Below, in pieces: positions 1 to 64,000 of a stretch of 64,000 nucleotides of DNA. Position 1 is the first letter of the stretch. The number at the start of each line of letters is the position of its first letter. Where the stretch lies: assembly GCA_018401695.1 (NCBI GenBank), contig JAGYKD010000003.1, positions 62,001-126,000 of the forward strand, written 5' to 3'. The notes under the pieces are model-generated. The model did no database searches, had not been told where the DNA came from, and was given only the letters and a program-made list of their open reading frames with translations. Source of the stretch: Flavobacteriales bacterium (lineage in GTDB: Bacteria > Bacteroidota > Bacteroidia > CAIKAF01). Both the position numbers and the translations under genes were made by a program.

Positions 1-1438
1 TCTACTTTTGGCATTCAAGTGGTAAGGGTCTTTTTGCCACAAAGCAACATTAATGAAGGAGTTGCCGAGTTTCAATCCACCAAAGGCCCCTCTACCCAAG
101 GGGGGAGTTTCAATCGGATTGGGTCGGTGGCTGAGGCTGATATTAGGAATTTGACTGGAAATAACATATACTGGTACCACAACGGAGGCATATCAGAACC
201 TTTGTACGTTACACCAACCAAGGTCGGGGTATTTCTCACCTACACATCCCCCAGTTGTGATTCCATAAATTTGCCTCCGGGCATGTACCCAAATTATGCC
301 AACGATGTTTCCACCTTAAAGCAACAGGCTCAGATTGATTTTCAGCAAAAGCAAATCGAGTACGGGAACCTCCTATATACCTATAAGCAAACGCTTGACC
401 AGGGCTTTACTTCCCACTTAATTCAACAAGTGCAGGGTGCTTGGTCGCAGGATGCTTGGGAAATGCGTGATTCCTTAATGGATATGGCGCCCTATTTGTC
501 CCAAACCGTGCTAAGCGAAGCCGCCCTAACGGGCGTCATGCCTCATGCCATGCTTTTGGAAGTTTGTTTGGCCAATGTGGATGCCACCATGGGGGCTTCT
601 TTTTAAATATGCTGCGCTACGATATCCCCAGTCCCATGCCGAGTATATGGTCTTGATAATTGAGGCCGCTTGGGGTACCGCAGGACCTTTAACTCAGATG
701 AAATCTTCCCTAGCCGAATTGGCTTTGGAACGAGACCAAACTTTGGCTTTGATTTTTCAAGCCATGCAATCCGACAGCTTGTACTATGCCGACAGCTTAT
801 TGAATTGGCGGATGCAAAGAGGCGAAGTTTCGGATTATTACGCTCAGGCCAATTATTTTGCAGATATGGGAGAGCGCGATACGGCTGAGGCTACCTATCA
901 GGCCATGGAGGATTTATTTTCTTTGGAAGGCACCTCGCTGGAGGAGTGGGAAGATTTTGGGCATTGGTTGCGGTTTAAATTGATGATGAGTGATTCCACT
1001 TGGCAAATAGACCGTTTGAGTGAGGCAAACCAAGACAGTTTGCTTTGGATGGCTGAGAACTTGAGCGGTAGCGCCTCAGGATTTGCCAGAAATATTTTAT
1101 GTTTCTTTTACGACACCTGTCCTCCCATGCCTGAACCACCTACTTCCAAACCTTCTGAAGAAAACCTGATTCCAAGGAGCTTAGCCGTTCCTGATTGCGG
1201 TTTATTTCCTAATCCTGCTTCAGCTAAGGTTATGTTCCATTATGGCCACGGGGTTGCAGGCCGTTTTGCTTTGTTCAGTTTGGAAGGTAGGCGGCTTTTA
1301 GACCTAGATTTGGAAGAGAAACCCTTCAGCTATACCATTTCTGTGGAGTCTTATCCTCCGGGGCTATACCTCTACCAAATTAAAAACAGCCAAGGCATTG
1401 TCCTATGCCAAGGAAAACTCATAGTCCAAAAACAATAG
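1..1438 (+). CDS. T9SS-sorted secreted protein, 5'-partial, two frameshifts
   Basis: The reading frame is already open at base 1, so the N-terminus lies outside the window. The protein appears in three pieces: frame 1 to about 596, frame 3 from about 600 to 640 (reading LNMLRYDIPSPMP), and frame 2 from about 641 to 1438 (continuing EYMVLIIEAAWG). Joining them needs two single-base losses about 45 bp apart. The last ~80 residues (from CGLFPNPASAKV to GLYLYQIKNSQG) match a T9SS type A C-terminal sorting domain, which in this phylum directs export through the Por secretion system and surface anchoring or release. The middle part is alpha-helical, acidic and not recognised. The gene is followed after 3 bp by another T9SS cargo gene. 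Whether the frameshifts are real or sequencing errors cannot be decided from the sequence. Confidence 0.75.
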
Positions 1439-1441
1439 AGC

Positions 1442-2977
1442 ATGGATAAAGATTTTTATAGAAGATTTAAAAACCTCTTTTTCAAACCGGTCGCTTTGAT
1501 TGTTATTGGGGGGAACATCTTTAGCCCCAATACCCATGCCCAAACCTTTTTTCGAGACGAGGGTTTTATGACCCACTTGGCTTGGGAACTGAACGACACT
1601 TATGATAGCATTTCCAGGATTGCCCAAATCAGTTTTCCTTGGGGCAACCAAATGATGCTGGTGGGAGGTATTGGACAGCAATACGTAACCTTTGGATCGG
1701 GTAGTGCCTATATGGGCTCTACCTCTTGGATGTTGTTTGATTTGGAGGGGAATTGGAATCCTGATTTTACATTGAATTCTGGAGGGGGGGGGGGAGTAAA
1801 CAGAAGGATATATGGTTCCTCCGGCGGTTTTATTTTTTCCTCGGGTTTTGGGTTTTCTCGTTTGGATTCAAGGGGGCAGTTGGACACCGCTTGGAGAAGT
1901 CATTTGCAAAGCCAGTTTGTTTGTGGTATGCCGAGGGCTTTTGTAGATCCTGCCGATTCCATGATTTACATTGGAACTTTCAATTGCAATGCCGCCGGCT
2001 CGGTGGTATTGCCTAACCAACACTATACCCGTCTTTATCCGGATGCCACCTGGGACAGCAGCTTTGTGGTGCCTATTGGAGGGATAGAGCCCTTAAGTCA
2101 TCTTTCCGCAGATTCCATGATTTATATTGGGGGGAAATTTTATTCCGTACATGGACGGTCTCAACCAGGCATTGCGCGGCTTCGCCGTTCGGATGGGAGC
2201 CTAGATACCAGCTTTCGTTCTATTTTCTCCAATTCTAACATAGAAGTACATCCTGAGTACTTAGATGAAAGGGGGCGGCTATGGGTAAGTGGCTTTCTGC
2301 AATTGATGGGCGATAGCATTGTGTATGGGATGTTTCGCCTGCTGCCGGACGGCCGCTTGGATTCCAGCTTCAACAATTTCAACAACGTACGGGTAAAAAC
2401 CCCGGGGATTTTGGGCTTAAATTCCGTTTCACTTATTGAGCGCATCCAGCCTAATTTGTTTTTAGTAGGGGGCGCAATTGACAGTTTTCAGAACAGCCTA
2501 AGGGGGGATTTGGTGGCGGTGGATTCCAACGGCTTTTTGCTGCCCGAGTATTTTCCGGAACCGGGAATAGATAGCTCTAGGAAATGGCATAATGGCGTGT
2601 GGGAATCCTCTCTATCCGCAGTAAATAGTATTGTGAAAGGTCCCGACGGCATGGTGTATGTGGGAGGGACATTTTTGCAGTACATGGGCGAGGACGTACC
2701 TCCGGTATTGCGGTTTAAATGGTCTCCGGCAGGATTGGAGGAAGAGGAACTCCCTTCCGATCCTTTGTATCCGAATCCTGTAAGCCGTGGAGGTGTTCTG
2801 TACCATAGGTCTATAGAATCTCCACTAAAGATTTATTCCTTGGATGGGCGTTTGCTTTTAGGTATAGCTCCTGAGGCGTTGAAATCGGGCTTCGAAGTGC
2901 CCATGGATTGGTCTCCGGGCTTGTATTTTTGGCAAAGCGGCAAGGAAAGCGGGAAATTGATGGTGAGGGATGAGTGA
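1442..2977 (+). CDS. Delta-60 repeat T9SS surface protein (copy 1)
   Basis: 511 residues. Residues 1-34 look like a signal peptide ending in THAQ. The body contains at least three delta-60-type repeats (LYPDATWDSSF, RRSDGSLDTSF, LLPDGRLDSSF), a family of beta-propeller-like repeats common in exported Bacteroidota proteins. The C-terminus (YPNPVSRGG ... KIYSLDGRLLLG ... GLYFWQSG ... KLMV) is a T9SS sorting domain, so the product should cross the outer membrane through the Por system. Codons around residue 115 contain a run of 11 G bases. It is the intact member of a tandem pair; the second copy begins 28 bp after its stop codon. Specific binding function is unknown. Confidence 0.85.
   Translation: MDKDFYRRFKNLFFKPVALIVIGGNIFSPNTHAQTFFRDEGFMTHLAWELNDTYDSISRIAQISFPWGNQMMLVGGIGQQYVTFGSGSAYMGSTSWMLFDLEGNWNPDFTLNSGGGGGVNRRIYGSSGGFIFSSGFGFSRLDSRGQLDTAWRSHLQSQFVCGMPRAFVDPADSMIYIGTFNCNAAGSVVLPNQHYTRLYPDATWDSSFVVPIGGIEPLSHLSADSMIYIGGKFYSVHGRSQPGIARLRRSDGSLDTSFRSIFSNSNIEVHPEYLDERGRLWVSGFLQLMGDSIVYGMFRLLPDGRLDSSFNNFNNVRVKTPGILGLNSVSLIERIQPNLFLVGGAIDSFQNSLRGDLVAVDSNGFLLPEYFPEPGIDSSRKWHNGVWESSLSAVNSIVKGPDGMVYVGGTFLQYMGEDVPPVLRFKWSPAGLEEEELPSDPLYPNPVSRGGVLYHRSIESPLKIYSLDGRLLLGIAPEALKSGFEVPMDWSPGLYFWQSGKESGKLMVRDE
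1784..1794 (+). repeat. G11 homopolymer inside coding region
   Basis: Eleven consecutive G bases encode the poly-glycine stretch NSGGGGG near residue 115 of the delta-60 protein. The corresponding place in the second copy has only G6 (3353-3358), and that copy is out of frame. Homopolymeric G tracts of this length are classic slippage sites; here one would switch a surface protein on or off. A sequencing-length error in the tract is also possible. Confidence 0.8.
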
Positions 2978-3004
2978 AAACTCATGGTCCAAAAACAATA
3001 GAGC

Positions 3005-4541
3005 ATGGATAAAGATTTTTATAGAAGATTTAAAAACCTTGTTATCAAATCGGTCGCTTTGATTGTTATTGGGGGGAACATCTTTAGCCCCGATGCCCAT
3101 GCCCAAGCCTTTTTTCGAGACGAGGGCTTTATGACGCACTTGGCTTGGGAACTGAACGACACACGTGATAGCCTTTCCAGGATTGCCCAAATCAGTTTTC
3201 CTTGGGGCAACCAAATGATGCTGGTGGGAGGTATTGGACAGCAATACGTAACCTTTGGTAGTCCCGGTTTTCCCAATCCTGGTTCGACTTCTTGGATGCT
3301 GTTTGATTTGGAGGGGAATTGGAATCCGGATTTTACATTGAATTCTGGCCATGGGGGGAAGTCAACGGCTATACGGTTCCGGCGGCGGTTTTATTTACTC
3401 CTCCGGCGGCGGAGTTGCTCGTTTGGACTCTAAAGGGCAATTGGACACCGCATGGAAAAGCCACCTGCACAGTCAGTTTGCTTGTGGTATGCCGAGGGCT
3501 TTTGTAGATCCTGCCGATTCCATGATTTACATTGGGACTTTCAACTGCAATGCCGCCGGCTCGGTGGTATTGCCTAACCAACACTATACCCGTCTTTATC
3601 CGGACGCCACCTGGGACAGCAGCTTTGTGGTGCCTATTGGAGGGATAGAGCCCTTAAGTCATCTTTCCGCAGATTCCATGATTTATATTGGGGGGAAATT
3701 TTATTCCGTACATGGACGGTCTCAATCGGGCATCGCGCGGCTTCGCCGTTCGGATGGGAGCCTAGATACCAGCTTTCGTTCTATTTTCTCCAATTCTAAC
3801 ATAGAAGTACATCCTGAGTACTTAGATGAAAGGGGGCGGCTATGGGTAAGTGGCTTTCTACAATTGATGGGCGACAGCATCGTGTATGGGATGTTCCGCC
3901 TACTTCCGGACGGCCGCTTGGATTCCAGCTTCAACAATTTCAACAACGTTCGGGTGAAAACACCTGGGATATATGGATCCAATTGGATTTCTGACATAGA
4001 GCGAATACAAACAAATTTATATTTGGTAGGTGGGGTCATTGATAGTTTCCAGCACAGCCTTAGGGGGGATTTGGTGGCGGTGGATTCCAACGGTTTTTTG
4101 TTGCCCGAGTACTTTCCGGAGCCCGGAATAGATAGCTCTAGGGATTGGCATAATGGCGTATGGGTGTCTTCTACCTCCGGAGTGAATAGCATTGTGAAAG
4201 GTCCCGATGGCATGGTGTATGTGGGAGGGACATTTTTGCAGTATATGGGCGAGGACGTACCTCCGGTATTGCGGTTTAAATGGTCTCCGGCAGGATTGGA
4301 GGAAGAGGAACTCCCTTCCGATCCTTTGTATCCGAATCCCGTAAGCCGTGGAGGTGTTATGTACCATAGGTCTATAGAATCTCCACTAAAGATTTATTCC
4401 ATGGATGGGCGTTTGCTTTTAGGTATAGCTCCTGAGGCATTGAAATCGGGCTTCAAAGTGCCCATGGACTGGTCTCCGGGCTTGTATTTTTGGCAAAGCG
4501 GCAGGGAAAGCGGGAAATTGATGGTGAGGGATGAATGGTGA
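3005..4541 (+). pseudogene. Delta-60 repeat T9SS protein (copy 2), frameshifted
   Basis: This is a near copy of the gene at 1442. Frame 2 runs 3005-3433 with the signal peptide (ending DAHAQ) and N-terminal part; the rest continues in frame 3 from about 3351 to 4541 with the delta-60 repeats and T9SS sorting domain. The break falls at or next to the G6 run at 3353-3358, the equivalent of the G11 tract in copy 1. Long stretches (for example 3482-3960) are almost identical to copy 1, while 3964-4043 and the zone around 3255-3290 differ strongly. The C-terminus reads RDEW rather than RDE because a GAATGGT repeat has replaced the original stop context. It may be phase-off, a decaying duplicate, or an error. 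Confidence 0.8.
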
Positions 4542-4579
4542 ATGGTGAATGGTGAATGGTGAATGGTGAATGGTGAATG
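4533..4579. repeat. Heptamer microsatellite (GAATGGT)n
   Basis: Six perfect copies of GAATGGT run from 4533, with a degenerate seventh (GAATGAT) leading into the hairpin array. The tract overlaps the stop codon of the upstream T9SS gene copy, so length changes could alter its last residue. Confidence 0.85.
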
Positions 4580-4591
4580 ATGAGTGATGAG

Positions 4592-4915
4592 GTAAAGACG
4601 GGATGCCTCCCGTCTCTGGATGATGAGTGATGAGGTAAAGACGGGATGCCTCCCGTCTCTGGATGATGAGAGATGAGGTAAAGACGGGATGCCTCCGTCT
4701 CTCGATGATGAGTGATGAGGTAAAGACGGGATGTCTCCCGTCTCTCGATGATAAATGATGAGGTAAAGACGGGATGCCTCCCGTCTCTGGATGATGAGTG
4801 ATGAGGTAAAGACGGGATGCCTCCCGTCTCTGGATGATGAGAGATGTGGTAAAGACGGGATGCCTCCGTCTCTCCATGATGAATGATGAGGTAAAGACGG
4901 GATGTCTCCCTTTAC
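4592..4915. repeat. Hairpin repeat array 1 (8 units, ~43 bp)
   Basis: Units start at 4592, 4635, 4678, 4720, 4763, 4806, 4849 and 4891. Each begins GTAAAGACGGGA, loops with TGCC or TGTC, and closes with TCCCGTCTCT, followed by a ~19-bp GATGATGAG-rich linker. Units 3 and 7 both lack one C in the right arm, and units 1-4 resemble units 5-8, so a 171-bp block has itself been duplicated. It lies between convergent genes. The 152-residue minus-strand reading frame across it is repeat-derived and not called as a gene. Confidence 0.9.
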
Positions 4916-4945
4916 TTTGTCATTCAGCTTAGGATAAAGGATTTA

Positions 4946-5121
4946 CAAAGAATGGCCCCCCGGCCACATGGAGGGCCGCCCGAAGCCACCGTTTAGCCGC
5001 TCCGAGGCGAGGAGGTGGTTCCTTTGGTTAACCCCCGGAGCCCGAAGCGGCTTTACGGTGGCGAGGGAGACCGGAGTTAGGGCCGGATAGAATACTTGAA
5101 ATTGCTATGGAACCGGGGCCC
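4946..5121. other. GC-rich structured intergenic element (type 2)
   Basis: It begins CAAAGAATGGCCCCCCGGCC and ends GGAACCGGGGCCC; the same two ends (second as GGAACCAGGGGCC) frame the element at 32907-33052. Inside, GCCACCGTTTAGCCGCT (4985-5001) pairs with AGCGGCTTTACGGTGGC (5046-5062), 15 of 17 positions, with a central TT/TT mismatch. It directly follows hairpin array 1 and precedes the terminator of the minus-strand gene. Function unknown; a structured repeat or non-autonomous mobile element is most likely. Confidence 0.6.
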
Positions 5122-5127
5122 AAAGGG

Positions 5128-5156
5128 CAAAAAAAAAGCAGCCCAAAGAGCTGCTT
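5128..5156 (-). terminator. Intrinsic terminator of DUF2911 gene
   Basis: On the minus strand AGCAGC (5155-5150) pairs with GCTGCT (5142-5137) around a 7-nt loop and is followed by a run of T (the A run at 5129-5137 on the plus strand). It lies about 20 bp after the stop codon at 5177. Confidence 0.85.
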
Positions 5157-5176
5157 TTGTGTTTTAAAGGGATCAC

Positions 5177-6007
5177 TTATTTCTTTTTCCATTCCTCGAT
5201 GGAGTCGGTGTTGAGGCGCACGTAGTCGTCGTTTCCGGCTTCTTTGGCTTGTGCAATGGACTTTTCTGCCGTGGCGATGGCGTTTTTGTAGTCGCCCATT
5301 TTGGCTTGAATAAGAGCTTTCTGGCGCAACACCCAAAAGCGCTCTTCCATTTCGAGGCTTTTGTTGATCCACTCGAGTGCCTGATTGAGGTCACGGTTGG
5401 TGTCGTAATAGTATCGCGCCGCCTGGAAATACGAGGTAGCCGAAATGTTGAGTGCTTCACGGATGTTGGCGAGCACTTTGTCGTCCACCGAGGTTTCGAC
5501 TTTAAAGGAGACCTTGCTGGTTTCCCAGCTGATTTCTACAAAGGCAGAATTTCGGGTAATGTAGTTGAAATCAATGGTAAAGGTTTCGGTAAAGGGTATG
5601 ATTTCGGGTTTTGTTTTGATGCGGACCACGTCCTTGGCTTCATCGTAGCGTGAGGTTCCTCCTTGGTTCCAAACGCTGTTTAAGATGAGTGTCCACTCTT
5701 GTGCGCCCGGAATGCTGAAGAGGCTGTATTTTCCGGGTGCTAGGTTTTTGCCGCTAATGGTTACGGAGTCGGAAAACTCAATAACGGTAGCCATGTTAGC
5801 TCCGGTTCTCCAAAGCTTGCCGAAGGGTACGAGGTCACCAAAGATTTTGCGTCCGCGTGCGCTTGGGCGCGAATAGGTAATGGAAGCGTCCATTAAGCCG
5901 ATGGCTTGTTTGAGTTCGGCTTTTGGGCTGGGTTGGGGCATCTCGATTTGGGCTTGCAGAGGGGCAAGGGCTCCCAATAAGATTCCTACGCAAAGGGCTT
6001 TATACAT
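5177..6007 (-). CDS. DUF2911 domain protein with TPR-like C-terminus
   Basis: 276 residues. Residues 1-19 form a signal peptide (LLGALAPLQAQ), so the product should be periplasmic or further exported. Residues ~25-170 match DUF2911 (SPKAELKQ, YSRPSARGRKIFG, VPFGKLWRTGANMAT, LAPGKYSLFSIP), a beta-rich family common in Bacteroidota and without known biochemical activity. Residues ~190-270 are helical with tetratricopeptide-like spacing (YYYDTNRDLNQALEWINKSLEM; QKALIQAKMGDYKNAIATA). It is monocistronic, followed by a clear terminator. Family assignment is firm, function is unknown. Confidence 0.9.
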   Translation of the reverse strand: MYKALCVGILLGALAPLQAQIEMPQPSPKAELKQAIGLMDASITYSRPSARGRKIFGDLVPFGKLWRTGANMATVIEFSDSVTISGKNLAPGKYSLFSIPGAQEWTLILNSVWNQGGTSRYDEAKDVVRIKTKPEIIPFTETFTIDFNYITRNSAFVEISWETSKVSFKVETSVDDKVLANIREALNISATSYFQAARYYYDTNRDLNQALEWINKSLEMEERFWVLRQKALIQAKMGDYKNAIATAEKSIAQAKEAGNDDYVRLNTDSIEEWKKK

Positions 6008-6188
6008 GAGCTAAATGTTTGATTGATACTTTTAATACAGGAAATAAACCAAAGAATAGAAATTTGGTTCGCGTCAAAGATGCAAAAATTACCTGAGGAG
6101 GAGTAAGAAGAATGTTGAAGCCCAAGGAATGGGGAAAAGGAAAAAGCAAAGGAAGCCTTAAGCTAGGATTGGGTTGCGGTTATGGCCT

Positions 6189-7187
6189 TTAGCTTGGGTC
6201 GTAGGCCCAGCGAACCAATACGGCTCCCCAGGTGAATCCCCCCCCAAAGGCCGACAGCACGAGGTAATCGCCTTTTTTGAGCTGTTTTTCGTAATCCCAA
6301 AGGCAGAGCGGTAGCGTTCCGGCGGTGGTATTTCCGTATTTATGGATATTGAGCATCACCTTTTCCGGTCCCAAGCCCATGCGCTGTGCCGTGGCGTCAA
6401 TGATGCGTTTGTTGGCCTGGTGGGGAACCAACCAAGCGATATCTTCGGCTTTTAGTCCGTTGCGCTCCATAATTTGCGCAGACACTTCGGCCATGTTGTT
6501 GACGGCGAACTTAAAAACGGCTTGTCCTTCTTGGTACACAAAGTGTTCGCGCGCATCTACGGTGGCGTGGCTGGCAGGTCTACGGCTTCCTCCGGCTTTT
6601 TGATGCAAGAATTGAGCTCCAGAACCATCGGATTTAAGGATGCTGTCCATGATGCCGTAAGGTTCGTCTGAAGCTTCGAGCAAGACCGCACCGGCACCGT
6701 CTCCAAAAATGATGCAGGTAGCTCGATCGGTATAATCGATGATGGAGCTCATTTTATCGCCGCCAATGACCACCACTTTTTTGTAGGTACCTGCTTCAAT
6801 GAATTTAGCACCGGTAACCAGGGCATAAATAAAACCGGAACAAGCGGCATTGATGTCGTAGCTAAATGCATTAATGGCTCCTACTGCATCAGATACGATG
6901 TTTGCGGTAGCCGGGAATTGCATATCAGGGGTTACGGTAGCGCAAATGATTAAGTCTATTTCGGCGGGGTCAAGGTCTCTTTTTTTGAGGAGTCCATTTA
7001 CGGCTTCGATAGCCATAACGGAGGTTCCTTTGTCTTTGCCTTTGAGGATGCGTCTTTCGGCGATACCGGTTCGGGACATGATCCACTCGTCGTTGGTATC
7101 TACCATTTGTTCCAGCTCTTTATTGGTGAGCTTATCGGGGGGAACATAGCCCTCCACAGCGGTTATGGCTGCGTAGGTATCAGGCAT
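6189..7187 (-). CDS. fabH: 3-oxoacyl-[ACP] synthase III
   Basis: 332 residues from the chosen start at 7187 (MPDTYAAITAVEGYVPP); an in-frame start at 7232 would add 15 residues lying inside plsX. It condenses acetyl-CoA with malonyl-ACP to begin fatty acid synthesis in the cytoplasm. The catalytic triad is visible: Cys in NAACSGFIYAL, His in VPHQANKRI, Asn in YGNTTAGT. The start overlaps the plsX stop by 8 bp (ATGCCTGA), indicating translational coupling in the operon DUF177-rpmF-plsX-fabH, an arrangement seen across many bacteria. Confidence 0.97.
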   Translation of the reverse strand: MPDTYAAITAVEGYVPPDKLTNKELEQMVDTNDEWIMSRTGIAERRILKGKDKGTSVMAIEAVNGLLKKRDLDPAEIDLIICATVTPDMQFPATANIVSDAVGAINAFSYDINAACSGFIYALVTGAKFIEAGTYKKVVVIGGDKMSSIIDYTDRATCIIFGDGAGAVLLEASDEPYGIMDSILKSDGSGAQFLHQKAGGSRRPASHATVDAREHFVYQEGQAVFKFAVNNMAEVSAQIMERNGLKAEDIAWLVPHQANKRIIDATAQRMGLGPEKVMLNIHKYGNTTAGTLPLCLWDYEKQLKKGDYLVLSAFGGGFTWGAVLVRWAYDPS

Positions 7188-8130
7188 GGGCGAGGGATTG
7201 TTTGATTTGTTCGGGTAGACCATTCCGCGCAATATCCCAAGAAAGACGAATCATGTGTTGGATGGCGGTAGGGCTAGAGATTCCATGTCCGACTACTACC
7301 GGTCGGTTTACACCTAAAATAGGCGATCCTCCATAAATCTCATAATTTAATCGATCAAAGAAGGGATGGCTGTCTAAACCGGCTTCTTTGGCAAATTCAT
7401 AGAAAGTTTCGGCCAATTTCACCACTACATTACCGGTAAAACCGCTGGTAACTACTACATCGGCTTTGTCGGTAAACACATCACGGCCTTCGATATTACC
7501 GATAAAATTAATATCACGGCATTCGGCTAGAAGTTTATGTCCGGCTATGGTAATGGCGTTTCCTTTTTCGGGTTCTTCGCCAATGGAGAGAAGGCCGATT
7601 TTGGGGTTGGAAATTTTGAGGATTTCTCTTGCGTACACAGAGCCTAGGACAGCCAGGTCGACTAGGTTTTCGGCCTTGGTATCGGCAATGGCTCCGACGT
7701 CGAGCATTACTCCGTCTTTTCCACCATGAATGCGAGGAAGTGTGCTTAGCAAACAGGGTCTAAGATCGTCTCTAACCACACCGGTTTTGAGGACGGCACC
7801 AACCAGCATGGCTCCGGTGTTACCGGCGGAGCAAAAAGCGTCGATATTACCTTCGCTTAGGTAATTTAGCCCAACGGCGATGCTGGAATCTTGTTTTTCT
7901 TGGAGAGCACGAACGGGGCTGCTGCCCATAAGAATGACTTCTTCGCAAGGGACCAGGCTAAGATTAGCGGCTAATTCTTTGTGGTCATGCACAAAGGCAT
8001 TCAGGAGGTTTTCCTGGCCAAATAGGGTAATATGGAACTGTCCGGCCCAAGCATTGAGCGCGAGCTTGACCCCTTCCAAGGTAGCATCGGGGGCAAAATC
8101 CCCACCCATGATATCGATGCCGATGTTCAT
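7180..8130 (-). CDS. plsX: Phosphate acyltransferase PlsX
   Basis: 316 residues from the ATG at 8130 (MNIGIDIMGGDFAPDATLEG); an upstream ATG at 8145 would add five residues. PlsX makes acyl-phosphate from acyl-ACP, the donor used by PlsY in phospholipid synthesis, at the cytoplasmic face of the membrane. Recognised by the N-terminal IDIMGGD motif, FCSAGNTGAML, MLDVGAIAD and the C-terminal GVNRPVVVGHG region. It sits between rpmF and fabH on the same strand and its stop overlaps the fabH start. Confidence 0.96.
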   Translation of the reverse strand: MNIGIDIMGGDFAPDATLEGVKLALNAWAGQFHITLFGQENLLNAFVHDHKELAANLSLVPCEEVILMGSSPVRALQEKQDSSIAVGLNYLSEGNIDAFCSAGNTGAMLVGAVLKTGVVRDDLRPCLLSTLPRIHGGKDGVMLDVGAIADTKAENLVDLAVLGSVYAREILKISNPKIGLLSIGEEPEKGNAITIAGHKLLAECRDINFIGNIEGRDVFTDKADVVVTSGFTGNVVVKLAETFYEFAKEAGLDSHPFFDRLNYEIYGGSPILGVNRPVVVGHGISSPTAIQHMIRLSWDIARNGLPEQIKQSLAHA

Positions 8131-8170
8131 GCTTTGCGTATGCAAACGAAAATCCCTGGGGATTTTCCGG

Positions 8171-8362
8171 TTATTCTGCCGTGGTGGCTTCTACCACCAA
8201 TTTCCCTTTATAATAGAGATTGCCGTCTACCATGTAGGCCCGGTGACGGCGGTGCACGGTACCGGTGTTTGCGCAAGTAGAAAGGGTAGGCAAAGAAGCC
8301 TTGTAATGTGTACGGCGCTTATCGCGACGTGTTTTCGAGATTTTTCGTTTAGGATGTGCCAT
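8171..8362 (-). CDS. rpmF: 50S ribosomal protein L32
   Basis: 63 residues beginning [20 protein letters not shown], the standard L32 start, highly basic, part of the large ribosomal subunit. The first Cys of the usual zinc motif is visible (LSTCANTG), but the downstream CxxC pair is absent, as in zinc-independent L32 forms. It lies 5 bp after the DUF177 gene and 40 bp before plsX on the minus strand, the common DUF177-rpmF-plsX-fabH order. Confidence 0.96.
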
Positions 8363-8367
8363 AATTT

Positions 8368-8913
8368 CTATGAGTTATGCTTCAATTTTTTAAGAGCGTC
8401 CCACCGGGGGTCGTTTTCAGGTTCTTTTTCTTCGGTTTTGGGCTGATATTTCGCAATGCGTTGGAGCATTTCCGGGTCGCACTGTTTTTCTCCCCCCAAA
8501 TCTTGACTGCATCTACGCGTCCAAGGAAGCGATACTTGCATGAGGTCGTTGAGGTAAGGGGCGAGATCAAAAGCAATTTCATTGGAACCTAAGACCAACA
8601 GGTCTTCATCTTCCGATGGGTTTGCTTCGGTATCTCCATCAAGCCGTACCACCAGATGCTTATTTCCTTGTAGGCCTTGGTTGTAGGACTGCAAGCATCG
8701 GTCGCAAGACATAGATACTTTGCCGTCAAACTTGATATGGAACACCAGCATTGAGTCGTCTTTTTGCATGTCCACCATAATTTCAATGTGGCTATGCTCA
8801 AAGTCTTCTCGGGTAAAACCATCAAAGAACGCATCATCCAACACAAATTCATAGTGATGGAGCCCGTCTTTCAGCCCAGTAAACTCAATGTTGTATGGAT
8901 TAAATGCTTTCAA
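8368..8913 (-). CDS. DUF177 (YceD-like) protein
   Basis: 181 residues starting at a TTG at 8913; no ATG fits between the promoter box at 8933-8940 and the conserved N-terminus ([13 protein letters not shown]). The family, YceD/DUF177, is nearly always encoded just before rpmF and is implicated in 23S rRNA accumulation in plants and bacteria. Visible are the conserved paired cysteines (SCDRCLQ near residue 77 and CDPEML near 148) and an acidic central segment. It is the first gene of the rpmF-plsX-fabH operon. Confidence 0.9.
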
Positions 8914-8932
8914 GCTGCTGAAAATCGGAGGG

Positions 8933-8940
8933 CAAAGATA
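8933..8940 (-). promoter_or_regulatory. TAnnTTTG -7 box for DUF177-rpmF-plsX-fabH
   Basis: On the minus strand the sequence reads TATCTTTG, 19 nt upstream of the TTG start at 8913. It matches the Bacteroidota housekeeping -7 element. Confidence 0.6.
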
Positions 8941-8988
8941 AGTTATGGCGGTTAATTCAACAAATCAAAATTGAGGTATGCCTTAACC

Positions 8989-10086
8989 TTAATCATCGCG
9001 TTCCCGTTCTCTGCGTTTGGGGATTTTAAGTGGGTTGGCGGTAATTTCTTTGTACAAGGTTCTGCATTTTTGGATGTCTAAGGCATGATATACTGCTTGC
9101 ATAAAGGAAGTTGGGTTTGCCTTTCCTGTGCCTGCCAAATCAAATGCGGGACCATGATCAGGGCTGACCCGAACAATGGGTAAACCGGCGGTGAAATTGA
9201 CCCCTTCAAAGCCGGTGATGCTTTTAAACCCGGTGAGCCCTTGGTCATGATACATGGCCAATACCCCGTCAAAATTTTGGTAGTTCCCCGAACCAAAAAA
9301 TCCGTCGGCAGGGAAAGGGCCTGCTACAAGTAGGTTGTTTTGGCTTCTAAGTTCTTGAAGGGTTGGCAAAATCACCTCTTGCTCTTGGTTTCCAAAGCGC
9401 CCTTGATCGCCGGCGTGCGGATTTAAGGCCAACACAGCTATTTTAGGTTTGGTAATGGCGAAGTCTTGAATTAAGGTTTGGTTAAACCTTAGAATATGAT
9501 CTTTGAGAAGTGTGGGACTAATGGCCTTGGGTACATCTTCCAAGGGTATATGGCCAGTAAGTAAGGCCACCCTTAAACTCTCGTGGCACATAATCATTTG
9601 TGCTTTGCCTGAGGCCTTGTGTTCTAAATATTCGGTGTGTCCCGGAAAGTTCATTCCGGCTTCCACCATAAAGGACTTGTCTATTGGAGCTGTAACCAGT
9701 ATATCGGCTTTACCATTCAAAACAGCCTCTGTAGCGGCTTCTAAAGAGGCGAAAGCGGCTTGTGCTCCCTCCAAGGTTCGTTCTCCGGGAGTTGCCAACA
9801 AATTAGGCATATGCTCCTGGATAAGGTTTAATTTCCCCTCTTGCGCTTCGTCTATCGATTTAATTTGATGAAAAGAAAAGGCCTCCAGCTGGAGATTTTT
9901 CTTGTAGAAGGCCATGACTTTTCCACTAGCAAATACCACGGGGATGCACATGGAAAACATACCCGGGGTTGCGAAACACTGCCAAATAATTTCAGGCCCC
10001 ACGCCATTGATGTCACCTGCAGAAATGGCAATTATGGGTTTTTCGGTAGCTTCCGGATAGGTGATTTTGGGATTCGGTTTAATCAT
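8989..10086 (-). CDS. pdxA: 4-hydroxythreonine-4-phosphate dehydrogenase
   Basis: 365 residues. PdxA oxidises 4-phosphohydroxy-L-threonine in the DXP-dependent pyridoxal phosphate pathway, a cytoplasmic dimer with a divalent metal. Conserved pieces are SAGDINGVGPEI at the N-terminus, TAPIDKSFM, FPGHTEYLEH, LNPHAGDQGRFG and MYHDQGLTGFK; the histidines in the latter motifs ligate the metal. The C-terminal tail ends in a basic stretch (KRRERERDD). Its ATG overlaps the stop of the leucyl aminopeptidase gene by 8 bp, so the two are probably co-transcribed. Confidence 0.96.
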   Translation of the reverse strand: MIKPNPKITYPEATEKPIIAISAGDINGVGPEIIWQCFATPGMFSMCIPVVFASGKVMAFYKKNLQLEAFSFHQIKSIDEAQEGKLNLIQEHMPNLLATPGERTLEGAQAAFASLEAATEAVLNGKADILVTAPIDKSFMVEAGMNFPGHTEYLEHKASGKAQMIMCHESLRVALLTGHIPLEDVPKAISPTLLKDHILRFNQTLIQDFAITKPKIAVLALNPHAGDQGRFGNQEQEVILPTLQELRSQNNLLVAGPFPADGFFGSGNYQNFDGVLAMYHDQGLTGFKSITGFEGVNFTAGLPIVRVSPDHGPAFDLAGTGKANPTSFMQAVYHALDIQKCRTLYKEITANPLKIPKRRERERDD

Positions 10087-11453
10087 GTGCTTTCCATTGG
10101 GAAATAAACTGGGCTAAAAGTCTAACACCGGCACCTGTAGCTCCCGATGTCCAATACGCTTTGGGGGCATTTCTAAAAGAATTGGCCAAATCCAAGTGAA
10201 TCCAGGGGTAGTCGGTAAAGTGCTTTAAGAAAATTCCGGCAGTAATGCATCCTGCATAGGGCCCACCAATGTTTTTAAGATCTGCCACTTGAGATTTAAG
10301 TGCATCTTCATAGGCGGGCAGCATGGGAAACTCTACCACCACTTCACCCATGTTTTCACCGGCACGCTTTAATTGCTCCATAGAGGTTTTGGCTTGGTGT
10401 TGCATGCCGGCCATTGCCTCAAAGCCCAAAGTTCCAACGGCAGAACCGGTAAGTGTGGCTTGGTCAATGACCAAAGCCGGGTTATATTTTTGCGTACAAG
10501 AGGGCGTCTGCCAAAACCAATCGGCCTTCTGCGTCGGTGTTTAGTACTTCTACCGTTGTTCCGTTGTTGTAGCGAATCACATCGCCGGGAACCAAAGAAT
10601 CCGGGGCCAATCGATTGTCGGTAAAGGGAATGAGGCCTACAAGATGTACCTGTTGTTTGGTTTTAGCCGCCCAAACCATAGTGGCAACCACATTGGCGCC
10701 ACCACACATATCGGCTTTCATTTCTTCCATTCCCTTAGGGGTCTTGAGGCTGCTACCCCCCGTATCGAATAAAATCCCTTTACCTACCAACACCAATGGT
10801 TTTTGATTTAGTGCTTGGCTGCCACGGTATTCTATTACTGCAAAAAGGGGGGGCGTTGCGCTTCCTTTATTTACGGACAAGAGGCCTTGCATGTTCAAGG
10901 ACTTTAATGCTGCCGGGCCTAAGCCTTCGTAGTGCAAATCCCATTCGGCCGCCAGTTGTTCCAAGCGCGCATGCACTTCTTTGGCGTGCAGGGTGTTGTA
11001 TGGGTCGTTTCCCCAGTCTCGGGCAAGCCAAACGCTTTGTACCAGAGCCTCTAATTCTTGCAGGCCGGATATTGGTTCGCCTTGGACGTCAATAAAGAGT
11101 TGATCTTGGCGTAAATAGCAATAATTTTTAAGACAAAGGCCTTCTAAGGCAGGCAGAATATGTGTGGCTTGGTTGTGCCGAACCATTACACCCTTTAGGT
11201 TTTTTTTTAACTCAGGAGCTTCGCTTCTAATGGCCTCAGGCTCCTTGGGCAATCGCCAAGCAAACCAAGTTTGCTTTCCTTTTTGAACCGACCAAAGGCC
11301 GGGCTCCTCTTTGGGTAAGGCGGTCAACCATTCATTAACCCAAGCATCTTCAACCGGCAACCACGGCTTGTTTTCGTCGCAAATACATATGTTTTGCCCG
11401 TAAGTCTCCTTGGGCTCTTGAATATTTTGAAGGTGTATGGAAGGTTTTTGCAT
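10079..11453 (-). CDS. Leucyl aminopeptidase (M17), one frameshift
   Basis: The gene is split into 10482-11453 and 10079-10474. Adding one A to the A5 run (T5 at 10487-10491 on the plus strand) restores ALLYAKKYNPALVIDQATLTGSAVG, so this is a single-base loss in a homopolymer. The start chosen is the ATG at 11453 (MQKPSIHLQN), 5 nt after a promoter box. M17 enzymes are di-metal cytoplasmic exopeptidases; the metal-binding Lys and Asp (VGKGILFDTGG), the MKADMCGGA segment and the signature NTDAEGRLVLAD are all present. It is followed directly by pdxA. Sequencing error is the simplest explanation for the break. Confidence 0.88.
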
Positions 11454-11458
11454 AGCAG

Positions 11459-11466
11459 CAAAGGTA
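11459..11466 (-). promoter_or_regulatory. -7 box TACCTTTG, 5 nt before aminopeptidase start
   Basis: The minus strand reads TACCTTTG and the start codon ATG at 11453 follows after five bases. If transcription starts at the usual distance, the mRNA has almost no leader. Confidence 0.55.
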
Positions 11467-11772
11467 AGAAAAGGCACTTAGCGAAGCGGCAATTCTTAAT
11501 TAACCCATGAAGGTCTTTGCCGAAAGGCTTTTCCGGTGCACAAACGCCAACCTGACCTTTTGGCGGTATCAAAGGTAAGCTGATCAGTCTTTCGGTGGCT
11601 TAGGAAGGATACAGAGGCTGCAGTATCAAGGTTTACCTAACAAAAGGTCGATTTTCTTTGAAAAAGCAGCACGCATGAAGGCATTCTTTTTGGTTTTGGT
11701 AGTATTTGGGGAGGTATTGCAGCCAAATGCATGATGAAACTTACGTACTATTGCCGTCCGCATAGGATATGT

Positions 11773-11780
11773 TACCTTTG
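11773..11780 (+). promoter_or_regulatory. -7 box TACCTTTG for cdd
   Basis: TACCTTTG lies 13 nt before the ATG at 11794, with TTG about 17-20 nt further upstream (ATTGCCG near 11753), fitting the TTG / TAnnTTTG promoter of Bacteroidota. Confidence 0.6.
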
Positions 11781-11793
11781 CATCCCTTTTTTA

Positions 11794-12293
11794 ATGAGGG
11801 TTCTTATGAAGAAATTATCCTTAACACTAAACCTTTGGCAACAGGAGGCGAGCTCTTTGCCCGACGATGAAAAAGAGTTGTTGGAAAAAGCCCGCGCGCA
11901 AGCCTCAACAGCATATGCTCCCTACAGCGCTTTTGGTGTAGGTGCAGCCTTGCTTTTGGCCAATGGTGAAATCGTCGCTGCATCCAATCAAGAAAACAGT
12001 GCATTCCCTTCCGGCATGTGTGCCGAGCGGGTAGCACTTGCAATACGCCGGTGCCCGATACCCCGGCGTTCCTGTCAAAGAATTGGTTATTGCTGTAAAA
12101 TCGGAGCGTAAAACCGCCGATGCCGTTTACGCCCCTTGCGGTGGTTGCCGATCAAGTGATGTCTGAAACAGAATACAGGCAAAACCAAGAGCCTTTGGAA
12201 ATAATTTTTGAAGGTCCGGGCGAAAAGGTCACCCGTTGCACCGGAATTTCAGAACTTATGCCCTTTACTTTCAAGCTCAACAACAAAAGCTGA
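11794..12293 (+). CDS. cdd: Cytidine deaminase, two frameshifts
   Basis: Frame 1 from 11794 (or 11806) reads the deaminase core: YAPYSAFGVGAALL, SAFPSGMCAERVAL. At 12040 one extra G shifts to frame 2 (QYAGARYPGVPVKELVIAVKS ... YAPCGGCR), and at 12152 one extra T shifts to frame 3 (QVMSETEYRQNQEP ... ELMPFTFKLNNKS), ending at TGA 12291-12293. The zinc ligands of the cytidine deaminase fold (Cys in MCAER, PCGGC) are all present if repaired. The enzyme hydrolyses cytidine and deoxycytidine to uridine forms. The cdd-pdhA-pdhC order is familiar from flavobacteria. Two +1 errors in a short core gene suggest poor sequence quality here, though inactivation cannot be ruled out. Confidence 0.85.
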
Positions 12294-12335
12294 GGCATTA
12301 TGGGCTTATGCCTTACGCTTCCACGCTTATTTATC

Positions 12336-12343
12336 TAACTTTG
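12336..12343 (+). promoter_or_regulatory. -7 box TAACTTTG for pdhA
   Basis: TAACTTTG lies 22 nt upstream of the pdhA ATG at 12366, in the 72-bp gap after cdd. Confidence 0.5.
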
Positions 12344-12365
12344 TACCCTCAGATAGATTTGCATT

Positions 12366-13385
12366 ATGGCAAAAAGACAAGCCGGTGCCGCAAAAAAAGG
12401 CACCCACAGCAAAGAAACTTGGCTAAAATGGTATGAGGAAATGCTCTTGTGGCGCCGCCTCGAAGAAAAAGCCGGACAAATGTATACCATGGGCAAAATC
12501 CGTGGGTTTTGCCACCTCTATATCGGTCAAGAGGCCCTGGTAGCCGGAGCTTGCTCAGCCATTCGACCCGACGATAATATGATTACTGCCTACAGGAATC
12601 ACGTGCACCCCCTTGGAAAAGGTATGGAGCCCAAGTTTATGATGGCGGAACTTTATGGAAAAGCAACCGGCTGTTCCGGTGGAAATGGAGGCTCTATGCA
12701 CATGTTCTCTAAAGAACTTCGCTTCTTTGGTGGCCACGGCATTGTGGGCGGACAAATTCCGCTGGGAGCCGGACTTGGTTTTGCCGACGCATATAACGAT
12801 TCAGATCGGGTAACGCTTTGCTATATGGGCGACGGCGCCGTTAGACAAGGCTCTTTCCACGAAACCCTCAATTTGGCCATGTTGTGGAAAATACCCACCA
12901 TTTTTATCATTGAAAACAACATGTACGCCATGGGCACTTCGGTAGAACGGAGTTCTAACGTTACCGATTTGTATAAGTTGGGCTTGGCTTACGATATGCC
13001 TTCGGAACAAGTAGACGGCATGAAGGTAGATGAGTTTCATAAATGCATCGAAAAGGCCGCAGAACGCGCCAGAAAAGGGGAAGGGCCAACCCTCATTGAA
13101 GCAAGGACCTACCGCTACAAAGGACACTCCATGAGTGACCCCCAAAAATACCGAACCAAAGACGAGGTGGAACAGTACAAAGCCCAAGACCCCATCCTTT
13201 ATGCCTTGGCCCACCTCCAAAAAAATAACTGGATTACCGACGAAGAACGGGAAACTATCGATGACAGGGTAAAGCAACAGGTCCAAGAAGCTGTTGACTT
13301 TGCTGAGGAATCACCCTTCCCCGGCCCCGAAAACCTCTGGGAAAATGTGTATTCCGATAAATCCTATCCTTTCATTAAAGACTGA
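12366..13385 (+). CDS. pdhA: Pyruvate dehydrogenase E1 alpha subunit
   Basis: 339 residues. E1 alpha binds thiamine diphosphate together with E1 beta and decarboxylates pyruvate in the pyruvate dehydrogenase complex. The thiamine-binding motif runs from GDGAVRQGSFHE to the IENNMYAMGT segment (residues ~155-190), preceded by GGHGIVGGQIPLGAG; the phosphorylation-loop equivalent YRYKGHSMSDP is also present. The N-terminal extension (AKRQAGAAKKGTHSKE) is basic. pdhC follows after 22 bp, but no E1 beta gene is in the window, so the complex is encoded at more than one locus. Confidence 0.96.
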   Translation: MAKRQAGAAKKGTHSKETWLKWYEEMLLWRRLEEKAGQMYTMGKIRGFCHLYIGQEALVAGACSAIRPDDNMITAYRNHVHPLGKGMEPKFMMAELYGKATGCSGGNGGSMHMFSKELRFFGGHGIVGGQIPLGAGLGFADAYNDSDRVTLCYMGDGAVRQGSFHETLNLAMLWKIPTIFIIENNMYAMGTSVERSSNVTDLYKLGLAYDMPSEQVDGMKVDEFHKCIEKAAERARKGEGPTLIEARTYRYKGHSMSDPQKYRTKDEVEQYKAQDPILYALAHLQKNNWITDEERETIDDRVKQQVQEAVDFAEESPFPGPENLWENVYSDKSYPFIKD

Positions 13386-13407
13386 ACCTTTTTATTCTTA
13401 AGCAAAC

Positions 13408-14697
13408 ATGGCGGAAATTGTGCGTATGCCGAAACTTAGCGACACCATGACCGAAGGTGTGGTGGCTGCTTGGCATAAAAATGTGGGCGATAAAGTGCAA
13501 GCAGGAGATCTGTTGGCCGAAATTGAAACGGATAAAGCCACCATGGAATTCGAAAGTTTCCAGGAAGGGGTGCTTTTGCATGTTGGGGTTGAAACCGGTG
13601 GAACCGCTCCGGTCGATTCTATTTTAGCCATCTTGGGCAAAGAAGGCGAGGATATTTCTGAGCTCCTCGCTCAAGAAAAAGAAGCTCCTAAAAAGGAAAG
13701 CACCGAAGAAGCACCCAAGCAAGAGCCTGAGCCTACCCAAAAAGAAGCTCCCGCTCCTGCCGCTAAAGAAAGTACGCCAACTCCCACTTCTCAGCCTTCG
13801 GAGTCCGCTTCTCAAACATCGCAAGGCTTCTCCGACGATCACGGCCGAATTAAAGCTAGCCCGCTCGCCCGCAGCATGGCCAGAGATAGAGGCATCGACC
13901 TCCGAAATGTAAAGGGCTCCGGTGACCAGGGGAGAATTGTCCGCAGAGATATCGAAGACTTTAAAGGTGCACCCCTGCCTAGCCTAAACCATTTGGCCGG
14001 TGCGCCTGCCGGGGTGGAATCTTCCAGAGATGAAAAGGTAAGCCAAATGCGCAAAACCATTGCGCGCCGCCTGGCGGAAAGCAAATTTACCGCACCCCAC
14101 TTTTACCTCACCATGGATATGGACATGGATGAAGTGGTTAAGGCACGCAAAGCCATCAACGAACGCTTGGATACCAAGGTGTCTTTCAACGATATCGTAA
14201 TCAAAGCCGTTGCTCTTGCCCTCAAAAAACACCCGGAAGTCAACGCTTCCTGGTTGGGAGATACGATTCGATACCACGAACATGTACATATGGGAGTTGC
14301 CGTAGCAGTTCCCGACGGATTGGTGGTGCCTGTAATACGTCATGCCGACCAAAAAAGCTTGGTACATATCGCCTCCGAGGTGCGTGATTTTGCCGGCCGT
14401 GCACGCGAAAAGAAAATACAACCCGACGAAATGCAAGGAAATACCTTCTCCATTTCAAATTTGGGAATGTACGGTATTGAGGAGTTTACTGCCATCATTA
14501 ACCCACCCGACGCTTGCATCTTGGCCGTTGGTGCCATACGTCAAGAGCCGGTGGTGAAGGATGCACAAATTGTGGTAGGCAACCGCATGAAAGTTACGCT
14601 TTCTTGCGACCACCGCGTGGTAGACGGCGCCAAAGGATCTGAGTTTTTGCGCAGCCTCAAAGGCATGTTGGAGCAACCTCTCATGATGCTGGCCTAA
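13408..14697 (+). CDS. pdhC: Dihydrolipoamide acetyltransferase (PDH E2)
   Basis: 429 residues. One N-terminal lipoyl domain (residues 1-80, lipoylated Lys in ETDKATMEF), an Ala/Pro/Glu-rich linker (~85-140), a peripheral subunit-binding domain (~145-185: KASPLARSMARDRGIDL, GSGDQGRIVRRDI), and the catalytic acyltransferase domain (~205-429) with the active-site motif DHRVVDGAKGSEF. It transfers the acetyl group from E1 to CoA and forms the complex core. The stop TAA shares bases with the tatA start (TAATG). Confidence 0.96.
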   Translation: MAEIVRMPKLSDTMTEGVVAAWHKNVGDKVQAGDLLAEIETDKATMEFESFQEGVLLHVGVETGGTAPVDSILAILGKEGEDISELLAQEKEAPKKESTEEAPKQEPEPTQKEAPAPAAKESTPTPTSQPSESASQTSQGFSDDHGRIKASPLARSMARDRGIDLRNVKGSGDQGRIVRRDIEDFKGAPLPSLNHLAGAPAGVESSRDEKVSQMRKTIARRLAESKFTAPHFYLTMDMDMDEVVKARKAINERLDTKVSFNDIVIKAVALALKKHPEVNASWLGDTIRYHEHVHMGVAVAVPDGLVVPVIRHADQKSLVHIASEVRDFAGRAREKKIQPDEMQGNTFSISNLGMYGIEEFTAIINPPDACILAVGAIRQEPVVKDAQIVVGNRMKVTLSCDHRVVDGAKGSEFLRSLKGMLEQPLMMLA

Positions 14698-15074
14698 TGG
14701 CTTTTCTGCTCCTTTTCGACGTCTCAGGCGGCGAATTCCTGCTCATTGCTTTGGTAATCATTATCTTTTTTGGTTCCAAAGGAATACCGGATATCGCACG
14801 AGGCTTGGGTAAAGGCATTCGGGAAGTAAAAGACGCCACAGACAGCATCAAACGAGAAATTACCGACACCGCGCGCAAAGCCGAAAGAGAGGCAAGAAAC
14901 GAGCTGGACCAAACCCTCGATCAGGCATTTTCCGACGAGGACTACATCAAACCCCCTAAGCCCAACCCCTACGACAGCGACTTCTCCGCAACGGAAAGTT
15001 CGGAAGACCATGCTCCCTCAAAGGATGAGGACCAACCGCCAACCAAAGGACCCGACCAATTAAAAACAGATTGA
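14697..15074 (+). CDS. tatA: Sec-independent translocase TatA/E-type protein
   Basis: 125 residues. A single N-terminal membrane helix (residues ~8-27, GGEFLLIALVIIIFFG) is followed by the FGSKGIPDIARGLGKGIREVK amphipathic segment characteristic of TatA/B/E, then an acidic, proline-rich tail. TatA forms the pore for folded twin-arginine substrates. No tatC is present in the window, so the partner must be elsewhere. Translation is probably coupled to pdhC through the TAATG overlap. Confidence 0.92.
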   Translation: MAFLLLFDVSGGEFLLIALVIIIFFGSKGIPDIARGLGKGIREVKDATDSIKREITDTARKAEREARNELDQTLDQAFSDEDYIKPPKPNPYDSDFSATESSEDHAPSKDEDQPPTKGPDQLKTD

Positions 15075-15081
15075 CAAGCCC

Positions 15082-15738
15082 TCAATGGCCTTGAGCAATG
15101 GCCAAATAGGCGCTTAAAAAGCAGAAGCCCAACAGAATAAAGGTCCAATAGTAGGCCCAAGCGCCATAGCTGAGCCACAGCCTTTCTTTTTGACTTTGCA
15201 ACCAAAAAGCCCCGAGCAAACCAAGGGTTGCCGTGGGAATAAAAAAGGGATAACCCTGCCACCAAGCAATAGCCGGACTGCTCAAAGCCAGAAGGCTTAC
15301 CAAAGGCAAAACCATAATCTCAGCTCCTTCAAACGCTTTCGCTTTCTTCCCATCTGCTACTTCTTTGGCCACCACTTCCGTTGGAATTTCCAAGCCGCGT
15401 TCCGCCAAAACCAAACGGGCTAAAGCCAAGTTCTCCTCGCCCCATTCTTTGGATTTCCTGAAAATTTCAATGAGTTCCAAATCCTTCATGGACCAAAAGG
15501 GATGATTTTTTGGAGGCGTTCCCAGCAGTTCCGGCAGACGTTCTCTCAATTCAGCAATTTCTTCTGCCAAAACATACAGCCATAGCACCGGCGGAAAAGG
15601 CCCTCGACCCGTAATGGCGTCAAAAGGTCTGTTTTCTGTGCGGATTACTACTGAAAACCCTTCATCTTCAAGCAATTCCTTTAGCGAATCGGCATTTTCT
15701 TTTACCTCATACCTTCCGACCAAATGCCAATGTGCCAT
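15082..15738 (-). CDS. DUF2007-type protein with C-terminal membrane segments
   Basis: 218 residues from the ATG at 15738 (MAHWHLVGRYEV); an in-frame ATG at 15762 would add 8 residues (MPPKKIKA) that do not fit the family start. Residues 1-70 match the DUF2007 / putative signal-transducing fold (LLEDEGFSVVIRTENRPF, WLYVLAEEIAELRERL), followed by a helical region and about three hydrophobic segments (VLPLVSLLALSSPAIAWW, PTATLGLLGAFWL, WTFILLGFCFLSAYLAIA). Molecular function is unknown. It lies tail to tail with tatA. Confidence 0.75.
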   Translation of the reverse strand: MAHWHLVGRYEVKENADSLKELLEDEGFSVVIRTENRPFDAITGRGPFPPVLWLYVLAEEIAELRERLPELLGTPPKNHPFWSMKDLELIEIFRKSKEWGEENLALARLVLAERGLEIPTEVVAKEVADGKKAKAFEGAEIMVLPLVSLLALSSPAIAWWQGYPFFIPTATLGLLGAFWLQSQKERLWLSYGAWAYYWTFILLGFCFLSAYLAIAQGH

Positions 15739-15787
15739 AGCCTTAATTTTTTTGGGGGGCAAACGGGCTGTCGGCTATACGCGCCAG

Positions 15788-15869
15788 CGGCAACCGGGGG
15801 TGGCAGCAACCCAAAGGCGGGGCTTGCTGCGCTCCGCCGCGCCTTTGGGGCTGCCACTCCCGGTTGCCG
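15788..15869. repeat. 82-nt GC-rich near-perfect hairpin
   Basis: The left arm (15788-15820, beginning CGGCAACCGGGGGTGGCAGC and then CCCAAAGGCG) pairs with the right arm 15840-15869 (CGCCTTTGGG then GCTGCCACTCCCGGTTGCCG). About 30 bp are paired around a short loop GGGCTTGCTGCGCTCCGC. It occupies the 196-bp gap between argS and the DUF2007 gene, both on the minus strand. It has no T tract, so a simple terminator is unlikely; it resembles the other GC-rich elements of this window in composition. Confidence 0.7.
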
Positions 15870-15934
15870 CCGCCGGGTGCCGCCTCCATCCCTGCCCCTA
15901 AGATTATGCGCTGAAAACTCAATGCCTGCCAATA

Positions 15935-17746
15935 TTACATTTGCTCAGGAGCATCAATACACAACAGGCTCAAAGTCTTTGCCAAATGGTCTGCTACAAC
16001 CTTGGTTAAGGCCAATCGGTATTCCCTTGCTTCGGTATCTTCGGCTCTAAGAATCGGGTGGTCGTGATAAAAACTACTGTAGGCCGAGGCCAACTGGTAG
16101 GCGTAGTTGGCCACTTCTGAGGGACTGTAGTTCCTTGATGCAGATACCAATACCTCGGGAAACCGGCTCAATAAGCGCACCATTTTCCATTCGGCGGCAT
16201 CTGCTTGGTATTGGCCAGATAGGGAGGTGTTAACAAATTCCAAACCCGAGGTGGAGGCGTTGCGTAACACCGAACGGCAACGGGCATGCATGTATTGAAT
16301 GAATGGGCCTGTATTTCCTTGGAAATCAATACTTTCTTGGGGGTTAAACACCATACGCTTTTTAGGATCCACCCTCAAAATAAAATAGCGGAGTGCGCCT
16401 AAGCCAATAGAACTCCAAATGTGCTGTTGTTCTTCCTCGTTCAATTGGTTGAGTCTTCCCTGCACAGAAGCTTTTTCGCGTGCCATGGCCCTTACGGTTT
16501 CTACAAGGTCGTCGGCATCTACCACCGTGCCTTCCCGGCTTTTCATTTTCCCGGTTGGAAGTTCTACCATGCCGTAAGACAAATGAAACAGTTGATCGGA
16601 AGCCTTTAGTCCTAGGCGTTTCAATATTTCAAAAAGTACTTTGAAATGGTAGTCTTGTTCGTTTCCCACCACATATATGGCACGCTCAAAATCAAAATCT
16701 TGCTGCTTTTGATAAGCTAGGGCAATATCTTGGGTCATGTACACCGTGGTTCCATTGCTGCGCAAAACCAACTTTTCATCCAGCCCGATGTCGGTAAGGT
16801 CTATCCAAACCGAACCATCTTCTTTTTCAAAAAACACCCCTTTTTTAAGACCTTCCTGAACGGTTTCTCGCCCTAAATTATATACGTCGGATTCGAAGTA
16901 TACTTTGTCAAACTTTAGGTCAAGGGTTTCAAACGTTTGGTTGACTCCCCGGTAAAACCAGTCGTTCATTTTTTGCCAAAGGGCTCTAACTTCAGTGTCT
17001 CCCTTTTCCCAGGCAATGGTTAGTGCGTCTACTTTTTGGGCAATGGGTGATTGTTTCTGAGCCTCTTCTTTGCTTAAACCTTGAGCCATTAGGGCTTCGG
17101 CTTCTTCTTTCCACCTATGGTTGTATTCTACATAGTATTGGCCTACCAGTGCGTCTCCCTTAATGTTTGCTTGGTCAGGACTGAGTTTTTCCTTGCTCTC
17201 CAAATAGGCCGCCATAGACTTGGAGATGTTGGTGCCTCGGTCGTTGAATAAATTGGTGCGCACCACCCTATGCCCTCTTGCTTCTAAAATTGCGGCCAAT
17301 GAACTTCCCAGAAAGATGTTACGTAAATGCCCTAAATGCAAGGGCTTATTGGTGTTTGGCGAGGGATATTCCAGGAGCACGGTGGAACGACTACCGGGAG
17401 TTTCCAATCCGGCTTTGGGATGTTTAAGCAACCATTCGAGTGCCTCGTTCCAGTATGCTGCCTTTAGCTTTAGGTTCAAAAATCCACGTACGGTTTGGTA
17501 GCTTTCAATGGAGGCTAGGCTTGCCATGAGTTGGTTTCCCAATACCTGCCCCAGGTCTTCCGGGGCCATCCCCAGGGGCTTTAGATAAGGAAATAATACT
17601 ACGGCAAAATCCTCATCCATTTCGTTGGGCGGCAATTGCACCTGAGGTTGTTTGAGATTTGCGGGAATTTCCCATGATTTTTCCCGGGCCAAAACAGCCA
17701 CTATCTTTTCCGCTTCCAGGGCAATACGCTCCACAATTCTTTCCAT
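15935..17746 (-). CDS. argS: Arginyl-tRNA synthetase
   Basis: 603 residues from the ATG at 17746 (MERIVERIALEAEKIVAVL). It charges tRNA-Arg with arginine. Seen in order: the N-terminal Arg-specific additive domain (1-100), the HIGH-type motif in PSPNTNKPLHLGHLRNI (~residue 125), the class I catalytic core, a KMSKS equivalent MKSREGT (~residue 375), and the C-terminal anticodon-binding DALR domain (from ~480, SRNYSPSEVANYAYQLASAY). The longer in-frame extension to 17794 would start upstream of the promoter box and is rejected. Confidence 0.96.
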   Translation of the reverse strand: MERIVERIALEAEKIVAVLAREKSWEIPANLKQPQVQLPPNEMDEDFAVVLFPYLKPLGMAPEDLGQVLGNQLMASLASIESYQTVRGFLNLKLKAAYWNEALEWLLKHPKAGLETPGSRSTVLLEYPSPNTNKPLHLGHLRNIFLGSSLAAILEARGHRVVRTNLFNDRGTNISKSMAAYLESKEKLSPDQANIKGDALVGQYYVEYNHRWKEEAEALMAQGLSKEEAQKQSPIAQKVDALTIAWEKGDTEVRALWQKMNDWFYRGVNQTFETLDLKFDKVYFESDVYNLGRETVQEGLKKGVFFEKEDGSVWIDLTDIGLDEKLVLRSNGTTVYMTQDIALAYQKQQDFDFERAIYVVGNEQDYHFKVLFEILKRLGLKASDQLFHLSYGMVELPTGKMKSREGTVVDADDLVETVRAMAREKASVQGRLNQLNEEEQQHIWSSIGLGALRYFILRVDPKKRMVFNPQESIDFQGNTGPFIQYMHARCRSVLRNASTSGLEFVNTSLSGQYQADAAEWKMVRLLSRFPEVLVSASRNYSPSEVANYAYQLASAYSSFYHDHPILRAEDTEAREYRLALTKVVADHLAKTLSLLCIDAPEQM

Positions 17747-17750
17747 GGGG

Positions 17751-17758
17751 TAAAGATA
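17751..17758 (-). promoter_or_regulatory. -7 box TATCTTTA, 4 nt before argS start
   Basis: The minus strand reads TATCTTTA-CCCC-ATG. The distance implies a transcript beginning at or within a few bases of the start codon. Confidence 0.5.
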
Positions 17759-17846
17759 CAGGCCTAATGCATTTAAGGTTCCAATTTTTAGCAAATTTTA
17801 GCCGCAAGTTTTACTTCTATTGACAGGCTTTTATGAAATTCGTAGC

Positions 17847-18434
17847 ATGAAATTTAATCTCACCGACGTTACTCGTCTAATTCGAACTCGACGAAGCATT
17901 CGTCCGGAGCAGTTGCGCAACCGTAAGGTACACCGCGATCAATTGGAACTGATGTTTGAGGCGGCCAATTGGGCCCCAAATCATGGAAAAACCGAACCTT
18001 GGCGCTTTAAGGTGTTTCAAGAGGAGGCTTTGCAAGCGCTGCAGCAACACATGGCAGATGTATACAAAGAGGTGAGTGCACCCGATGCATTTTTGCAGTC
18101 CAAATACGAACAAATTCAAGCCAGAGCACAGAAGGCTTCCGTGGCTATTGTAGTATGGATGAAGCGTCAGGAAAGCGGCCGAATTCCTGAAGAGGAAGAG
18201 ATGATGGCGGTGGCTTGTGCCGTGCAAAACATGAGCTTGGTGGCCACAGCTTATGGCATGGGTTTGTTTTGGTCTTCCGGAAAAGTGGCCTATGCACCCT
18301 CTTTTGCCAAGTATCTGGGCATTGAATCTCCGGATCGGGTGTTGGGTGTGCTTTATCCGGGCTACCCCGAGGAGGAATGGCCCGAGGGAAAGCGCAACAT
18401 TTGGATGAATAAGGTGGAGTGGAACGGGTTTTAA
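17847..18434 (+). CDS. Nitroreductase family protein
   Basis: 195 residues from the ATG at 17847 (MKFNLTDVTRLIRTRRSIRPEQL); a TTG at 17820 would add nine residues. The FMN-binding nitroreductase fold is recognised by the N-terminal RTRRSIRPEQ motif, the NWAPNHGKTEPWRF segment and the C-terminal GVLYPGYPEEEWPEGKR. Such enzymes use NAD(P)H and FMN to reduce nitro compounds, quinones or flavins; the substrate here cannot be told. It is transcribed away from argS and convergent with the redoxin gene. Confidence 0.9.
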   Translation: MKFNLTDVTRLIRTRRSIRPEQLRNRKVHRDQLELMFEAANWAPNHGKTEPWRFKVFQEEALQALQQHMADVYKEVSAPDAFLQSKYEQIQARAQKASVAIVVWMKRQESGRIPEEEEMMAVACAVQNMSLVATAYGMGLFWSSGKVAYAPSFAKYLGIESPDRVLGVLYPGYPEEEWPEGKRNIWMNKVEWNGF

Positions 18435-18620
18435 CAAAAAGCTAGCCGCCCTTCTTTTTTAAGCGTTTTTTGGGGGCAGCGAGGCCATCCGGTTCTCGTT
18501 TTTGCTTTTTTGGCGGATGTAGAGATTCGGCAAAAGTTAAGTATTTGATAGTAAGCGGTTTAACATTTTTTATGTAGAGATTTTTCTTGTTGCAGAAGCA
18601 TTGCCCAACGGAGCTTAAAG

Positions 18621-18771
18621 CGCCCCGATGGAGTCGGAAAGCCCGGAAGTTGGAGGCCCGGCTCGGCTTAGCGGGTGGAGGCTGATTCCATTTGTTTGGA
18701 GAAGCCCCCGCACCGCTTAGCCGGCTGTGGCCTCCAAAGAGGACTTGGAGACGGAAGCGGATAAGGCGCCC
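18621..18771. other. GC-rich structured intergenic element (type 1)
   Basis: Contains CGGAAAGCCCGGAAG (18635-18649), a long imperfect stem, and GAGGACTTGGAGACGG (from 18739). The stem pairs TTGGAGGCC (18650-18658) with GGCCTCCAA (18729-18737) and CGGCTTAGCGG (18664-18674) with CCGCTTAGCCG (18713-18723), the latter with a single central T-T mismatch. It lies in the 402-bp gap between two convergent genes. The rest of the gap (18435-18620, 18772-18836) is AT-richer and shows nothing recognisable. Confidence 0.65.
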
Positions 18772-18836
18772 AAATCTTTAAAATGCCATAAGCTAAACAT
18801 TGGAGTTCCTTGAAGCCTGCTTTTTTAAGTGGGAAA

Positions 18837-19418
18837 TTAGCCGAAATATTCCGGGGCGTTGCCGGGTTTCCATTTGATGTTGCAACCTATGCTCGGTTTT
18901 TGCTCCGAAGGGATTTCGCTTCCTTCCAAGAGGTGTTCCACGGCTTGGGCCAGGTCTGCTCCGGTGACGGGTTGTTCGTTTTTGGGGCGGGCATCATCGA
19001 ATTGGCCGCGGTAAACGCAGGCGAGGGCATCGTCAAAGAGCATGAAATCGGGCGTGCAGGCAGCAAAATAGGCTTTGGCTGTTTCTTGCGCTTCATCGTA
19101 AAGGTAGGGCCATTCAAATCCGAATTCCAAGGCTAGGGCTTTCATTTTTTCGGGGCTGTCTTGGGGATATTTTTCTACATCGTTGCTGGATACAAAGGCA
19201 ATTCCCAGGCCCCTGTCTTGCCATTCGTTGCATAATTCCACCAATTTGGGGAGGATATGAATTACATAGGGGCAGTGGTTGCAAATAAACACCAGCAATA
19301 GGCCTTTTGGACCCACCAGGTCATCGGGGTTCCATTCTAATGGGCCAATGGTATCGGGCAATTCAAAGTTGGGTGCTCTAAATCCCAAAGGAATTTGGTG
19401 TGTAGGTGTAGCAGCCAT
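18837..19418 (-). CDS. Thioredoxin-fold redoxin (peroxiredoxin-like)
   Basis: 193 residues. Thioredoxin-fold protein of the PRX-like group, with the N-terminal PLGFRAPNFELPDT segment, the redox motif FICNHCPYV (CxxC-type: Cys46-Asn-His-Cys49), VSSNDVEKYPQDSPE and the cis-Pro region CTPDFMLFD near residue 115. It probably reduces peroxides or acts as a thiol oxidoreductase in the cytoplasm; no signal peptide is seen. It ends next to the GC-rich element and is followed upstream (12 bp) by pabA/trpG on the same strand. Confidence 0.9.
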   Translation of the reverse strand: MAATPTHQIPLGFRAPNFELPDTIGPLEWNPDDLVGPKGLLLVFICNHCPYVIHILPKLVELCNEWQDRGLGIAFVSSNDVEKYPQDSPEKMKALALEFGFEWPYLYDEAQETAKAYFAACTPDFMLFDDALACVYRGQFDDARPKNEQPVTGADLAQAVEHLLEGSEIPSEQKPSIGCNIKWKPGNAPEYFG

Positions 19419-19430
19419 ATTTTAAGGTTT

Positions 19431-20048
19431 TCAGCTAAGGTACGACCATTGCTTAAGACGGGCATCATGCCCTTGAGGGCAAACGTGGCATAGCCAGTTC
19501 TGCAGCATTTGGAATCCGCCGGGGGTCATGACGGATTCGGGGTGGAATTGGAGTGCGGTCCAGGGTTTGGTTTGATGTACAGCGGCCATGCAGGCTCCAT
19601 CTTTGGTGTGGGCCAGGACTTGCCATTGTCTTGGATGCATTTGTTTAAATGCCCAACTATGGTATCGGCCAATTTGGATGGGCGTTTCTAAACCTTGAAA
19701 CAGCCAATGACTCTCTTGAGCAAGTTGCAAGCGGTCTTCTTGGCCATGGGCCACCACCGGTAGTTGCTCGAGTTGTTCTCCGGTGCATTGGCCCAGGGCT
19801 TGCATGCCTAGGCAAATTCCGAGTACGGGCAAATCGGGAGGCAGTTGATTTAGAATTTCCATTAATCTGCCTGAGGTTTTGGGGAGCCCCGGACCGGGAG
19901 AAAGCACCAGGGCATCGGCTTCAAAAACCTGGTTAAAAGAGGTCGCATCGTTTTGCCAGACCTTACAGGAGCTGTCGCTCAGAACCTCCAGGTAGTGTAC
20001 CAGGTTTCCGGTAAACGAATCGTAGTTATCGATGAGGTGCAACTGCAT
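19431..20048 (-). CDS. pabA: Glutamine amidotransferase, PabA/TrpG
   Basis: 205 residues from the ATG at 20048 (MQLHLIDNYDSFTGNLVHYL). Class I glutamine amidotransferase that supplies ammonia to chorismate for 4-amino-4-deoxychorismate (folate) or anthranilate (tryptophan). The catalytic Cys is in LGICLGMQALGQ and the His/Glu pair in LQFHPESVMTPGG. The LSPGPGLPKTSG oxyanion strand is normal. No pabB, trpE or trp operon gene is nearby, so the choice between PabA and TrpG rests on the absence of trp genes and is uncertain. It overlaps the upstream membrane-protein gene by 23 bp. Confidence 0.9.
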   Translation of the reverse strand: MQLHLIDNYDSFTGNLVHYLEVLSDSSCKVWQNDATSFNQVFEADALVLSPGPGLPKTSGRLMEILNQLPPDLPVLGICLGMQALGQCTGEQLEQLPVVAHGQEDRLQLAQESHWLFQGLETPIQIGRYHSWAFKQMHPRQWQVLAHTKDGACMAAVHQTKPWTALQFHPESVMTPGGFQMLQNWLCHVCPQGHDARLKQWSYLS

Positions 20049-20460
20049 GCTTGTAGTGCAAATAAAGCCAGAGGGGGCCAAAGGCATTAGCGGCCATTAA
20101 AAAAGCCAAAAGGGTAGGGGCGAAGGCTCCGTCTTTCATGGCGGGCAACACGCGGGTTAAGTGTTCGCTCATTAAAGGCCAAAGGTAAAGCCATGCGGTG
20201 ATTTCGAGCCCTTTGCCCAAAAGAAAGAGCCTCCACCATTTTTGTTGTGGGTTTCTCCAATAAGACCACAGAAAGGCAAGGGTTGCCAGGCTAACCAAAA
20301 AAAGTAGGGCAATGGGTAGGCGGACATCGGCGAGGCCAATACCCAAATAAAAGTCCAGGTTCACATGCATGAACCTAAAAAAGTAAAGGTAAAGTCCCAG
20401 CATGGGGACTTTACCTAAAGCTAATAGGATTGCGGAAAAAGGCCGCCTTTTGGGTTGCAT
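20026..20460 (-). CDS. Small four-helix membrane protein, unknown
   Basis: 144 residues with about four hydrophobic segments (AILLALGKVPMLGLYLYFF; LPIALLFLVSLATLAFLW; ITAWLYLWPLM; LLAFLMAANAFGPLWLYLHY) and short basic loops. No family was recognised. Its end overlaps the pabA start, and it follows another small membrane protein by one base, so the three are probably one transcript. Confidence 0.75.
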   Translation of the reverse strand: MQPKRRPFSAILLALGKVPMLGLYLYFFRFMHVNLDFYLGIGLADVRLPIALLFLVSLATLAFLWSYWRNPQQKWWRLFLLGKGLEITAWLYLWPLMSEHLTRVLPAMKDGAFAPTLLAFLMAANAFGPLWLYLHYKHAVAPHR

Positions 20461-20461
20461 A

Positions 20462-20926
20462 TTAATTCACGAACCGTTTGCGGGAGGTAAGGTATAGGAT
20501 AGGGAAGAGGGATTTTCCAAAGAGTGCAATTAAAATTCCGGCAATCATAACACTTTCGGAGGCTGAAGCCATAGAACGGCTAATTTGAGCCATGGTGATT
20601 TTCATCATGCTCACCTGAAAGTCAAAAGTGACCAAAGAGCTTATGATGGTTAAAAGAATAATAACCGCCTTGCTGAACATATACAGATTAAACCCTTTTT
20701 GTTTGAGTTTAATCATTTGAATAGCTGCAATAATCATTACCACATTCAAAATTGGACTTAATAAGGATACGATTTTTGAAAAAGTGGGGATCATTGGGTT
20801 GGCCAAATTTGCCCAACCAATTAATCCAAAAAGTGCGCCTAAGCTTTGAAAGATAATGGTCATTACAATCAATGCCATAAGGCCTCCGGAGGCTTTTTCT
20901 TGCTCTGTTAAATTGATTTGTTCCAT
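20462..20926 (-). CDS. Small membrane protein, unknown
   Basis: 154 residues. A short hydrophilic N-terminus (MEQINLTEQEKASGG) is followed by about four hydrophobic helices (LMALIVMTIIFQSLGALFGL; IVSLLSPILNVVMIIAAIQMI; AVIILLTIISSLVTF; MIAGILIALFGKSLFPILYL). It resembles DUF2569-like membrane proteins in size and layout, but no signature allows a firm call. It is the first gene of the group with the next membrane protein and pabA. Confidence 0.75.
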   Translation of the reverse strand: MEQINLTEQEKASGGLMALIVMTIIFQSLGALFGLIGWANLANPMIPTFSKIVSLLSPILNVVMIIAAIQMIKLKQKGFNLYMFSKAVIILLTIISSLVTFDFQVSMMKITMAQISRSMASASESVMIAGILIALFGKSLFPILYLTSRKRFVN

Positions 20927-21134
20927 AGCTGTTAATTTCTAACGAATTTAGGAGAATATTTTTTGGATTTTTGGTTTCTTTTTGTGCTTTTAACCAACAA
21001 AGTATCAGCAAGAATTTAGCGGATGCACCCCGCTTGTCCAAAAGGTGGCCGGTTCTAAAGCATTTACCCAGCTGTTCATCAACTGCCAACAAAGGCCTGG
21101 AGTGGCACCAAGGCATAGCCCAACCCACAGAAAT

Positions 21135-22849
21135 TTAATGGAACTGCTCATGGACTCCTAACCAAAGTTTGCGTAGGTGCATTTGGCCGGCATTTAGCTT
21201 TTTCATGGATTCGAATTCAGGCACAGCAAAGTACTTGGAGGCGTCGGCCTCCATTTCTACCTCAAAAGAAATACCCAAGCGTTTAAAGGTATATCTTGCT
21301 TTGCCCGGCATGAGTTCGGGTTGGCCGGCTTCCCAAACATCGCCAAAGCGCAAACCGGCGCGGGCTGCCGGGCTATCTGTGGCTACTTCCACTATTTTGT
21401 TTCGTGTGGTATCGAACCTAATGCCTAAATTATGTTCCCAAATACCCCAGGGGAAAGCGTAGCTTAAGGTATAACCCATTGCTTCCAAAGAGCTTTCAAG
21501 CAATTCGTCCAAGCCCTTTCTTTGCTTAAGTACTTCATTCAAATACCAAGACGAATCCTTTTCTGATACCCGCTCAATTTCTGCAAGGTAATCGGATAGG
21601 GTATAGCCATTTTTCCGAAGGGCCGGATGGGCATATAAGTGCTTCATTAGCCCTTGAATTCCTCCGGCTTTGGGGTTTTCGCTCAATAGTTTAATGTCTA
21701 AGATAAAGGCGGCCAACGCTCCGTCGCTGTAGATGGACATTCTTCGGCCTCTAGCTCCATTTCCGTATCCATCAATCCAAGTGCTGTTGCCGGCTTCCAA
21801 CAAATCCATGGCCAATCGCCCGGGGTTAAACTTATGCCTTTGCCACCATGTGCTCAGGTCTTTAAGTGCTTTTGATTCGTCAAAAAGACCGCATCTTACC
21901 AGAGCCATTTCGCCCATATAGGTAGTTACACCTTCTGCCATAAGCGCCAAGGGCTCCGGAGCTTCTCGGTGCAAAGGATAAGGTACCCAAGATGCCGGTC
22001 GTAATCTCTTTACGTTCCAGGCATGGTAAAACTCATGGGAGAATAAGGACAAAAGCTCCTCATAACCTTCTTCACCTAGGCTTTTATCGGGCCCAAGTAC
22101 ACATAGATTATTGGTTTCGTGTTCCACCCCGTGGTGTGCTTTTTGCCTTGTGGTTTGCAGCAAGAAGCGGTAGGATTCCACATCCATTCCCCCAAAGGCA
22201 TTCCATTGCCATTGACAACAGAGCCCAAGATCTTTAGCAATTCGCTCTTTGTCTACGGGGAAATTTCCAAAAACCAATAAAGAAATGGAACTTGGCGTGC
22301 CCGGGATATCTATGGAAAGTACATTTGGACCGGCCAAAAAGGGCTCGTCTACCAGTCGGTCAAAGCTACAGGCTTCAAGAACGACGGTGTTTTCCTTCCG
22401 ATGCGCCTCAAGGCCCGTAGTAAATGACCACTCCTCAGGAATCTCGACTTCAAGACTGCAAGAAATTTGTGGCTCAGAGAGGGGCATAATGCAAGCCTGT
22501 ATGGGGTTTATTTGCAAGCGTCCTTCCCTAGTTCGGGGATCTGCATAACAACTGCCGGCATTCAACTCCCCTGCCCAGATTTCGTAGCGTATGCACAGTT
22601 CAGATTCCCTCCACACAAAATTCTTTTGGTCTAAGGTTTCCGCAAATAAAGGCTCCCCTTTAGGAGTAAAGGCCTGTAGGCCTCTTACCAATTTTTCAAA
22701 ATTACCTGCTTCGTATCGGCCCGGTCGCCAAAAAGGAAACCTAAAGGTTCTTGCCTTTTCCTTTTAAACAAAAAATGGGCTTCGACCTTTAAGTAGTCGC
22801 TGTTTTGTCCCTCTTGCATGCCTATTCTATAGACTACACCTTCCTTCAT
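21135..22849 (-). CDS. M61 family metallopeptidase with PDZ domain, frameshifted
   Basis: The main frame (21135-22691 and open a little further upstream) holds the M61 catalytic domain with the zinc motif FSHEFYHAWNVKRLRP, the VTTYMGEMALVRCG helix carrying the third ligand, and a C-terminal PDZ domain (IVEVATDSPAARAGLRFGD). Upstream, the conserved FPFWRPGRYEAGNFEKLVRG is in frame but an in-frame TAA cuts it off; the true N-terminus (MQEGQNSDYLKVEAHFLFK, from 22819, or MKEGVVY from 22849) is in another frame. One missing A in the A4 run (T4 at 22762-22765 on the plus strand) joins them. Glycyl-aminopeptidase-type activity is known in the family. Probable sequencing error. Confidence 0.85.
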
Positions 22850-22970
22850 ACATCGAAAGTACCTATTTCTTACCTTTTGCTGACAGAAACAACGGCTTCA
22901 CAAGCTCCAAGCCATTAGAAAGGAACTTGGTTAAAATGTGTATTTTCGTGCCAGCTAAAAAAATGAAGGT

Positions 22971-24358
22971 ATGCAATTTGATGTACTTGTTATAGGAAGT
23001 GGTCCCGGAGGTTATGTGGCAGCCATTAGGGCAGCCCAATTAGGACTTAAAACCGCGGTTGTTGAGCGCGAAAGCCTAGGAGGTATTTGCCTCAACTGGG
23101 GTTGTATACCAACCAAAGCGCTATTAAAAAGTGCTCAGGTATACGATTATATTAAGCATGCCGGCGATTATGGAATCAAAGTAAAAGAGGCGGAAGTTGC
23201 CTTCGACGACATGATTAAGCGCTCACGCGAAGTGGCGGGAGGCATGAGTAAAGGGGTACAATTCCTCATGCGCAAAAACAAGATTGAGGTTCTTATGGGG
23301 CAAGGAAAGGTAGCCGGACCCAATAAAGTGGAGGTTACCGGTGCGGACAATAAGCAGACCGTTTACCAGGCCCAGCATATTATTTTAGCTACAGGCGCCC
23401 GTTCCAGAACCCTTCCCAACATTCCTCAAGACGGTAAAAAATCATTGGTTATCGGGAAGCCATGACCCTAACCGAGCAACCCAAACGCATGGTGGTTGTA
23501 GGAAGTGGGGCTATTGGTTCTGAGTTTTCATATTTCTATAACGCTATTGGAACTGAGGTTACTCTAGTTGAATATTTGCCGCGCATTTTGCCCGCCGAAG
23601 ACGAAGAAAGCTCCAAAACCATGGAGAAGATTTTTAAAAAACAAGGCATTGATGTGCGCACAGGCACTACGGTAGAAAAGGCAGAAATTAAAGGCAAGGA
23701 GGTGGAAGTCCACCTAGACAAAGGAGGTAAGAAAGAAGTAATCAAAGCCGATGTGGTATTGTCTGCTGTTGGCGTAGTCGCCAATATCGAAGATTTAGGT
23801 TTGGAGCAATTGGGCATTAAAACCGAGCAGGGCAAAGTGCCGGTAGATGCTTTTTACCAAACCAATATTCCCGGGGTTTATGCCATTGGAGATATGATTC
23901 CGGGCCCCGCATTAGCCCACTTAGCCTCGCATGAAGCCATTGTTTGTGTCGAAAAAATTGCCGGCAAAAATCCGCAAGCTATAGATTACAACAACATTCC
24001 GGGTTGTACCTATACCTATCCTGAGGTTGCCTCCGTTGGATATACCGAGCAGTCTGCTAAAGAAGCAGGCTATACCATTAAGGTGGGTAAGTTTCCTTTT
24101 AGTGCTTCGGGTAAAGCAAGTGCTGCAGGTGCTAAAGATGGTTTCGTAAAATTGATTTTTGACGAAAAATATGGAGAGCTGCTGGGAGCGCACATGGTAG
24201 GAGCTAATGTAACCGAGATGATTGCCGAGGTGGTAGCGGCGCGGAAACTAGAAACTACCGGACACGAAATCATTACAACAGTTCACCCGCATCCCACCAT
24301 GTCCGAAGCTGTTATGGAAGCTGCAGCGGCTGCGTATGGTGAGGTAATTCACCTTTGA
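22971..24358 (+). CDS. lpd: Dihydrolipoamide dehydrogenase, one frameshift
   Basis: Two pieces, 22971-23465 and 23462-24358, join if the A6 run at 23436-23441 is A7, giving DGKKIIGYREAMTLTEQ. E3 of 2-oxoacid dehydrogenase complexes: FAD-binding GSGPGGYVAAIRAAQLG at the N-terminus, redox-active disulfide GGICLNWGCIPTK, NAD-binding VVVGSGAIGSEFSYF, FAD-binding YAIGDMIPGPALAH, and the C-terminal active-site VHPHPTMSEAV. It would serve the PDH complex encoded at 12-15 kb. Next to asnB-like gene but unrelated to it. The single-base loss in a homopolymer suggests error. Confidence 0.92.
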
Positions 24359-24369
24359 CCTAAGGCCTC

Positions 24370-26256
24370 ATGTGTGGAATTAGTGGGGCGTGTTTTATAG
24401 AGCGACCGCAAAGGGAACTCATGGAGGCCTCGCTGCAAAAGCTGGCCCGAAGAGGTCCTGATTTTTCTAAGCAGGTAGAGGTTGGGTCCTGGCTTTTTGG
24501 GCACGCCCGCCTTTCTATTTTGGACACTTCTACTGCGGCTCATCAGCCCATTGCCGATGAGTCGGGGCGGTATTGGCTGGTATTCAACGGAGAAATTTAC
24601 AATTTCAAAGAAATTAGAGATAAGCTAAGGGCTAAGGGCTTTAGTTTTTCTTCGAGTGGCGATACCGAGGTTTTGCTCAAAGGGTTAGTGGCTTGGGGGG
24701 AGGATTTGCTTCCTCTGCTCAATGGTTTTTTTGCTTTTGCATTTTATGATGCTCAAAAGGAGGATCTTCTGTTGGTTCGCGATCGAATGGGCATTAAGCC
24801 GCTTTGGTATAGCCAAAACAAAGGAGGCTTTTTCTTTGCTTCGGAACAAAAAGCCCTGTATCCCTATGGGGTGGCCAAAGAGTTAAACCCCTTGTCCTTA
24901 CGGATGTACTTTCGCATGGGCTATATTCCCGGGGCTGCAGGCGTATTCAAAGAAGTATACCAATTGCTTCCGGGACATTTAATGCGTGTTCGAAACGGAA
25001 AGCCAAGCCAACCAACCGCATGGTATCGCTTGCCCGAAACTCGAACAGGTTTTTTGTTTCAGCCAAATTCATGGAACGAGGCTTGCCATCAGGTGAGGGA
25101 GTTGACCGAAGCTGCTGTTCGCGACCGCCTGGTTTCGGATGTGCCTTTGGGAAGTTTTTTAAGCGGAGGAATAGACTCTTCGGTAGTGGTGGCTGCTGCT
25201 AGTCAGTATACCGACAACCTACATACTTTTTCCATTGGCTTCAAGGATCAACCGTATTTTGATGAGACCAGGTATGCCGAAGAGGTCGCCTTAAAATTCA
25301 ATACCAACCACCGGGTATTTAGCCTTAGCAGCCATGATTTATTGGCCGAAGTAGACCATATGTTGGACTACTTGGATATGCCCTTTGGTGACAGCTCGGC
25401 TTTGCCTGTGTATATTTTGAGTAAGGAAACTTCCAAGCATGTTACGGTGGCTTTATCCGGCGATGGAGGCGATGAACTATTTAGTGGTTACCATAAGCAC
25501 CGCGGGGAATGGCTGGCAAGAAAGCATAAAAACAAATTAGCCGCCTTACAGTGGATGTTGCCTATTTTGAACCTTTTGCCTTCTTCTCGGCATAGCAGCT
25601 TAGGGAATAAAATCAGGCAAATGAAAAAGCTCCTGAAGGCAGGCACGCTTTCGCCTTTTGAACGTTACCGCCTTTTGGCCGGTGTAGGATTGGACCGCTG
25701 GCCTGAACAACTTTTACGTGCACCGGCAGCTTTAGAAGAAGAGCGGAACTTTCTCCTGGATTTACTAGGTGACTTTCCAAACCCGGGCAGCCTAAACGAC
25801 GTATTGCGTGCCGACCTATCTATGGTTTTGCCTTACGATATGCTCACAAAAGTAGATTTAATGAGCATGGCGCATAGTTTAGAGGTGCGTGTGCCCTTGC
25901 TAGACTACCGCTTGGTAGATTTTGTTCACAGCTTGCCCCAAGCGTTTAAAATGGACGGACGCCAGAAGAAAAAGTTATTGATTGCCGCCTTTTCTGACCT
26001 TCTGCCCGAGGCTGTATATAATAGACCCAAAAAGGGCTTTGAAGTTCCTCTTTTGGATTGGTTTAGAGGCCCTATGGAACAAAGGCTTAAAACTACCTTG
26101 GATTTGGAAAAAATTGAGGCTCAAGGCATACTAAACGCTAAACCTGTGGCCAACTTGCTTGACCGTTTACATGCTCCAAACCCCGGAGAACTTCATTTTA
26201 AACTTTGGACCTTGATTGTTTGGCAAAGTTTTTATGATCAACATGTTGCAGATTGA
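24370..26256 (+). CDS. asnB: Asparagine synthase-type amidotransferase (EPS locus)
   Basis: 628 residues. N-terminal class II glutaminase domain with catalytic Cys2 (MCGISGACF), RGPDF and FNGEIYNF; C-terminal ATP-pyrophosphatase domain with the PP-loop SFLSGGIDSSVV (~residue 265) and SGDGGDELFSGY. Classic AsnB makes asparagine from aspartate and glutamine. This subtype, about 620-630 residues and placed at the head of a polysaccharide locus, is often thought to amidate sugar carboxyl groups. The five downstream genes on the same strand are exopolysaccharide genes, supporting that role by context only. Starts 11 bp after lpd. Confidence 0.9.
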   Translation: MCGISGACFIERPQRELMEASLQKLARRGPDFSKQVEVGSWLFGHARLSILDTSTAAHQPIADESGRYWLVFNGEIYNFKEIRDKLRAKGFSFSSSGDTEVLLKGLVAWGEDLLPLLNGFFAFAFYDAQKEDLLLVRDRMGIKPLWYSQNKGGFFFASEQKALYPYGVAKELNPLSLRMYFRMGYIPGAAGVFKEVYQLLPGHLMRVRNGKPSQPTAWYRLPETRTGFLFQPNSWNEACHQVRELTEAAVRDRLVSDVPLGSFLSGGIDSSVVVAAASQYTDNLHTFSIGFKDQPYFDETRYAEEVALKFNTNHRVFSLSSHDLLAEVDHMLDYLDMPFGDSSALPVYILSKETSKHVTVALSGDGGDELFSGYHKHRGEWLARKHKNKLAALQWMLPILNLLPSSRHSSLGNKIRQMKKLLKAGTLSPFERYRLLAGVGLDRWPEQLLRAPAALEEERNFLLDLLGDFPNPGSLNDVLRADLSMVLPYDMLTKVDLMSMAHSLEVRVPLLDYRLVDFVHSLPQAFKMDGRQKKKLLIAAFSDLLPEAVYNRPKKGFEVPLLDWFRGPMEQRLKTTLDLEKIEAQGILNAKPVANLLDRLHAPNPGELHFKLWTLIVWQSFYDQHVAD

Positions 26257-26330
26257 ATTTCGCTTTTTTAGGGGAATAATAGGTTAACTCCATTTTTTGG
26301 AATATTTTTGTTGAAAACTAATCCTTCTCT

Positions 26331-27548
26331 ATGCCTAAAGTTCTCCGAATAATAAATCGGTTTAATTTAGGTGGGCCCACGTACAATGCGGCTTATCTAA
26401 CTAAACATCTGGGAGAGGAATACAGAACGGTATTGATTGGAGGAGATAAGGAAGAAAACGAAGACTCTTCGGATTTCATCTTAAAACAAATTGGGGTTAA
26501 GCCTATTTTGATTCCCGAAATGCGTCGCTCCATTAGTTACAACAGCGACATCCGGGCCTATTATAAAATTAAGCACATCATAGATCGGTTCAAACCCGAT
26601 ATTGTACATACCCATGCCAGTAAGGCCGGTAGCTTGGGAAGAATGGCCGCAAGAAATGCGGGAGTCCCTGTAATTGTGCATACCTTTCACGGACATGTGT
26701 TCCATTCTTATTTTGGCAAAACCAAAACTACCATATACAAGCAAATTGAACGGCGGTTGGCTAAGGCCTCCACACGAATAATAGCCTTGTCAGAAAAGCA
26801 AAAATCGGAGCTGTGCCAAGAGCATCGCATTTGTTCGCCGGAAAAAATTTCGGTGATTCCTCTTGGTTTTGATTTACAAAGGTTTCAAGAAAACAAAGAG
26901 CAAAAGCGCAAGGCTTTTAGAACCAAGTACCATGTTGCCGACGATGAGGTTGCAATTGGCATTGTAGGAAGGTTGGTTCCGGTAAAGAACCATGATTTCT
27001 TTCTGATGGCCATAAAGAAGGTGCTTGACCACAAACCAGGAAAAGTGAAAGCCTTTATTGTAGGCGACGGAGAACGTAAAGACGATTTGATGATGTTGGC
27101 CGGCCAACTCGATATTCCCTTTTCTGTAGGTGCCGACAATTCGGCCGGAAAACCCCTGGTTTTTACGAGTTGGGAAAAGCAAGTAGATGTGGTGAACGCT
27201 GGCTTGGATATTGTTTGCCTCACCTCACTCAACGAGGGCACGCCCGTGAGTTTAATAGAGGCCCAAGCTTCGGGTAAGCCGGTGGTTTCAACTCAGGTGG
27301 GTGGCATAGAAAATGTGGTGTTGCCCAACCAAACGGCTCTGTTGTCCCCAAAAGACGATTTAGAGCTTTTCTCCAGAAACCTATTGCAACTCATCGTTTC
27401 TCCCGAAGAACGCGAAATGCTTGGACAACAAGGTTGGGATTGGGTTTCGGATCGCTTTCATTATACACGGCTTGTGAAAGATATGCGCAATCTTTATGAA
27501 GAACTGCTCTTGAAGCAAAGTTCCAGCCTTCATCATAAGGTTTTGTAA
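26331..27548 (+). CDS. GT4-family glycosyltransferase
   Basis: 405 residues. GT-B fold: N-terminal Rossmann-like half with NRFNLGGPTYNAAYL (acceptor side) and DIVHTHASKAGSLGRMAARN, HTFHGHVFHSYFG, and the nucleotide-sugar half with IGIVGRLVPVKNHDFFL, and the EX7E-type motif NEGTPVSLIEAQASGKPVVS. It transfers a sugar from a nucleotide donor with retained configuration; the sugar cannot be predicted. It lies between the amidotransferase and the Wza-type exporter, so it probably builds the same polysaccharide. Confidence 0.92.
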   Translation: MPKVLRIINRFNLGGPTYNAAYLTKHLGEEYRTVLIGGDKEENEDSSDFILKQIGVKPILIPEMRRSISYNSDIRAYYKIKHIIDRFKPDIVHTHASKAGSLGRMAARNAGVPVIVHTFHGHVFHSYFGKTKTTIYKQIERRLAKASTRIIALSEKQKSELCQEHRICSPEKISVIPLGFDLQRFQENKEQKRKAFRTKYHVADDEVAIGIVGRLVPVKNHDFFLMAIKKVLDHKPGKVKAFIVGDGERKDDLMMLAGQLDIPFSVGADNSAGKPLVFTSWEKQVDVVNAGLDIVCLTSLNEGTPVSLIEAQASGKPVVSTQVGGIENVVLPNQTALLSPKDDLELFSRNLLQLIVSPEEREMLGQQGWDWVSDRFHYTRLVKDMRNLYEELLLKQSSSLHHKVL

Positions 27549-27560
27549 TTTGCTGTTTAC

Positions 27561-27592
27561 TTGGGCTTCAGCCGCTGTTTTTACTACCTTTG
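27561..27592 (+). promoter_or_regulatory. Promoter TTG-N21-TACCTTTG before the exporter gene
   Basis: TTG at 27561-27563 and TACCTTTG at 27585-27592 flank 21 nt. The predicted transcription start (~27597) lies downstream of the first possible TTG start codon at 27561, so the GTG at 27609 is the better start for the exporter gene. Confidence 0.6.
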
Positions 27593-27608
27593 CCCGAAAC
27601 ACGTTGAG

Positions 27609-28373
27609 GTGAGATTTCCGTTTATACTTTTTGGGGGCTTGGCCATGTTGCTGTTTGCGTGCAAAGCCATGAACCCTAGTATTATGCTTAGAACCCCTAA
27701 GGATTTTCAATACGATGCGTTTCCTCAACAGCCCGATTCTTCGTATCGAATTGCTCCAAACGACCGATTTTCCATGCAAATTTTGGGAGATGGTGGAGAA
27801 CTTTACCTCAATTTAAGACGTGGCGGCCAAACCATGAATTTTAATCAACTCGATGTTTTGGTAGAATACGATGGTATGGCAAAACTCCCTGTGCTTGGTC
27901 GTGTTCCTTTAGAAGGCCTAACCACACGCGAAGCCGAAATCTATATAGAAGACCTGTTCGAACAAACAGAAATCAACCGGCCCTACGTAACCATTCATGT
28001 AACAAATCGGCAGGTCATTATTTTTCCGGGAACCGGAAGCAATGCCCAAGTTGTGCCCTTTGCACGCGAAAATATGAACCTTTTTGAGGCTTTGGCTCAG
28101 GTAGGTGGAATCAACACCTTAGGTCGGGCCGACAAAATTAAACTTATTCGAGGCGAATTTAAAAACCCGCAAGTCTACCTCATTGACCTTTCCACCATTG
28201 ACGGAATGAAACACGCGGACTTGTCTTTACAAGCCAACGATGTCATTTATGTAGAGCCTAGAAGGCGACCCGTAGAACTCTTCCTTCAAAGTATTCAACC
28301 TTATTTGGCAACACTCACCGCTCTCATGAGCGTAGCAACTACAGTTATTGTGGTTCAAACGCTAAGCAATTGA
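27609..28373 (+). CDS. Polysaccharide export lipoprotein (Wza/OPX type)
   Basis: 254 residues from the GTG at 27609. This start gives a clean lipoprotein signal peptide (RFPFILFGGLAMLLFAC, lipobox LFAC), whereas a start at 27561 adds a Cys/Tyr-rich stretch upstream of the promoter. The mature part has a polysaccharide export domain (SYRIAPNDRFSMQIL, DVLVEYDGMAKLPVLGRVPLEG, TREAEIYIEDLF) and a SLBB-like domain (NLFEALAQVGGINTLGRADKIKLIRG), then a hydrophobic C-terminal segment (YLATLTALMSVATTVIVV). Outer-membrane exporter partner of the kinase encoded 1 bp downstream. Confidence 0.92.
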   Translation: MRFPFILFGGLAMLLFACKAMNPSIMLRTPKDFQYDAFPQQPDSSYRIAPNDRFSMQILGDGGELYLNLRRGGQTMNFNQLDVLVEYDGMAKLPVLGRVPLEGLTTREAEIYIEDLFEQTEINRPYVTIHVTNRQVIIFPGTGSNAQVVPFARENMNLFEALAQVGGINTLGRADKIKLIRGEFKNPQVYLIDLSTIDGMKHADLSLQANDVIYVEPRRRPVELFLQSIQPYLATLTALMSVATTVIVVQTLSN

Positions 28374-28374
28374 T

Positions 28375-30921
28375 ATGGAAAAAAGACCGGTATCTTCCAT
28401 AAATCAAGACTTGGATGTAGGCCTACTGCTTATGATGGTCCGGAAATCCTTCTGGATTATTGTTCTATTGCTAACGCTCTCTGCTCTTTCGGTGTATGTG
28501 TTCCTGAGGTATTCTGACCCCTTGTACGATGCCCAAACCATCATTCAGCTTACCGAAGACTCCAGCGAAAGACCAAATTTCTTTAAAGGCGAGACCCTTT
28601 ATGATGTGGATTTGGCACGGGAGATTGAATTGCTCCGGTCTCCGGTTTTCCTAGATAGAGTGCTGGACTCACTTGATTTACGCATCACCTACTATAGAAA
28701 AGGCGCGCTTCGGTCCACCGACTATTACAACCAAGCCCCATACCATGTGCAGGTGGTGTTTATTGATCCCATTTTGTACGGAAATCCCTTTACCATTTCT
28801 TCTAGCCAAGAAAGGATGTCCTTAACCTACATGGTCAACGAAGAAGAGGTGGTTTTGCCTATTTCTAGATCCGGTGCCGTTGAAGGGCCTCAATTTAAGT
28901 TCAACATTCTTTTGCCCAAAGACAATGTGTTCGAACAGACCAACGACCCTTATTTGTTTATCGTAAACGACCCAAACAACCTTAGAGCCAAGTTTTTAAC
29001 TAATCTTAGGGTAGAACTCCACAGTGAATCTGCCAAAACCATTAAAATCAGTACTCGCGACGTGAACGCTGCCCGGGCCGCAGATTTGGTAAACGGTATT
29101 GCCACCGCCTATGAGTCCTTTTATTTGGAAAATAAACAGGAAAGCGCCAATAAAATGCTGCGCTACATCGACGAAACCCTCGGCTTGTTGCGCGATCGGC
29201 TGGCCGAATCTGACTCATCCCTCACCATTTTTAAAAAACGAAACAATTTGCTCGAAGACAATAACAGTCCCTTCGACCAAAACTATTTTGCTCTGCTTCA
29301 ATCGCTAAAAGAAAAGCAGCTGAGCGACCAGGTAAACCTTAGGGTAACCAGAAACACCTTTAGAATCCTGAGTGATGGCAACCCTACCAATCAGGAAATC
29401 ATAAGCTACACAGCTCAAATCGAAGGTGCACCCACCATAGGCTCTCTTGCCGAAGAAATACGTACCAAAGAAATCGAAAAGGAAGAGGCCCTGTTTACCT
29501 ACAAGAAATCAAGTGCCGAAATTGAGCGTCTCAATTATACCATTAAAATTTACAGAGAACAGCTCATGGAAGCCATTGCTTCCTTTATTCGAACTTTGGA
29601 ATTTAAAATTTCCGATAGCCAACAACGTATTGCTGCGCTTGAAACCCAATTGTACCAAGAGCAAGGAATTGCAGATTATGTAGAACTCTCCAGACTTCAA
29701 CGCACGTTCGAAGTCAATGAGAAGTACTACAACCAGCTTATTGAACAAAAAGCAGAGTATAGCCTGGCAAGGGAAGGCTACTCACCTCCTTACCGTGTAC
29801 TAAGTTTTAGCCCGGTGCCCCAGAGCCCGGTTTCGCCAAACCAACCTTTGGTTATTGGCGGAGGCATTGGTGCCTGGTTCATTATTTCTGCCATGATTAT
29901 AATATTGCGCTACCTTTTCTTCAACCAAATTTTAGGTACCGAAGATATTCGCAAGCATTCGCAAGCTCCCGGCCTAGGTGGTGTGCAACAAGTAAAGGGC
30001 GATTTCCCAATTTCTCAGCTGGTGGTGGACAAAAGACCCAAATCTGCCGTTGCAGAGGCCTTTCGTAACATCCGTTCCAATCTGGACTTCCTCGACCCTT
30101 CTCCCAGCTCAAAACTGGTCGCAGTAACCTCTACCATTTCTGGGGAAGGAAAAACCTTTGTGGCCATTAACCTTGCCGGAATTTTAAACTTGGCAGGAAA
30201 AAGAGTAGTGGTTATCGATGGCGATATGCGTAAGCCTAAGATTCACCTGGGTTTTAATTCGCCCAACGAAAAAGGCCTCAGCACCTTGTTGATTGGCAGA
30301 AATACCCTGGATGAGTGCATCCGACATTCCGAACTTCCAGGCCTGGATTATATTACCGCAGGGCCCATTCCTCCAAACCCTAGCGAACTCATCTTATCCA
30401 AAAAAATGGACGAATTCTTTGATGAACTTCTCCGCCGCTACGATATGGTTATTATGGATAACCCACCCATAGGTATTGTAACCGATGGAATCCCTACCCT
30501 GCGAAGAGCCGATTTCCCTATTTATGTCTTTCGTGCAGGCTACTCCCGTAAGTTTTTTATTAACAACCTAAACCACCTCATTGCCGAGAGCAACATTAAG
30601 GGTTTGTCCTACATTGTTAACGGTCTTAAACCCGGTGGAAGAGGCAATAAATCTTATGGCTATGGCTACGGCTATGGTTATGGCTACGGCTACGGCTATG
30701 GCTATGGCTACACCAATGAGGAGGAAACCAATGACTATACACAATATTCAGAAGCCTCTAAAAATCAGGTGACTCAAAACGATAAGGACTTTGAAACGGA
30801 ACTCATGGTGGGTGCTCCCTCCAAGGCCTCTGATCAACATCCACCGCATGGTTCTGCATTTGATAGCTTTGACGACGAGCCATTCATTAAAAAATGGCTC
30901 AAAAAAATCTTTAAACGATAG
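28375..30921 (+). CDS. Wzc-type polysaccharide co-polymerase/BY-kinase
   Basis: 848 residues. N-terminal Wzz-like region with TM1 (~22-44, FWIIVLLLTLSALSVYVFL), a long periplasmic coiled region (~60-480), TM2 (~488-515), then a cytoplasmic bacterial tyrosine kinase: Walker A STISGEGKTFVAINLAG (~590), Walker A' VVVIDGDMRKPK, Walker B MVIMDNPPIG. The C-terminal tail contains ten tyrosines alternating with glycine (~761-779), then more Tyr in NDYTQYSE; this is the autophosphorylation cluster of the family. It controls polymer length and export together with the Wza-type protein directly upstream. Ends with a basic KKWLKKIFKR. Confidence 0.94.
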   Translation: MEKRPVSSINQDLDVGLLLMMVRKSFWIIVLLLTLSALSVYVFLRYSDPLYDAQTIIQLTEDSSERPNFFKGETLYDVDLAREIELLRSPVFLDRVLDSLDLRITYYRKGALRSTDYYNQAPYHVQVVFIDPILYGNPFTISSSQERMSLTYMVNEEEVVLPISRSGAVEGPQFKFNILLPKDNVFEQTNDPYLFIVNDPNNLRAKFLTNLRVELHSESAKTIKISTRDVNAARAADLVNGIATAYESFYLENKQESANKMLRYIDETLGLLRDRLAESDSSLTIFKKRNNLLEDNNSPFDQNYFALLQSLKEKQLSDQVNLRVTRNTFRILSDGNPTNQEIISYTAQIEGAPTIGSLAEEIRTKEIEKEEALFTYKKSSAEIERLNYTIKIYREQLMEAIASFIRTLEFKISDSQQRIAALETQLYQEQGIADYVELSRLQRTFEVNEKYYNQLIEQKAEYSLAREGYSPPYRVLSFSPVPQSPVSPNQPLVIGGGIGAWFIISAMIIILRYLFFNQILGTEDIRKHSQAPGLGGVQQVKGDFPISQLVVDKRPKSAVAEAFRNIRSNLDFLDPSPSSKLVAVTSTISGEGKTFVAINLAGILNLAGKRVVVIDGDMRKPKIHLGFNSPNEKGLSTLLIGRNTLDECIRHSELPGLDYITAGPIPPNPSELILSKKMDEFFDELLRRYDMVIMDNPPIGIVTDGIPTLRRADFPIYVFRAGYSRKFFINNLNHLIAESNIKGLSYIVNGLKPGGRGNKSYGYGYGYGYGYGYGYGYGYTNEEETNDYTQYSEASKNQVTQNDKDFETELMVGAPSKASDQHPPHGSAFDSFDDEPFIKKWLKKIFKR
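30655..30711 (+). repeat. (Tyr-Gly)n codon repeat in kinase tail
   Basis: 57 bp of TA(T/C)GG(C/T) hexamers encode ten Tyr separated by nine Gly. Both TAT/TAC and GGC/GGT codons are used, so the protein pattern is under more constraint than the DNA repeat alone; repeat slippage could still change tyrosine number without a frameshift. Confidence 0.9.
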
Positions 30922-30929
30922 TTTGTTTC

Positions 30930-31475
30930 ATGGAGCTTATCGATAATCAACTCAATGGACTGATGCTCTTTCGTCCTCCTTGTTTCCAAGACGATAGGGG
31001 ATATTTCATGGAAACTTTCCACATAGAAAAGCTTAAGGCATTAGGCCTAAATGAACGCTTTATGCAGGACAATGAGTCTATGTCCGACAAAGGCGTGCTG
31101 CGTGGTTTGCATTTCCAGGCACCACCTTACGCCCAAGGAAAGCTTATTCGGGTTATCCAAGGGGCGGTTTTGGATGTTGCCCTCGATATTCGCTCAAGCT
31201 CACCCACCTACGGCCAATTCAAAACCTTTGAACTTTCGGCCGAAAACAAACATATGCTCTTTTTGCCTCCGGGCTTTGCCCATGGCTTTTTGTCCCTGCA
31301 AGACCAAACCATTTTTTCCTACAAGTGCACCAACGTTTACCATAAGGCATCCGAGGGGGCTATTCTATGGAACGACCCGGACTTAGATATCCCTTGGAAT
31401 ATAGATCAGGCCATTGTCTCGCCCAAAGACCAGGCAGCCCAGCTATTCCGCGATTTTGATTCGCCATTTCCATGA
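30930..31475 (+). CDS. rfbC: dTDP-4-dehydrorhamnose 3,5-epimerase
   Basis: 181 residues. Cupin-fold epimerase making dTDP-4-keto-L-rhamnose: FQDDRGYFMETFH at the N-terminus, active-site His in LRGLHFQAPPYAQGKLIRV, VLDVALDIRSSSPTYG, and LPPGFAHGFLSLQD. Length is usual for RmlC. rfbA, rfbB and rfbD are not in the window. It lies 9 bp after the kinase gene and overlaps the next gene by 4 bp, which places L-rhamnose or a related deoxysugar in the exopolysaccharide by inference. Confidence 0.93.
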   Translation: MELIDNQLNGLMLFRPPCFQDDRGYFMETFHIEKLKALGLNERFMQDNESMSDKGVLRGLHFQAPPYAQGKLIRVIQGAVLDVALDIRSSSPTYGQFKTFELSAENKHMLFLPPGFAHGFLSLQDQTIFSYKCTNVYHKASEGAILWNDPDLDIPWNIDQAIVSPKDQAAQLFRDFDSPFP

Positions 31476-32563
31476 CCCTTTCTACTATGATTCAGTCTAC
31501 GCTGCTTGTCCTTTTGTTGTTTGCCCTCATTAGTGCGGGCGTATCTCTTTTTATTAACGCTTTATTGCTTAAATTCTCTACCAATTTAGGCACCCGAAAC
31601 ACCGCAGGCTTGGTGCGTTGGTCAAGTCAGGTAAAGCCTTCCGTAGGGGGGATTTCCTTTTTTATAATTTTTCTTACTTCCCTAGTTTTTGGCCTTATTT
31701 ATGCCCCAAACCTCCAGTCAAACCTACCTTTGCTCGGTTTTTCCGCAGCTGTGGGCCTGGGTTTTCTCATTGGTCTGGCCGACGATGCTTACAATACCAA
31801 ACCTCTCCTAAAGTTCTCCGGACAAGTGGCCTGTGGAATTATACTCATTGCCTCAGGCATTACCATCGATCTTTTCCCCCAAAAGGGCTTCGATGAGGCC
31901 CTAACTTTGCTGTGGACCGTGGGCATTATGAACTCCGTAAATATGCTCGACAATATGGATGGCATTACCGCCTCCACTTCCCTTTCCATCACCGGGGGAC
32001 TTACCCTAATGCATTTGGTGCAACCTCAGGCTCCAATGCACGTGTTTTTTGTGCTGCTTCTTGGAGTATCAGCCGCTTTGGTGGGATTTTTGTATTACAA
32101 TTGGAACCCGAGCCGCATGTTCATGGGCGACACAGGCAGCCAATTTTTGGGCGTATTTCTTGCGGGAATGTCCATAGTTTACCTTTGGAACGGACAGTGG
32201 CTACCGGGCTCCGTGGGTGCGTTTAGCCAAGAACCATTGCGGGCCTTTCTTTTGGTGTGGCTGTTTTTCCTAGTCCCTATTGCCGACACCACCACCGTGT
32301 CTGTTAATCGCTTAATGAAAGGCAAATCGCCCTTTGTTGGCGGACGCGACCATACCACCCATCATTTGGTTTATCTTGGCCTAAAAGATAGGCATGTGGC
32401 TTCCCTTTTGCTGCTTATTTCCCTCGCCGGAACCATGCTTGCCATTTGGTTTATTTTACCTGCTCCACACCTCAATTTGTGGCACTTAATTATTGGTTTT
32501 GGGCTTTGTTTGCTAAGCCTCATTGGCCTTTATAGCACCACTTGGCTGGCTAAAGCTCCCTAG
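31472..32563 (+). CDS. WecA/MraY-type polyprenyl-phosphate sugar-1-P transferase
   Basis: 363 residues with about ten or eleven membrane helices. The family motifs are present: VKPSVGGISFF, GLADDAYNTKPLLKF, the catalytic NSVNMLDNMDGIT, FMGDTGSQFLG and the C-terminal GRDHTTHHLVYLGL (HIS motif). Enzymes with the GGRDH.. HHL pattern of this kind transfer N-acetylhexosamine-1-phosphate to undecaprenyl phosphate and start O-antigen or capsule repeat units. It is the last gene of the polysaccharide locus and overlaps rfbC by 4 bp (ATGA). Confidence 0.92.
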   Translation: MTLSTMIQSTLLVLLLFALISAGVSLFINALLLKFSTNLGTRNTAGLVRWSSQVKPSVGGISFFIIFLTSLVFGLIYAPNLQSNLPLLGFSAAVGLGFLIGLADDAYNTKPLLKFSGQVACGIILIASGITIDLFPQKGFDEALTLLWTVGIMNSVNMLDNMDGITASTSLSITGGLTLMHLVQPQAPMHVFFVLLLGVSAALVGFLYYNWNPSRMFMGDTGSQFLGVFLAGMSIVYLWNGQWLPGSVGAFSQEPLRAFLLVWLFFLVPIADTTTVSVNRLMKGKSPFVGGRDHTTHHLVYLGLKDRHVASLLLLISLAGTMLAIWFILPAPHLNLWHLIIGFGLCLLSLIGLYSTTWLAKAP

Positions 32564-32583
32564 CCCAAAAAATGATGGATTTA

Positions 32584-32728
32584 GGGGGCGCCTTTTGGGG
32601 CCCTCGCTGCAAGTCCTCGGCTTGGGATCACGGAGCGCTATGGCTTGCGGGGGCTACGCAAAGCTCCGCCTCCACAGCCCAAGCGCTCCGGTGCCCAAGC
32701 CTCCGGGCTTTCCGCATCGGTCCCCGGC
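32584..32728. other. GC-rich structured intergenic element (type 1, inverted)
   Basis: Read on the minus strand it has CGGAAAGCCCGG, then a stem, a loop containing GGAGCTTTGCG, and GAGGACTTGCAG followed by GAGGGCC and GGCGCCC. The stem pairs GGCTTGGG (32619-32626) with CCCAAGCC (32694-32701) and CGGAGCGCT (32631-32639) with AGCGCTCCG (32682-32690), all perfect. It opens a 647-bp intergenic region with two other structured elements. Confidence 0.7.
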
Positions 32729-32762
32729 GCAGAATCTCTATACTTTGGTAGACCATCTAAGC

Positions 32763-32882
32763 GAGACTGTTGACGCGTTGTGTTTTCAAGTTTATAACCC
32801 TGACCGAAGCGTCAGGATTCAGGAAACTGACGCTTCGGTCAGGACAGGATCGCCGCCAGAATAGCAACGCGTCAACGGTCTC
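32763..32882. repeat. Nested 120-bp palindrome
   Basis: Outer arms GAGACTGTTGACGCGTTG (32763-32780) and CAACGCGTCAACGGTCTC (32865-32882) match at 17 of 18 positions. Inner arms CCTGACCGAAGCGTCAG (32799-32815) and CTGACGCTTCGGTCAGG (32827-32843) are perfect over 17 bp around an 11-nt loop. It could be a REP-like or MITE-like element. No flanking direct repeat was noticed. Confidence 0.85.
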
Positions 32883-32906
32883 TAAGCCTTAGCATTTAAT
32901 ACATTC

Positions 32907-33052
32907 CAAAGAATGGCCCCCCGGCCCGGGTGGACGCCCCCGCTGCGGAAGGACTTAGGTTCGGCCCGGCCTTGCTAGTGGAGCTTTGCGGAACTCAGTA
33001 AGGCCGGACTGCCGACCTTAGGCCTGCCGGAGTGGGGCTGGAACCAGGGGCC
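32907..33052. other. GC-rich structured intergenic element (type 2)
   Basis: Starts CAAAGAATGGCCCCCCGGCC and ends GGAACCAGGGGCC, like 4946-5121. CCGGCCTTGCT (32966-32976) pairs with AGTAAGGCCGG (32997-33007) except one position, and the loop contains GGAGCTTTGCGGAAC, shared with type 1 elements at 32584 and 46769. Outside this stem, CTTAGGTTCGGC pairs imperfectly with GCCGACCTTAG. Confidence 0.65.
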
Positions 33053-33210
33053 GATAAAAGCAAAAAACACACCTAAGAACCAGGGCCCAAAAATCCTAGC
33101 TTTGTGTAAGAGCAGCAGCCATTTCAGTTCAAAAATTAGCTTATTTACCCTAACTTCGTGCGGCTTTGGCCTATCCTAAACAAAGAGGCCTTTATAGCGG
33201 TTATCGACGC

Positions 33211-36054
33211 ATGAGCAGCAAACAAAGCTATATCGAAATTCAGGGTGCACGCGAGAACAATCTCCGTGATTTGGACATAAAGATTCCCAGAGAATCGCTG
33301 GTGGTTATTACCGGGCTTTCCGGCAGCGGTAAGTCTTCCCTCGCTTTCGATACCATTTACGCCGAGGGACAACGCCGCTATATCGAAAGTTTTTCGGCCT
33401 ACGCCCGGCAGTTTTTGGGAGGTATGGAACGGCCCGATGTAGACAGCATACGTGGCTTGAGTCCTGTAGTGAGCATTGAGCAAAAAACCACCAACAAAAA
33501 CCCACGGTCCACTGTGGGCACCATCACTGAGATTTACGACTTTCTGCGGCTTTTGTACGCTCGGGCAGGCGAGGCTTTTTCCTATGTTACCGGGGAGCCT
33601 ATGGTCCGTTATTCCGACGACCAAATCATAGATACCCTACTGCGGGACTACAAAGACCTGGATTTGCATCTGCTGGCTCCGCTGGTAAAAGGACGCAAAG
33701 GGCACTACCGCGAGCTGTTCGAGCGCACGGCCAAAAGCGGTTACCTTAAAGTGCGGGTCGATGGCGAAATCCGTGAAATTACGCATGGCATGAAGCTGGA
33801 CCGGTATAAGGTTCACGATATTGAGGTTTTGGTAGATACCATAAGCGTGCGCGAAGGTCAGTTAGACCGCCTTCGTCGTTCTGCGGCACTTGCCCTCAAA
33901 ATGGGCAAGGGAAGCTTGTTGGTGCAAGCCCGAGCTGCGCAGGACGCCCGTCATTTTAGCCGCCACCTTATGTGTCCCACCTCCGGTATTTCCTACGAAG
34001 AACCGGCCCCCAATTTATTCTCTTTCAACAGTCCCTACGGCGCATGCCCCAACTGCAATGGCTTGGGTACCGTTTTGGAAATTGACCGGGAAAAAATATT
34101 TCCGGACCCCTCCTTATCCATTAAAAAGGGAGGAGTGGCTCCCTTGGGTACGTACAAGAACAATTGGATTTTTAGGCAATTGGAGCTTTTGGGCAAGGCC
34201 ATGGGCTTTGATTTGAATACGCCCGTTGGCGAACTGGAAGAGGAGGTGATTTCGGCTTTGCTCCAGGGAACTTCGGAATCCATATCCTTTAGAACCAAGG
34301 AGTCGGGTGTATTGCAAACCGTAGATTTTGAAGGCATTGGGGTGTTTATTCAGCAACAAGCAGAAGAGGCACAAAGCAAGCGGCTTAATCGCTGGGCACA
34401 AGGGTTTATGCAGCGCAAAGCCTGTCCTGAATGTGAAGGCAGCCGTCTCAAGAAAGAGTCCATGTATTTTAAAATGGAAGGCTATAATATTGCCGAGTTG
34501 GCCGCCCTCGACTTAAAAAGCCTGCAAAAACTGCTGGAGGGCATGGCAGATCGCTTGCCTCCTATGCGCAAAGCGGTAGCCACCGAAGTACTCAAAGAAG
34601 TGCGGAAACGGTTAGGCTTTCTGCTCGATGTAGGATTGGCCTATTTAAGTCTGGACCGGCCGGCAAGAAGTTTGTCCGGAGGCGAAGCCCAACGCATCCG
34701 TTTGGCTACCCAAATTGGAGCTCAGTTGGTCGGGGTTTTGTATATTTTGGATGAGCCCTCTATTGGGTTGCATCAACGGGACAACGACCGTTTGATTGAA
34801 GCCCTCAAAAAGCTTCGCGACGGTGGAAACTCGGTATTGGTTGTGGAGCACGATAAGGACATGATGTTGGCTTCCGACTATTTGATAGATATTGGACCAG
34901 GTGCCGGACAGCATGGCGGCCGAGTTATGGCAGAGGGAACGGTAGAGGTTTTTCTTCAACAGCAGAGCTCAACCGCCAAATATCTTTCGGGTGTTTTAGA
35001 AATTGCAGTGCCCAAAAGCCGCCGCAAAGGCCATGGAAAGTATTTGGAGTTGCTAGGGGCCACCGGCCATAATCTAAAGTCCGTAGACCTTAAACTTCCT
35101 TTGGGCATGTTGGTAGGTATTACCGGGGTCTCGGGCAGTGGGAAGTCTTCCCTTATTAACGAAACCTTGTATCCTTTGTTGGCGGGAGAGCTGCATCGTG
35201 CGGAGCTGGTTCCTCTGCCTTATGCCAAACTCAAAGGGAGTAAAGCCATAGATAAGGTAATTCGCATAGATCAAAGCCCCATTGGGCGTACACCTAGATC
35301 AAATCCGGCCACCTACACCGGGGTATTTTCAGATATTCGCAACCTGTTTGCCCAATTGCCCGAAGCCAAGATTCGGGGCTATAAACCCGGCCGATTCTCC
35401 TTTAATGTTAAAGGCGGAAGATGTGAAACCTGCGGGGGAGCAGGTTTACGGGTTATTGAAATGAATTTTCTGCCCGACGTTGAGGTGAGCTGCGAATCCT
35501 GCTTGGGTAAGCGCTACAATAGGGAAACCCTAGAAGTGCGCTACAAGGGACACAGCATTGCTGATGTGTTGAACCTAACCATAGAACAGGCCGTGGATTT
35601 CTTTGCCTCCATTCCGGTAATCACCCGAAAAATTGGCGTGCTCAACGAAATTGGCTTAGGCTATTTGACCTTGGGGCAAAGCTCTACCACCTTGTCCGGA
35701 GGAGAAGCCCAACGGGTAAAATTGGCCTCTGAGCTCAACCGCACCGATACCGGAAATACCCTCTATATATTGGACGAACCCACCACCGGTTTGCATTTTG
35801 AAGACATTCGAATGCTGCTGGACGTGCTAAATAAATTGGTAGACAAAGGAAATTCCGTTTTGGTTATAGAGCACAACATGGATGTAATAAAATCTGCTGA
35901 CCACCTAATAGACTTAGGCCCTGAGGGCGGCAAAGAAGGAGGACAAATATTGTTCTCCGGGCTTCCCGAGGAGTTGGCAAAAATCTCCGGAAACCATACC
36001 GGCCGCTTTTTGGCCAAAGAATTAATCATGCACAAAAACGTAGAACAAGTATGA
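33211..36054 (+). CDS. uvrA: Excinuclease ABC subunit A
   Basis: 947 residues from the ATG at 33211 (MSSKQSYIEIQGARENNLRDL); an in-frame ATG at 33166 would add 15 residues without family similarity. UvrA finds bulky DNA lesions and loads UvrB in nucleotide excision repair. Two ABC ATPase modules are seen: Walker A GLSGSGKSSLAFDTIYAEGQ (~residue 33) and GVSGSGKSSLINE (~residue 640), each with an LSGGEAQR signature. Zinc-finger cysteines are visible (CPNCNGLG, CPECEGSR; CETCGGAG with CESCLGKR). Followed with 4-bp overlap by the LOG-family gene. Confidence 0.97.
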   Translation: MSSKQSYIEIQGARENNLRDLDIKIPRESLVVITGLSGSGKSSLAFDTIYAEGQRRYIESFSAYARQFLGGMERPDVDSIRGLSPVVSIEQKTTNKNPRSTVGTITEIYDFLRLLYARAGEAFSYVTGEPMVRYSDDQIIDTLLRDYKDLDLHLLAPLVKGRKGHYRELFERTAKSGYLKVRVDGEIREITHGMKLDRYKVHDIEVLVDTISVREGQLDRLRRSAALALKMGKGSLLVQARAAQDARHFSRHLMCPTSGISYEEPAPNLFSFNSPYGACPNCNGLGTVLEIDREKIFPDPSLSIKKGGVAPLGTYKNNWIFRQLELLGKAMGFDLNTPVGELEEEVISALLQGTSESISFRTKESGVLQTVDFEGIGVFIQQQAEEAQSKRLNRWAQGFMQRKACPECEGSRLKKESMYFKMEGYNIAELAALDLKSLQKLLEGMADRLPPMRKAVATEVLKEVRKRLGFLLDVGLAYLSLDRPARSLSGGEAQRIRLATQIGAQLVGVLYILDEPSIGLHQRDNDRLIEALKKLRDGGNSVLVVEHDKDMMLASDYLIDIGPGAGQHGGRVMAEGTVEVFLQQQSSTAKYLSGVLEIAVPKSRRKGHGKYLELLGATGHNLKSVDLKLPLGMLVGITGVSGSGKSSLINETLYPLLAGELHRAELVPLPYAKLKGSKAIDKVIRIDQSPIGRTPRSNPATYTGVFSDIRNLFAQLPEAKIRGYKPGRFSFNVKGGRCETCGGAGLRVIEMNFLPDVEVSCESCLGKRYNRETLEVRYKGHSIADVLNLTIEQAVDFFASIPVITRKIGVLNEIGLGYLTLGQSSTTLSGGEAQRVKLASELNRTDTGNTLYILDEPTTGLHFEDIRMLLDVLNKLVDKGNSVLVIEHNMDVIKSADHLIDLGPEGGKEGGQILFSGLPEELAKISGNHTGRFLAKELIMHKNVEQV

Positions 36055-36785
36055 GTCAAGACATGGAACAGTACGCCAAATCCGGCGAAGAAAAAATTAA
36101 AGAAGCCTTTAAAGAAAAAGACTGGGTAGAAATCAGAACCAACGATTCTTGGGCCCTGTTTAAAATTATGGGCGAGTTTGTAGAAGGTTACGAAAAAATG
36201 AGCCGAATTGGCCCTTGCGTTAGTATTTTTGGTTCGGCACGCACCAAGCCCGACAACCCCTACTACCAACTTGGGGTAGATGTGGCCTACAAGCTTACCC
36301 AACAAGGCTTTGGAATTATTACAGGAGGCGGACCAGGTATTATGGAAGCCGGAAATAAGGGCGCCAAAGCCGGCGGAGGAAAATCGGTGGGATTGAATAT
36401 CGAACTTCCTTTTGAACAAGAACCGAATCCTTTTATTGATCCCGACAAAAACCTGGATTTTGATTACTTTTTTGTTCGGAAAGTAATGTTCGTTAAGTAT
36501 TCTCAGGGTTTTGTGGTTTTGCCCGGCGGCTTTGGTACCCTCGATGAGCTTTTTGAGTCCCTTACCTTAATTCAGACTTACAAGATTGGCAAATTCCCTA
36601 TTGTTTTGGTAGGTTCTTCTTACTGGTCCGGTTTGGTGGATTGGATAAAAGACGCCGTTTTGGCGCAGGAAAAAAACATCAATCCCCAAGACTTAGATTT
36701 GTTTAAAGTGGTAGATACCGCCGACGATGCAGTAAAAATCATTGTGGATTTCTATAGCCAGTATTCGCTTAAGCCAAACTTCTAA
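36051..36785 (+). CDS. LOG-family (TIGR00730-like) Rossmann protein
   Basis: 244 residues; start overlaps the uvrA stop (ATGA), and a second ATG lies four codons later. Residues ~58-230 form the LOG fold with VSIFGSARTKPDN, the nucleotide motif TGGGPGIMEAGNKGA (~95) and LPGGFGTLDELFE (~165), the PGGxGTxxE signature. Members cleave nucleoside 5'-monophosphates to base and ribose phosphate (cytokinin-activating type in some organisms); older annotation as lysine decarboxylase is not supported. The ~50-residue charged N-terminal extension is typical of the longer bacterial subgroup. Confidence 0.9.
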   Translation: MSQDMEQYAKSGEEKIKEAFKEKDWVEIRTNDSWALFKIMGEFVEGYEKMSRIGPCVSIFGSARTKPDNPYYQLGVDVAYKLTQQGFGIITGGGPGIMEAGNKGAKAGGGKSVGLNIELPFEQEPNPFIDPDKNLDFDYFFVRKVMFVKYSQGFVVLPGGFGTLDELFESLTLIQTYKIGKFPIVLVGSSYWSGLVDWIKDAVLAQEKNINPQDLDLFKVVDTADDAVKIIVDFYSQYSLKPNF

Positions 36786-36802
36786 ACGATTTATTGTGTG
36801 TT

Positions 36803-36840
36803 AAGGGGTTAAAACAAGGTTTTAACCCCTTTTTTCTTTT
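36803..36840 (+). terminator. Strong intrinsic terminator after LOG gene
   Basis: AAGGGGTTAAAAC (36803-36815) and GTTTTAACCCCTT (36819-36831) are perfect 13-bp arms around AAG, followed by a T-rich tract. It lies 18 bp after the stop codon and closes the uvrA-LOG transcript. Confidence 0.95.
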
Positions 36841-36897
36841 TGTGGTGTTTTTTTTGTGCATTTTTCGTAAATTAGATGTACTCAAAATGGATAACTT

Positions 36898-37614
36898 ATG
36901 GAAACATGTATTGCCCCTGGCATTAAGTCATGGGCAGAAGATGAGCGCCCCCGCGAAAAGTTATTGAATAAAGGAAAACAACATTTAAGCAATGCCGAGC
37001 TGTTGGCCATTTTAATTAGCTCGGGGAAAAAAGGCAGAACGGCTTTGGATGTGGCTCGCGATGTGTTGCAATTGGCCGGTCACAATTTACATGAGTTGGC
37101 CCGCATGGACGGACACCAACTAAGCAAAGTGCCCGGCATAGGTCCCGCCCGCGCTGTAGCATTGATGGCCGCTTTAGAATTGAGCAACCGAAGAATTCAT
37201 GAAGCCTCTCCTAAGCCAAAAAAAATTGGTTCGAGCATGGATGCCTCCGAAGTCTTGTCTCCCTTGCTGCGCGACTTGCCCCATGAGGAGTTTTGGGTGC
37301 TTTTTCTCTCCCAAGCCAATAAGGTAAGAACCGTGCAGCGCATTAGCCAAGGAGGAATTGCCGGCACCCTCGCCGACTTACGCCTTATTTTTCGACAGGC
37401 CATAGAACATTTTGCCACCGGGATTATTTTGTGTCATAACCACCCTAGCGGAAATTTAAAACCCAGCCAGGCAGACCTTAGGCTAACCCGCAAAATAGTG
37501 CAAGCAGGACAACTTATGGACGTGGCGGTTTTAGACCATTTGATTATTGCCGGAGATGCTTATTTTTCCTTCGCTGACGAAGGGCGCATGCCCAGCGTTG
37601 GCGTTGTACCTTAA
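36898..37614 (+). CDS. radC: RadC/JAB-domain protein
   Basis: 238 residues. N-terminal helix-hairpin-helix region (SKVPGIGPARAVALMAALEL) and C-terminal JAB/MPN metalloprotease-like domain with the metal motif CHNHPSGNLKPS followed by D (~residues 180-195). Originally linked to DNA repair in E. coli, but that role has been questioned; its biochemical function remains unsettled. It stands alone after a terminator. Confidence 0.94.
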   Translation: METCIAPGIKSWAEDERPREKLLNKGKQHLSNAELLAILISSGKKGRTALDVARDVLQLAGHNLHELARMDGHQLSKVPGIGPARAVALMAALELSNRRIHEASPKPKKIGSSMDASEVLSPLLRDLPHEEFWVLFLSQANKVRTVQRISQGGIAGTLADLRLIFRQAIEHFATGIILCHNHPSGNLKPSQADLRLTRKIVQAGQLMDVAVLDHLIIAGDAYFSFADEGRMPSVGVVP

Positions 37615-37681
37615 GGCACTGGGTGCAGGGGGGCTTTGGTTTGCCCAAATGCTTCTATTGCGCTTCTTTAAAGGAATTGGC

Positions 37682-37689
37682 TAATATTG
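37682..37689 (+). promoter_or_regulatory. -7 box TAATATTG, 4 nt before wecB start
   Basis: TTG at 37658-37660, 21 nt, then TAATATTG, then CACA and the ATG at 37694. Spacing is the same as in the promoter at 27561-27592. The predicted mRNA is leaderless or nearly so. Confidence 0.5.
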
Positions 37690-37693
37690 CACA

Positions 37694-38827
37694 ATGGCTT
37701 TAGTACCCTCCATAGTGGTTTTTGCCGGAACCAGGCCTCAGCTCATAAAATGTGCCGCTTTGTTTAATGCTTGGACCGATCATTTTAAAGATCTCTGCCG
37801 CTTAAGCTGGGTGCATACCGGGCAGCATTACGACCCCAATATGTCGGCCGTGTTTTTAGAGGAGTTGGATTTACCTAAACCTTTGGCTCATTTTAACCTT
37901 GATAAGACCCTGGATGCCATGGGGCAAATGGCGCAAATGATGCGGGAGTGTTATGCTTGGCTAGATTCCCAACGGCCTTCTGCGGCATTGGTGTTTGGCG
38001 ATACCAACAGCACCCTTGCAGCATCTCTTGCCGCCGTGAGGGCCGGCATACCCGTTGCTCATGTAGAGGCCGGCTTGCGCTCAGGAGATTTTGCCATGCC
38101 CGAAGAACAAAACAGAATACTTACCGACCGTCTAAGCCGGTGGTTGTTTGTTAGCTCTATACTGGAAAAGGCGCAGTTGAACCGGGAGGGCGTGCCTCAG
38201 GAAAGTGGTAATTTGCAGCCCGAAATATTTGTAACCGGAGATATAATGGCCGATTTGTGCCTTACCTGGCAAAAGAAGAAGCCCCAGCGCCAAGCGGTTT
38301 TAGAATCTTATGGCCTAAAAGAAAATGAATACCTAGTGGCTACCCTGCATCGAGATTTCAATACCCTGACTAGAGATTCCATACTGAATCATTTCCATTC
38401 CCTCAATGCCCTAGCCGAAAGCATGCACATGCGGATGCTTATGTTTGTGCATCCTAGAGTGGCCAAGCTATTGCCTATGGACAATAGGGCTTTAAAAGAC
38501 TTTTCATTTCTAAGCTTTTGTTCTCCTGCTTCTTATGGAACTATGCAGCATTTGTTGGCAGGCTGTCGGGCCTTGTGTACCGACTCCGGAGGTTTACAAA
38601 AAGAGGGAGCTTGGCATCAAAAGCCGGTGGTGGTGTTGCGGCCATCTACCGAGTGGAAGGCCCTGGTAGAACATGCCTTTTGCTGGGTCAATGGTTCGGG
38701 GCCTTTGCAGCTTAAACCGGCCTTAGCATTTATACAAAACTTTTGTCCCACAGGCTTTCCTGACTTTTATGGAGAGGGGCAATCCGCGGTTAGAATCTTA
38801 CAACATTTGCTGAAGTCTAAGAATTAA
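37694..38827 (+). CDS. wecB: UDP-N-acetylglucosamine 2-epimerase (non-hydrolysing)
   Basis: 377 residues. Interconverts UDP-GlcNAc and UDP-ManNAc in the cytoplasm for surface polysaccharide synthesis. Motifs: GTRPQLIKCAAL at the N-terminus, HTGQHYD, FGDTNSTLAASLAA, HVEAGLRSGDFAMPEEQNR, and the C-terminal TDSGGLQKEGAWHQKPVVVL. It lies 5 kb from the polysaccharide locus, separated by DNA repair genes, and probably feeds it. A short gene follows after 6 bp. Confidence 0.93.
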   Translation: MALVPSIVVFAGTRPQLIKCAALFNAWTDHFKDLCRLSWVHTGQHYDPNMSAVFLEELDLPKPLAHFNLDKTLDAMGQMAQMMRECYAWLDSQRPSAALVFGDTNSTLAASLAAVRAGIPVAHVEAGLRSGDFAMPEEQNRILTDRLSRWLFVSSILEKAQLNREGVPQESGNLQPEIFVTGDIMADLCLTWQKKKPQRQAVLESYGLKENEYLVATLHRDFNTLTRDSILNHFHSLNALAESMHMRMLMFVHPRVAKLLPMDNRALKDFSFLSFCSPASYGTMQHLLAGCRALCTDSGGLQKEGAWHQKPVVVLRPSTEWKALVEHAFCWVNGSGPLQLKPALAFIQNFCPTGFPDFYGEGQSAVRILQHLLKSKN

Positions 38828-38833
38828 AACGGA

Positions 38834-39121
38834 ATGGACTTAACGAAATTGGAAGCCCTGTTGGAAAGGGCACAGGAAGAAGTGGCGTCTCTAATGCAGG
38901 GAGAGGCTTACCATCTTTGGGACAAGGATGAAAAATGGCAGTTTATGCTGCATTTGGAGGAACAATTAGGCGATATGCCTTGGGCAATAGAGCTGCCCTT
39001 TGAACCTGGCTTTAGCGAAAAGGGCTTTCCGGAATATATAAAAAGCACCAAAGACATGGCAGAGCACCTCCTAAACATGCTTAACAAAAGCAAGAATGGA
39101 ACCCCCAAAAACGAGAACTAA
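38834..39121 (+). CDS. Small acidic protein, unknown
   Basis: 95 residues, acidic and helical, with several Trp (HLWDKDEKWQFMLHLEEQLGDMPWAIELP). No domain recognised. It begins 6 bp after wecB and probably shares its transcript. It converges with the Hpt gene, their stop codons overlapping by 4 bp. Confidence 0.65.
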   Translation: MDLTKLEALLERAQEEVASLMQGEAYHLWDKDEKWQFMLHLEEQLGDMPWAIELPFEPGFSEKGFPEYIKSTKDMAEHLLNMLNKSKNGTPKNEN

Positions 39122-39462
39122 AGGATTTCCTGGCTAAGTTTCTGAGCGAGCCTTGATTGACCGGCTTCCAACCCGGCGATGAATTTTTGCAGTTCTTGGG
39201 TGGGAAAGAGTCCGGACCTTAGTGCGCTTTCTAAAAAAATACACAATTCCCTTTCCTCTTTCATGTCCATATAGTTTAGGGAGGATTTAAGCCGGTGGCA
39301 TGTTTTGGCTAAGGTGTCGCTATCTTTTGTTTCAAAGGCCGCTTTAAATTCAGGCAAGTCCTTACTTAATTGACGTACAAAACTATCAATCATGCGGCGC
39401 ATAAAGATTTGGTCGCCGTTGCTCACTTCTCGCAGCAATTGGAATGTTGAAGCTTGATCCAT
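39118..39462 (-). CDS. Histidine phosphotransfer (Hpt) protein
   Basis: 114 residues from the ATG at 39462 (MDQASTFQLLREVSNGDQIF); the in-frame ATG at 39498 would add 12 hydrophobic residues. A single four-helix Hpt domain with the phospho-accepting His in KTCHRLKSSLNYM (family consensus A-H-x-L-K-S-S). It shuttles phosphate between a hybrid kinase and a response regulator. It is encoded 76 bp after the NtrC-like regulator on the same strand, an apparent relay pair, but no histidine kinase gene is in the window. Confidence 0.85.
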   Translation of the reverse strand: MDQASTFQLLREVSNGDQIFMRRMIDSFVRQLSKDLPEFKAAFETKDSDTLAKTCHRLKSSLNYMDMKEERELCIFLESALRSGLFPTQELQKFIAGLEAGQSRLAQKLSQEIL

Positions 39463-39538
39463 AACCTTAGTAAGCGCATAAATAAGAAGGGAAAGCACGC
39501 CGTGTTCAATCCTAGATCACCCCAAGGTACTTTTTACC

Positions 39539-40903
39539 TTATTTGACTTTTTTGCGATCGTTTTTGAGCATATTGTAAATGGTGCTCTTCGATATGCCTA
39601 GCTTATCGGCTACCAACAATACTTTCTGGTCGTATTTATCCAAATAAAAATTGATGATGTCTCGGGTGTATTCTTCTAGCCGTTTTTCTTCTTGCAAAAA
39701 TCCGGTTTGATTTTTTTGCACTTTATGTATAATAATATCCTTGTCCGATATTATCTCGGAATTGCTTACCACACAGGCCAATTCAATCATTGCTTTAAGT
39801 TCGCGCACGTTACCGGGAAAGCTATACTTCTTAAGTTTTACCATGGCTTCCTCGCTAAGGGTTTTAACCCCTCGGTTGTTTTGGGTAGCATACTGCTTTA
39901 AGAAAAAGCCGGTAAGGCTGGGCAAATCTCCTATTCGGTCCCTCAATGCCGGTAAGGCAATGATTAATCCCAGCATGGAATAATACAAATCTTCCCTAAA
40001 GGCCCCTTCCTTTACCAGTTGTTCTAGATTTTTTGTCGTAGAAAAAAGAAAACGCAAATCAATGGGAATTGGTTTGGTTCCTCCCACACGAGTTAAGGTT
40101 TTGTTTTGTATGGCCTGCAATAAGCGCCCCTGCACCCCCAAGGGTAAATCGCAAATTTCATCGAGAAGTAAAGTGCCTCCTTGAGCTTGTTCCAAAAGAC
40201 CCGGCCTCGAGACAGGCGATTTGGGGTCCGGTCCCTGTTTTTCGGATCCAAACAAGGTTTCCTCCATGTCTTTTTCTGGAACTCCGGTAATGTTTACTTG
40301 TACAAAGGGTTGGGCTTTCCTAGGCGATCTGTAATGTATGGCTCTGGACACAAGCTCCTTTCCGGTTCCGGTTTCTCCGGTTATGGTTACATGGATTTGA
40401 GTATCCGCAGCTTTTTGGACTAAATTGGCCACTTCTTGCATGGCAGCTCCTTGCCCCACCAAACTTTGGGATGGGTTCAATTGCTCCCCAAGCTGCTTCC
40501 GCAAATCACGGTTCTCCTTCTCCAATGCTGTTGCTTTGGAAATATTATTTACTACCTTCCAAAGCCTTTCCTTGGTGTCATCGTCTTTTACGATGTAGTC
40601 GTAAGCCCCTTCTTTGAGTAGGGTTACTGCCGTTTTGATGTCTTCCTGACCCGAAATTATAATAACCTTTTGATCTGGGTTGTAGGCCAAAATTTTCTCC
40701 AAAGCTAAGCTGCCAGGCATGTCCGGCAACCTATAATCTAGGGTAATCAAATCCGGGTTCAGGTGCAAATAGTCCAAGCACTCTCCCGCCGATTGGAATT
40801 TAGTAATAGAGTTTGCCGGAGACATTCCCAAATAGTACTCCAAAAACTCTCCATACCAAGGATCGTCCTCAACTATAAATATGGTTAATCCACCTTGTAC
40901 CAT
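39539..40903 (-). CDS. NtrC-like response regulator lacking GAFTGA
   Basis: 454 residues. Receiver domain (1-120) with acidic pocket VEDD, phospho-acceptor Asp in ITLDYRLPDMPG and Lys in YIVKDDD; AAA+ domain (~150-390) with Walker A GETGTGKELVSRAIHY, Walker B GGTLLLDEICDLP, and R-finger region; C-terminal Fis-type helix-turn-helix (KVLLVADKLGISKSTIYNML). The loop that normally reads GAFTGA is replaced by QGPDPKSPVSRPG after LFGSEK, so contact with sigma-54 is doubtful. Downstream on the same strand is an Hpt gene. Likely a transcriptional regulator working without sigma-54. Confidence 0.9.
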   Translation of the reverse strand: MVQGGLTIFIVEDDPWYGEFLEYYLGMSPANSITKFQSAGECLDYLHLNPDLITLDYRLPDMPGSLALEKILAYNPDQKVIIISGQEDIKTAVTLLKEGAYDYIVKDDDTKERLWKVVNNISKATALEKENRDLRKQLGEQLNPSQSLVGQGAAMQEVANLVQKAADTQIHVTITGETGTGKELVSRAIHYRSPRKAQPFVQVNITGVPEKDMEETLFGSEKQGPDPKSPVSRPGLLEQAQGGTLLLDEICDLPLGVQGRLLQAIQNKTLTRVGGTKPIPIDLRFLFSTTKNLEQLVKEGAFREDLYYSMLGLIIALPALRDRIGDLPSLTGFFLKQYATQNNRGVKTLSEEAMVKLKKYSFPGNVRELKAMIELACVVSNSEIISDKDIIIHKVQKNQTGFLQEEKRLEEYTRDIINFYLDKYDQKVLLVADKLGISKSTIYNMLKNDRKKVK

Positions 40904-41329
40904 AAATCATATGTGCCTAACGCATTATGTTTTACAAAGAGCACAAGCTCCAAACTTAGCAGCCCCTTACGGGTTAATATGCAGCATTATAGGCACCATG
41001 TCCTAAATTTGGTTTTCACTCTAATATTCAAAAATAAGCTACCCATCAGGATTTCCAAAATTTAGAAATTACTAAATTTAAACCTGGGTTTTGTTTTAAT
41101 TCGGTTGTAGTTCTGTAATTCTTGTGTAATCAGCATTTTGATTTTCTTTTAACGAATTTCTAGTAGTTTTTTGGTGGTTTATTTTTTTATGAAAAACTCC
41201 AAATTGTGGAAAAATGTACGCCGGGTCCATTTGCTTTAAGCAGAAGGCCACCTCTTGATTGCTAAGTCTTTTTACCTTCAATGATTCCAACTTTTTTGCG
41301 CTCATGGCCGGGCTTTGTACTTTTGGAGC
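40904..41329. other. AT-rich intergenic region with one doubtful small ORF
   Basis: 426 bp between the response-regulator start and miaE, AT-rich, no hairpin repeat. It contains a 69-codon minus-strand frame at 41096-41305 (MSAKKLESLKVKRLSNQEVAF ..., basic, no recognised domain) whose start lies 24 bp from miaE on the other strand. No clear ribosome-binding site or promoter was seen for it, so it is not called as a gene. Confidence 0.35.
41318..41325 (+). promoter_or_regulatory. -7 box TACTTTTG, 4 nt before miaE start
   Basis: TTG at 41296-41298, 19 nt, TACTTTTG, then GAGC and ATG at 41330. This supports the ATG at 41330 rather than the upstream in-frame start at 41315. Confidence 0.55.
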
Positions 41330-41911
41330 ATGTTGCGATTGGCCTTACCTACCGACCCCCGTTGGGCTCATGCTGCTCAAATGGATATTTCGGAAATATT
41401 GACCGACCATGCCTGGTGTGAGCAAAAGGCAGCCAGTGCTGCCATATCTCTCATGGTTCAATACCCGGAGTTCCCTGAGTTGGTCAGCCAAATGGCCGCA
41501 TTGGCCCGTGAAGAAATGGAACACTTTCAGCGGGTACATCAATGCATTCTGGACCGAGGGCTTAGCCTCGGAAGAGAACGAAAAGATCCCTATGTACATG
41601 CCTTAATTTCTTTCCAAATCAAACAGGGCAGCAAGGAACATAGATTAAGAGACAAGCTTTTAATGGCCGCTCTTATTGAAGCCCGCAGTTGCGAAAGGTT
41701 TCGTTTGCTGAGCGAAGAAATAGCAGACCCTTCTTTGGCAGGGTTTTACCGAGAATTGATGGCAAGCGAAGCCGGACATTATACCTTATTTATAAGCTTG
41801 GCCCGCGATTTAACCGGTAGAGAAGCTACCGACGTACGGTGGAGAGCGTGGCTAAACTATGAAGCCGGACAAATTCAAAAGTTCCAGAGCGGAAAAGGCA
41901 TGCATGCTTAA
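41330..41911 (+). CDS. miaE: tRNA hydroxylase MiaE
   Basis: 193 residues from the ATG at 41330 (MLRLALPTDPRWAHAA). Non-haem di-iron enzyme that hydroxylates the isopentenyl side chain of the modified adenosine at position 37 of certain tRNAs. Iron-ligand segments are visible: ILTDHAWCEQKAA, REEMEHFQRVHQ (ExxH), EARSCERFRLL and ASEAGHYTLF (ExxH). The ferritin-like four-helix layout and length agree with MiaE. It converges with the OstA-like gene, overlapping by 4 bp at the stop codons. Confidence 0.92.
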   Translation: MLRLALPTDPRWAHAAQMDISEILTDHAWCEQKAASAAISLMVQYPEFPELVSQMAALAREEMEHFQRVHQCILDRGLSLGRERKDPYVHALISFQIKQGSKEHRLRDKLLMAALIEARSCERFRLLSEEIADPSLAGFYRELMASEAGHYTLFISLARDLTGREATDVRWRAWLNYEAGQIQKFQSGKGMHA

Positions 41912-43434
41912 GGTCTTTCCCTGTAAATGTCCATAGGGCTTTGGGGTCTATCCGCCGCTTGCCAACTAAAACCTTCCAAACGGTATGCCTTGGGATCTAT
42001 ATCCTCCCAAGGAAACATGGTGCCATAGGGTTCTTCCAAAAACACAATCTTTATCACTTGGTTTTCTTCAATGTAAATATGCATGTTGCGGCAGAACACT
42101 TCGTTTAAACCAGTTAGGCTGCTGTCCTCTTCCCTAGGGTGATAAATGCTTCTTCCTTGTTCAAACACATCCAAGCGATACATCGTATTCTCTCGAAAAT
42201 AACCATGCATGCGTTCTCCCGCTACCTGATTAAACCGAATGCTATCGTCTCTGCTAATCATTAAGGCCAAACTGTCTAAATCCAAGCCCAAAATTTCGCC
42301 CTCGGCCATGGTAAGGTTTATACGCTTTGCGGTCATTTGACTCGAGTCGCTCCACATCACAGGCCTACCCCTCAGCCGCATCAAAGAGTCGTTTTCGCTG
42401 TAAAAAAGACTGTCGCTGGCGCCTTGCAAATCAGCCTTGTAAAACTTTACATGGGCATAAGCTCGGATGGAATGCAAATCCATGCTGTCTCTTTTCCCAA
42501 ATAGGGTGTCCGCAGTTACAAATAGGGTATCCTGATCAAATTCCTGGGTCATGAGCACCGAGTCGGTTACATAATACCGTCTCAAATCTTCCCAGGTTTC
42601 AGAAAACTGGCCGGCTACGGTGACTCTTTCTACGGTATCTACCAACAAAACATTTCCAATACCCTTGCCGTAACCCGATCTTCGTTCGTAATACAAACTA
42701 TCGCCGGTAAGCACTCGTGTTTCGGAGGTGACTTTGGCATCTTTATTAAACTGCGCTCGGTCTTGTTTTTTGTCGTACCAACCGTTCCTGCATTCAATAA
42801 TACTACCCTCGCTGTAAATGGTGCTTGGCCCTCTAAAATAGGCAATGTCGCTGCGGGTGTCGTAATGAAGGGTGTCTGAGTAAAGCTGGTATTCGGGATT
42901 GGTAATGACCACATCGTCTTTAAAGGTAAAGCTTCGTGTCCGGGTATCGTAAACCCCTGTTTTGGAAGAGATGTCGTCTTGTCCGTTACGTATCTCGGCG
43001 GCCTGGGGATACCATACTTTCCCGGTATTGCGGTCGTACTCCATACGGGTGGTTTCCAAACTAACTTGTGGGTCAAGCATGCGCACCCGACTCCAAATTT
43101 CGGCCTTCCGCGTATTTCCGTCGTAGTGCAAGCTGTCGCCGTAGAGGCTTAGGGTATCTCCCTGACGAATGTGGATATGCCCAAAGGCATCCATGGAGTT
43201 GGTTAACTCATACAGTAAAGCAGAATCGGCATACATAAAGGCACCCTCATGAAACAATACCACACGGCCACGAAGGGTTTGTATGCTTTGCCCTTCTTCT
43301 CTGCTGCCCAATAGCAAGTCGGCATTTCGAATTTCGATTACTTTGCTCGTGTCGCTGCCCGGCTGCTGTGACCAAAGGGCGGAAACCAATGAGCAAAAGA
43401 AAAAAATAAGAAGTAACCTGTAGGCTGTCTGCAT
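41908..43434 (-). CDS. OstA-like protein (LPS transport type)
   Basis: 508 residues from the ATG at 43434, which overlaps the purA stop (TAATG) and opens a signal peptide (AYRLLLIFFFCSLVSALWSQ). The body is a series of LptA/OstA-type beta repeats (VVLFHEGAFMYADSALLY, DTLSLYGDSLHYDG, TSSTK-like TGVYDTRTRSFTFKDDV, YSDTLHYDTRSDIAYF, GDSLYYERRSGYG, RLRGRPVMWSDSSQMTAKRI). Proteins of this type are periplasmic and are thought to act in lipopolysaccharide transport in Bacteroidota. Coupled to purA and the STAS gene in one operon. Confidence 0.88.
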   Translation of the reverse strand: MQTAYRLLLIFFFCSLVSALWSQQPGSDTSKVIEIRNADLLLGSREEGQSIQTLRGRVVLFHEGAFMYADSALLYELTNSMDAFGHIHIRQGDTLSLYGDSLHYDGNTRKAEIWSRVRMLDPQVSLETTRMEYDRNTGKVWYPQAAEIRNGQDDISSKTGVYDTRTRSFTFKDDVVITNPEYQLYSDTLHYDTRSDIAYFRGPSTIYSEGSIIECRNGWYDKKQDRAQFNKDAKVTSETRVLTGDSLYYERRSGYGKGIGNVLLVDTVERVTVAGQFSETWEDLRRYYVTDSVLMTQEFDQDTLFVTADTLFGKRDSMDLHSIRAYAHVKFYKADLQGASDSLFYSENDSLMRLRGRPVMWSDSSQMTAKRINLTMAEGEILGLDLDSLALMISRDDSIRFNQVAGERMHGYFRENTMYRLDVFEQGRSIYHPREEDSSLTGLNEVFCRNMHIYIEENQVIKIVFLEEPYGTMFPWEDIDPKAYRLEGFSWQAADRPQSPMDIYRERP

Positions 43435-44720
43435 TACCGCATCAAGGTTTCGGTGCGACCAGGGCCAATGGACACCAAACGTACCGGAACCCCGCAACAT
43501 TGTTCTATGCGTTCAATATACTTCTGCAAACCTTTCGGCATTTCGGTTTTTCCCGGGTTAGCTAAATCTCCCTGAAGCAATTCGGAGGGATCAAAATCCC
43601 AACCTTCCATGGTCTCGTAGATGGGAGTGGCTGTGCTTAGGTCAAAGGGCATTTGCCTGCTTTCTTTTCCATCAACACGGTATGCCCTACAAAGCTTTAC
43701 TTCCTTCATGCCGCAAAGCACATCGGCTTTCATCATAGCCAGTTCTGTGACCCCATTTATCATTACCGCATATTGCAAGGCGGTCAAATCCAACCAACCG
43801 CAACGTCTTGGGCGACCGGTTGTAGAGCCGAACTCATGGCCTTTTTCACGAATAAAATCGCCGGCCGCATCAAACAGCTCAGTAGGGAAGGGGCCACTGC
43901 CAACGCGGGTACAATAGGCTTTAAAAATTCCGGTAATGTTGCCCAGCTGAGAAGGGGCCAATCCCAAGCCGGAACAAGCTCCCGAAGCCAAGGTATTGGA
44001 TGAAGTAACAAAGGGATAACTTCCGAATTCCAAATCGAGTAGGGTGCCTTGAGCTCCCTCAGCTAGTACGTTTTGCCCTTGATTCAGGGCTTCTTGAATC
44101 AGGTATTCGGTATTGTCGGTCTTGAGTTGTCTCAATTTTTCTACAGCCTCCAAAAAAGCCTGTTCATCGGGTATTTCTTCCGGATTTCCCCAGTCCATGG
44201 CCGCCAAAAGCCGTTGGTGTTTGGCTTTTAATTTGCCATACCTTTGGTCAAAATCTGCCGTCAGTAAATCGCCCATCCGCAACCCATTTCTACCGGTTCT
44301 ATCCATATAGGCTGGGCCTATGCCGCGCAAGGTACTGCCAATTTTTTCTTTGCCTTTGGCCTGTTCTGAAGCCGCATCCAACAATCGGTGGGTGGGCAAA
44401 ATCAAATGGGCGCGGCGGCTTATCACCAATTGCTTTTCCGGAGAAAAGCCTGCAGCTCGTAAGCCCGCCAATTCCTTCATAAAGCCAATGGGATCCAAAA
44501 CCACCCCGTTGCCTACTATATTAAGGCAACCTTCGGTGAAAATTCCGGAGGGAACCGTGTGCAAAACAAACTTTTTGCCCTCAAAAGAAATGGTATGCCC
44601 GGCATTCGGGCCGCCTTGAAATCTAGCCACCAATTGATACTTGGAGGCTTTTACATCAACGACTTTTCCTTTGCCTTCGTCGCCCCATTGGAGACCTAAC
44701 AATACATCCGCTTTGGTCAT
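43434..44720 (-). CDS. purA: Adenylosuccinate synthetase
   Basis: 428 residues. Joins IMP and aspartate using GTP in AMP synthesis. Motifs: GLQWGDEGKGKVVDV at the N-terminus (P-loop), FQGGPNAGHT, GIGPAYMDRTGRNGLRMGDL, LAEGAQGTLLDLEFGSYPFVTSS, GTRVGSGPFPTEL-type segment and VRLVSIGPGRTET at the end. Its start overlaps the STAS gene stop by 4 bp, and its stop overlaps the OstA-like start. Confidence 0.97.
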   Translation of the reverse strand: MTKADVLLGLQWGDEGKGKVVDVKASKYQLVARFQGGPNAGHTISFEGKKFVLHTVPSGIFTEGCLNIVGNGVVLDPIGFMKELAGLRAAGFSPEKQLVISRRAHLILPTHRLLDAASEQAKGKEKIGSTLRGIGPAYMDRTGRNGLRMGDLLTADFDQRYGKLKAKHQRLLAAMDWGNPEEIPDEQAFLEAVEKLRQLKTDNTEYLIQEALNQGQNVLAEGAQGTLLDLEFGSYPFVTSSNTLASGACSGLGLAPSQLGNITGIFKAYCTRVGSGPFPTELFDAAGDFIREKGHEFGSTTGRPRRCGWLDLTALQYAVMINGVTELAMMKADVLCGMKEVKLCRAYRVDGKESRQMPFDLSTATPIYETMEGWDFDPSELLQGDLANPGKTEMPKGLQKYIERIEQCCGVPVRLVSIGPGRTETLMR

Positions 44721-45109
44721 GCGTCTTCTTTGCCTTTGCTGTTTGGAGTTTGTATTTCTTGTAATGCTTCTTCCGGCCCCGAAACCTTAGCAAAAATATG
44801 ATGAATTTTGGTGAGGATAAAGAGTTCGTTTAAGGAATCGTTGCTGCCGCCAATCCAAGCCTCACCTCCGCTGTTACGACTCATAGTCAATAGCTTCAAC
44901 AATACGTTTAACCCTTCGGAATTGATGTATTCCAAGCCTTTTAAATCCAAATACAAAAACAAGGGTTTTTCTTCCCCCAATTGCTCTTGCACGGTGCGTA
45001 AAAAGCGTTGGGCATCGTAGGCCGACAAAAGCTTGCCTTCCAGCACCAAAACATGCAATGGAGCATGCGCGCTATTTATCTGGTAGGAAAAGGGGTTTTC
45101 TAAGTCCAT
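44717..45109 (-). CDS. STAS-domain protein (anti-sigma antagonist type)
   Basis: 130 residues. STAS fold: HVLVLEGKLLSAYDAQRFL, the LFLYLDLKGLEYINSEGLNVLLKLL segment with the conserved Ser that is phosphorylated in SpoIIAA-type antagonists (INSEGL), then a C-terminal helix and polar tail. It probably works in a partner-switching pathway, but no anti-sigma kinase or PP2C phosphatase is in the window. The plausible promoter reads TACCTTGT-CCC-ATG. First gene of the STAS-purA-OstA-like operon. Confidence 0.82.
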   Translation of the reverse strand: MDLENPFSYQINSAHAPLHVLVLEGKLLSAYDAQRFLRTVQEQLGEEKPLFLYLDLKGLEYINSEGLNVLLKLLTMSRNSGGEAWIGGSNDSLNELFILTKIHHIFAKVSGPEEALQEIQTPNSKGKEDA

Positions 45110-45146
45110 GGGACAAGGTAAGGAATAATACTATGTAAACTATGCC

Positions 45147-45362
45147 GTAAAGACGGGATGCCTCCCGTCTCCCCGGGACAAGGTAAAGACGGGATGCCTC
45201 CCGTCTCCCCGGGACAAGGTAAAGACGGGATGCCTCCCGTCTCCCAAGGATGCCGTAAAGACGGGATGCCTCCCGTCTCCCCGGGACAAGGTAAAGACGG
45301 GATGCCTCCCGTCTCTCCGGGACAAGGTAAAGACGGGATGCCTCCCGTCTCCCAAGGATGAG
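45147..45362. repeat. Hairpin repeat array 2 (6 x 36 bp)
   Basis: Units start at 45147, 45183, 45219, 45255, 45291 and 45327. Each begins GTAAAGACGGGATGCCTCCC, ends GTCTC, and has a 12-bp linker of two kinds (CCCGGGACAAG-type and CCAAGGATG-type). It lies between divergent genes, so it sits upstream of both. Short reading frames on both strands across the array are repeat artefacts with a 12-residue period. Confidence 0.92.
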
Positions 45363-45460
45363 TCAGGATCTACCTTTTCCTCGCTCAAAAACTTGTTTTC
45401 AATGCCCCAAGCCCAACTGCTCTTTTGTCCTTACCTTTACCTATAACCTTATTATTCTTT

Positions 45461-46759
45461 ATGAAGTTCCTTTATTTTTTGCTTACGCTCCTTTGGTCTA
45501 CAGGACTTTATGCTCAATCTGTACGCATTGCTTCAAGTCCCGGACAGGCCGACCCCAGCGCCGGTTTGGATGTGGATTTTAACGACCGTGGTTTACTGCT
45601 GCCCCGATTAACCACCACCCAACGCAATGCTATTTCCAACCCTGCCGATGGGCTGCAAATATTCAATACCACCAGTCAATGCATGGAAGTCTTTATTTCC
45701 AATAGTTGGTTTGCGGTGGCTTGCCCTTGCCAAAATTTTCCCAACGCTCAGTTTTCATTTACGCCCAACAACCCCGGTGTAGGAAATGCGGTAAGTTTTA
45801 GCCCGCAACAGTCGGGGCTTCAATACCAGTGGTTGTTTGCCTCCGGTACGCCGGCTTCTTCTTCCCAGGCCAACCCCTCGGTTACCTGGGCCAATGCCGG
45901 TAGTTATTCGGTGGTGCTTCAAGTGACCGACAACCAAGGCTGTTCGGCCTCCGACACACAAACGGTGGTGGTAAACAGTTGTCCTTCGGGTTCCCAAACG
46001 TTTACGGCCAATGGCCTTTTGGCCTCCGGCACCATTCAAACCTTTACTGTACCTGCCTGTGTTACTTCGGTTACCATAGAGGCTTGGGGTGCACAGGGAG
46101 GAAGCACCAATACAGCTTCCGGTGGCTTAGGGGCCTACATCAAAGGCACCTTTTCGGTGAACGGTGGGGAGCTCTTACGGATTTTGGTAGGGCAGCAGGG
46201 CGAAGCCGGATCTAGTGGCCACGGCAACTGCGGTGGAGGAGGGGGCGGCTCTTTTGTGACCCGAAGCAACAATCAGCCTATGGTGGTAGCCGGTGGCGGT
46301 GGCGGTGCAGGAACCGCTTCCAACAGCAGTATTCGTACGCCCGATCCGGGTCAAACAGGAAACAGCGGAACGGCAGGAAAAGGAAATGGAATGCCCGGCG
46401 GCACCGGCGGAAATGCAGCACCCGGCGTTTGCGGTGGCTGTGGAGCCACCAATGGAGCCGGATTGCAGAGCAACAGCCAAGCCTACGGCAGCTCCTATGG
46501 AACCGCAGCCATTGCTTTTACCAATGGTGGAGGAGGCTCTACCTCTAGTAGTGGGTACGACGGAGGTTTTGGCGGTGGAGGTGCAGGAGCATTTGGCGCC
46601 GGTGGCGGCGGAGGATACTCAGGTGGAGGTTCCGGAAATTATACCGGTACCACGGACAACAGCGGCGGAGGTGGTGGCGGCTCTTTTAATGGAGGCACCA
46701 ACCCGAGCAATCAAGCCGGAGTGAGGAGTGGGAATGGGCAAGTAATCCTTAGTTGGTAA
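45461..46759 (+). CDS. Secreted PKD and glycine-rich domain protein
   Basis: 432 residues from the ATG at 45461 (MKFLYFLLTLLWSTGLYAQ), a signal peptide ending LYAQ. Residues ~30-80 resemble the short segment found before Bacteroidota adhesin repeats (DVDFNDRGLLLPRLTTTQRNA). A PKD-type domain follows (~105-185; WANAGSYSVVLQVTDNQGCS), then a glycine-rich domain (~190-432) with FTVPACVTSVTIEAWGAQGG and many GGGGGS runs. No T9SS sorting domain is seen at the end (GNGQVILSW), unlike the genes at the window start. Probably an extracellular or surface-exposed adhesive protein; function unproven. Confidence 0.82.
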   Translation: MKFLYFLLTLLWSTGLYAQSVRIASSPGQADPSAGLDVDFNDRGLLLPRLTTTQRNAISNPADGLQIFNTTSQCMEVFISNSWFAVACPCQNFPNAQFSFTPNNPGVGNAVSFSPQQSGLQYQWLFASGTPASSSQANPSVTWANAGSYSVVLQVTDNQGCSASDTQTVVVNSCPSGSQTFTANGLLASGTIQTFTVPACVTSVTIEAWGAQGGSTNTASGGLGAYIKGTFSVNGGELLRILVGQQGEAGSSGHGNCGGGGGGSFVTRSNNQPMVVAGGGGGAGTASNSSIRTPDPGQTGNSGTAGKGNGMPGGTGGNAAPGVCGGCGATNGAGLQSNSQAYGSSYGTAAIAFTNGGGGSTSSSGYDGGFGGGGAGAFGAGGGGGYSGGGSGNYTGTTDNSGGGGGGSFNGGTNPSNQAGVRSGNGQVILSW

Positions 46760-46768
46760 GACCGGCCA

Positions 46769-46909
46769 GGGACCGGCACGGAAAGCCCGGATGACGCCGG
46801 CGGATGCCAAGGCAGGCCTGCCGCGGTGAAGCTTTGCGGAACCCCGGCAGAACTAGCCTTGGCTCCGCAGGCGGCACCGGACTTGGAGGGAGGGCCCGCC
46901 CGGCCGCCC
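46769..46909. other. GC-rich structured intergenic element (type 1)
   Basis: The clearest copy. Box A contains CGGAAAGCCCGG (46779-46790). The stem pairs GCCAAGGC (46806-46813) with GCCTTGGC (46856-46863) and CTGCCGCGGT (46818-46827) with ACCCCGGCAG (46841-46850), enclosing the loop GAAGCTTTGCGGA. Box B begins GGACTTGGAGGGAGGGCCC (46879). It lies between the glycine-rich protein gene and rsh, both on the plus strand, ending 28 bp before the rsh promoter box. Confidence 0.72.
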
Positions 46910-46936
46910 AATGAAACCTACAAATCCCTATTTGCG

Positions 46937-46944
46937 TATCTTTG
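46937..46944 (+). promoter_or_regulatory. -7 box TATCTTTG, 7 nt before rsh start
   Basis: TATCTTTG, seven bases, then the ATG at 46952. No convincing ribosome-binding site fits between them. Confidence 0.55.
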
Positions 46945-46951
46945 AATTAGC

Positions 46952-49210
46952 ATGGAAAGCCACAAAATCGATGACTATTTGGCCGAAGAGCAGGCCGAAA
47001 TCAAAAAGCAATACCGTGCCCTGTTGCGGGCTGCGGGCAAAAATGTAGACAAGCCGGAGGACAAAAAGCGCATCCGAAGGGCCTTTGATTTGGCGGTGGA
47101 TGCCCACAAAGAAATGCGCCGAAAGTCCGGTGAACCCTATATTTATCACCCTATTGCCGTGGCGCGGATTGTGTCGGAGGAGATGGGCCTGGGAGCCACC
47201 AGCATCATTTGTGCTTTGCTCCACGATACGGTGGAAGACACCGAAATTACCCTCGAAGATATTGAGCAGTTTTTTGGGCCCAAAGAATCCAAAATCATCG
47301 ATGGGCTCACCAAAATGGAAGGGGTGTTTGACCATACCCAATCTATTCAGGCCGAGAATTTTAGAAAAATTGTCCTCACCCTGGCCGAAGACATTCGGGT
47401 TATTCTGATTAAAATTGCCGACCGATTGCACAATATGCGCACCCTATCCCACATGCGGCGCGAAAAGCAACTTAAAATAGCCTCGGAAACGCTCTATTTG
47501 TATGCCCCCCTGGCTCACCGCCTTGGCCTGTACAACATCAAAACCGAGTTGGAAGACTTGAGCCTTTGCTATTTAGAACCCGAGGCCTTTGCCGATATTG
47601 AAGCGAAACTCGAAAAGAGTAAGGAGGTGCGTGATCGCTTTGTAATGCATTTTGTATATCCTATACGCAAAGCGCTTAAGGCTCAAGAAATTGATTTTGA
47701 AATAAAAGGAAGAACCAAATCCATTTATTCCATTTACAATAAAATCCGAAAAAAGGGGGTGCCTTTTGAGGAAATCTACGACATTTTTGCCATACGAATT
47801 ATCCTCGACGTGCCTCCCGAACGCGAAAAAGCCGAAATTTGGCGCACCTATTCTTTGGTCACCGATGCGTATCAGCCTAAGCCCGATCGGTTGCGCGACT
47901 GGATAAGTTTTCCTCGCGCCAATGGCTACGAAAGCTTGCATGTAACGGTAATGAGTCCCACAGGCAAATGGGTGGAAGTTCAAATCCGCAGCCGCCGTAT
48001 GGACGATAAGGCCGAAAAAGGCTATGCAGCCCATTGGAAGTACAAGGAAAATCAAGCCGAATCGGCCATTGACGAATGGATTACCCGCGTTCGTGAAATG
48101 CTCGAAAGCCACCAGGAAGGCGAGGCCCTAGATTTCATGGACTCCTTTAAGTTGAATTTATACAACGAGGAGATTTATACTTTTACACCTAAGGGAGAGT
48201 TGCGCACCATGCCCTCAGGCGCCACCGCCTTGGATTTCGCCTACGATATCCACTCCGAGTTGGGAGATCACTGCCTGGGCGCCAAGGTAAACAACAAACT
48301 AGTGCCCCTAAGCTATGTGCTCAAAGGTGGGGACCAAATAGAAATTCTAAGCTCCAAAAAGCAAAAACCCAAAGAAGATTGGCTCAGTTTTGTGGTCACC
48401 GGAAAGGCCCGTAGCCGAATTAAAGCTGCTCTTAAAGACGAAAAACGGCGCATTGCTGCCGAAGGAAAAGAAGTATTGGAACGCAAACTCCGCCGCCTCA
48501 AAATCCATTTTACGGAGGACGATTTACCCAAAATGCTCAAGTATTTTTCCATCGACGATCCCCTGGAATTTTATTTTCAAGTGGGTACTGCGGCCATTAG
48601 CTCACAACAAATTCGCGATTTTTACCGGGCCGAAAGCAATCGCAGCTGGTACCGCTACCTCACCACTAAGTTCAAACGCAGCCAAATCAGCGAAAAAGCC
48701 GAAGACAAAGACCGACAGCTGCTTAAAAAACTCAAGCAAGAAGAAAATCAGCTGCTTATTGGTGACAACCTTGAAAAGCTAGACTACAGCCTGGCTCCTT
48801 GCTGCAATCCCATTCCCGGCGACGAAGTCTTTGGCTTTGTCACCGTGGGTGAGGGCATTAAGATTCACAAAACCAATTGCCCCAACGCCGTGCAATTGCT
48901 TTCCAACTACGCCTATCGGGTGGTAAAAGCCAAGTGGACCAACTCCGACGAACCGGCATTTTTGGTGGGTATACGGGTTACCGGAGTAGACGATGTAGGT
49001 ATCGTAAATAAAATTACTCGTCTTATCTCAAATCAAATGAAGGTGAACATTCGCTCTTTGAGTTTCGACTCAAATGATGGTATCTTTGAAGGCAGAATGA
49101 CCCTCTTTGTGCAACATACCCTGCACTTGAACGAACTTATCGGCAAATTGCGCGATTTAGAAGGAGTTATTGACGTAGAACGCATTACCCCTGAGCACCC
49201 AACCGCATGA
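46952..49210 (+). CDS. rsh: RelA/SpoT (p)ppGpp synthetase/hydrolase
   Basis: 752 residues. HD hydrolase domain (~45-200) with the metal motif [11 protein letters not shown] and [15 protein letters not shown]; synthetase domain (~235-350) with [25 protein letters not shown] and [16 protein letters not shown] domain (~395-455, [24 protein letters not shown]); C-terminal helical, zinc-finger-like ([14 protein letters not shown]) and ACT domains. Both hydrolase and synthetase motifs appear intact, so it is a bifunctional Rel controlling the stringent response. Followed with a 4-bp overlap by a Fur-family gene. Confidence 0.96.
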
Positions 49211-49671
49211 ATAAGAACCAGATGGAAGAAGTTCGCGACATTTTTAGCCGCTTTTTGGAAGCCAATGGCCACCGCAAGACCCCGGAGCGTTTTGCCATCC
49301 TCGAAGAAATTTACAGCCGCAACCACCATTTTGACGTGGAAGAGCTCTTTAAGTCCATGAAAGAGCGAAACTACCGCGTGAGCCGGGCCACCGTGTACAA
49401 TACCTTAGATCTTTTGCTCAATTGCCATTTGGTGCGCAAACACCAATTTACCGGCAATTTGGCCCAATACGAAAAAAGCCACGGCTACAGCCAACACGAC
49501 CACCTCATTTGCAACCAATGCCACAAGGTAACCGAGTTTTGTGATCCGCGCCTACACCACATCCAAACCGGCGTAGGCGATTTGCTCGGTTTTCAAATAA
49601 AACACCATTCCTTTATCCTTTACGGAGATTGCAACCAATCCGATTGTCCGGATCGACCGGACCCGTCGTAG
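49207..49671 (+). CDS. fur: Fur-family metal-dependent regulator
   Basis: 154 residues. N-terminal winged helix ([47 protein letters not shown]) and C-terminal metal-binding dimer domain with [15 protein letters not shown] and [11 protein letters not shown] (two CxxC/CxxxxC pairs for structural zinc). Fur, PerR or Zur identity cannot be settled from motifs alone. Translation is coupled to rsh (ATGA). Its stop TAG lies inside the palindrome shared with tsaD. Confidence 0.9.
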
Positions 49672-49698
49672 AGACCTAAAATTTTACGTCTCTACGAC
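49665..49698. terminator. Palindrome carrying stop codons of fur and tsaD
   Basis: GTCGTAGAGAC (49665-49675) and GTCTCTACGAC (49688-49698) are perfect 11-bp arms, with TAAAATTTTA between them. The fur stop TAG (49669-49671) and the tsaD stop (49692-49694, TAG on the minus strand) both fall in the arms. It could act as a bidirectional terminator and has the GTAGAGAC/GTCTCTAC ends related to the hairpin arrays. Confidence 0.7.
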
Positions 49699-50711
49699 AT
49701 GGGCATCCGAGCCTGTGCCGTCCAATCCAACGACCCCTTAGCCCCACTTTTGTACTTCAATAATCCCGCCATGGCAATCATGGCCGCATTGTCGGTGCAG
49801 TAGGCCAATTTGGGGATGTGCAGTTCCCAGCCTTTTTCAGCGCAAGCCTCTTGCAAAAATGACCGAAGCCCTTTATTGGCCGATACGCCGCCTGCCAGCA
49901 CCACTCGTTGTACCCCTGTGGCCTCCACCGCCTCTTGCAGCCCTTTCCACAAGGTGGCAATAATGGCGTCTTGATAATCACGGGCCAAATCGGCCAAGGC
50001 TTGTCCCTCAGGAATCGCATCCTGCTTTTGCAGGTACTGGTACAAACTTGTTTTTAGGCCCGAAAAACTAAAATGTAAAGGGCCGGCCTTGGGCACAGGG
50101 AAACGGTGGTTCCCGGGGTGACCTAGCGAGGCCAGACGATCGATTTCCGGACCTCCGGGGTAGGGCAGTCCCAGCAATTTGGCGGCCTTATCAAAGGCTT
50201 CGCCGGCGGCATCGTCCAGGGTTTGGCCAAGCAATTCCAAGCGAGTAGGGGAGTATATCCGCACCAATTGGGTATGTCCACCCGACACTGTAAGGCTAAG
50301 AAAAGGAAAATCGGGAGGCCTTTTGCCCCCGATTTCAGCGTCTTCAATAAAATGCGCCAACACATGCGCTTCCATATGGTGCACATCAATAAGCGGAAGA
50401 TTCAGGGCCAAGCTAAGCCCCTTCGCAAATGAGGTTCCCACCAGCAATGAGCCCAGCAAACCGGGACCACGGGTGCAGGCAATTAGATCCAAATCCTCGA
50501 GGCGGCAATGCGCTTTTGCCAGAGCTTGATGCACCACAGGCAGCATGTGGCTCATATGGGCACGGGAGGCCAATTCGGGCACCACGCCGCCGTATTGGCG
50601 GTGCACCTCTTGATTGGCCGTGACATTGGCCAGCACGGTTGCGCCTTTAAGCACTGCTGCGGAAGTATCGTCGCAAGAGCTTTCGATGCCGAGAACCAGT
50701 AGAGACTGCAT
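49692..50711 (-). CDS. tsaD: tRNA threonylcarbamoyltransferase TsaD
   Basis: 339 residues from the ATG at 50711 (MQSLLVLGIESSCDDTSAAVL); the in-frame start at 50753 would place the promoter box inside the gene. TsaD completes N6-threonylcarbamoyladenosine at position 37 of ANN-decoding tRNAs. Metal-binding histidines are in DVHHMEAHVLAH, with SGGHTQLVRI, GEAFDKAAKLLGLPYPGGPE and the C-terminal YCTDNAAMIAMAG. Convergent with fur and divergent from rnpB. Confidence 0.97.
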   Translation of the reverse strand: MQSLLVLGIESSCDDTSAAVLKGATVLANVTANQEVHRQYGGVVPELASRAHMSHMLPVVHQALAKAHCRLEDLDLIACTRGPGLLGSLLVGTSFAKGLSLALNLPLIDVHHMEAHVLAHFIEDAEIGGKRPPDFPFLSLTVSGGHTQLVRIYSPTRLELLGQTLDDAAGEAFDKAAKLLGLPYPGGPEIDRLASLGHPGNHRFPVPKAGPLHFSFSGLKTSLYQYLQKQDAIPEGQALADLARDYQDAIIATLWKGLQEAVEATGVQRVVLAGGVSANKGLRSFLQEACAEKGWELHIPKLAYCTDNAAMIAMAGLLKYKSGAKGSLDWTAQARMPMS

Positions 50712-50715
50712 GGGA

Positions 50716-50723
50716 TAAAGGTA
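50716..50723 (-). promoter_or_regulatory. -7 box TACCTTTA, 4 nt before tsaD start
   Basis: The minus strand reads TACCTTTA-TCCC-ATG, the same geometry as argS and lolD. Confidence 0.5.
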
Positions 50724-50784
50724 GAATATCTTTGTTGAGTGGGGAACACCCATGCAGCGAGTGAGGGAATTTCAACGTCTTTAC

Positions 50785-50792
50785 TACCTTTG
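50785..50792 (+). promoter_or_regulatory. -7 box TACCTTTG for RNase P RNA
   Basis: TACCTTTG ends 4 nt before the first base of the P1 helix of the RNA at 50797. Because the RNA end is set by structure, this gives an internal ruler for the box-to-start distance in this genome. Confidence 0.7.
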
Positions 50793-50796
50793 ACCC

Positions 50797-51149
50797 GCAA
50801 GCGAACCGTTCTGCCGCGTTGCTTTGGCAATGAGGAAAGTCCGGGCAGCATAGAGCAACCGCGCTTCCTAACGGGAAGGCGTTGTGAAACGACGGAAAGT
50901 GCCACAGAAAACAGACATCCTGTTTCGGCAGGTTAAGGTGAAAACGTGAGGTAAGAGCTCACGCCCAATGCGGGCGACCGTGTTGGGGGTAAACCCCGCG
51001 GGCTGAAAGACCAAATAGGTTTATGGTGGGTGGCTCGCCCTGTCTTCGGACCCATAAACGGGTAGGTCGTTGGAGGTAAAAAGCAATTTTTGCCCTAGAT
51101 AAATGGCAGAACTCGACAGAACCCGGCTTACAGGTTCGCTTGCTTTTTT
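50797..51149 (+). ncRNA. rnpB: RNase P RNA (bacterial type A)
   Basis: The conserved core GAGGAAAGTCCGGGC (from 50831) and the distal ACAGAACCCGGCTTA (from 51117) are diagnostic. The ends GCAAGCGAACC (50797-50807) and GGTTCGCTTGC (51133-51143) form an 11-bp P1 helix, followed by T6, which marks the 3' end and termination. Internal GAAACGACGGAAAGTGCCACAGAA (in two parts) and CGTGAGGTAAGAGCTCACG (P-helix) match the family. It is the catalytic RNA that matures tRNA 5' ends. Confidence 0.97.
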
Positions 51150-51180
51150 AAATTCTCTAAACCCCACATGCATTCTTCGA

Positions 51181-51240
51181 AGACGGGAAATCTCCCGTCT
51201 TTACCGCGTCATTGGGAGACGGGAAATCTCCCGTCTCTAC
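51181..51240. repeat. Hairpin repeat pair (loop AATC)
   Basis: Two copies of AGACGGGAAATCTCCCGTCT separated by TTACCGCGTCATTGGG. The arms are those of the larger arrays but the loop is AATC. They lie between the end of rnpB and the end of lolD (convergent). Confidence 0.85.
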
Positions 51241-51250
51241 TGACGCTTCT

Positions 51251-51913
51251 TCATGTATCATTAACCACAATCCTCCCATCCCGCATCTCAATATTTCGAT
51301 CGGTCATTCCGGCCAACTCTTGATTGTGCGTAACAATCACGAAAGTTTGGCCCAGTTCTTTCCTAAGGTCAAAAAACAAGTGGTGCAACTGTTCGGCGGT
51401 TTGCGAATCCAAATTCCCTGACGGCTCATCGGCAAAAACTACCTTGGGGTCGTTCATCAAGGCTCTGGCAACCGCCACGCGCTGCTGTTCTCCCCCGGAC
51501 AAAGCATTGGGTTTGTGCTGAAAACGCTCCTTAAGCCCCAACAAATCCAAAAGCTCGCGAGCTTTTTGCCTGGCTTTGGCCTCGGCCTTGCCTTGAATCA
51601 ACCAAGGAATCATAAGATTCTCCTCGGCGGTAAACTCAGGCAGCAAATGATGGAATTGAAAAACAAAGCCAATGTGCTTGTTGCGGAACTGACTCAAGGC
51701 CTTGTCCGAAAGCCCTGAAATCTCTTCGCCATCGATCCGGATTTGACCGGCATCGGGTCTATCCAAGGTTCCTAAAATATGCAATAGCGTACTTTTCCCC
51801 GCCCCTGAGCGCCCGGAAATAGAAACAATTTCTCCGGCTTGCACCTCTAAAGAAACCTGGTGCAACACCTGCAAACTTCCGAACCTACGTTCAATGCCCT
51901 TCGCTTGAATCAT
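51251..51913 (-). CDS. lolD: LolD-type ABC transporter ATPase
   Basis: 220 residues. ABC ATPase of the LolD/MacB/FtsE class: Walker [21 protein letters not shown]-loop [18 protein letters not shown], signature [15 protein letters not shown], Walker [14 protein letters not shown]-switch VTHN. In Gram-negatives it powers release of lipoproteins from the inner membrane with LolC/E-like permeases; none is adjacent here. Length and the FHHLLPEF segment favour LolD, but other substrates are possible. Confidence 0.88.
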
Positions 51914-51917
51914 GCCC

Positions 51918-51925
51918 TAAAGATA
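51918..51925 (-). promoter_or_regulatory. -7 box TATCTTTA, 4 nt before lolD start
   Basis: The minus strand reads TATCTTTA-GGGC-ATG, matching argS and tsaD in spacing. Confidence 0.5.
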
Positions 51926-52028
51926 AGGATTGGTGTGCTTTCTATGGTAAGGATGTTGCCTAAGCGGCCCTAATGGTTCCAATAGTGCCCCTTTGTGTTC
52001 TTGATAGGATTAGGACAACCCTTCTTTA

Positions 52029-52251
52029 AGACAGGAAAACTCCCGAAGAGACAGGATATCTCCCGTCTTTACGGGATCCTTAAGAGACGGGAGGCATCCC
52101 GTCTATACGGCATCCTTGAGAGACGGTAGCCATCCCGTCTTTACGGGATCCTTGAGAGACGGGAGGCATCCCGTCTTTACAGCATCCTTGAGAGACGGGA
52201 GGCATCCCGTCTTTACAGCATCCTTGAGAGACGGGAGGCATCCCGTCTTTA
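52029..52251. repeat. Hairpin repeat array 3 (6 x 36 bp, inverted)
   Basis: Units with AGAGACGG start at 52047, 52083, 52119, 52155, 52191 and 52227, preceded by a truncated one at 52029. They are in the opposite orientation to arrays 1 and 2 (GACGGGAGGCATCCCGTC) with a linker TTTACAGCATCCTTG or TTTACGGGATCCTTG. The first units are degenerate (GACAGGATATCTCCC), suggesting decay from the left edge. Located between divergent lolD and sucC; nothing else is seen in the 437-bp gap except the sucC promoter. Confidence 0.9.
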
Positions 52252-52322
52252 CTTCGCTATCAATCATTGATCATTCTTCTTCTTTTTTTTCTCAAAGGGT
52301 TGGCATAGCCGTTCGGCTGAGT

Positions 52323-52330
52323 TATTTTTG
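52323..52330 (+). promoter_or_regulatory. -7 box TATTTTTG for sucC
   Basis: TATTTTTG lies 20 nt before the sucC ATG at 52351. Confidence 0.5.
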
Positions 52331-52350
52331 CGGGGCAAACAAACGAGACC

Positions 52351-53541
52351 ATGAACATTCACGAATATCAGGCAAAAGACATTCTGAGCTCTTACGGGGT
52401 TGGCATTCAACACGGTATCTTGGCTAACAGTCCGGAAGAGGCCGTGGAAGCCGCCAAAAAACTGCAAGAAGAAACCGGCACCGGTTGGTGGGTGGTTAAA
52501 GCTCAAGTCCATGCCGGTGGCCGTGGAAAAGGCGGAGGCATTAAACTGGCCAAAAGCCTGGACGAGGTACGTAGCCTATCCGATCAAATCATTGGCATGA
52601 ACTTGGTCACCAAACAAACCGGTGAACAGGGAAAAGATGTACACATGGTGCTCATTTGCGAAGACGTATATTATCCCGGCGAAAACAAACCCGAAGAATA
52701 TTATATGTCCGTGTTGCTCGACCGTGCATCGGGACGCAACATCATTATGTACTCGCCCGAAGGCGGAATGGACATTGAAGAGGTGGCCGAAAGCTCTCCC
52801 GAAAAGATTTTCAAAGAGGAAATCGACCCCTCGGTGGGCCTTCAAGGCTTTCAAGCTCGACGCATTGCCTTCAATTTAGGGCTTAGCGGTCAGGCCTTTA
52901 AGCAAATGGTTAAGTTTACCGATGCCCTTTACAAGGCCTACGAAGGCTCCGATGCTTCCATGTTCGAAATCAATCCGGTCCTCAAAACCAGCGACGATAA
53001 AATCTTGGCCGTTGACGCCAAAGTGAACTTAGACGACAACGCCCTCTTCCGCCATCCCGATTTGGCCGCCATGCGCGACACCCGCGAAGAAGACCCCACC
53101 GAGGTAGAAGCAGGAAAATTCCACCTCAACTACGTTAAATTGGACGGAAATGTAGGTTGTATGGTGAATGGCGCAGGCTTGGCCATGGCTACCATGGACA
53201 TCATTAAGCTTTCCGGTGGAGAACCGGCCAATTTCTTGGACGTGGGCGGAACCGCCGATGCCGCAAGGGTAGAACAAGCCTTCCGCATCATTCTAAAGGA
53301 CGATAACGTAAAGGCCATTTTGGTGAATATCTTTGGCGGTATTGTACGCTGCGATCGCGTAGCCCAAGGTATTGTAGATGCTTACAAAAACATGGGATCC
53401 ATTCAAGTACCCATCATTGTGCGTTTGCAAGGAACCAATGCCGAAGAAGCCAAAAAAATCATCGATGAATCCGGCCTGAAAGTATTTTCTGCGATTTTGT
53501 TGGAAGAAGCCGCCCAAAAGGTGTCGGAAGTGCTTGCCTAA
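52351..53541 (+). CDS. sucC: Succinyl-CoA synthetase beta subunit
   Basis: 396 residues. ATP-grasp subunit of ADP/GDP-forming succinyl-CoA synthetase in the TCA cycle. Motifs: MNIHEYQAKDILSSYGV at the start, KAQVHAGGRGKGGGIKLA, EINPVLKTSDDKILAVDAKV (Mg-binding) and VNGAGLAMATMDIIKLSGGEPANFLDVGG, NIFGGIVRCDRVAQGI. sucD is usually next to it but here the next gene is DUF983, so the alpha subunit is encoded elsewhere. Confidence 0.97.
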   Translation: MNIHEYQAKDILSSYGVGIQHGILANSPEEAVEAAKKLQEETGTGWWVVKAQVHAGGRGKGGGIKLAKSLDEVRSLSDQIIGMNLVTKQTGEQGKDVHMVLICEDVYYPGENKPEEYYMSVLLDRASGRNIIMYSPEGGMDIEEVAESSPEKIFKEEIDPSVGLQGFQARRIAFNLGLSGQAFKQMVKFTDALYKAYEGSDASMFEINPVLKTSDDKILAVDAKVNLDDNALFRHPDLAAMRDTREEDPTEVEAGKFHLNYVKLDGNVGCMVNGAGLAMATMDIIKLSGGEPANFLDVGGTADAARVEQAFRIILKDDNVKAILVNIFGGIVRCDRVAQGIVDAYKNMGSIQVPIIVRLQGTNAEEAKKIIDESGLKVFSAILLEEAAQKVSEVLA

Positions 53542-53586
53542 GTTGGAGTTTGTGCCAAAAGTTACCAAGCCCTTTGGGCTTTGGCT

Positions 53587-53594
53587 TACCTTTG
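53587..53594 (+). promoter_or_regulatory. -7 box TACCTTTG, 4 nt before DUF983 start
   Basis: TACCTTTG-CAGC-ATG at 53599. It decides against the in-frame upstream start at 53581, which lies before the promoter element. Confidence 0.55.
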
Positions 53595-53598
53595 CAGC

Positions 53599-54027
53599 AT
53601 GCTGGTAAAAGGAACCAAAATGTTTTCGATTATGCGGGGACGCTGTCCGCGCTGCCACGAAGGGGCCGTTTTTCAAGAACGCTCCCTGCTCAAAGGCAAA
53701 GGCTATTTGTCCATGCACAAACGCTGTGACCACTGTGGACTGAATTACCAGCCCGAACCCGGCTTTTATTTCGGCGCCAGCTACGTATCTTACGCCCTTA
53801 CCACTGCCGTCTCTATAGCTGTGTTTACGGTCCTTTTCCCCTTTTACCGCTGGGATAACGAATGGGTGTATATCGGGGGCATCGGAGGAGCCATTCTCCT
53901 CACCGTACCTTTCAATTTCAGACTCTCCAGACTCATTTGGCTCAACTTTTTCTTTAAATACAAAACCCCGGAAGAACGGGCAAAAGGCGAGCAAGCTGAT
54001 TTTTCAGATTTTAGAGGGGAAGAATGA
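53599..54027 (+). CDS. DUF983 membrane protein
   Basis: 142 residues from the ATG at 53599. DUF983 family: N-terminal zinc-ribbon-like segment RGRCPRCHEGAVF with HKRCDHCGLNYQPEPGFYFGA, then two membrane helices (YALTTAVSIAVFTVLFPFY; VYIGGIGGAILLTVPFNFRL) and a charged C-terminus. Function unknown; members are frequent in Bacteroidota and alphaproteobacteria. It converges with the Smr gene across a repeat-filled gap. Confidence 0.88.
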   Translation: MLVKGTKMFSIMRGRCPRCHEGAVFQERSLLKGKGYLSMHKRCDHCGLNYQPEPGFYFGASYVSYALTTAVSIAVFTVLFPFYRWDNEWVYIGGIGGAILLTVPFNFRLSRLIWLNFFFKYKTPEERAKGEQADFSDFRGEE

Positions 54028-54031
54028 ATGA

Positions 54032-54152
54032 TGAGGTAAAGACGGGATGCTTCCCGTCTCTCTATGAGGGATGCTTCCCGTCTCTCGGGATGCTTCCCGT
54101 CTCTCCATGAGGGATGCCTCCCGTCTCTCAAGGATGAGGTAAAGACGGGATG
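54032..54152. repeat. Hairpin repeat array 4 (degenerate)
   Basis: About five partial units (GTAAAGACGGGATGCTTCCC, then CCCGTCTCT separated by shortened spacers). Left arms are missing from several units, so the array looks eroded. It abuts the GC-rich element at 54159, and lies between convergent genes. Confidence 0.8.
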
Positions 54153-54158
54153 TTTTTT

Positions 54159-54300
54159 GGGGCGGCCGGGCGCGCCCTTACTGCAAGTCCTCAGCGGCAA
54201 AGCACCATGGGCTAAGGCCTGCGTGGGCCCTATGGGGCCTCCGCCGCCTAAGCCCATGGGCTTTCCCACTTCCGGGCTTTCCGTGCGGTCGCTGCCGCGG
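54159..54300. other. GC-rich structured intergenic element (type 1, inverted)
   Basis: On the minus strand: CGGAAAGCCCGGAAG (box A), stem, GAGGACTTGCAG and GGGCGCGCCCGGCCGCCCC (box B). The stem pairs CCATGGGCTAAGGC (54205-54218) with GCCTAAGCCCATGG (54246-54259) with one central mismatch. It directly follows array 4. From 54301 to 54439 the region is AT-rich; a 16-codon frame (MKISNFLKENFVILLV) at 54351 is too short to call. Confidence 0.68.
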
Positions 54301-54439
54301 GTTTAGTATTCTGTGCTGCTTTTAATGGAATTCCTGAACCCGAAAAAACCATGAAGATATCAAATTTCCTTAAAGAGAATTTTGTTATACTTTTGGTTTA
54401 ATATGATGTGCTTTTGAAAATCCGGTTACGGCCTTCCGC

Positions 54440-55147
54440 TTATTCCCCAAATATCCGCACCAAAGTAGCTCCATCGCCGTATTGACGCATGGGAGCATCC
54501 ATGGCCTCGGTCCAATGCACATGCTCTAGGTATTCACGCACTGCGGCTTTTAGTATGCCTTCCCCAACGCCATGAATCACCACCACTTCCCTGTGTTTCT
54601 TAGCACGACTTTCTTCCAAAAAGGCAACCAAGGCATCCAGTTGATAATTCAGGGCGTCTTGGGGTTTGGGCCATGGGCCTTTCCCCACCAAGGCCGGTAA
54701 ATGCAGGTCAATTTCGGGACGCTCTTGCTTTTTATTCTTTTTCTTAGGTTTTGGTTTGCTTAAGTCTTTATTGGGGACAAAGGCTTCAGGATCTTTCCGC
54801 TTGGGAATGTAGCGCTTGGGCGTCCAATCCTCCGGAAATGGCGGTGGAAATTGTGTGCTTGGGGAGTTTTGGTTGGTTTTTTTATGCGTATTGTCCTCTT
54901 TGGTCCGACTTGTGGAATTTAGACCTGTACTTTGGGGAGCCACCGATGGTTTAGGACTTGAAAGCTCCTTGCTTTTCTTTGGGTTTGGCCCGGCTTCTGG
55001 AATCAGTTCTTCGGGGGCAAAAGGCACTTCCCAGTCGGCTTCCAGTTTTACCCAAACGCCTTGCTTATCTACTTTGGCAACCTGCACCCTTCGCGCTTCG
55101 TCCCTTAGACTGACCCATTGGCCTGGGAAAAAACGCGGAGCACTCAT
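54440..55147 (-). CDS. Smr-domain protein (DUF2027-like)
   Basis: 235 residues. N-terminal small beta-barrel-like part (residues 1-50, FFPGQWVSLRDEARRVQV, VWVKLEADWEVPFAPEEL), a long proline/lysine-rich low-complexity linker (~55-150), and a C-terminal Smr domain (~155-235) with IDLHLPALVG, VVVIHGVGEGILKAAVREYL and the final DGATLVRIFGE. Smr domains can nick or bind nucleic acids, as in MutS2; this stand-alone form is widespread in Bacteroidota and its role is unknown. Its start overlaps the stop-side of the ABC exporter gene by 4 bp. Confidence 0.85.
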   Translation of the reverse strand: MSAPRFFPGQWVSLRDEARRVQVAKVDKQGVWVKLEADWEVPFAPEELIPEAGPNPKKSKELSSPKPSVAPQSTGLNSTSRTKEDNTHKKTNQNSPSTQFPPPFPEDWTPKRYIPKRKDPEAFVPNKDLSKPKPKKKNKKQERPEIDLHLPALVGKGPWPKPQDALNYQLDALVAFLEESRAKKHREVVVIHGVGEGILKAAVREYLEHVHWTEAMDAPMRQYGDGATLVRIFGE

Positions 55148-56910
55148 GATTCCACGGCAAATTGCAATTCAAACAAGCGCTTGTAGGCCCCTTCTCGCTC
55201 CAGCAATTGTCTATGGCTTCCCGACTCCACAATACGTCCACGATCCATGACTAGAATTCGGTCGGCATCTACCACCGTGCTTAAGCGGTGTGCAATAATG
55301 ATGCTGGTTCGGCCTTTGGTTATGCGTTCCGTAGCTTGTTGTATCAATGCCTCGGATTCGGAATCGATGGAACTGGTGGCCTCGTCGAGCACCAACACTG
55401 CCGGATTGAACACACAGGCACGAATAAAGGCAATGAGTTGGCGCTGACCTACCGATAAAGCGGCACCACGTTCACCTACTTGAAATTGCAATCCTCCAGG
55501 CAAACGCTCAATAAAACTTTGGGCGCCTACTTCTTCGGCGGCGGCCTGGATTTGGTCCAGACTAATGTCGGGCTGGTATAAGCGAATGTTGTTGGCCAGG
55601 GTATCGGAAAACAAAAACACGTCTTGAGATACCATACCTACCGCCTGACGCAATTGGCTCAACGGATAGGCATGTATGTCTTTTCCATCCAAGCGGATGC
55701 AGCCTACCTTGGTTTCGTAAAGCCTGGAAAGCAATTGAACAAGAGTAGATTTTCCCGACCCTGTGGAACCTACAATCGCAATTTTTTCCCCCGGTTGAAT
55801 GTCCAAATCAATACCCCGCAAAACGGGCTCTCCGGGCAGGTACTCAAAATGCACGGCTTCGAAACGGATATGGCCTTTCACCTGTTCCAAAGGCGTGGTT
55901 CCCTTATTGGGCATAGATTCGTCGCGGTCCAGTAGGTCGAAAATCCGCTCGCAGCTTACCATACCCATTTGTAGGGTGTTGAAACGGTCGGCCAATTGAC
56001 GCATGGGGCGGTAGAGCATATAAATCCAAAGAATAAAGGAAAATATGGCACCCGGTTGCAACCCTGCATCGGGATGGGTCATAATTTCCCGGGCACCCCA
56101 CCAAACCACCAAGGCTATAGAAATGGCTTGCAATACTTCTACCACAGGAAAAAACACGCTGTAGTACCACACCGATTTAATGTGGGCTTTGCGGTGACGT
56201 TTGTTGATTCGTTCAAAGGCTTCCTGCTCCACATCTTGACGGTTAAAGGCCTGCACCAAATTCATACCGGTAATGTGTTCTTGGGCAAAAGCATTGAGGT
56301 TGGCAACTTCATTCCGAACCTCATTAAAGGCCTTTCGAATACCGTTTTTAAACATCCAGGTAGCCAAAATGAGCAAGGGAACGGGGATTAAGGAAATAAG
56401 CGTCATGGTGGGCGATATGGCAAACATCCAAATCAAAACAATCACCAATTTGAGTAAATCACCGGCAATACTTAGTAATCCTTCAGAAAAAATATTGGCT
56501 ACCGTTTCCAGGTCGTTAATGACCCGTGTAACCAGGGTTCCAATGGGACTTCGGTCAAAATACCCTAACCTAAAACTGAGCAAATGCGCAAATAAACGGG
56601 AACGAATGTCACGAATTACGGTTTGCCCCACCCAACCGGAATAATAAGTTTGGGCATACATTACCAAGGACTCCAATACCAAAGAGCCCACCATAATGAC
56701 GGTCATAATGGCTAAACCGTTCAGGTCGCCGAGCAATACAAAATGGTCTACGGTATATTGAATTAAATAGGGCCGAATAGGACTAATTAGGGCGGCAAAA
56801 ACGGTTAAAAAAGCCGTCAGTAAAAATACCTTTCGAAAGGATTTGGTAAAAGACAGCACCCGCATCAACAGGGTCCAATCGAGGGCTCGGCCTTTTTTTG
56901 AGGAATTCAC
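55144..56910 (-). CDS. MsbA-type ABC exporter (fused TMD-NBD)
   Basis: 588 residues from the ATG at 56910 (MVNSSKKGRALDWTLLMRVL). N-terminal six-helix membrane domain (~20-320; TAFLTVFAALISPIRPYLI, GLAIMTVIMVGSLVLESLV) and C-terminal ATPase (~345-585): Walker A VGSTGSGKSTLVQLLSRL, Q-loop GMVSQDVFLFSDTLANNI, signature ALSVGQRQLIAFIRA, Walker B AVLVLDEATSSID, H-loop IIAHRLST. Exporters of this class move lipids, peptides or drugs; the substrate cannot be predicted. Confidence 0.93.
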   Translation of the reverse strand: MNSSKKGRALDWTLLMRVLSFTKSFRKVFLLTAFLTVFAALISPIRPYLIQYTVDHFVLLGDLNGLAIMTVIMVGSLVLESLVMYAQTYYSGWVGQTVIRDIRSRLFAHLLSFRLGYFDRSPIGTLVTRVINDLETVANIFSEGLLSIAGDLLKLVIVLIWMFAISPTMTLISLIPVPLLILATWMFKNGIRKAFNEVRNEVANLNAFAQEHITGMNLVQAFNRQDVEQEAFERINKRHRKAHIKSVWYYSVFFPVVEVLQAISIALVVWWGAREIMTHPDAGLQPGAIFSFILWIYMLYRPMRQLADRFNTLQMGMVSCERIFDLLDRDESMPNKGTTPLEQVKGHIRFEAVHFEYLPGEPVLRGIDLDIQPGEKIAIVGSTGSGKSTLVQLLSRLYETKVGCIRLDGKDIHAYPLSQLRQAVGMVSQDVFLFSDTLANNIRLYQPDISLDQIQAAAEEVGAQSFIERLPGGLQFQVGERGAALSVGQRQLIAFIRACVFNPAVLVLDEATSSIDSESEALIQQATERITKGRTSIIIAHRLSTVVDADRILVMDRGRIVESGSHRQLLEREGAYKRLFELQFAVES

Positions 56911-57003
56911 CATGCAAAGAAAACAAATGTTGTCCTGCTTTTGTGAAGCAAGGGCCAAGAAAAAACAAAAGCTTGGGGAGAGGTGCAGCTCCGGGCGTGC
57001 CGC

Positions 57004-58224
57004 TTAGTGCCCTAATTGGCGAAGCAAGTGCCCCATTTTGTCGCGCTTGGTTTTAAGGTATTTGGCGTTGTGTTCGTTGGCAGGAATTTCCAAAGGCACA
57101 TTCTCTACCACTTCCAAACCGTAGCCGAGCAAACCTGCCCGCTTCTTGGGATTATTGGTGAGCAAGCGCAATTTTGAAGCGCCTAAGGCGCGTAGAATTT
57201 GAGCACCCACACCATAATCTCGTGCATCCATAGGTAAACCCAAACTCAAATTGGCTTCAACCGTATCCATGCCTTGTTCTTGGAGCTTATATGCCTTAAG
57301 TTTATTAATTAAACCCACGCCTCTCCCTTCTTGATTCATATAGAGTAATATGCCTTTGCCCTCAGCCCCGATTTGTTCCATGGCGGCATGCAGTTGGGAA
57401 CCACAATCGCAGCGGAATGAACCAAAAATATCGCCTGTCATGCAGGAACTGTGCACGCGCACTAAGACCGGTTCGTTGGGTTTAATTTCACCCTTCACCA
57501 AAGCCAAATGAATTTGATCGTTGGTTATTTGCCTAAAGGCAGCCAATGTAAAATCGCCGTATTCGGTGGGCATCTGAACCGCAACTTCCTCCTCAATCAA
57601 AGATTCTTTCTGCATGCGGTAAGCCACCAAATCCTCAATGGAAATGATTTTGAGGTTGAACTTACGGGCAATTTCAAAAAGTTCGGGCAAGCGCGCCATG
57701 GTGCCGTCTTCGTTCATGATTTCGACCAGCACTCCGGCCGGTTCAAAACCTGCCAAACGCGATAGGTCAATGGTAGCTTCGGTATGCCCTGTTCTACGCA
57801 ACACCCCACCTCTACGGGCTTTTAGAGGAAAAATATGCCCCGGTTTGGCCAAATCTTCGGGTTGGGTTTTGGGGTCGATAAGCGCCAAAATAGTTTTGGC
57901 CCTGTCGCTGGCCGAAATACCGGTAGTTACGCCCTTTCCACCCAAATCTACCGAAACGGTAAAAGGGGTTTGGTGCAGTGCCGTATTGTCGTTGACCATA
58001 AGTTCAAGGCCCAGTTCTTCGCAGCGGTCTTCGATGAGCGGGGCACAAATTAAACCACGGCCATGAGTGGCCATAAAGTTGATTATTTCGGGGGTAATGT
58101 TACGCGCTGCGGTAACAAAATCTCCTTCGTTTTCGCGGTCTTCGTCATCAACAACAATAATGACTTTACCCTGACGAATATCTTCGAGGGCTTCTTCTAT
58201 GGTGTGGAATTTAAACTCCGGCAT
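57004..58224 (-). CDS. ribBA: Bifunctional DHBP synthase / GTP cyclohydrolase II
   Basis: 406 residues. N-terminal RibB domain (~1-200) making 3,4-dihydroxy-2-butanone 4-phosphate ([39 protein letters not shown]) and C-terminal RibA domain (~205-405) opening GTP ([19 protein letters not shown] zinc ligands, [32 protein letters not shown]). Together they begin riboflavin synthesis. The gene starts next to hairpin array 5, which lies in its upstream region. Confidence 0.97.
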
Positions 58225-58304
58225 TACTGGCTTAAGCTTTGCGCCAAAGGTACCGAATAAAGCAGTACAAGGAAACCTAGATGCGTTATAAAAGGTGAAT
58301 GAAT

Positions 58305-58797
58305 AAGTAAAGGCGGAGTGCCCTCCGTCTCTAAGTGAGGAAGTAAAGACGGAGTGCCCTCCGTCTCTAAGTGAGGAAGTAAAGACGGAGTGCCCTCCGT
58401 CTCTAAGTGAGGAAGTAAAGACGGAGTGCCCTCCGTCTCTAAGTGAGGAAGTAAAGACGGAGTGCCCTCCGTCTCTAAGTGAGGAAGTAAAGACGGAGTG
58501 CCCTCCGTCTCTAAGTGAGGAAGTAAAGACGGAGTGCCCTCCGTCTCTAAGTGAGGAAGTAAAGACGGAGTGCCCTCCGTCTCTAAGTGAGGAAGTAAAG
58601 ACGGAGTGCCCTCCGTCTCTAAGTGAGGAAGTAAAGACGGAGTGCCCTCCGTCTCTAAGTGAGGAGGTAAAGACGGAGTGCCCTCCGTCTCTAAGTGAGG
58701 AGGTAAAGACGGAGTGCCCTCCGTCTCTAAGTGAGGAGGTAAAGACGGAGTGCCCTCCGTCTCTAAGTGAGGAAGTAAAGACGGGGTGACCCGTCTA
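58305..58797. repeat. Hairpin repeat array 5 (13 x 36 bp)
   Basis: Thirteen full units at exactly 36 bp (58305 to 58772) plus a degenerate fourteenth. The hairpin is the compensated form GACGGAG-TGCC-CTCCGTC, with linker TCTAAGTGAGGAAGTAAA (later units AGGTAAA). The first unit has GGCGGAG and the last GACGGGGTGACCCGTC. Units are nearly identical to each other, so amplification or homogenisation is recent. No variable spacers exist. The 246-residue minus-strand frame across it is repeat-derived. Confidence 0.95.
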
Positions 58798-58837
58798 TGA
58801 ATGGTGCATAGTTGTGGCCAGCGATGGAAACAGTTTA

Positions 58838-59060
58838 GGTAAGCCTCCGCCCCTGATGGAAGCAGGTAGCTGACGCGGCTCCGGCCCCGGTATGCGGCCA
58901 GGCGAGGAGGCTGAGGAACGAAGACCCCGGAGCGGCCGCAGACCGTGGGCCGGAGACGGGGCACTACCGCAGACAGCAGGAAATGGCGGCCATTTTAACT
59001 CGAGAGAACCAGGAGACCAAGGCAAGGCAAGTCGGGAGACCGGGTGGGGGCTGCTTGCCA
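58838..59060. other. GC-rich intergenic stretch, partly structured
   Basis: Very GC-rich, between array 5 and the CREST gene. GCCTCC (58843) could pair with GGAGGC (58907), and CCGGAGCGGC near 58927 with GCGGCTCCGG near 58875. It lacks the CGGAAAGCCCGG box of the type 1 elements. The in-frame extension of the downstream gene through it is Arg/Gly/Pro-rich and not believable as protein. Confidence 0.4.
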
Positions 59061-59128
59061 TTTTTACTTCATTATTCCATAAAACAAATCCAAAAACATA
59101 TTTATCTTGCAGGTGTTGCTTCCATAAG

Positions 59129-59815
59129 ATGAAAGAATCCTTACTGAATAGAATACAGGACGGTGGGCCAATTTATCAAGAACCCCTGGTGGAGGGTTTG
59201 TTTTTGGAGCCCTGGAACGCTTGGTCGTCGTTATTGTTTTGGCTGCCTGTGTTTTGGTTGTTGTGGAGACACAGAAACGTAGGGCCAGTAGGGCCCTTTC
59301 TGCTGTACTTTTGTGCGCCGTTATTGTTTATAGGGGGTTTGGGTAGTGCCCTTTTTCATGGGTTTCGCAGTGCCCCCTTCTTTCTTTACCTGGATGTTTT
59401 GCCCATTTTGGTGCTTTGTTTGGGTTTGGGTTGGTTTTTATGGAAGCAATTGTTGGGGGTATATGGAGCTTGGCTGGCCTTGGTGCTCTTTATTGGTGCT
59501 TCCGTGCTTGCAGGCTTGTCGGTTTCGGGCACCCCAGCCATTAATATAAATTATTTTTTGCGTGGCGTATATATGTTTGTACCGGCCATTTTATGTTTGA
59601 ATCGCATGGGGTGGAAACATAGCCAATGGTTAATGACGGCTGTTGTTTTTTTTGGTTTGGCCCTTTGGTTTAGAGTAATTGATCGGGAATTCAGTTGGTT
59701 AACCATGGGCACGCACTTTTTATGGCATGTTTGTTGCAGCCTAGGAGCCTTCTTTCTTGGAAAATTTTTGGTTCGTTTACGCCAAGGAATTATTCTCAAT
59801 ACCTATGCAGGCTAG
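59129..59815 (+). CDS. CREST-superfamily (ceramidase-like) membrane hydrolase
   Basis: 228 residues from the ATG at 59129; a longer frame from 58892 reads through GC-rich repeat DNA and is rejected. About seven membrane helices. The CREST catalytic pattern is visible: Ser73-x3-His77 in GGLGSALFHGF, Asp89 in LYLDVLP, and His196-x3-His200 in GTHFLWHVCC. An N-terminal EPWNAWSSLLFWLP resembles the ceramidase EpWNxxSN motif. Family members are zinc-dependent hydrolases of ceramides and related lipids. Lipid amidase activity is an inference. Confidence 0.8.
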   Translation: MKESLLNRIQDGGPIYQEPLVEGLFLEPWNAWSSLLFWLPVFWLLWRHRNVGPVGPFLLYFCAPLLFIGGLGSALFHGFRSAPFFLYLDVLPILVLCLGLGWFLWKQLLGVYGAWLALVLFIGASVLAGLSVSGTPAININYFLRGVYMFVPAILCLNRMGWKHSQWLMTAVVFFGLALWFRVIDREFSWLTMGTHFLWHVCCSLGAFFLGKFLVRLRQGIILNTYAG

Positions 59816-59825
59816 AAAATGCCCG

Positions 59826-59833
59826 TACCTTTG
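59826..59833 (+). promoter_or_regulatory. -7 box TACCTTTG before small gene
   Basis: TACCTTTG lies 8 nt before an ATG at 59842 (out of frame) and 18 nt before the ATG at 59852. Confidence 0.45.
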
Positions 59834-59851
59834 AAGTCTAAATGAAAAGGC

Positions 59852-60250
59852 ATGGCATCATTGAAGGAAACCTTATTAGGGCTGCAAAAAGAAATTGCTC
59901 AACTTTTGGGCATGGACTTAGACCATTTACGATTTGAATATGAGGGAAACGATCAGGAGGGAAGCCTTAAGTTGGTGACCATAAATCCGAGGCACAAGCA
60001 ATCTTTTTTGTTTCATGAACTGCCAGGTTTTGGGGTATTGGATGCCACACACAAAATGGCAGATTATGTGCGCACCAACCGGCAAACCAAAAACAGCTAC
60101 ACCATTCAGTGGGCGCTGAGGGAAGATTCGGAGCTACATACTTCCTATTTTAGAGGGAAGCATATGTATGAGGTACTGGATAAGTTTTATTACAACAAAG
60201 ACATTACCTCTACTCTTATTTTTTCCATTTCACTTAACCCGATTGCCTAA
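59852..60250 (+). CDS. Conserved-looking small protein, unknown
   Basis: 132 residues, no signal peptide or membrane segment. N-terminal helix (LKETLLGLQKEIAQLLG), then a mixed alpha/beta part with several aromatic residues (NPRHKQSFLFHELPGFGV, YTIQWALREDSELHTSYFRGKHMYEVLDKFY). No family recognised. Its stop overlaps the ATG of the thioesterase (TAATG), so it is probably the first gene of a three-gene operon with the thioesterase and truA. Confidence 0.75.
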   Translation: MASLKETLLGLQKEIAQLLGMDLDHLRFEYEGNDQEGSLKLVTINPRHKQSFLFHELPGFGVLDATHKMADYVRTNRQTKNSYTIQWALREDSELHTSYFRGKHMYEVLDKFYYNKDITSTLIFSISLNPIA

Positions 60251-60666
60251 TGTTTCGCCACAAAACACAAGTAACCATTCGTTTTTCGGATACGGATATG
60301 TTAGGGCATGTAAATAATGCCAACTACTTGTCTTATATGGAGCAAGGTCGAGTTTCGTATTTTAACGAAGTGCTGCCCGGTTTGGTGGATTGGTCCAAAG
60401 AAGGCATTATTTTGGCCCGGGCCGAAATCAACTACAAGGTTCCTCTTTTTTTAGAAGACCAATTGTGGGTGTACTTGACGGTTGACCATATTTCTTCCCG
60501 AAGTTTCAATATTCGCTACCGTTTGGTTAAACAGCTGTCCGAAGGAGAAATGCTTGCTGCCGAGGGCAATACCCTTATGGTTTGCTATGACTATGCCAAA
60601 CAATCCAGCATGGCCATGCCTGAAACGTGGCGGAAAGCCATAGAAGCTTACGAAAAAGAGGAATAA
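60250..60666 (+). CDS. 4HBT-type acyl-CoA thioesterase (YbgC-like)
   Basis: 138 residues. Hot-dog fold with the 4-hydroxybenzoyl-CoA thioesterase motif FSDTDMLGHVNNANYLSYME (Asp in DTDMLGHVNN is catalytic), then ARAEINYKVPLFLEDQLWVY. Hydrolyses acyl-CoA thioesters; the physiological substrate is unknown. Both ends overlap neighbours by one base (TAATG), indicating tight coupling to the unknown protein upstream and truA downstream. Confidence 0.9.
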   Translation: MFRHKTQVTIRFSDTDMLGHVNNANYLSYMEQGRVSYFNEVLPGLVDWSKEGIILARAEINYKVPLFLEDQLWVYLTVDHISSRSFNIRYRLVKQLSEGEMLAAEGNTLMVCYDYAKQSSMAMPETWRKAIEAYEKEE

Positions 60667-61418
60667 TGCTTCAGCGCTGGTTTTTAGAAATTTCCTTTTT
60701 AGGCGGCGCCTATCACGGCTGGGCCCGGCAACCCAATGCCCCTACCGTACAACAATGCCTTGAGGATGCATTAGCCAGGGTAACTCAACAAAGTATTGAA
60801 ACCGTTGGGGCAGGAAGAACCGATGCCGGCGTGCATGCCCGTTCTTTGTGGGTACATGTAGATTTGCCAAACTTACCTTATGCTTCCGTGGATTTGGTGC
60901 ATAAACTCAATTCTATTTTGCCACAAGATATTGCAGTGCATTGCGCCAAACAGGTACCTCAAGATTGGCACGCTAGATTCTCGGCTATTTATAGACGATA
61001 CACCTATCGCATGGTGGCGCGTAAGGACCCCTTTTGGCAAACTATGGCTTGGCGGGTTTACCCTTTCCCGGACCAAAATCTCATGGAAAAAGCGGCGCAG
61101 GTGTTGTTTCAATACAACGATTTCGCCAGCTTTTGCCGAAGCAAACACGATGCGGGAACCACCCTATGTAAAATCCGAGAGGTGGCCTGGGAAAGAAATG
61201 ATCATGTTTTGGAGTTTCATATTGAAGCCGACCGATTCCTTCGCAATATGGTTCGGGCTTTGGTGGGTACTTTAGTAGCCATTGGTCAAGGTAAATTTCC
61301 TGAGCACCATCTGGTGGAGGTTTTGGAAGCCAAAGACCGGACAAAGGCCGGACCAAGTGCGCCAGCACAAGGATTATGTTTGGAAAAAGTAGGGTATCCG
61401 GAGGGTTGGTTGGATTGA
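60666..61418 (+). CDS. truA: tRNA pseudouridine synthase A
   Basis: 250 residues from the ATG at 60666 (MLQRWFLEISFLGGAYHGW), which overlaps the thioesterase stop. TruA makes pseudouridine at positions 38-40 of tRNA anticodon arms. Catalytic Asp is in GAGRTDAGVHARS (~residue 57); other conserved segments are ARFSAIYRRYTYRM, FQYNDFASFCR and FLRNMVRALVGTLVAIGQG. Length is usual. The 137 bp to the next gene hold nothing recognised beyond a fragment CGCCTTGGCGTCTTTGCGTG. Confidence 0.96.
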   Translation: MLQRWFLEISFLGGAYHGWARQPNAPTVQQCLEDALARVTQQSIETVGAGRTDAGVHARSLWVHVDLPNLPYASVDLVHKLNSILPQDIAVHCAKQVPQDWHARFSAIYRRYTYRMVARKDPFWQTMAWRVYPFPDQNLMEKAAQVLFQYNDFASFCRSKHDAGTTLCKIREVAWERNDHVLEFHIEADRFLRNMVRALVGTLVAIGQGKFPEHHLVEVLEAKDRTKAGPSAPAQGLCLEKVGYPEGWLD

Positions 61419-61555
61419 CTTAGAAAAAGAAATGTTCAGGTTAGGCTTTAGCACGGAGGGACTTTAGCGTGCCAGAGGCAGTATACTCAAACGCCCTTTT
61501 TCGCCTTGGCGTCTTTGCGTGCAACCAACGGCGTCCTTAAATGTCATCATGCGCC

Positions 61556-64000
61556 CTAATCCATATCGGTAGGATCCGGCACCAAAATACCCTGGCTAGG
61601 AGGTGGACTTTGAGTCGGTGGAGACTCCTCTTCCTCTTCGTCGAAGGTGTTGCGCTGCTCCTTCAAATACTCGGGGTCGGAGTCATGAATTAACTCCGGT
61701 TGCTCTCCAGCCGCCTTTTCACGTTCCTGTTTTGGGGTCTGCGCCGGTAGACTGTCATTGGTCTTTTGGCTTTGAAACAAATCCGACCATCCGTCAAACT
61801 CTCTTTGGTAGCTTAGCCCTACACCCTGTGTATAAGGAATGCTGTTCTTTAAGAGGTTGTACTCATTGCTTCGGTTAAAGGCCCGAATCCTCAAACGTCC
61901 GTCTTCGGTGGCTTTCACTTCTACATTCACGTTACCTACCACCGTATTGGTATTGTCGGCCTGGCTTTGGTCGCCTCCACCCACGCCTAAGTCGGTGTCT
62001 ATGATTACCCGGTTGTCGAACAGCTGTGTTTGTAGACCAACCATTACCCGTTCGGCTCGGTTTTGTTCGCCCGCTTGGTAATCCAAATTGATGTTTACGT
62101 CTTTGGTGAATTTTCCCAACCAATTGTTCAGCTGACCACTTAGCAAGCTCAGGGAGTTGCTTCCTAAACCGGAGGCGGCGAGTGCACCACCACCCAAACC
62201 GCCCGAACCAATAGACTCCGGCGGCAAAAAAGAGTTGATGATAAGCAAGGAAAAAACTTGTCTATTCACCTCTTCCTCCGAGTTCATTACCGAACGTACT
62301 AAAGCGCGGGTGCTTTCGTCCTCGTCGGGAAGGGAAAGGCCAAAACCAATGCGCGGGTCAATCAATCGGTCGGTCAAATTAAGTTCACAAAATATCCTGC
62401 TGGCTCTGCGGTAGCGTTCGGCCTGAGCCGGATCGCTGGTAAAAGGCGACACCAAAGGATATAAGGAGGCTCTCGCCGGGTGAATGGCTGTGGCATTGAT
62501 TTGTGCTTCGAGCGGATCTCCGCTCCAGGTAACAAAGCTGCCAGGTTTAATGATAAAAGGCTTGTTAACTAAATTAGAGAGGGTAAATAAGTAATCCCCT
62601 TTGGAAATGGTAAAGGTACCGTCCATTTCGAAACGGTCTTTCATGTCCAAGGTAATGGCCAAATGGTTGGAAGTGCCTCTTGCGGTGAGTACGTCGCCCA
62701 CGGTTTCATCAAAAATCACACGGTATTCGGCTTCGGCTGTGGTGCGCAAATGCAGTTCAATGGTAAGGTTTCCCTCATCGGTCGCCGCCGCATTGGCTTG
62801 ATTTCCACCAAGTTTGCCTTTGATCTGCATGCTGTCCCGGTCTACAAAGCGTACAAAGTTGTTTTCCTGGGCAGTTGCCCCACTCGATATGGGTAGATTG
62901 ATAGAGGTCCCTGCCCCTACCTCCAAATTGGCTTTGATGTACAAATCGTTGAGGGGGCCGTTGATTTCCACTGCTCTACCATTGCCTTTGGGGACCAGAT
63001 CTTGACTGGTTACCACAGCCTTGCCATAAAACTGTTCGTTGTCTTTGACTGTGGTGGCCATGGCCTGGAAATTCTTGATGCGGTCCAGGTTCAGGCGCAT
63101 TTCTAAATCGGCAAAGTTTCTATGAAACAATACGCCTATCAAGTGAGCCGACCCCTCTTTGCTATCGGTTATTCGAATGTCCGGCAAAATGATGGAATGG
63201 CTGGTAACCAAAATCGGTTCGCCTTTTAAGTCCAGCTTCATAGGGCTGTTTAAAAAGGCAAGATTCATTTGGGGGTTGGTCAAAAACAGGACACCGTTGA
63301 TTTGAGGGTCTGTACCGCTCCCTTTTACCAACAAGCGCCCGGAGGCTTTTCCCGACAAACTCTTGAATAAATCACCGGTAAAGGGCTTTAGAGCTTCTAG
63401 GGGCAAGCCCTCTATATTGGCTTCTAAATCCAACAAATTTTCCGGCTCAAAAGGCCGCACTTTACTGTTGGAAATTTTAAGCAAATCTACCCCGTCTTTT
63501 TTTAGAAACGCACTAATTTCCAGTACTTTACTCTCGGCTCCGAAGCGGCTGTCTACACTAAGCGCTCCCAAGGCCAGCCCATTCATGCTTAAATCCTCGA
63601 CCCTTAAGTTGGAAGTCATTAAGGGCATTTCTTCAGAAAATAATCGAAACAAGGACAGCGAGCCCGACAAATCTCCGGAAGGTTCTAAACCACCCCCCGG
63701 AATAAACTCACCCAGCAAAGCCACGGGAAAATCGGCGAATGATATGTCCAGCTTTTCCTTTTCGTTTAGCCCTGCTGCTCCCGAAATGCTGAGCAAAGGG
63801 AGCTTAAGCCGCTCTGATTCTACTTTAAAGTCTCGAAAGGCTAGCCGGTCGGCACTCAGCAAGACAAAAGCACCGTCTTGGAGGCCCCATAAACCATCTT
63901 GATAATACCCATAACTATTGCTGAACTCCAAGGGCAAACCCAAACTGTCGCCCAGTCGTGTGCGTCCATGCAGGCTCAGGGCGTTGAGTTTTTGGGTTTC
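61556..64000 (-). CDS. TamB-like translocation/assembly protein, 5'-partial
   Basis: The frame is open to base 64000, so the N-terminus lies outside; 814 codons are visible. It is rich in short beta strands of the AsmA/TamB type (LLSISGAAGLNEKEKLDISF, LEANIEGLPLEALKPFTGDL). The C-terminal part (~400-760) matches the TamB domain (VEINGPLNDLYIKANLEVG, FEMDGTFTISKGDYLFTLSNLVNKPFIIKPGSFVTW split across motifs, VNINLDYQAGEQNRAERVMVGLQTQLFDNRV). TamB-like proteins bridge inner and outer membrane and move lipids or help outer-membrane assembly. The tail is acidic and proline-rich. Confidence 0.88.
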   Translation of the reverse strand, partial: ETQKLNALSLHGRTRLGDSLGLPLEFSNSYGYYQDGLWGLQDGAFVLLSADRLAFRDFKVESERLKLPLLSISGAAGLNEKEKLDISFADFPVALLGEFIPGGGLEPSGDLSGSLSLFRLFSEEMPLMTSNLRVEDLSMNGLALGALSVDSRFGAESKVLEISAFLKKDGVDLLKISNSKVRPFEPENLLDLEANIEGLPLEALKPFTGDLFKSLSGKASGRLLVKGSGTDPQINGVLFLTNPQMNLAFLNSPMKLDLKGEPILVTSHSIILPDIRITDSKEGSAHLIGVLFHRNFADLEMRLNLDRIKNFQAMATTVKDNEQFYGKAVVTSQDLVPKGNGRAVEINGPLNDLYIKANLEVGAGTSINLPISSGATAQENNFVRFVDRDSMQIKGKLGGNQANAAATDEGNLTIELHLRTTAEAEYRVIFDETVGDVLTARGTSNHLAITLDMKDRFEMDGTFTISKGDYLFTLSNLVNKPFIIKPGSFVTWSGDPLEAQINATAIHPARASLYPLVSPFTSDPAQAERYRRASRIFCELNLTDRLIDPRIGFGLSLPDEDESTRALVRSVMNSEEEVNRQVFSLLIINSFLPPESIGSGGLGGGALAASGLGSNSLSLLSGQLNNWLGKFTKDVNINLDYQAGEQNRAERVMVGLQTQLFDNRVIIDTDLGVGGGDQSQADNTNTVVGNVNVEVKATEDGRLRIRAFNRSNEYNLLKNSIPYTQGVGLSYQREFDGWSDLFQSQKTNDSLPAQTPKQEREKAAGEQPELIHDSDPEYLKEQRNTFDEEEEESPPTQSPPPSQGILVPDPTDMD

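Follow-up and report, generated by a model that had tools for sequence, protein, structure and literature searches.

On balance, and with little more than even confidence, the run of 11 guanines (G11) in gene a1 is best explained as a slippage-prone stretch in a member of a mosaic family of predicted T9SS-exported propellers with several copies; the tract encodes a glycine motif that is conserved, and the broken copies of the family would have arisen through indels in a G-rich segment and not as off phases of a switch. The tract lies in the window analysed here, a stretch of 64,000 nucleotides (C13:62001-126000) from a genome of 2.99 Mb in 19 contigs (table 1). As judged from sequence, a slippage-prone tract in a predicted surface gene is plausible, and a role as a phase-variation on/off switch is possible. 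Slips would occur at some rate and leave a minority of cells without surface display; irrespective of whether it arose as a switch, the site would be at least mutation-prone. The other three close copies in this genome (a2, b1 and b2) are broken, but most likely not in a slipped off phase; these copies would carry indels in the same G-rich hypervariable segment, arising via assembly error or via decay and recombination of redundant copies. The confidences placed in the explanations weighed below overlap and do not sum to one: a1 may be subject to slippage even if a2 contains an assembly error.

Table 1. Coordinates of the features discussed (positions in the window unless preceded by the contig, C13).
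Feature	Position	Strand	Description
~1900-aa gene adjoining a1 on its 5' side, C-terminal part	1..1438	+	itself broken near 545-606
a1	1442..2977	+	intact; 511-aa predicted secreted DUF5122 propeller with weak T9SS type A sorting tail
Variable G-rich segment of a1	1774..1819	+	46 nt
G11 tract	1784..1794	+	in frame; codes most of a Gly5 motif (GGA GGG GGG GGG GGA)
a2 upstream ORF	3005..3433	+	142 aa; reaches past the frame change
Variable G-rich segment of a2	3340..3380	+	41 nt; frame change here; contains G6 3353-3358
a2 downstream ORF	3351..4541	+	+1 frame; 396 aa; 92% identical to a1
Hairpin repeat array	4541..4915	+	~43-bp repeats, core GACGGGATGCCTCCCGTC; right bound of locus a
b1	C13:478521-480027		close copy
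b2	C13:480058-482161		close copy

The a1 gene and its poly-G tract

The product of a1 matches Pfam DUF5122 above the cut-off, and its T9SS label comes from a TIGR04183 match of 21.2 bits, just under the curated cut-off of 23. The structure model is of low confidence (mean pLDDT 56.5), with Foldseek matches to generic propellers at low TM-scores, and no relatives were found in the viral contigs searched. The gene of approximately 1900 codons upstream of a1 has an intact homologue in the sister MAG; here, its frame changes in a TTT TAA A context and the downstream frame is +1, like that of the broken propeller copies.

The initial annotation had placed G11 in the first quarter of an intact gene, and this is indeed the case: the position of the tract is exact, it starts at nucleotide 343 of the ORF (codon 115, 22% into the ORF) and the ORF has no internal stop. 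As a matter of arithmetic, a slip of one base in either direction would truncate the protein. With 11 guanines the product has 511 amino acids, and with 8 or 14 it would have 510 or 512; a tract of 10 would give 118 amino acids and one of 12 would give 191, both products lacking the sorting tail and the greater part of the propeller.

One criterion for a poly-G contingency tract is a G/C run of 7-8 or more within an ORF (the cut-off of at least 7 being that of PMC6321876), and G11 of a1 is such a run. In Campylobacter, tracts of at least 8 Gs switch (PMC6321876), so that the length of G11 is one known to be mutable elsewhere. Pattern searches, from which the genome-wide counts of G/C runs derive, returned only 12 runs of at least 9 in this genome. 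Two of these 12 fall within clear long ORFs, and G11 of a1 is the sole coding run of 11. A coding G9 run is found at C1:1079282 (L020 1501-1509), in a predicted membrane protein. When the genes of this window were subjected to synonymous-codon shuffling, a run of at least 11 appeared in 10% of the trials, because the a1 protein has five glycines at the site; therefore, G11 may be neutral.

Recurrence of G11 in homologues

The sister genome (MAG JAUHWY01, G002) contains two close copies, s1 and s2, the latter running off the contig end. In s1, an in-frame G11 is found at the same glycine motif, with the neighbouring codons arranged differently from those of a1, and a distant paralogue in the same MAG (approx. 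31% identity) has an in-frame G11 (C6:27289-27299) at the same motif (GYGGGG), in an ORF that runs off the contig end. Among the G/C runs of at least 9 in the two genomes, coding runs that reach 11 are limited to these three (a1, s1 and the C6 paralogue). No variation in tract length was seen with one genome per species, all three long tracts being exactly 11 and in frame, and the shorter runs in other copies accompany other changes of the segment. In other distant paralogues the GGGG motif is retained but written in mixed glycine codons, which indicates that the protein does not force a long G run. The chance of G11 in two independent lineages, calculated with assumed per-lineage chances of 0.05 and 0.01, is approximately 0.04 if the GGG usage of the family is applied and 0.002 if that of the window, which is lower, is taken instead. 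On these grounds, the recurrence of G11 at the glycine motif may be more than a by-product of glycine coding, but is suggestive only. A coding G10 run is also present in the sister MAG, at C53:181789-181798 (L152 1490-1499), in a 933-aa propeller-like protein.

The broken copies and the variable segment

Close copies in this genome number four, and not the two of the initial annotation: a1 and a2 lie in the window, b1 and b2 elsewhere on its contig. All but a1 are broken, every break falling between residues 117 and approximately 120. In a2, the two ORFs overlap and the frame changes at the G6 run. In b2, a gap of 100 Ns (C13 481476-481575), the flanks of which repeat 470 bp identically, looks like an assembly join that has duplicated sequence.

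The G-rich segment, taken from GAATTC to GGTTCC, measures 46 nt in all three read-through copies (a1, s1 and s2), and 41, 38 and 44 nt in a2, b1 and b2, respectively. Since the segments differ throughout their sequence, the length of the tract is not the sole difference between copies. The G runs of the broken copies are short (6, 8 and 5), and the G6 of a2 is no longer than other G6 runs of these genes that stay in frame. The a2 copy had been described as broken at the G tract that matches G11, and its frame does change at G6, but the segment as a whole differs from that of a1 (41 versus 46 nt) and is not merely one with a shorter run. When the downstream frame of b2 is read backward, a TAA is met after the tract and before the conserved GGTTCC, and b2 would stay closed at any tract length; the downstream frames of a2 and b1 contain no such stop. 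A change of tract length cannot, therefore, account for every break, b2 being the exception.

Three breaks within one segment of 46 nt have a probability of approximately 0.004 under random placement, which argues for some special instability at this site that random assembly error does not explain. The downstream halves of a2, b1 and b2 show dN/dS values of 0.11-0.21 and contain no further frame breaks, so that long-decayed pseudogenes are not supported; breaks of recent date are possible. An internal start at 3351 in a2 is unlikely, as the product would have no signal peptide. Programmed frameshifting was also considered, the +1 downstream frame being common to the three broken copies and the upstream gene, and was set aside: three copies would agree by chance in 1/4 of cases, and a slippery element common to them was not seen.

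Frameshifts elsewhere in the assembly

Comparison with the sister MAG over approximately 45 kb of orthologous coding DNA revealed that housekeeping genes are also frameshifted in this genome, namely those for dihydrolipoyl dehydrogenase (window 22959-24355, at ~23440), cytidine deaminase (11662-12290, at 12038 and 12151) and leucyl aminopeptidase (10079-11477, at ~10483). The indel rate of this assembly is, thus, 4 per ~45 kb, while the sister MAG has no such housekeeping breaks across the sequence compared. These frameshifts are likely consensus indels, and for this reason the ‘off’ state of a2 may itself be an assembly error. At the measured rate, a copy of 1.5 kb would suffer a spurious break with a chance of approximately 13%, so random errors alone fail to explain three breaks at one site. 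Elsewhere, a near-duplicate of the C1 paralogue, located on C14 (L014 2249-4075), has its C-terminal sorting region out of frame, likely through another indel or decay.

It may well be, though we would place the chance somewhat below even, that the cell has a2, b1 and b2 in intact form and that their breaks stem from consensus indels in a G-rich, multi-copy segment, G11 of a1 being then one of several intact glycine tracts. The three frameshifted housekeeping genes and the clean sister MAG speak for it, as do the broken upstream gene, the 100-N join with its duplicated flanks in b2, the fact that none of the three broken segments reaches 46 nt, the open frames of the family members with this segment in the sister MAG, and the known weakness of long-read consensus at long homopolymers (PMC9262707). 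However, the measured rate predicts only some 13% of copies broken, the difference in b2 includes a non-homopolymer change, and G11 of a1 was called at the same length as the G11 of the sister species.

The same observations bear on the reading in which a1 and its paralogues carry G tracts that evolved as reversible contingency sites, the broken copies being off phases. Breaks in three of four copies at one segment, an in-frame G11 in three family members, constraint on the downstream halves of the broken copies and truncation of a1 by one-base slips would all agree with it, but the short runs and segment changes of the broken copies, a b2 that no tract length opens and the frameshifts elsewhere in the assembly make it unlikely. 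As for the initial proposal of phase variation, the length of G11, the truncating slips and the presence of G11 in two sister homologues support it, while a2 as its off phase is not supported. In particular, one copy on and one off had been taken as the pattern of slipped-strand variation, an argument weakened by the changed segment of a2, the closed frame of b2 and the broken housekeeping genes.

A mosaic family between hairpin-repeat arrays

The six close copies share a near-identical backbone on which variable blocks are combined differently in each (PHI-like p = 0.0005), and polymorphic sites match in long runs between non-allelic copies, also across species. To the left of the segment, b2 is identical to a2 (136/136) and, to the right, it matches s2 of the sister species at 140 of 142 positions; being a2-like on one side and s2-like on the other, b2 has a recombination junction at the G-rich segment. 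Mosaic copies, one feature of recombination-based antigenic variation with silent cassettes, are present in this family.

These features suggest a further, rather improbable, explanation, whereby only a1 would be expressed, the broken copies would be real and serve as gene-conversion donors or be leftovers, and the G-rich segment would be a junction often left out of frame. The strong mosaicism, the long runs of matching sites across copies and species and the composite b2 all fit. Nevertheless, classical silent cassettes differ from the broken copies, in which a start codon and signal peptide are still present, signs of continuing conversion inside a strain were not seen with one assembly per species, and the caveat of assembly error applies here too.

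Loci a, b and s1 each lie between two ~43-bp repeat arrays; for a, the right one is that of table 1 and a similar one is found beyond the window, to the left of the ~1900-aa upstream gene. The syntenic sites in the sister MAG lack loci a and b, s1 is missing at its syntenic site in this genome, and the empty sites hold the repeats without the genes, the loci being present or absent as units. Arrays of ~43-bp repeats with this core lie at L011 (~8029-8190 and 12210-12350) and L012 (2018-2620 and 11598-11870), and dozens of similar hairpin-repeat places occur across the two sister genomes. Separately, a 143-bp element (L011 14475-14617), probably a small mobile element, is inserted in a gene here, and the sister genome has copies 88-97% identical to it at other places. 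Diversity at two levels in this uncultured Bacteroidota genus, in which T9SS-type propeller cassettes between hairpin arrays would be gained and lost between sister species and block-shuffled by gene conversion, with on/off slippage added at a conserved poly-G site, is a speculative proposal to which we attach a low probability.

Relation to known systems and significance

The poly-G contingency genes of Campylobacter (PhasomeIt survey, PMC6321876) resemble a1 in having at least 8 Gs in an ORF that is surface-related (by prediction in a1) and that a one-base change truncates. They differ from it in phylum, in that the tract here codes a conserved glycine motif, in that there is one long tract per genome in this family, plus few others, and in that isolate-to-isolate variation has no counterpart here, with one genome per species. 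Accidental tracts, such as those of meningococcal siaD and the mycobacterial homopolymers (PMC11868660), are similar as runs due to codon usage, with possible loss of expression and with reversibility not in evidence, but the run described here recurs at the same motif in three homologues, beyond a single accident. Porphyromonas gingivalis, also a T9SS-bearing member of the Bacteroidota, forms mosaic surface-protein variants by allelic exchange and domain rearrangement (PMC5266723), whereas the mosaic here involves tandem and dispersed DUF5122 propeller genes between hairpin-repeat arrays. A phase-variable locus is expected to show (genetic or epigenetic) variation that is confined to one locus, reversible and of high rate without selection (PMC11868660); a1 has a suitable tract, and no variation is seen with one genome per species. 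A search of the literature returned no poly-G phase variation in T9SS bacteria.

The main use of these results for now is one of caution: in a draft assembly, a duplicated gene with one frame on and the other off is no evidence for phase variation, and housekeeping genes of the same assembly should be checked for frameshifts before phase variation is concluded from broken duplicate copies. If slippage at G11 proves true, the tract would represent a poly-G contingency site, and this in a phylum whose phase variation is listed in a review as due to DNA inversion; it would, moreover, belong to a mosaic family the members of which are gained or missing from one sister species to the other.
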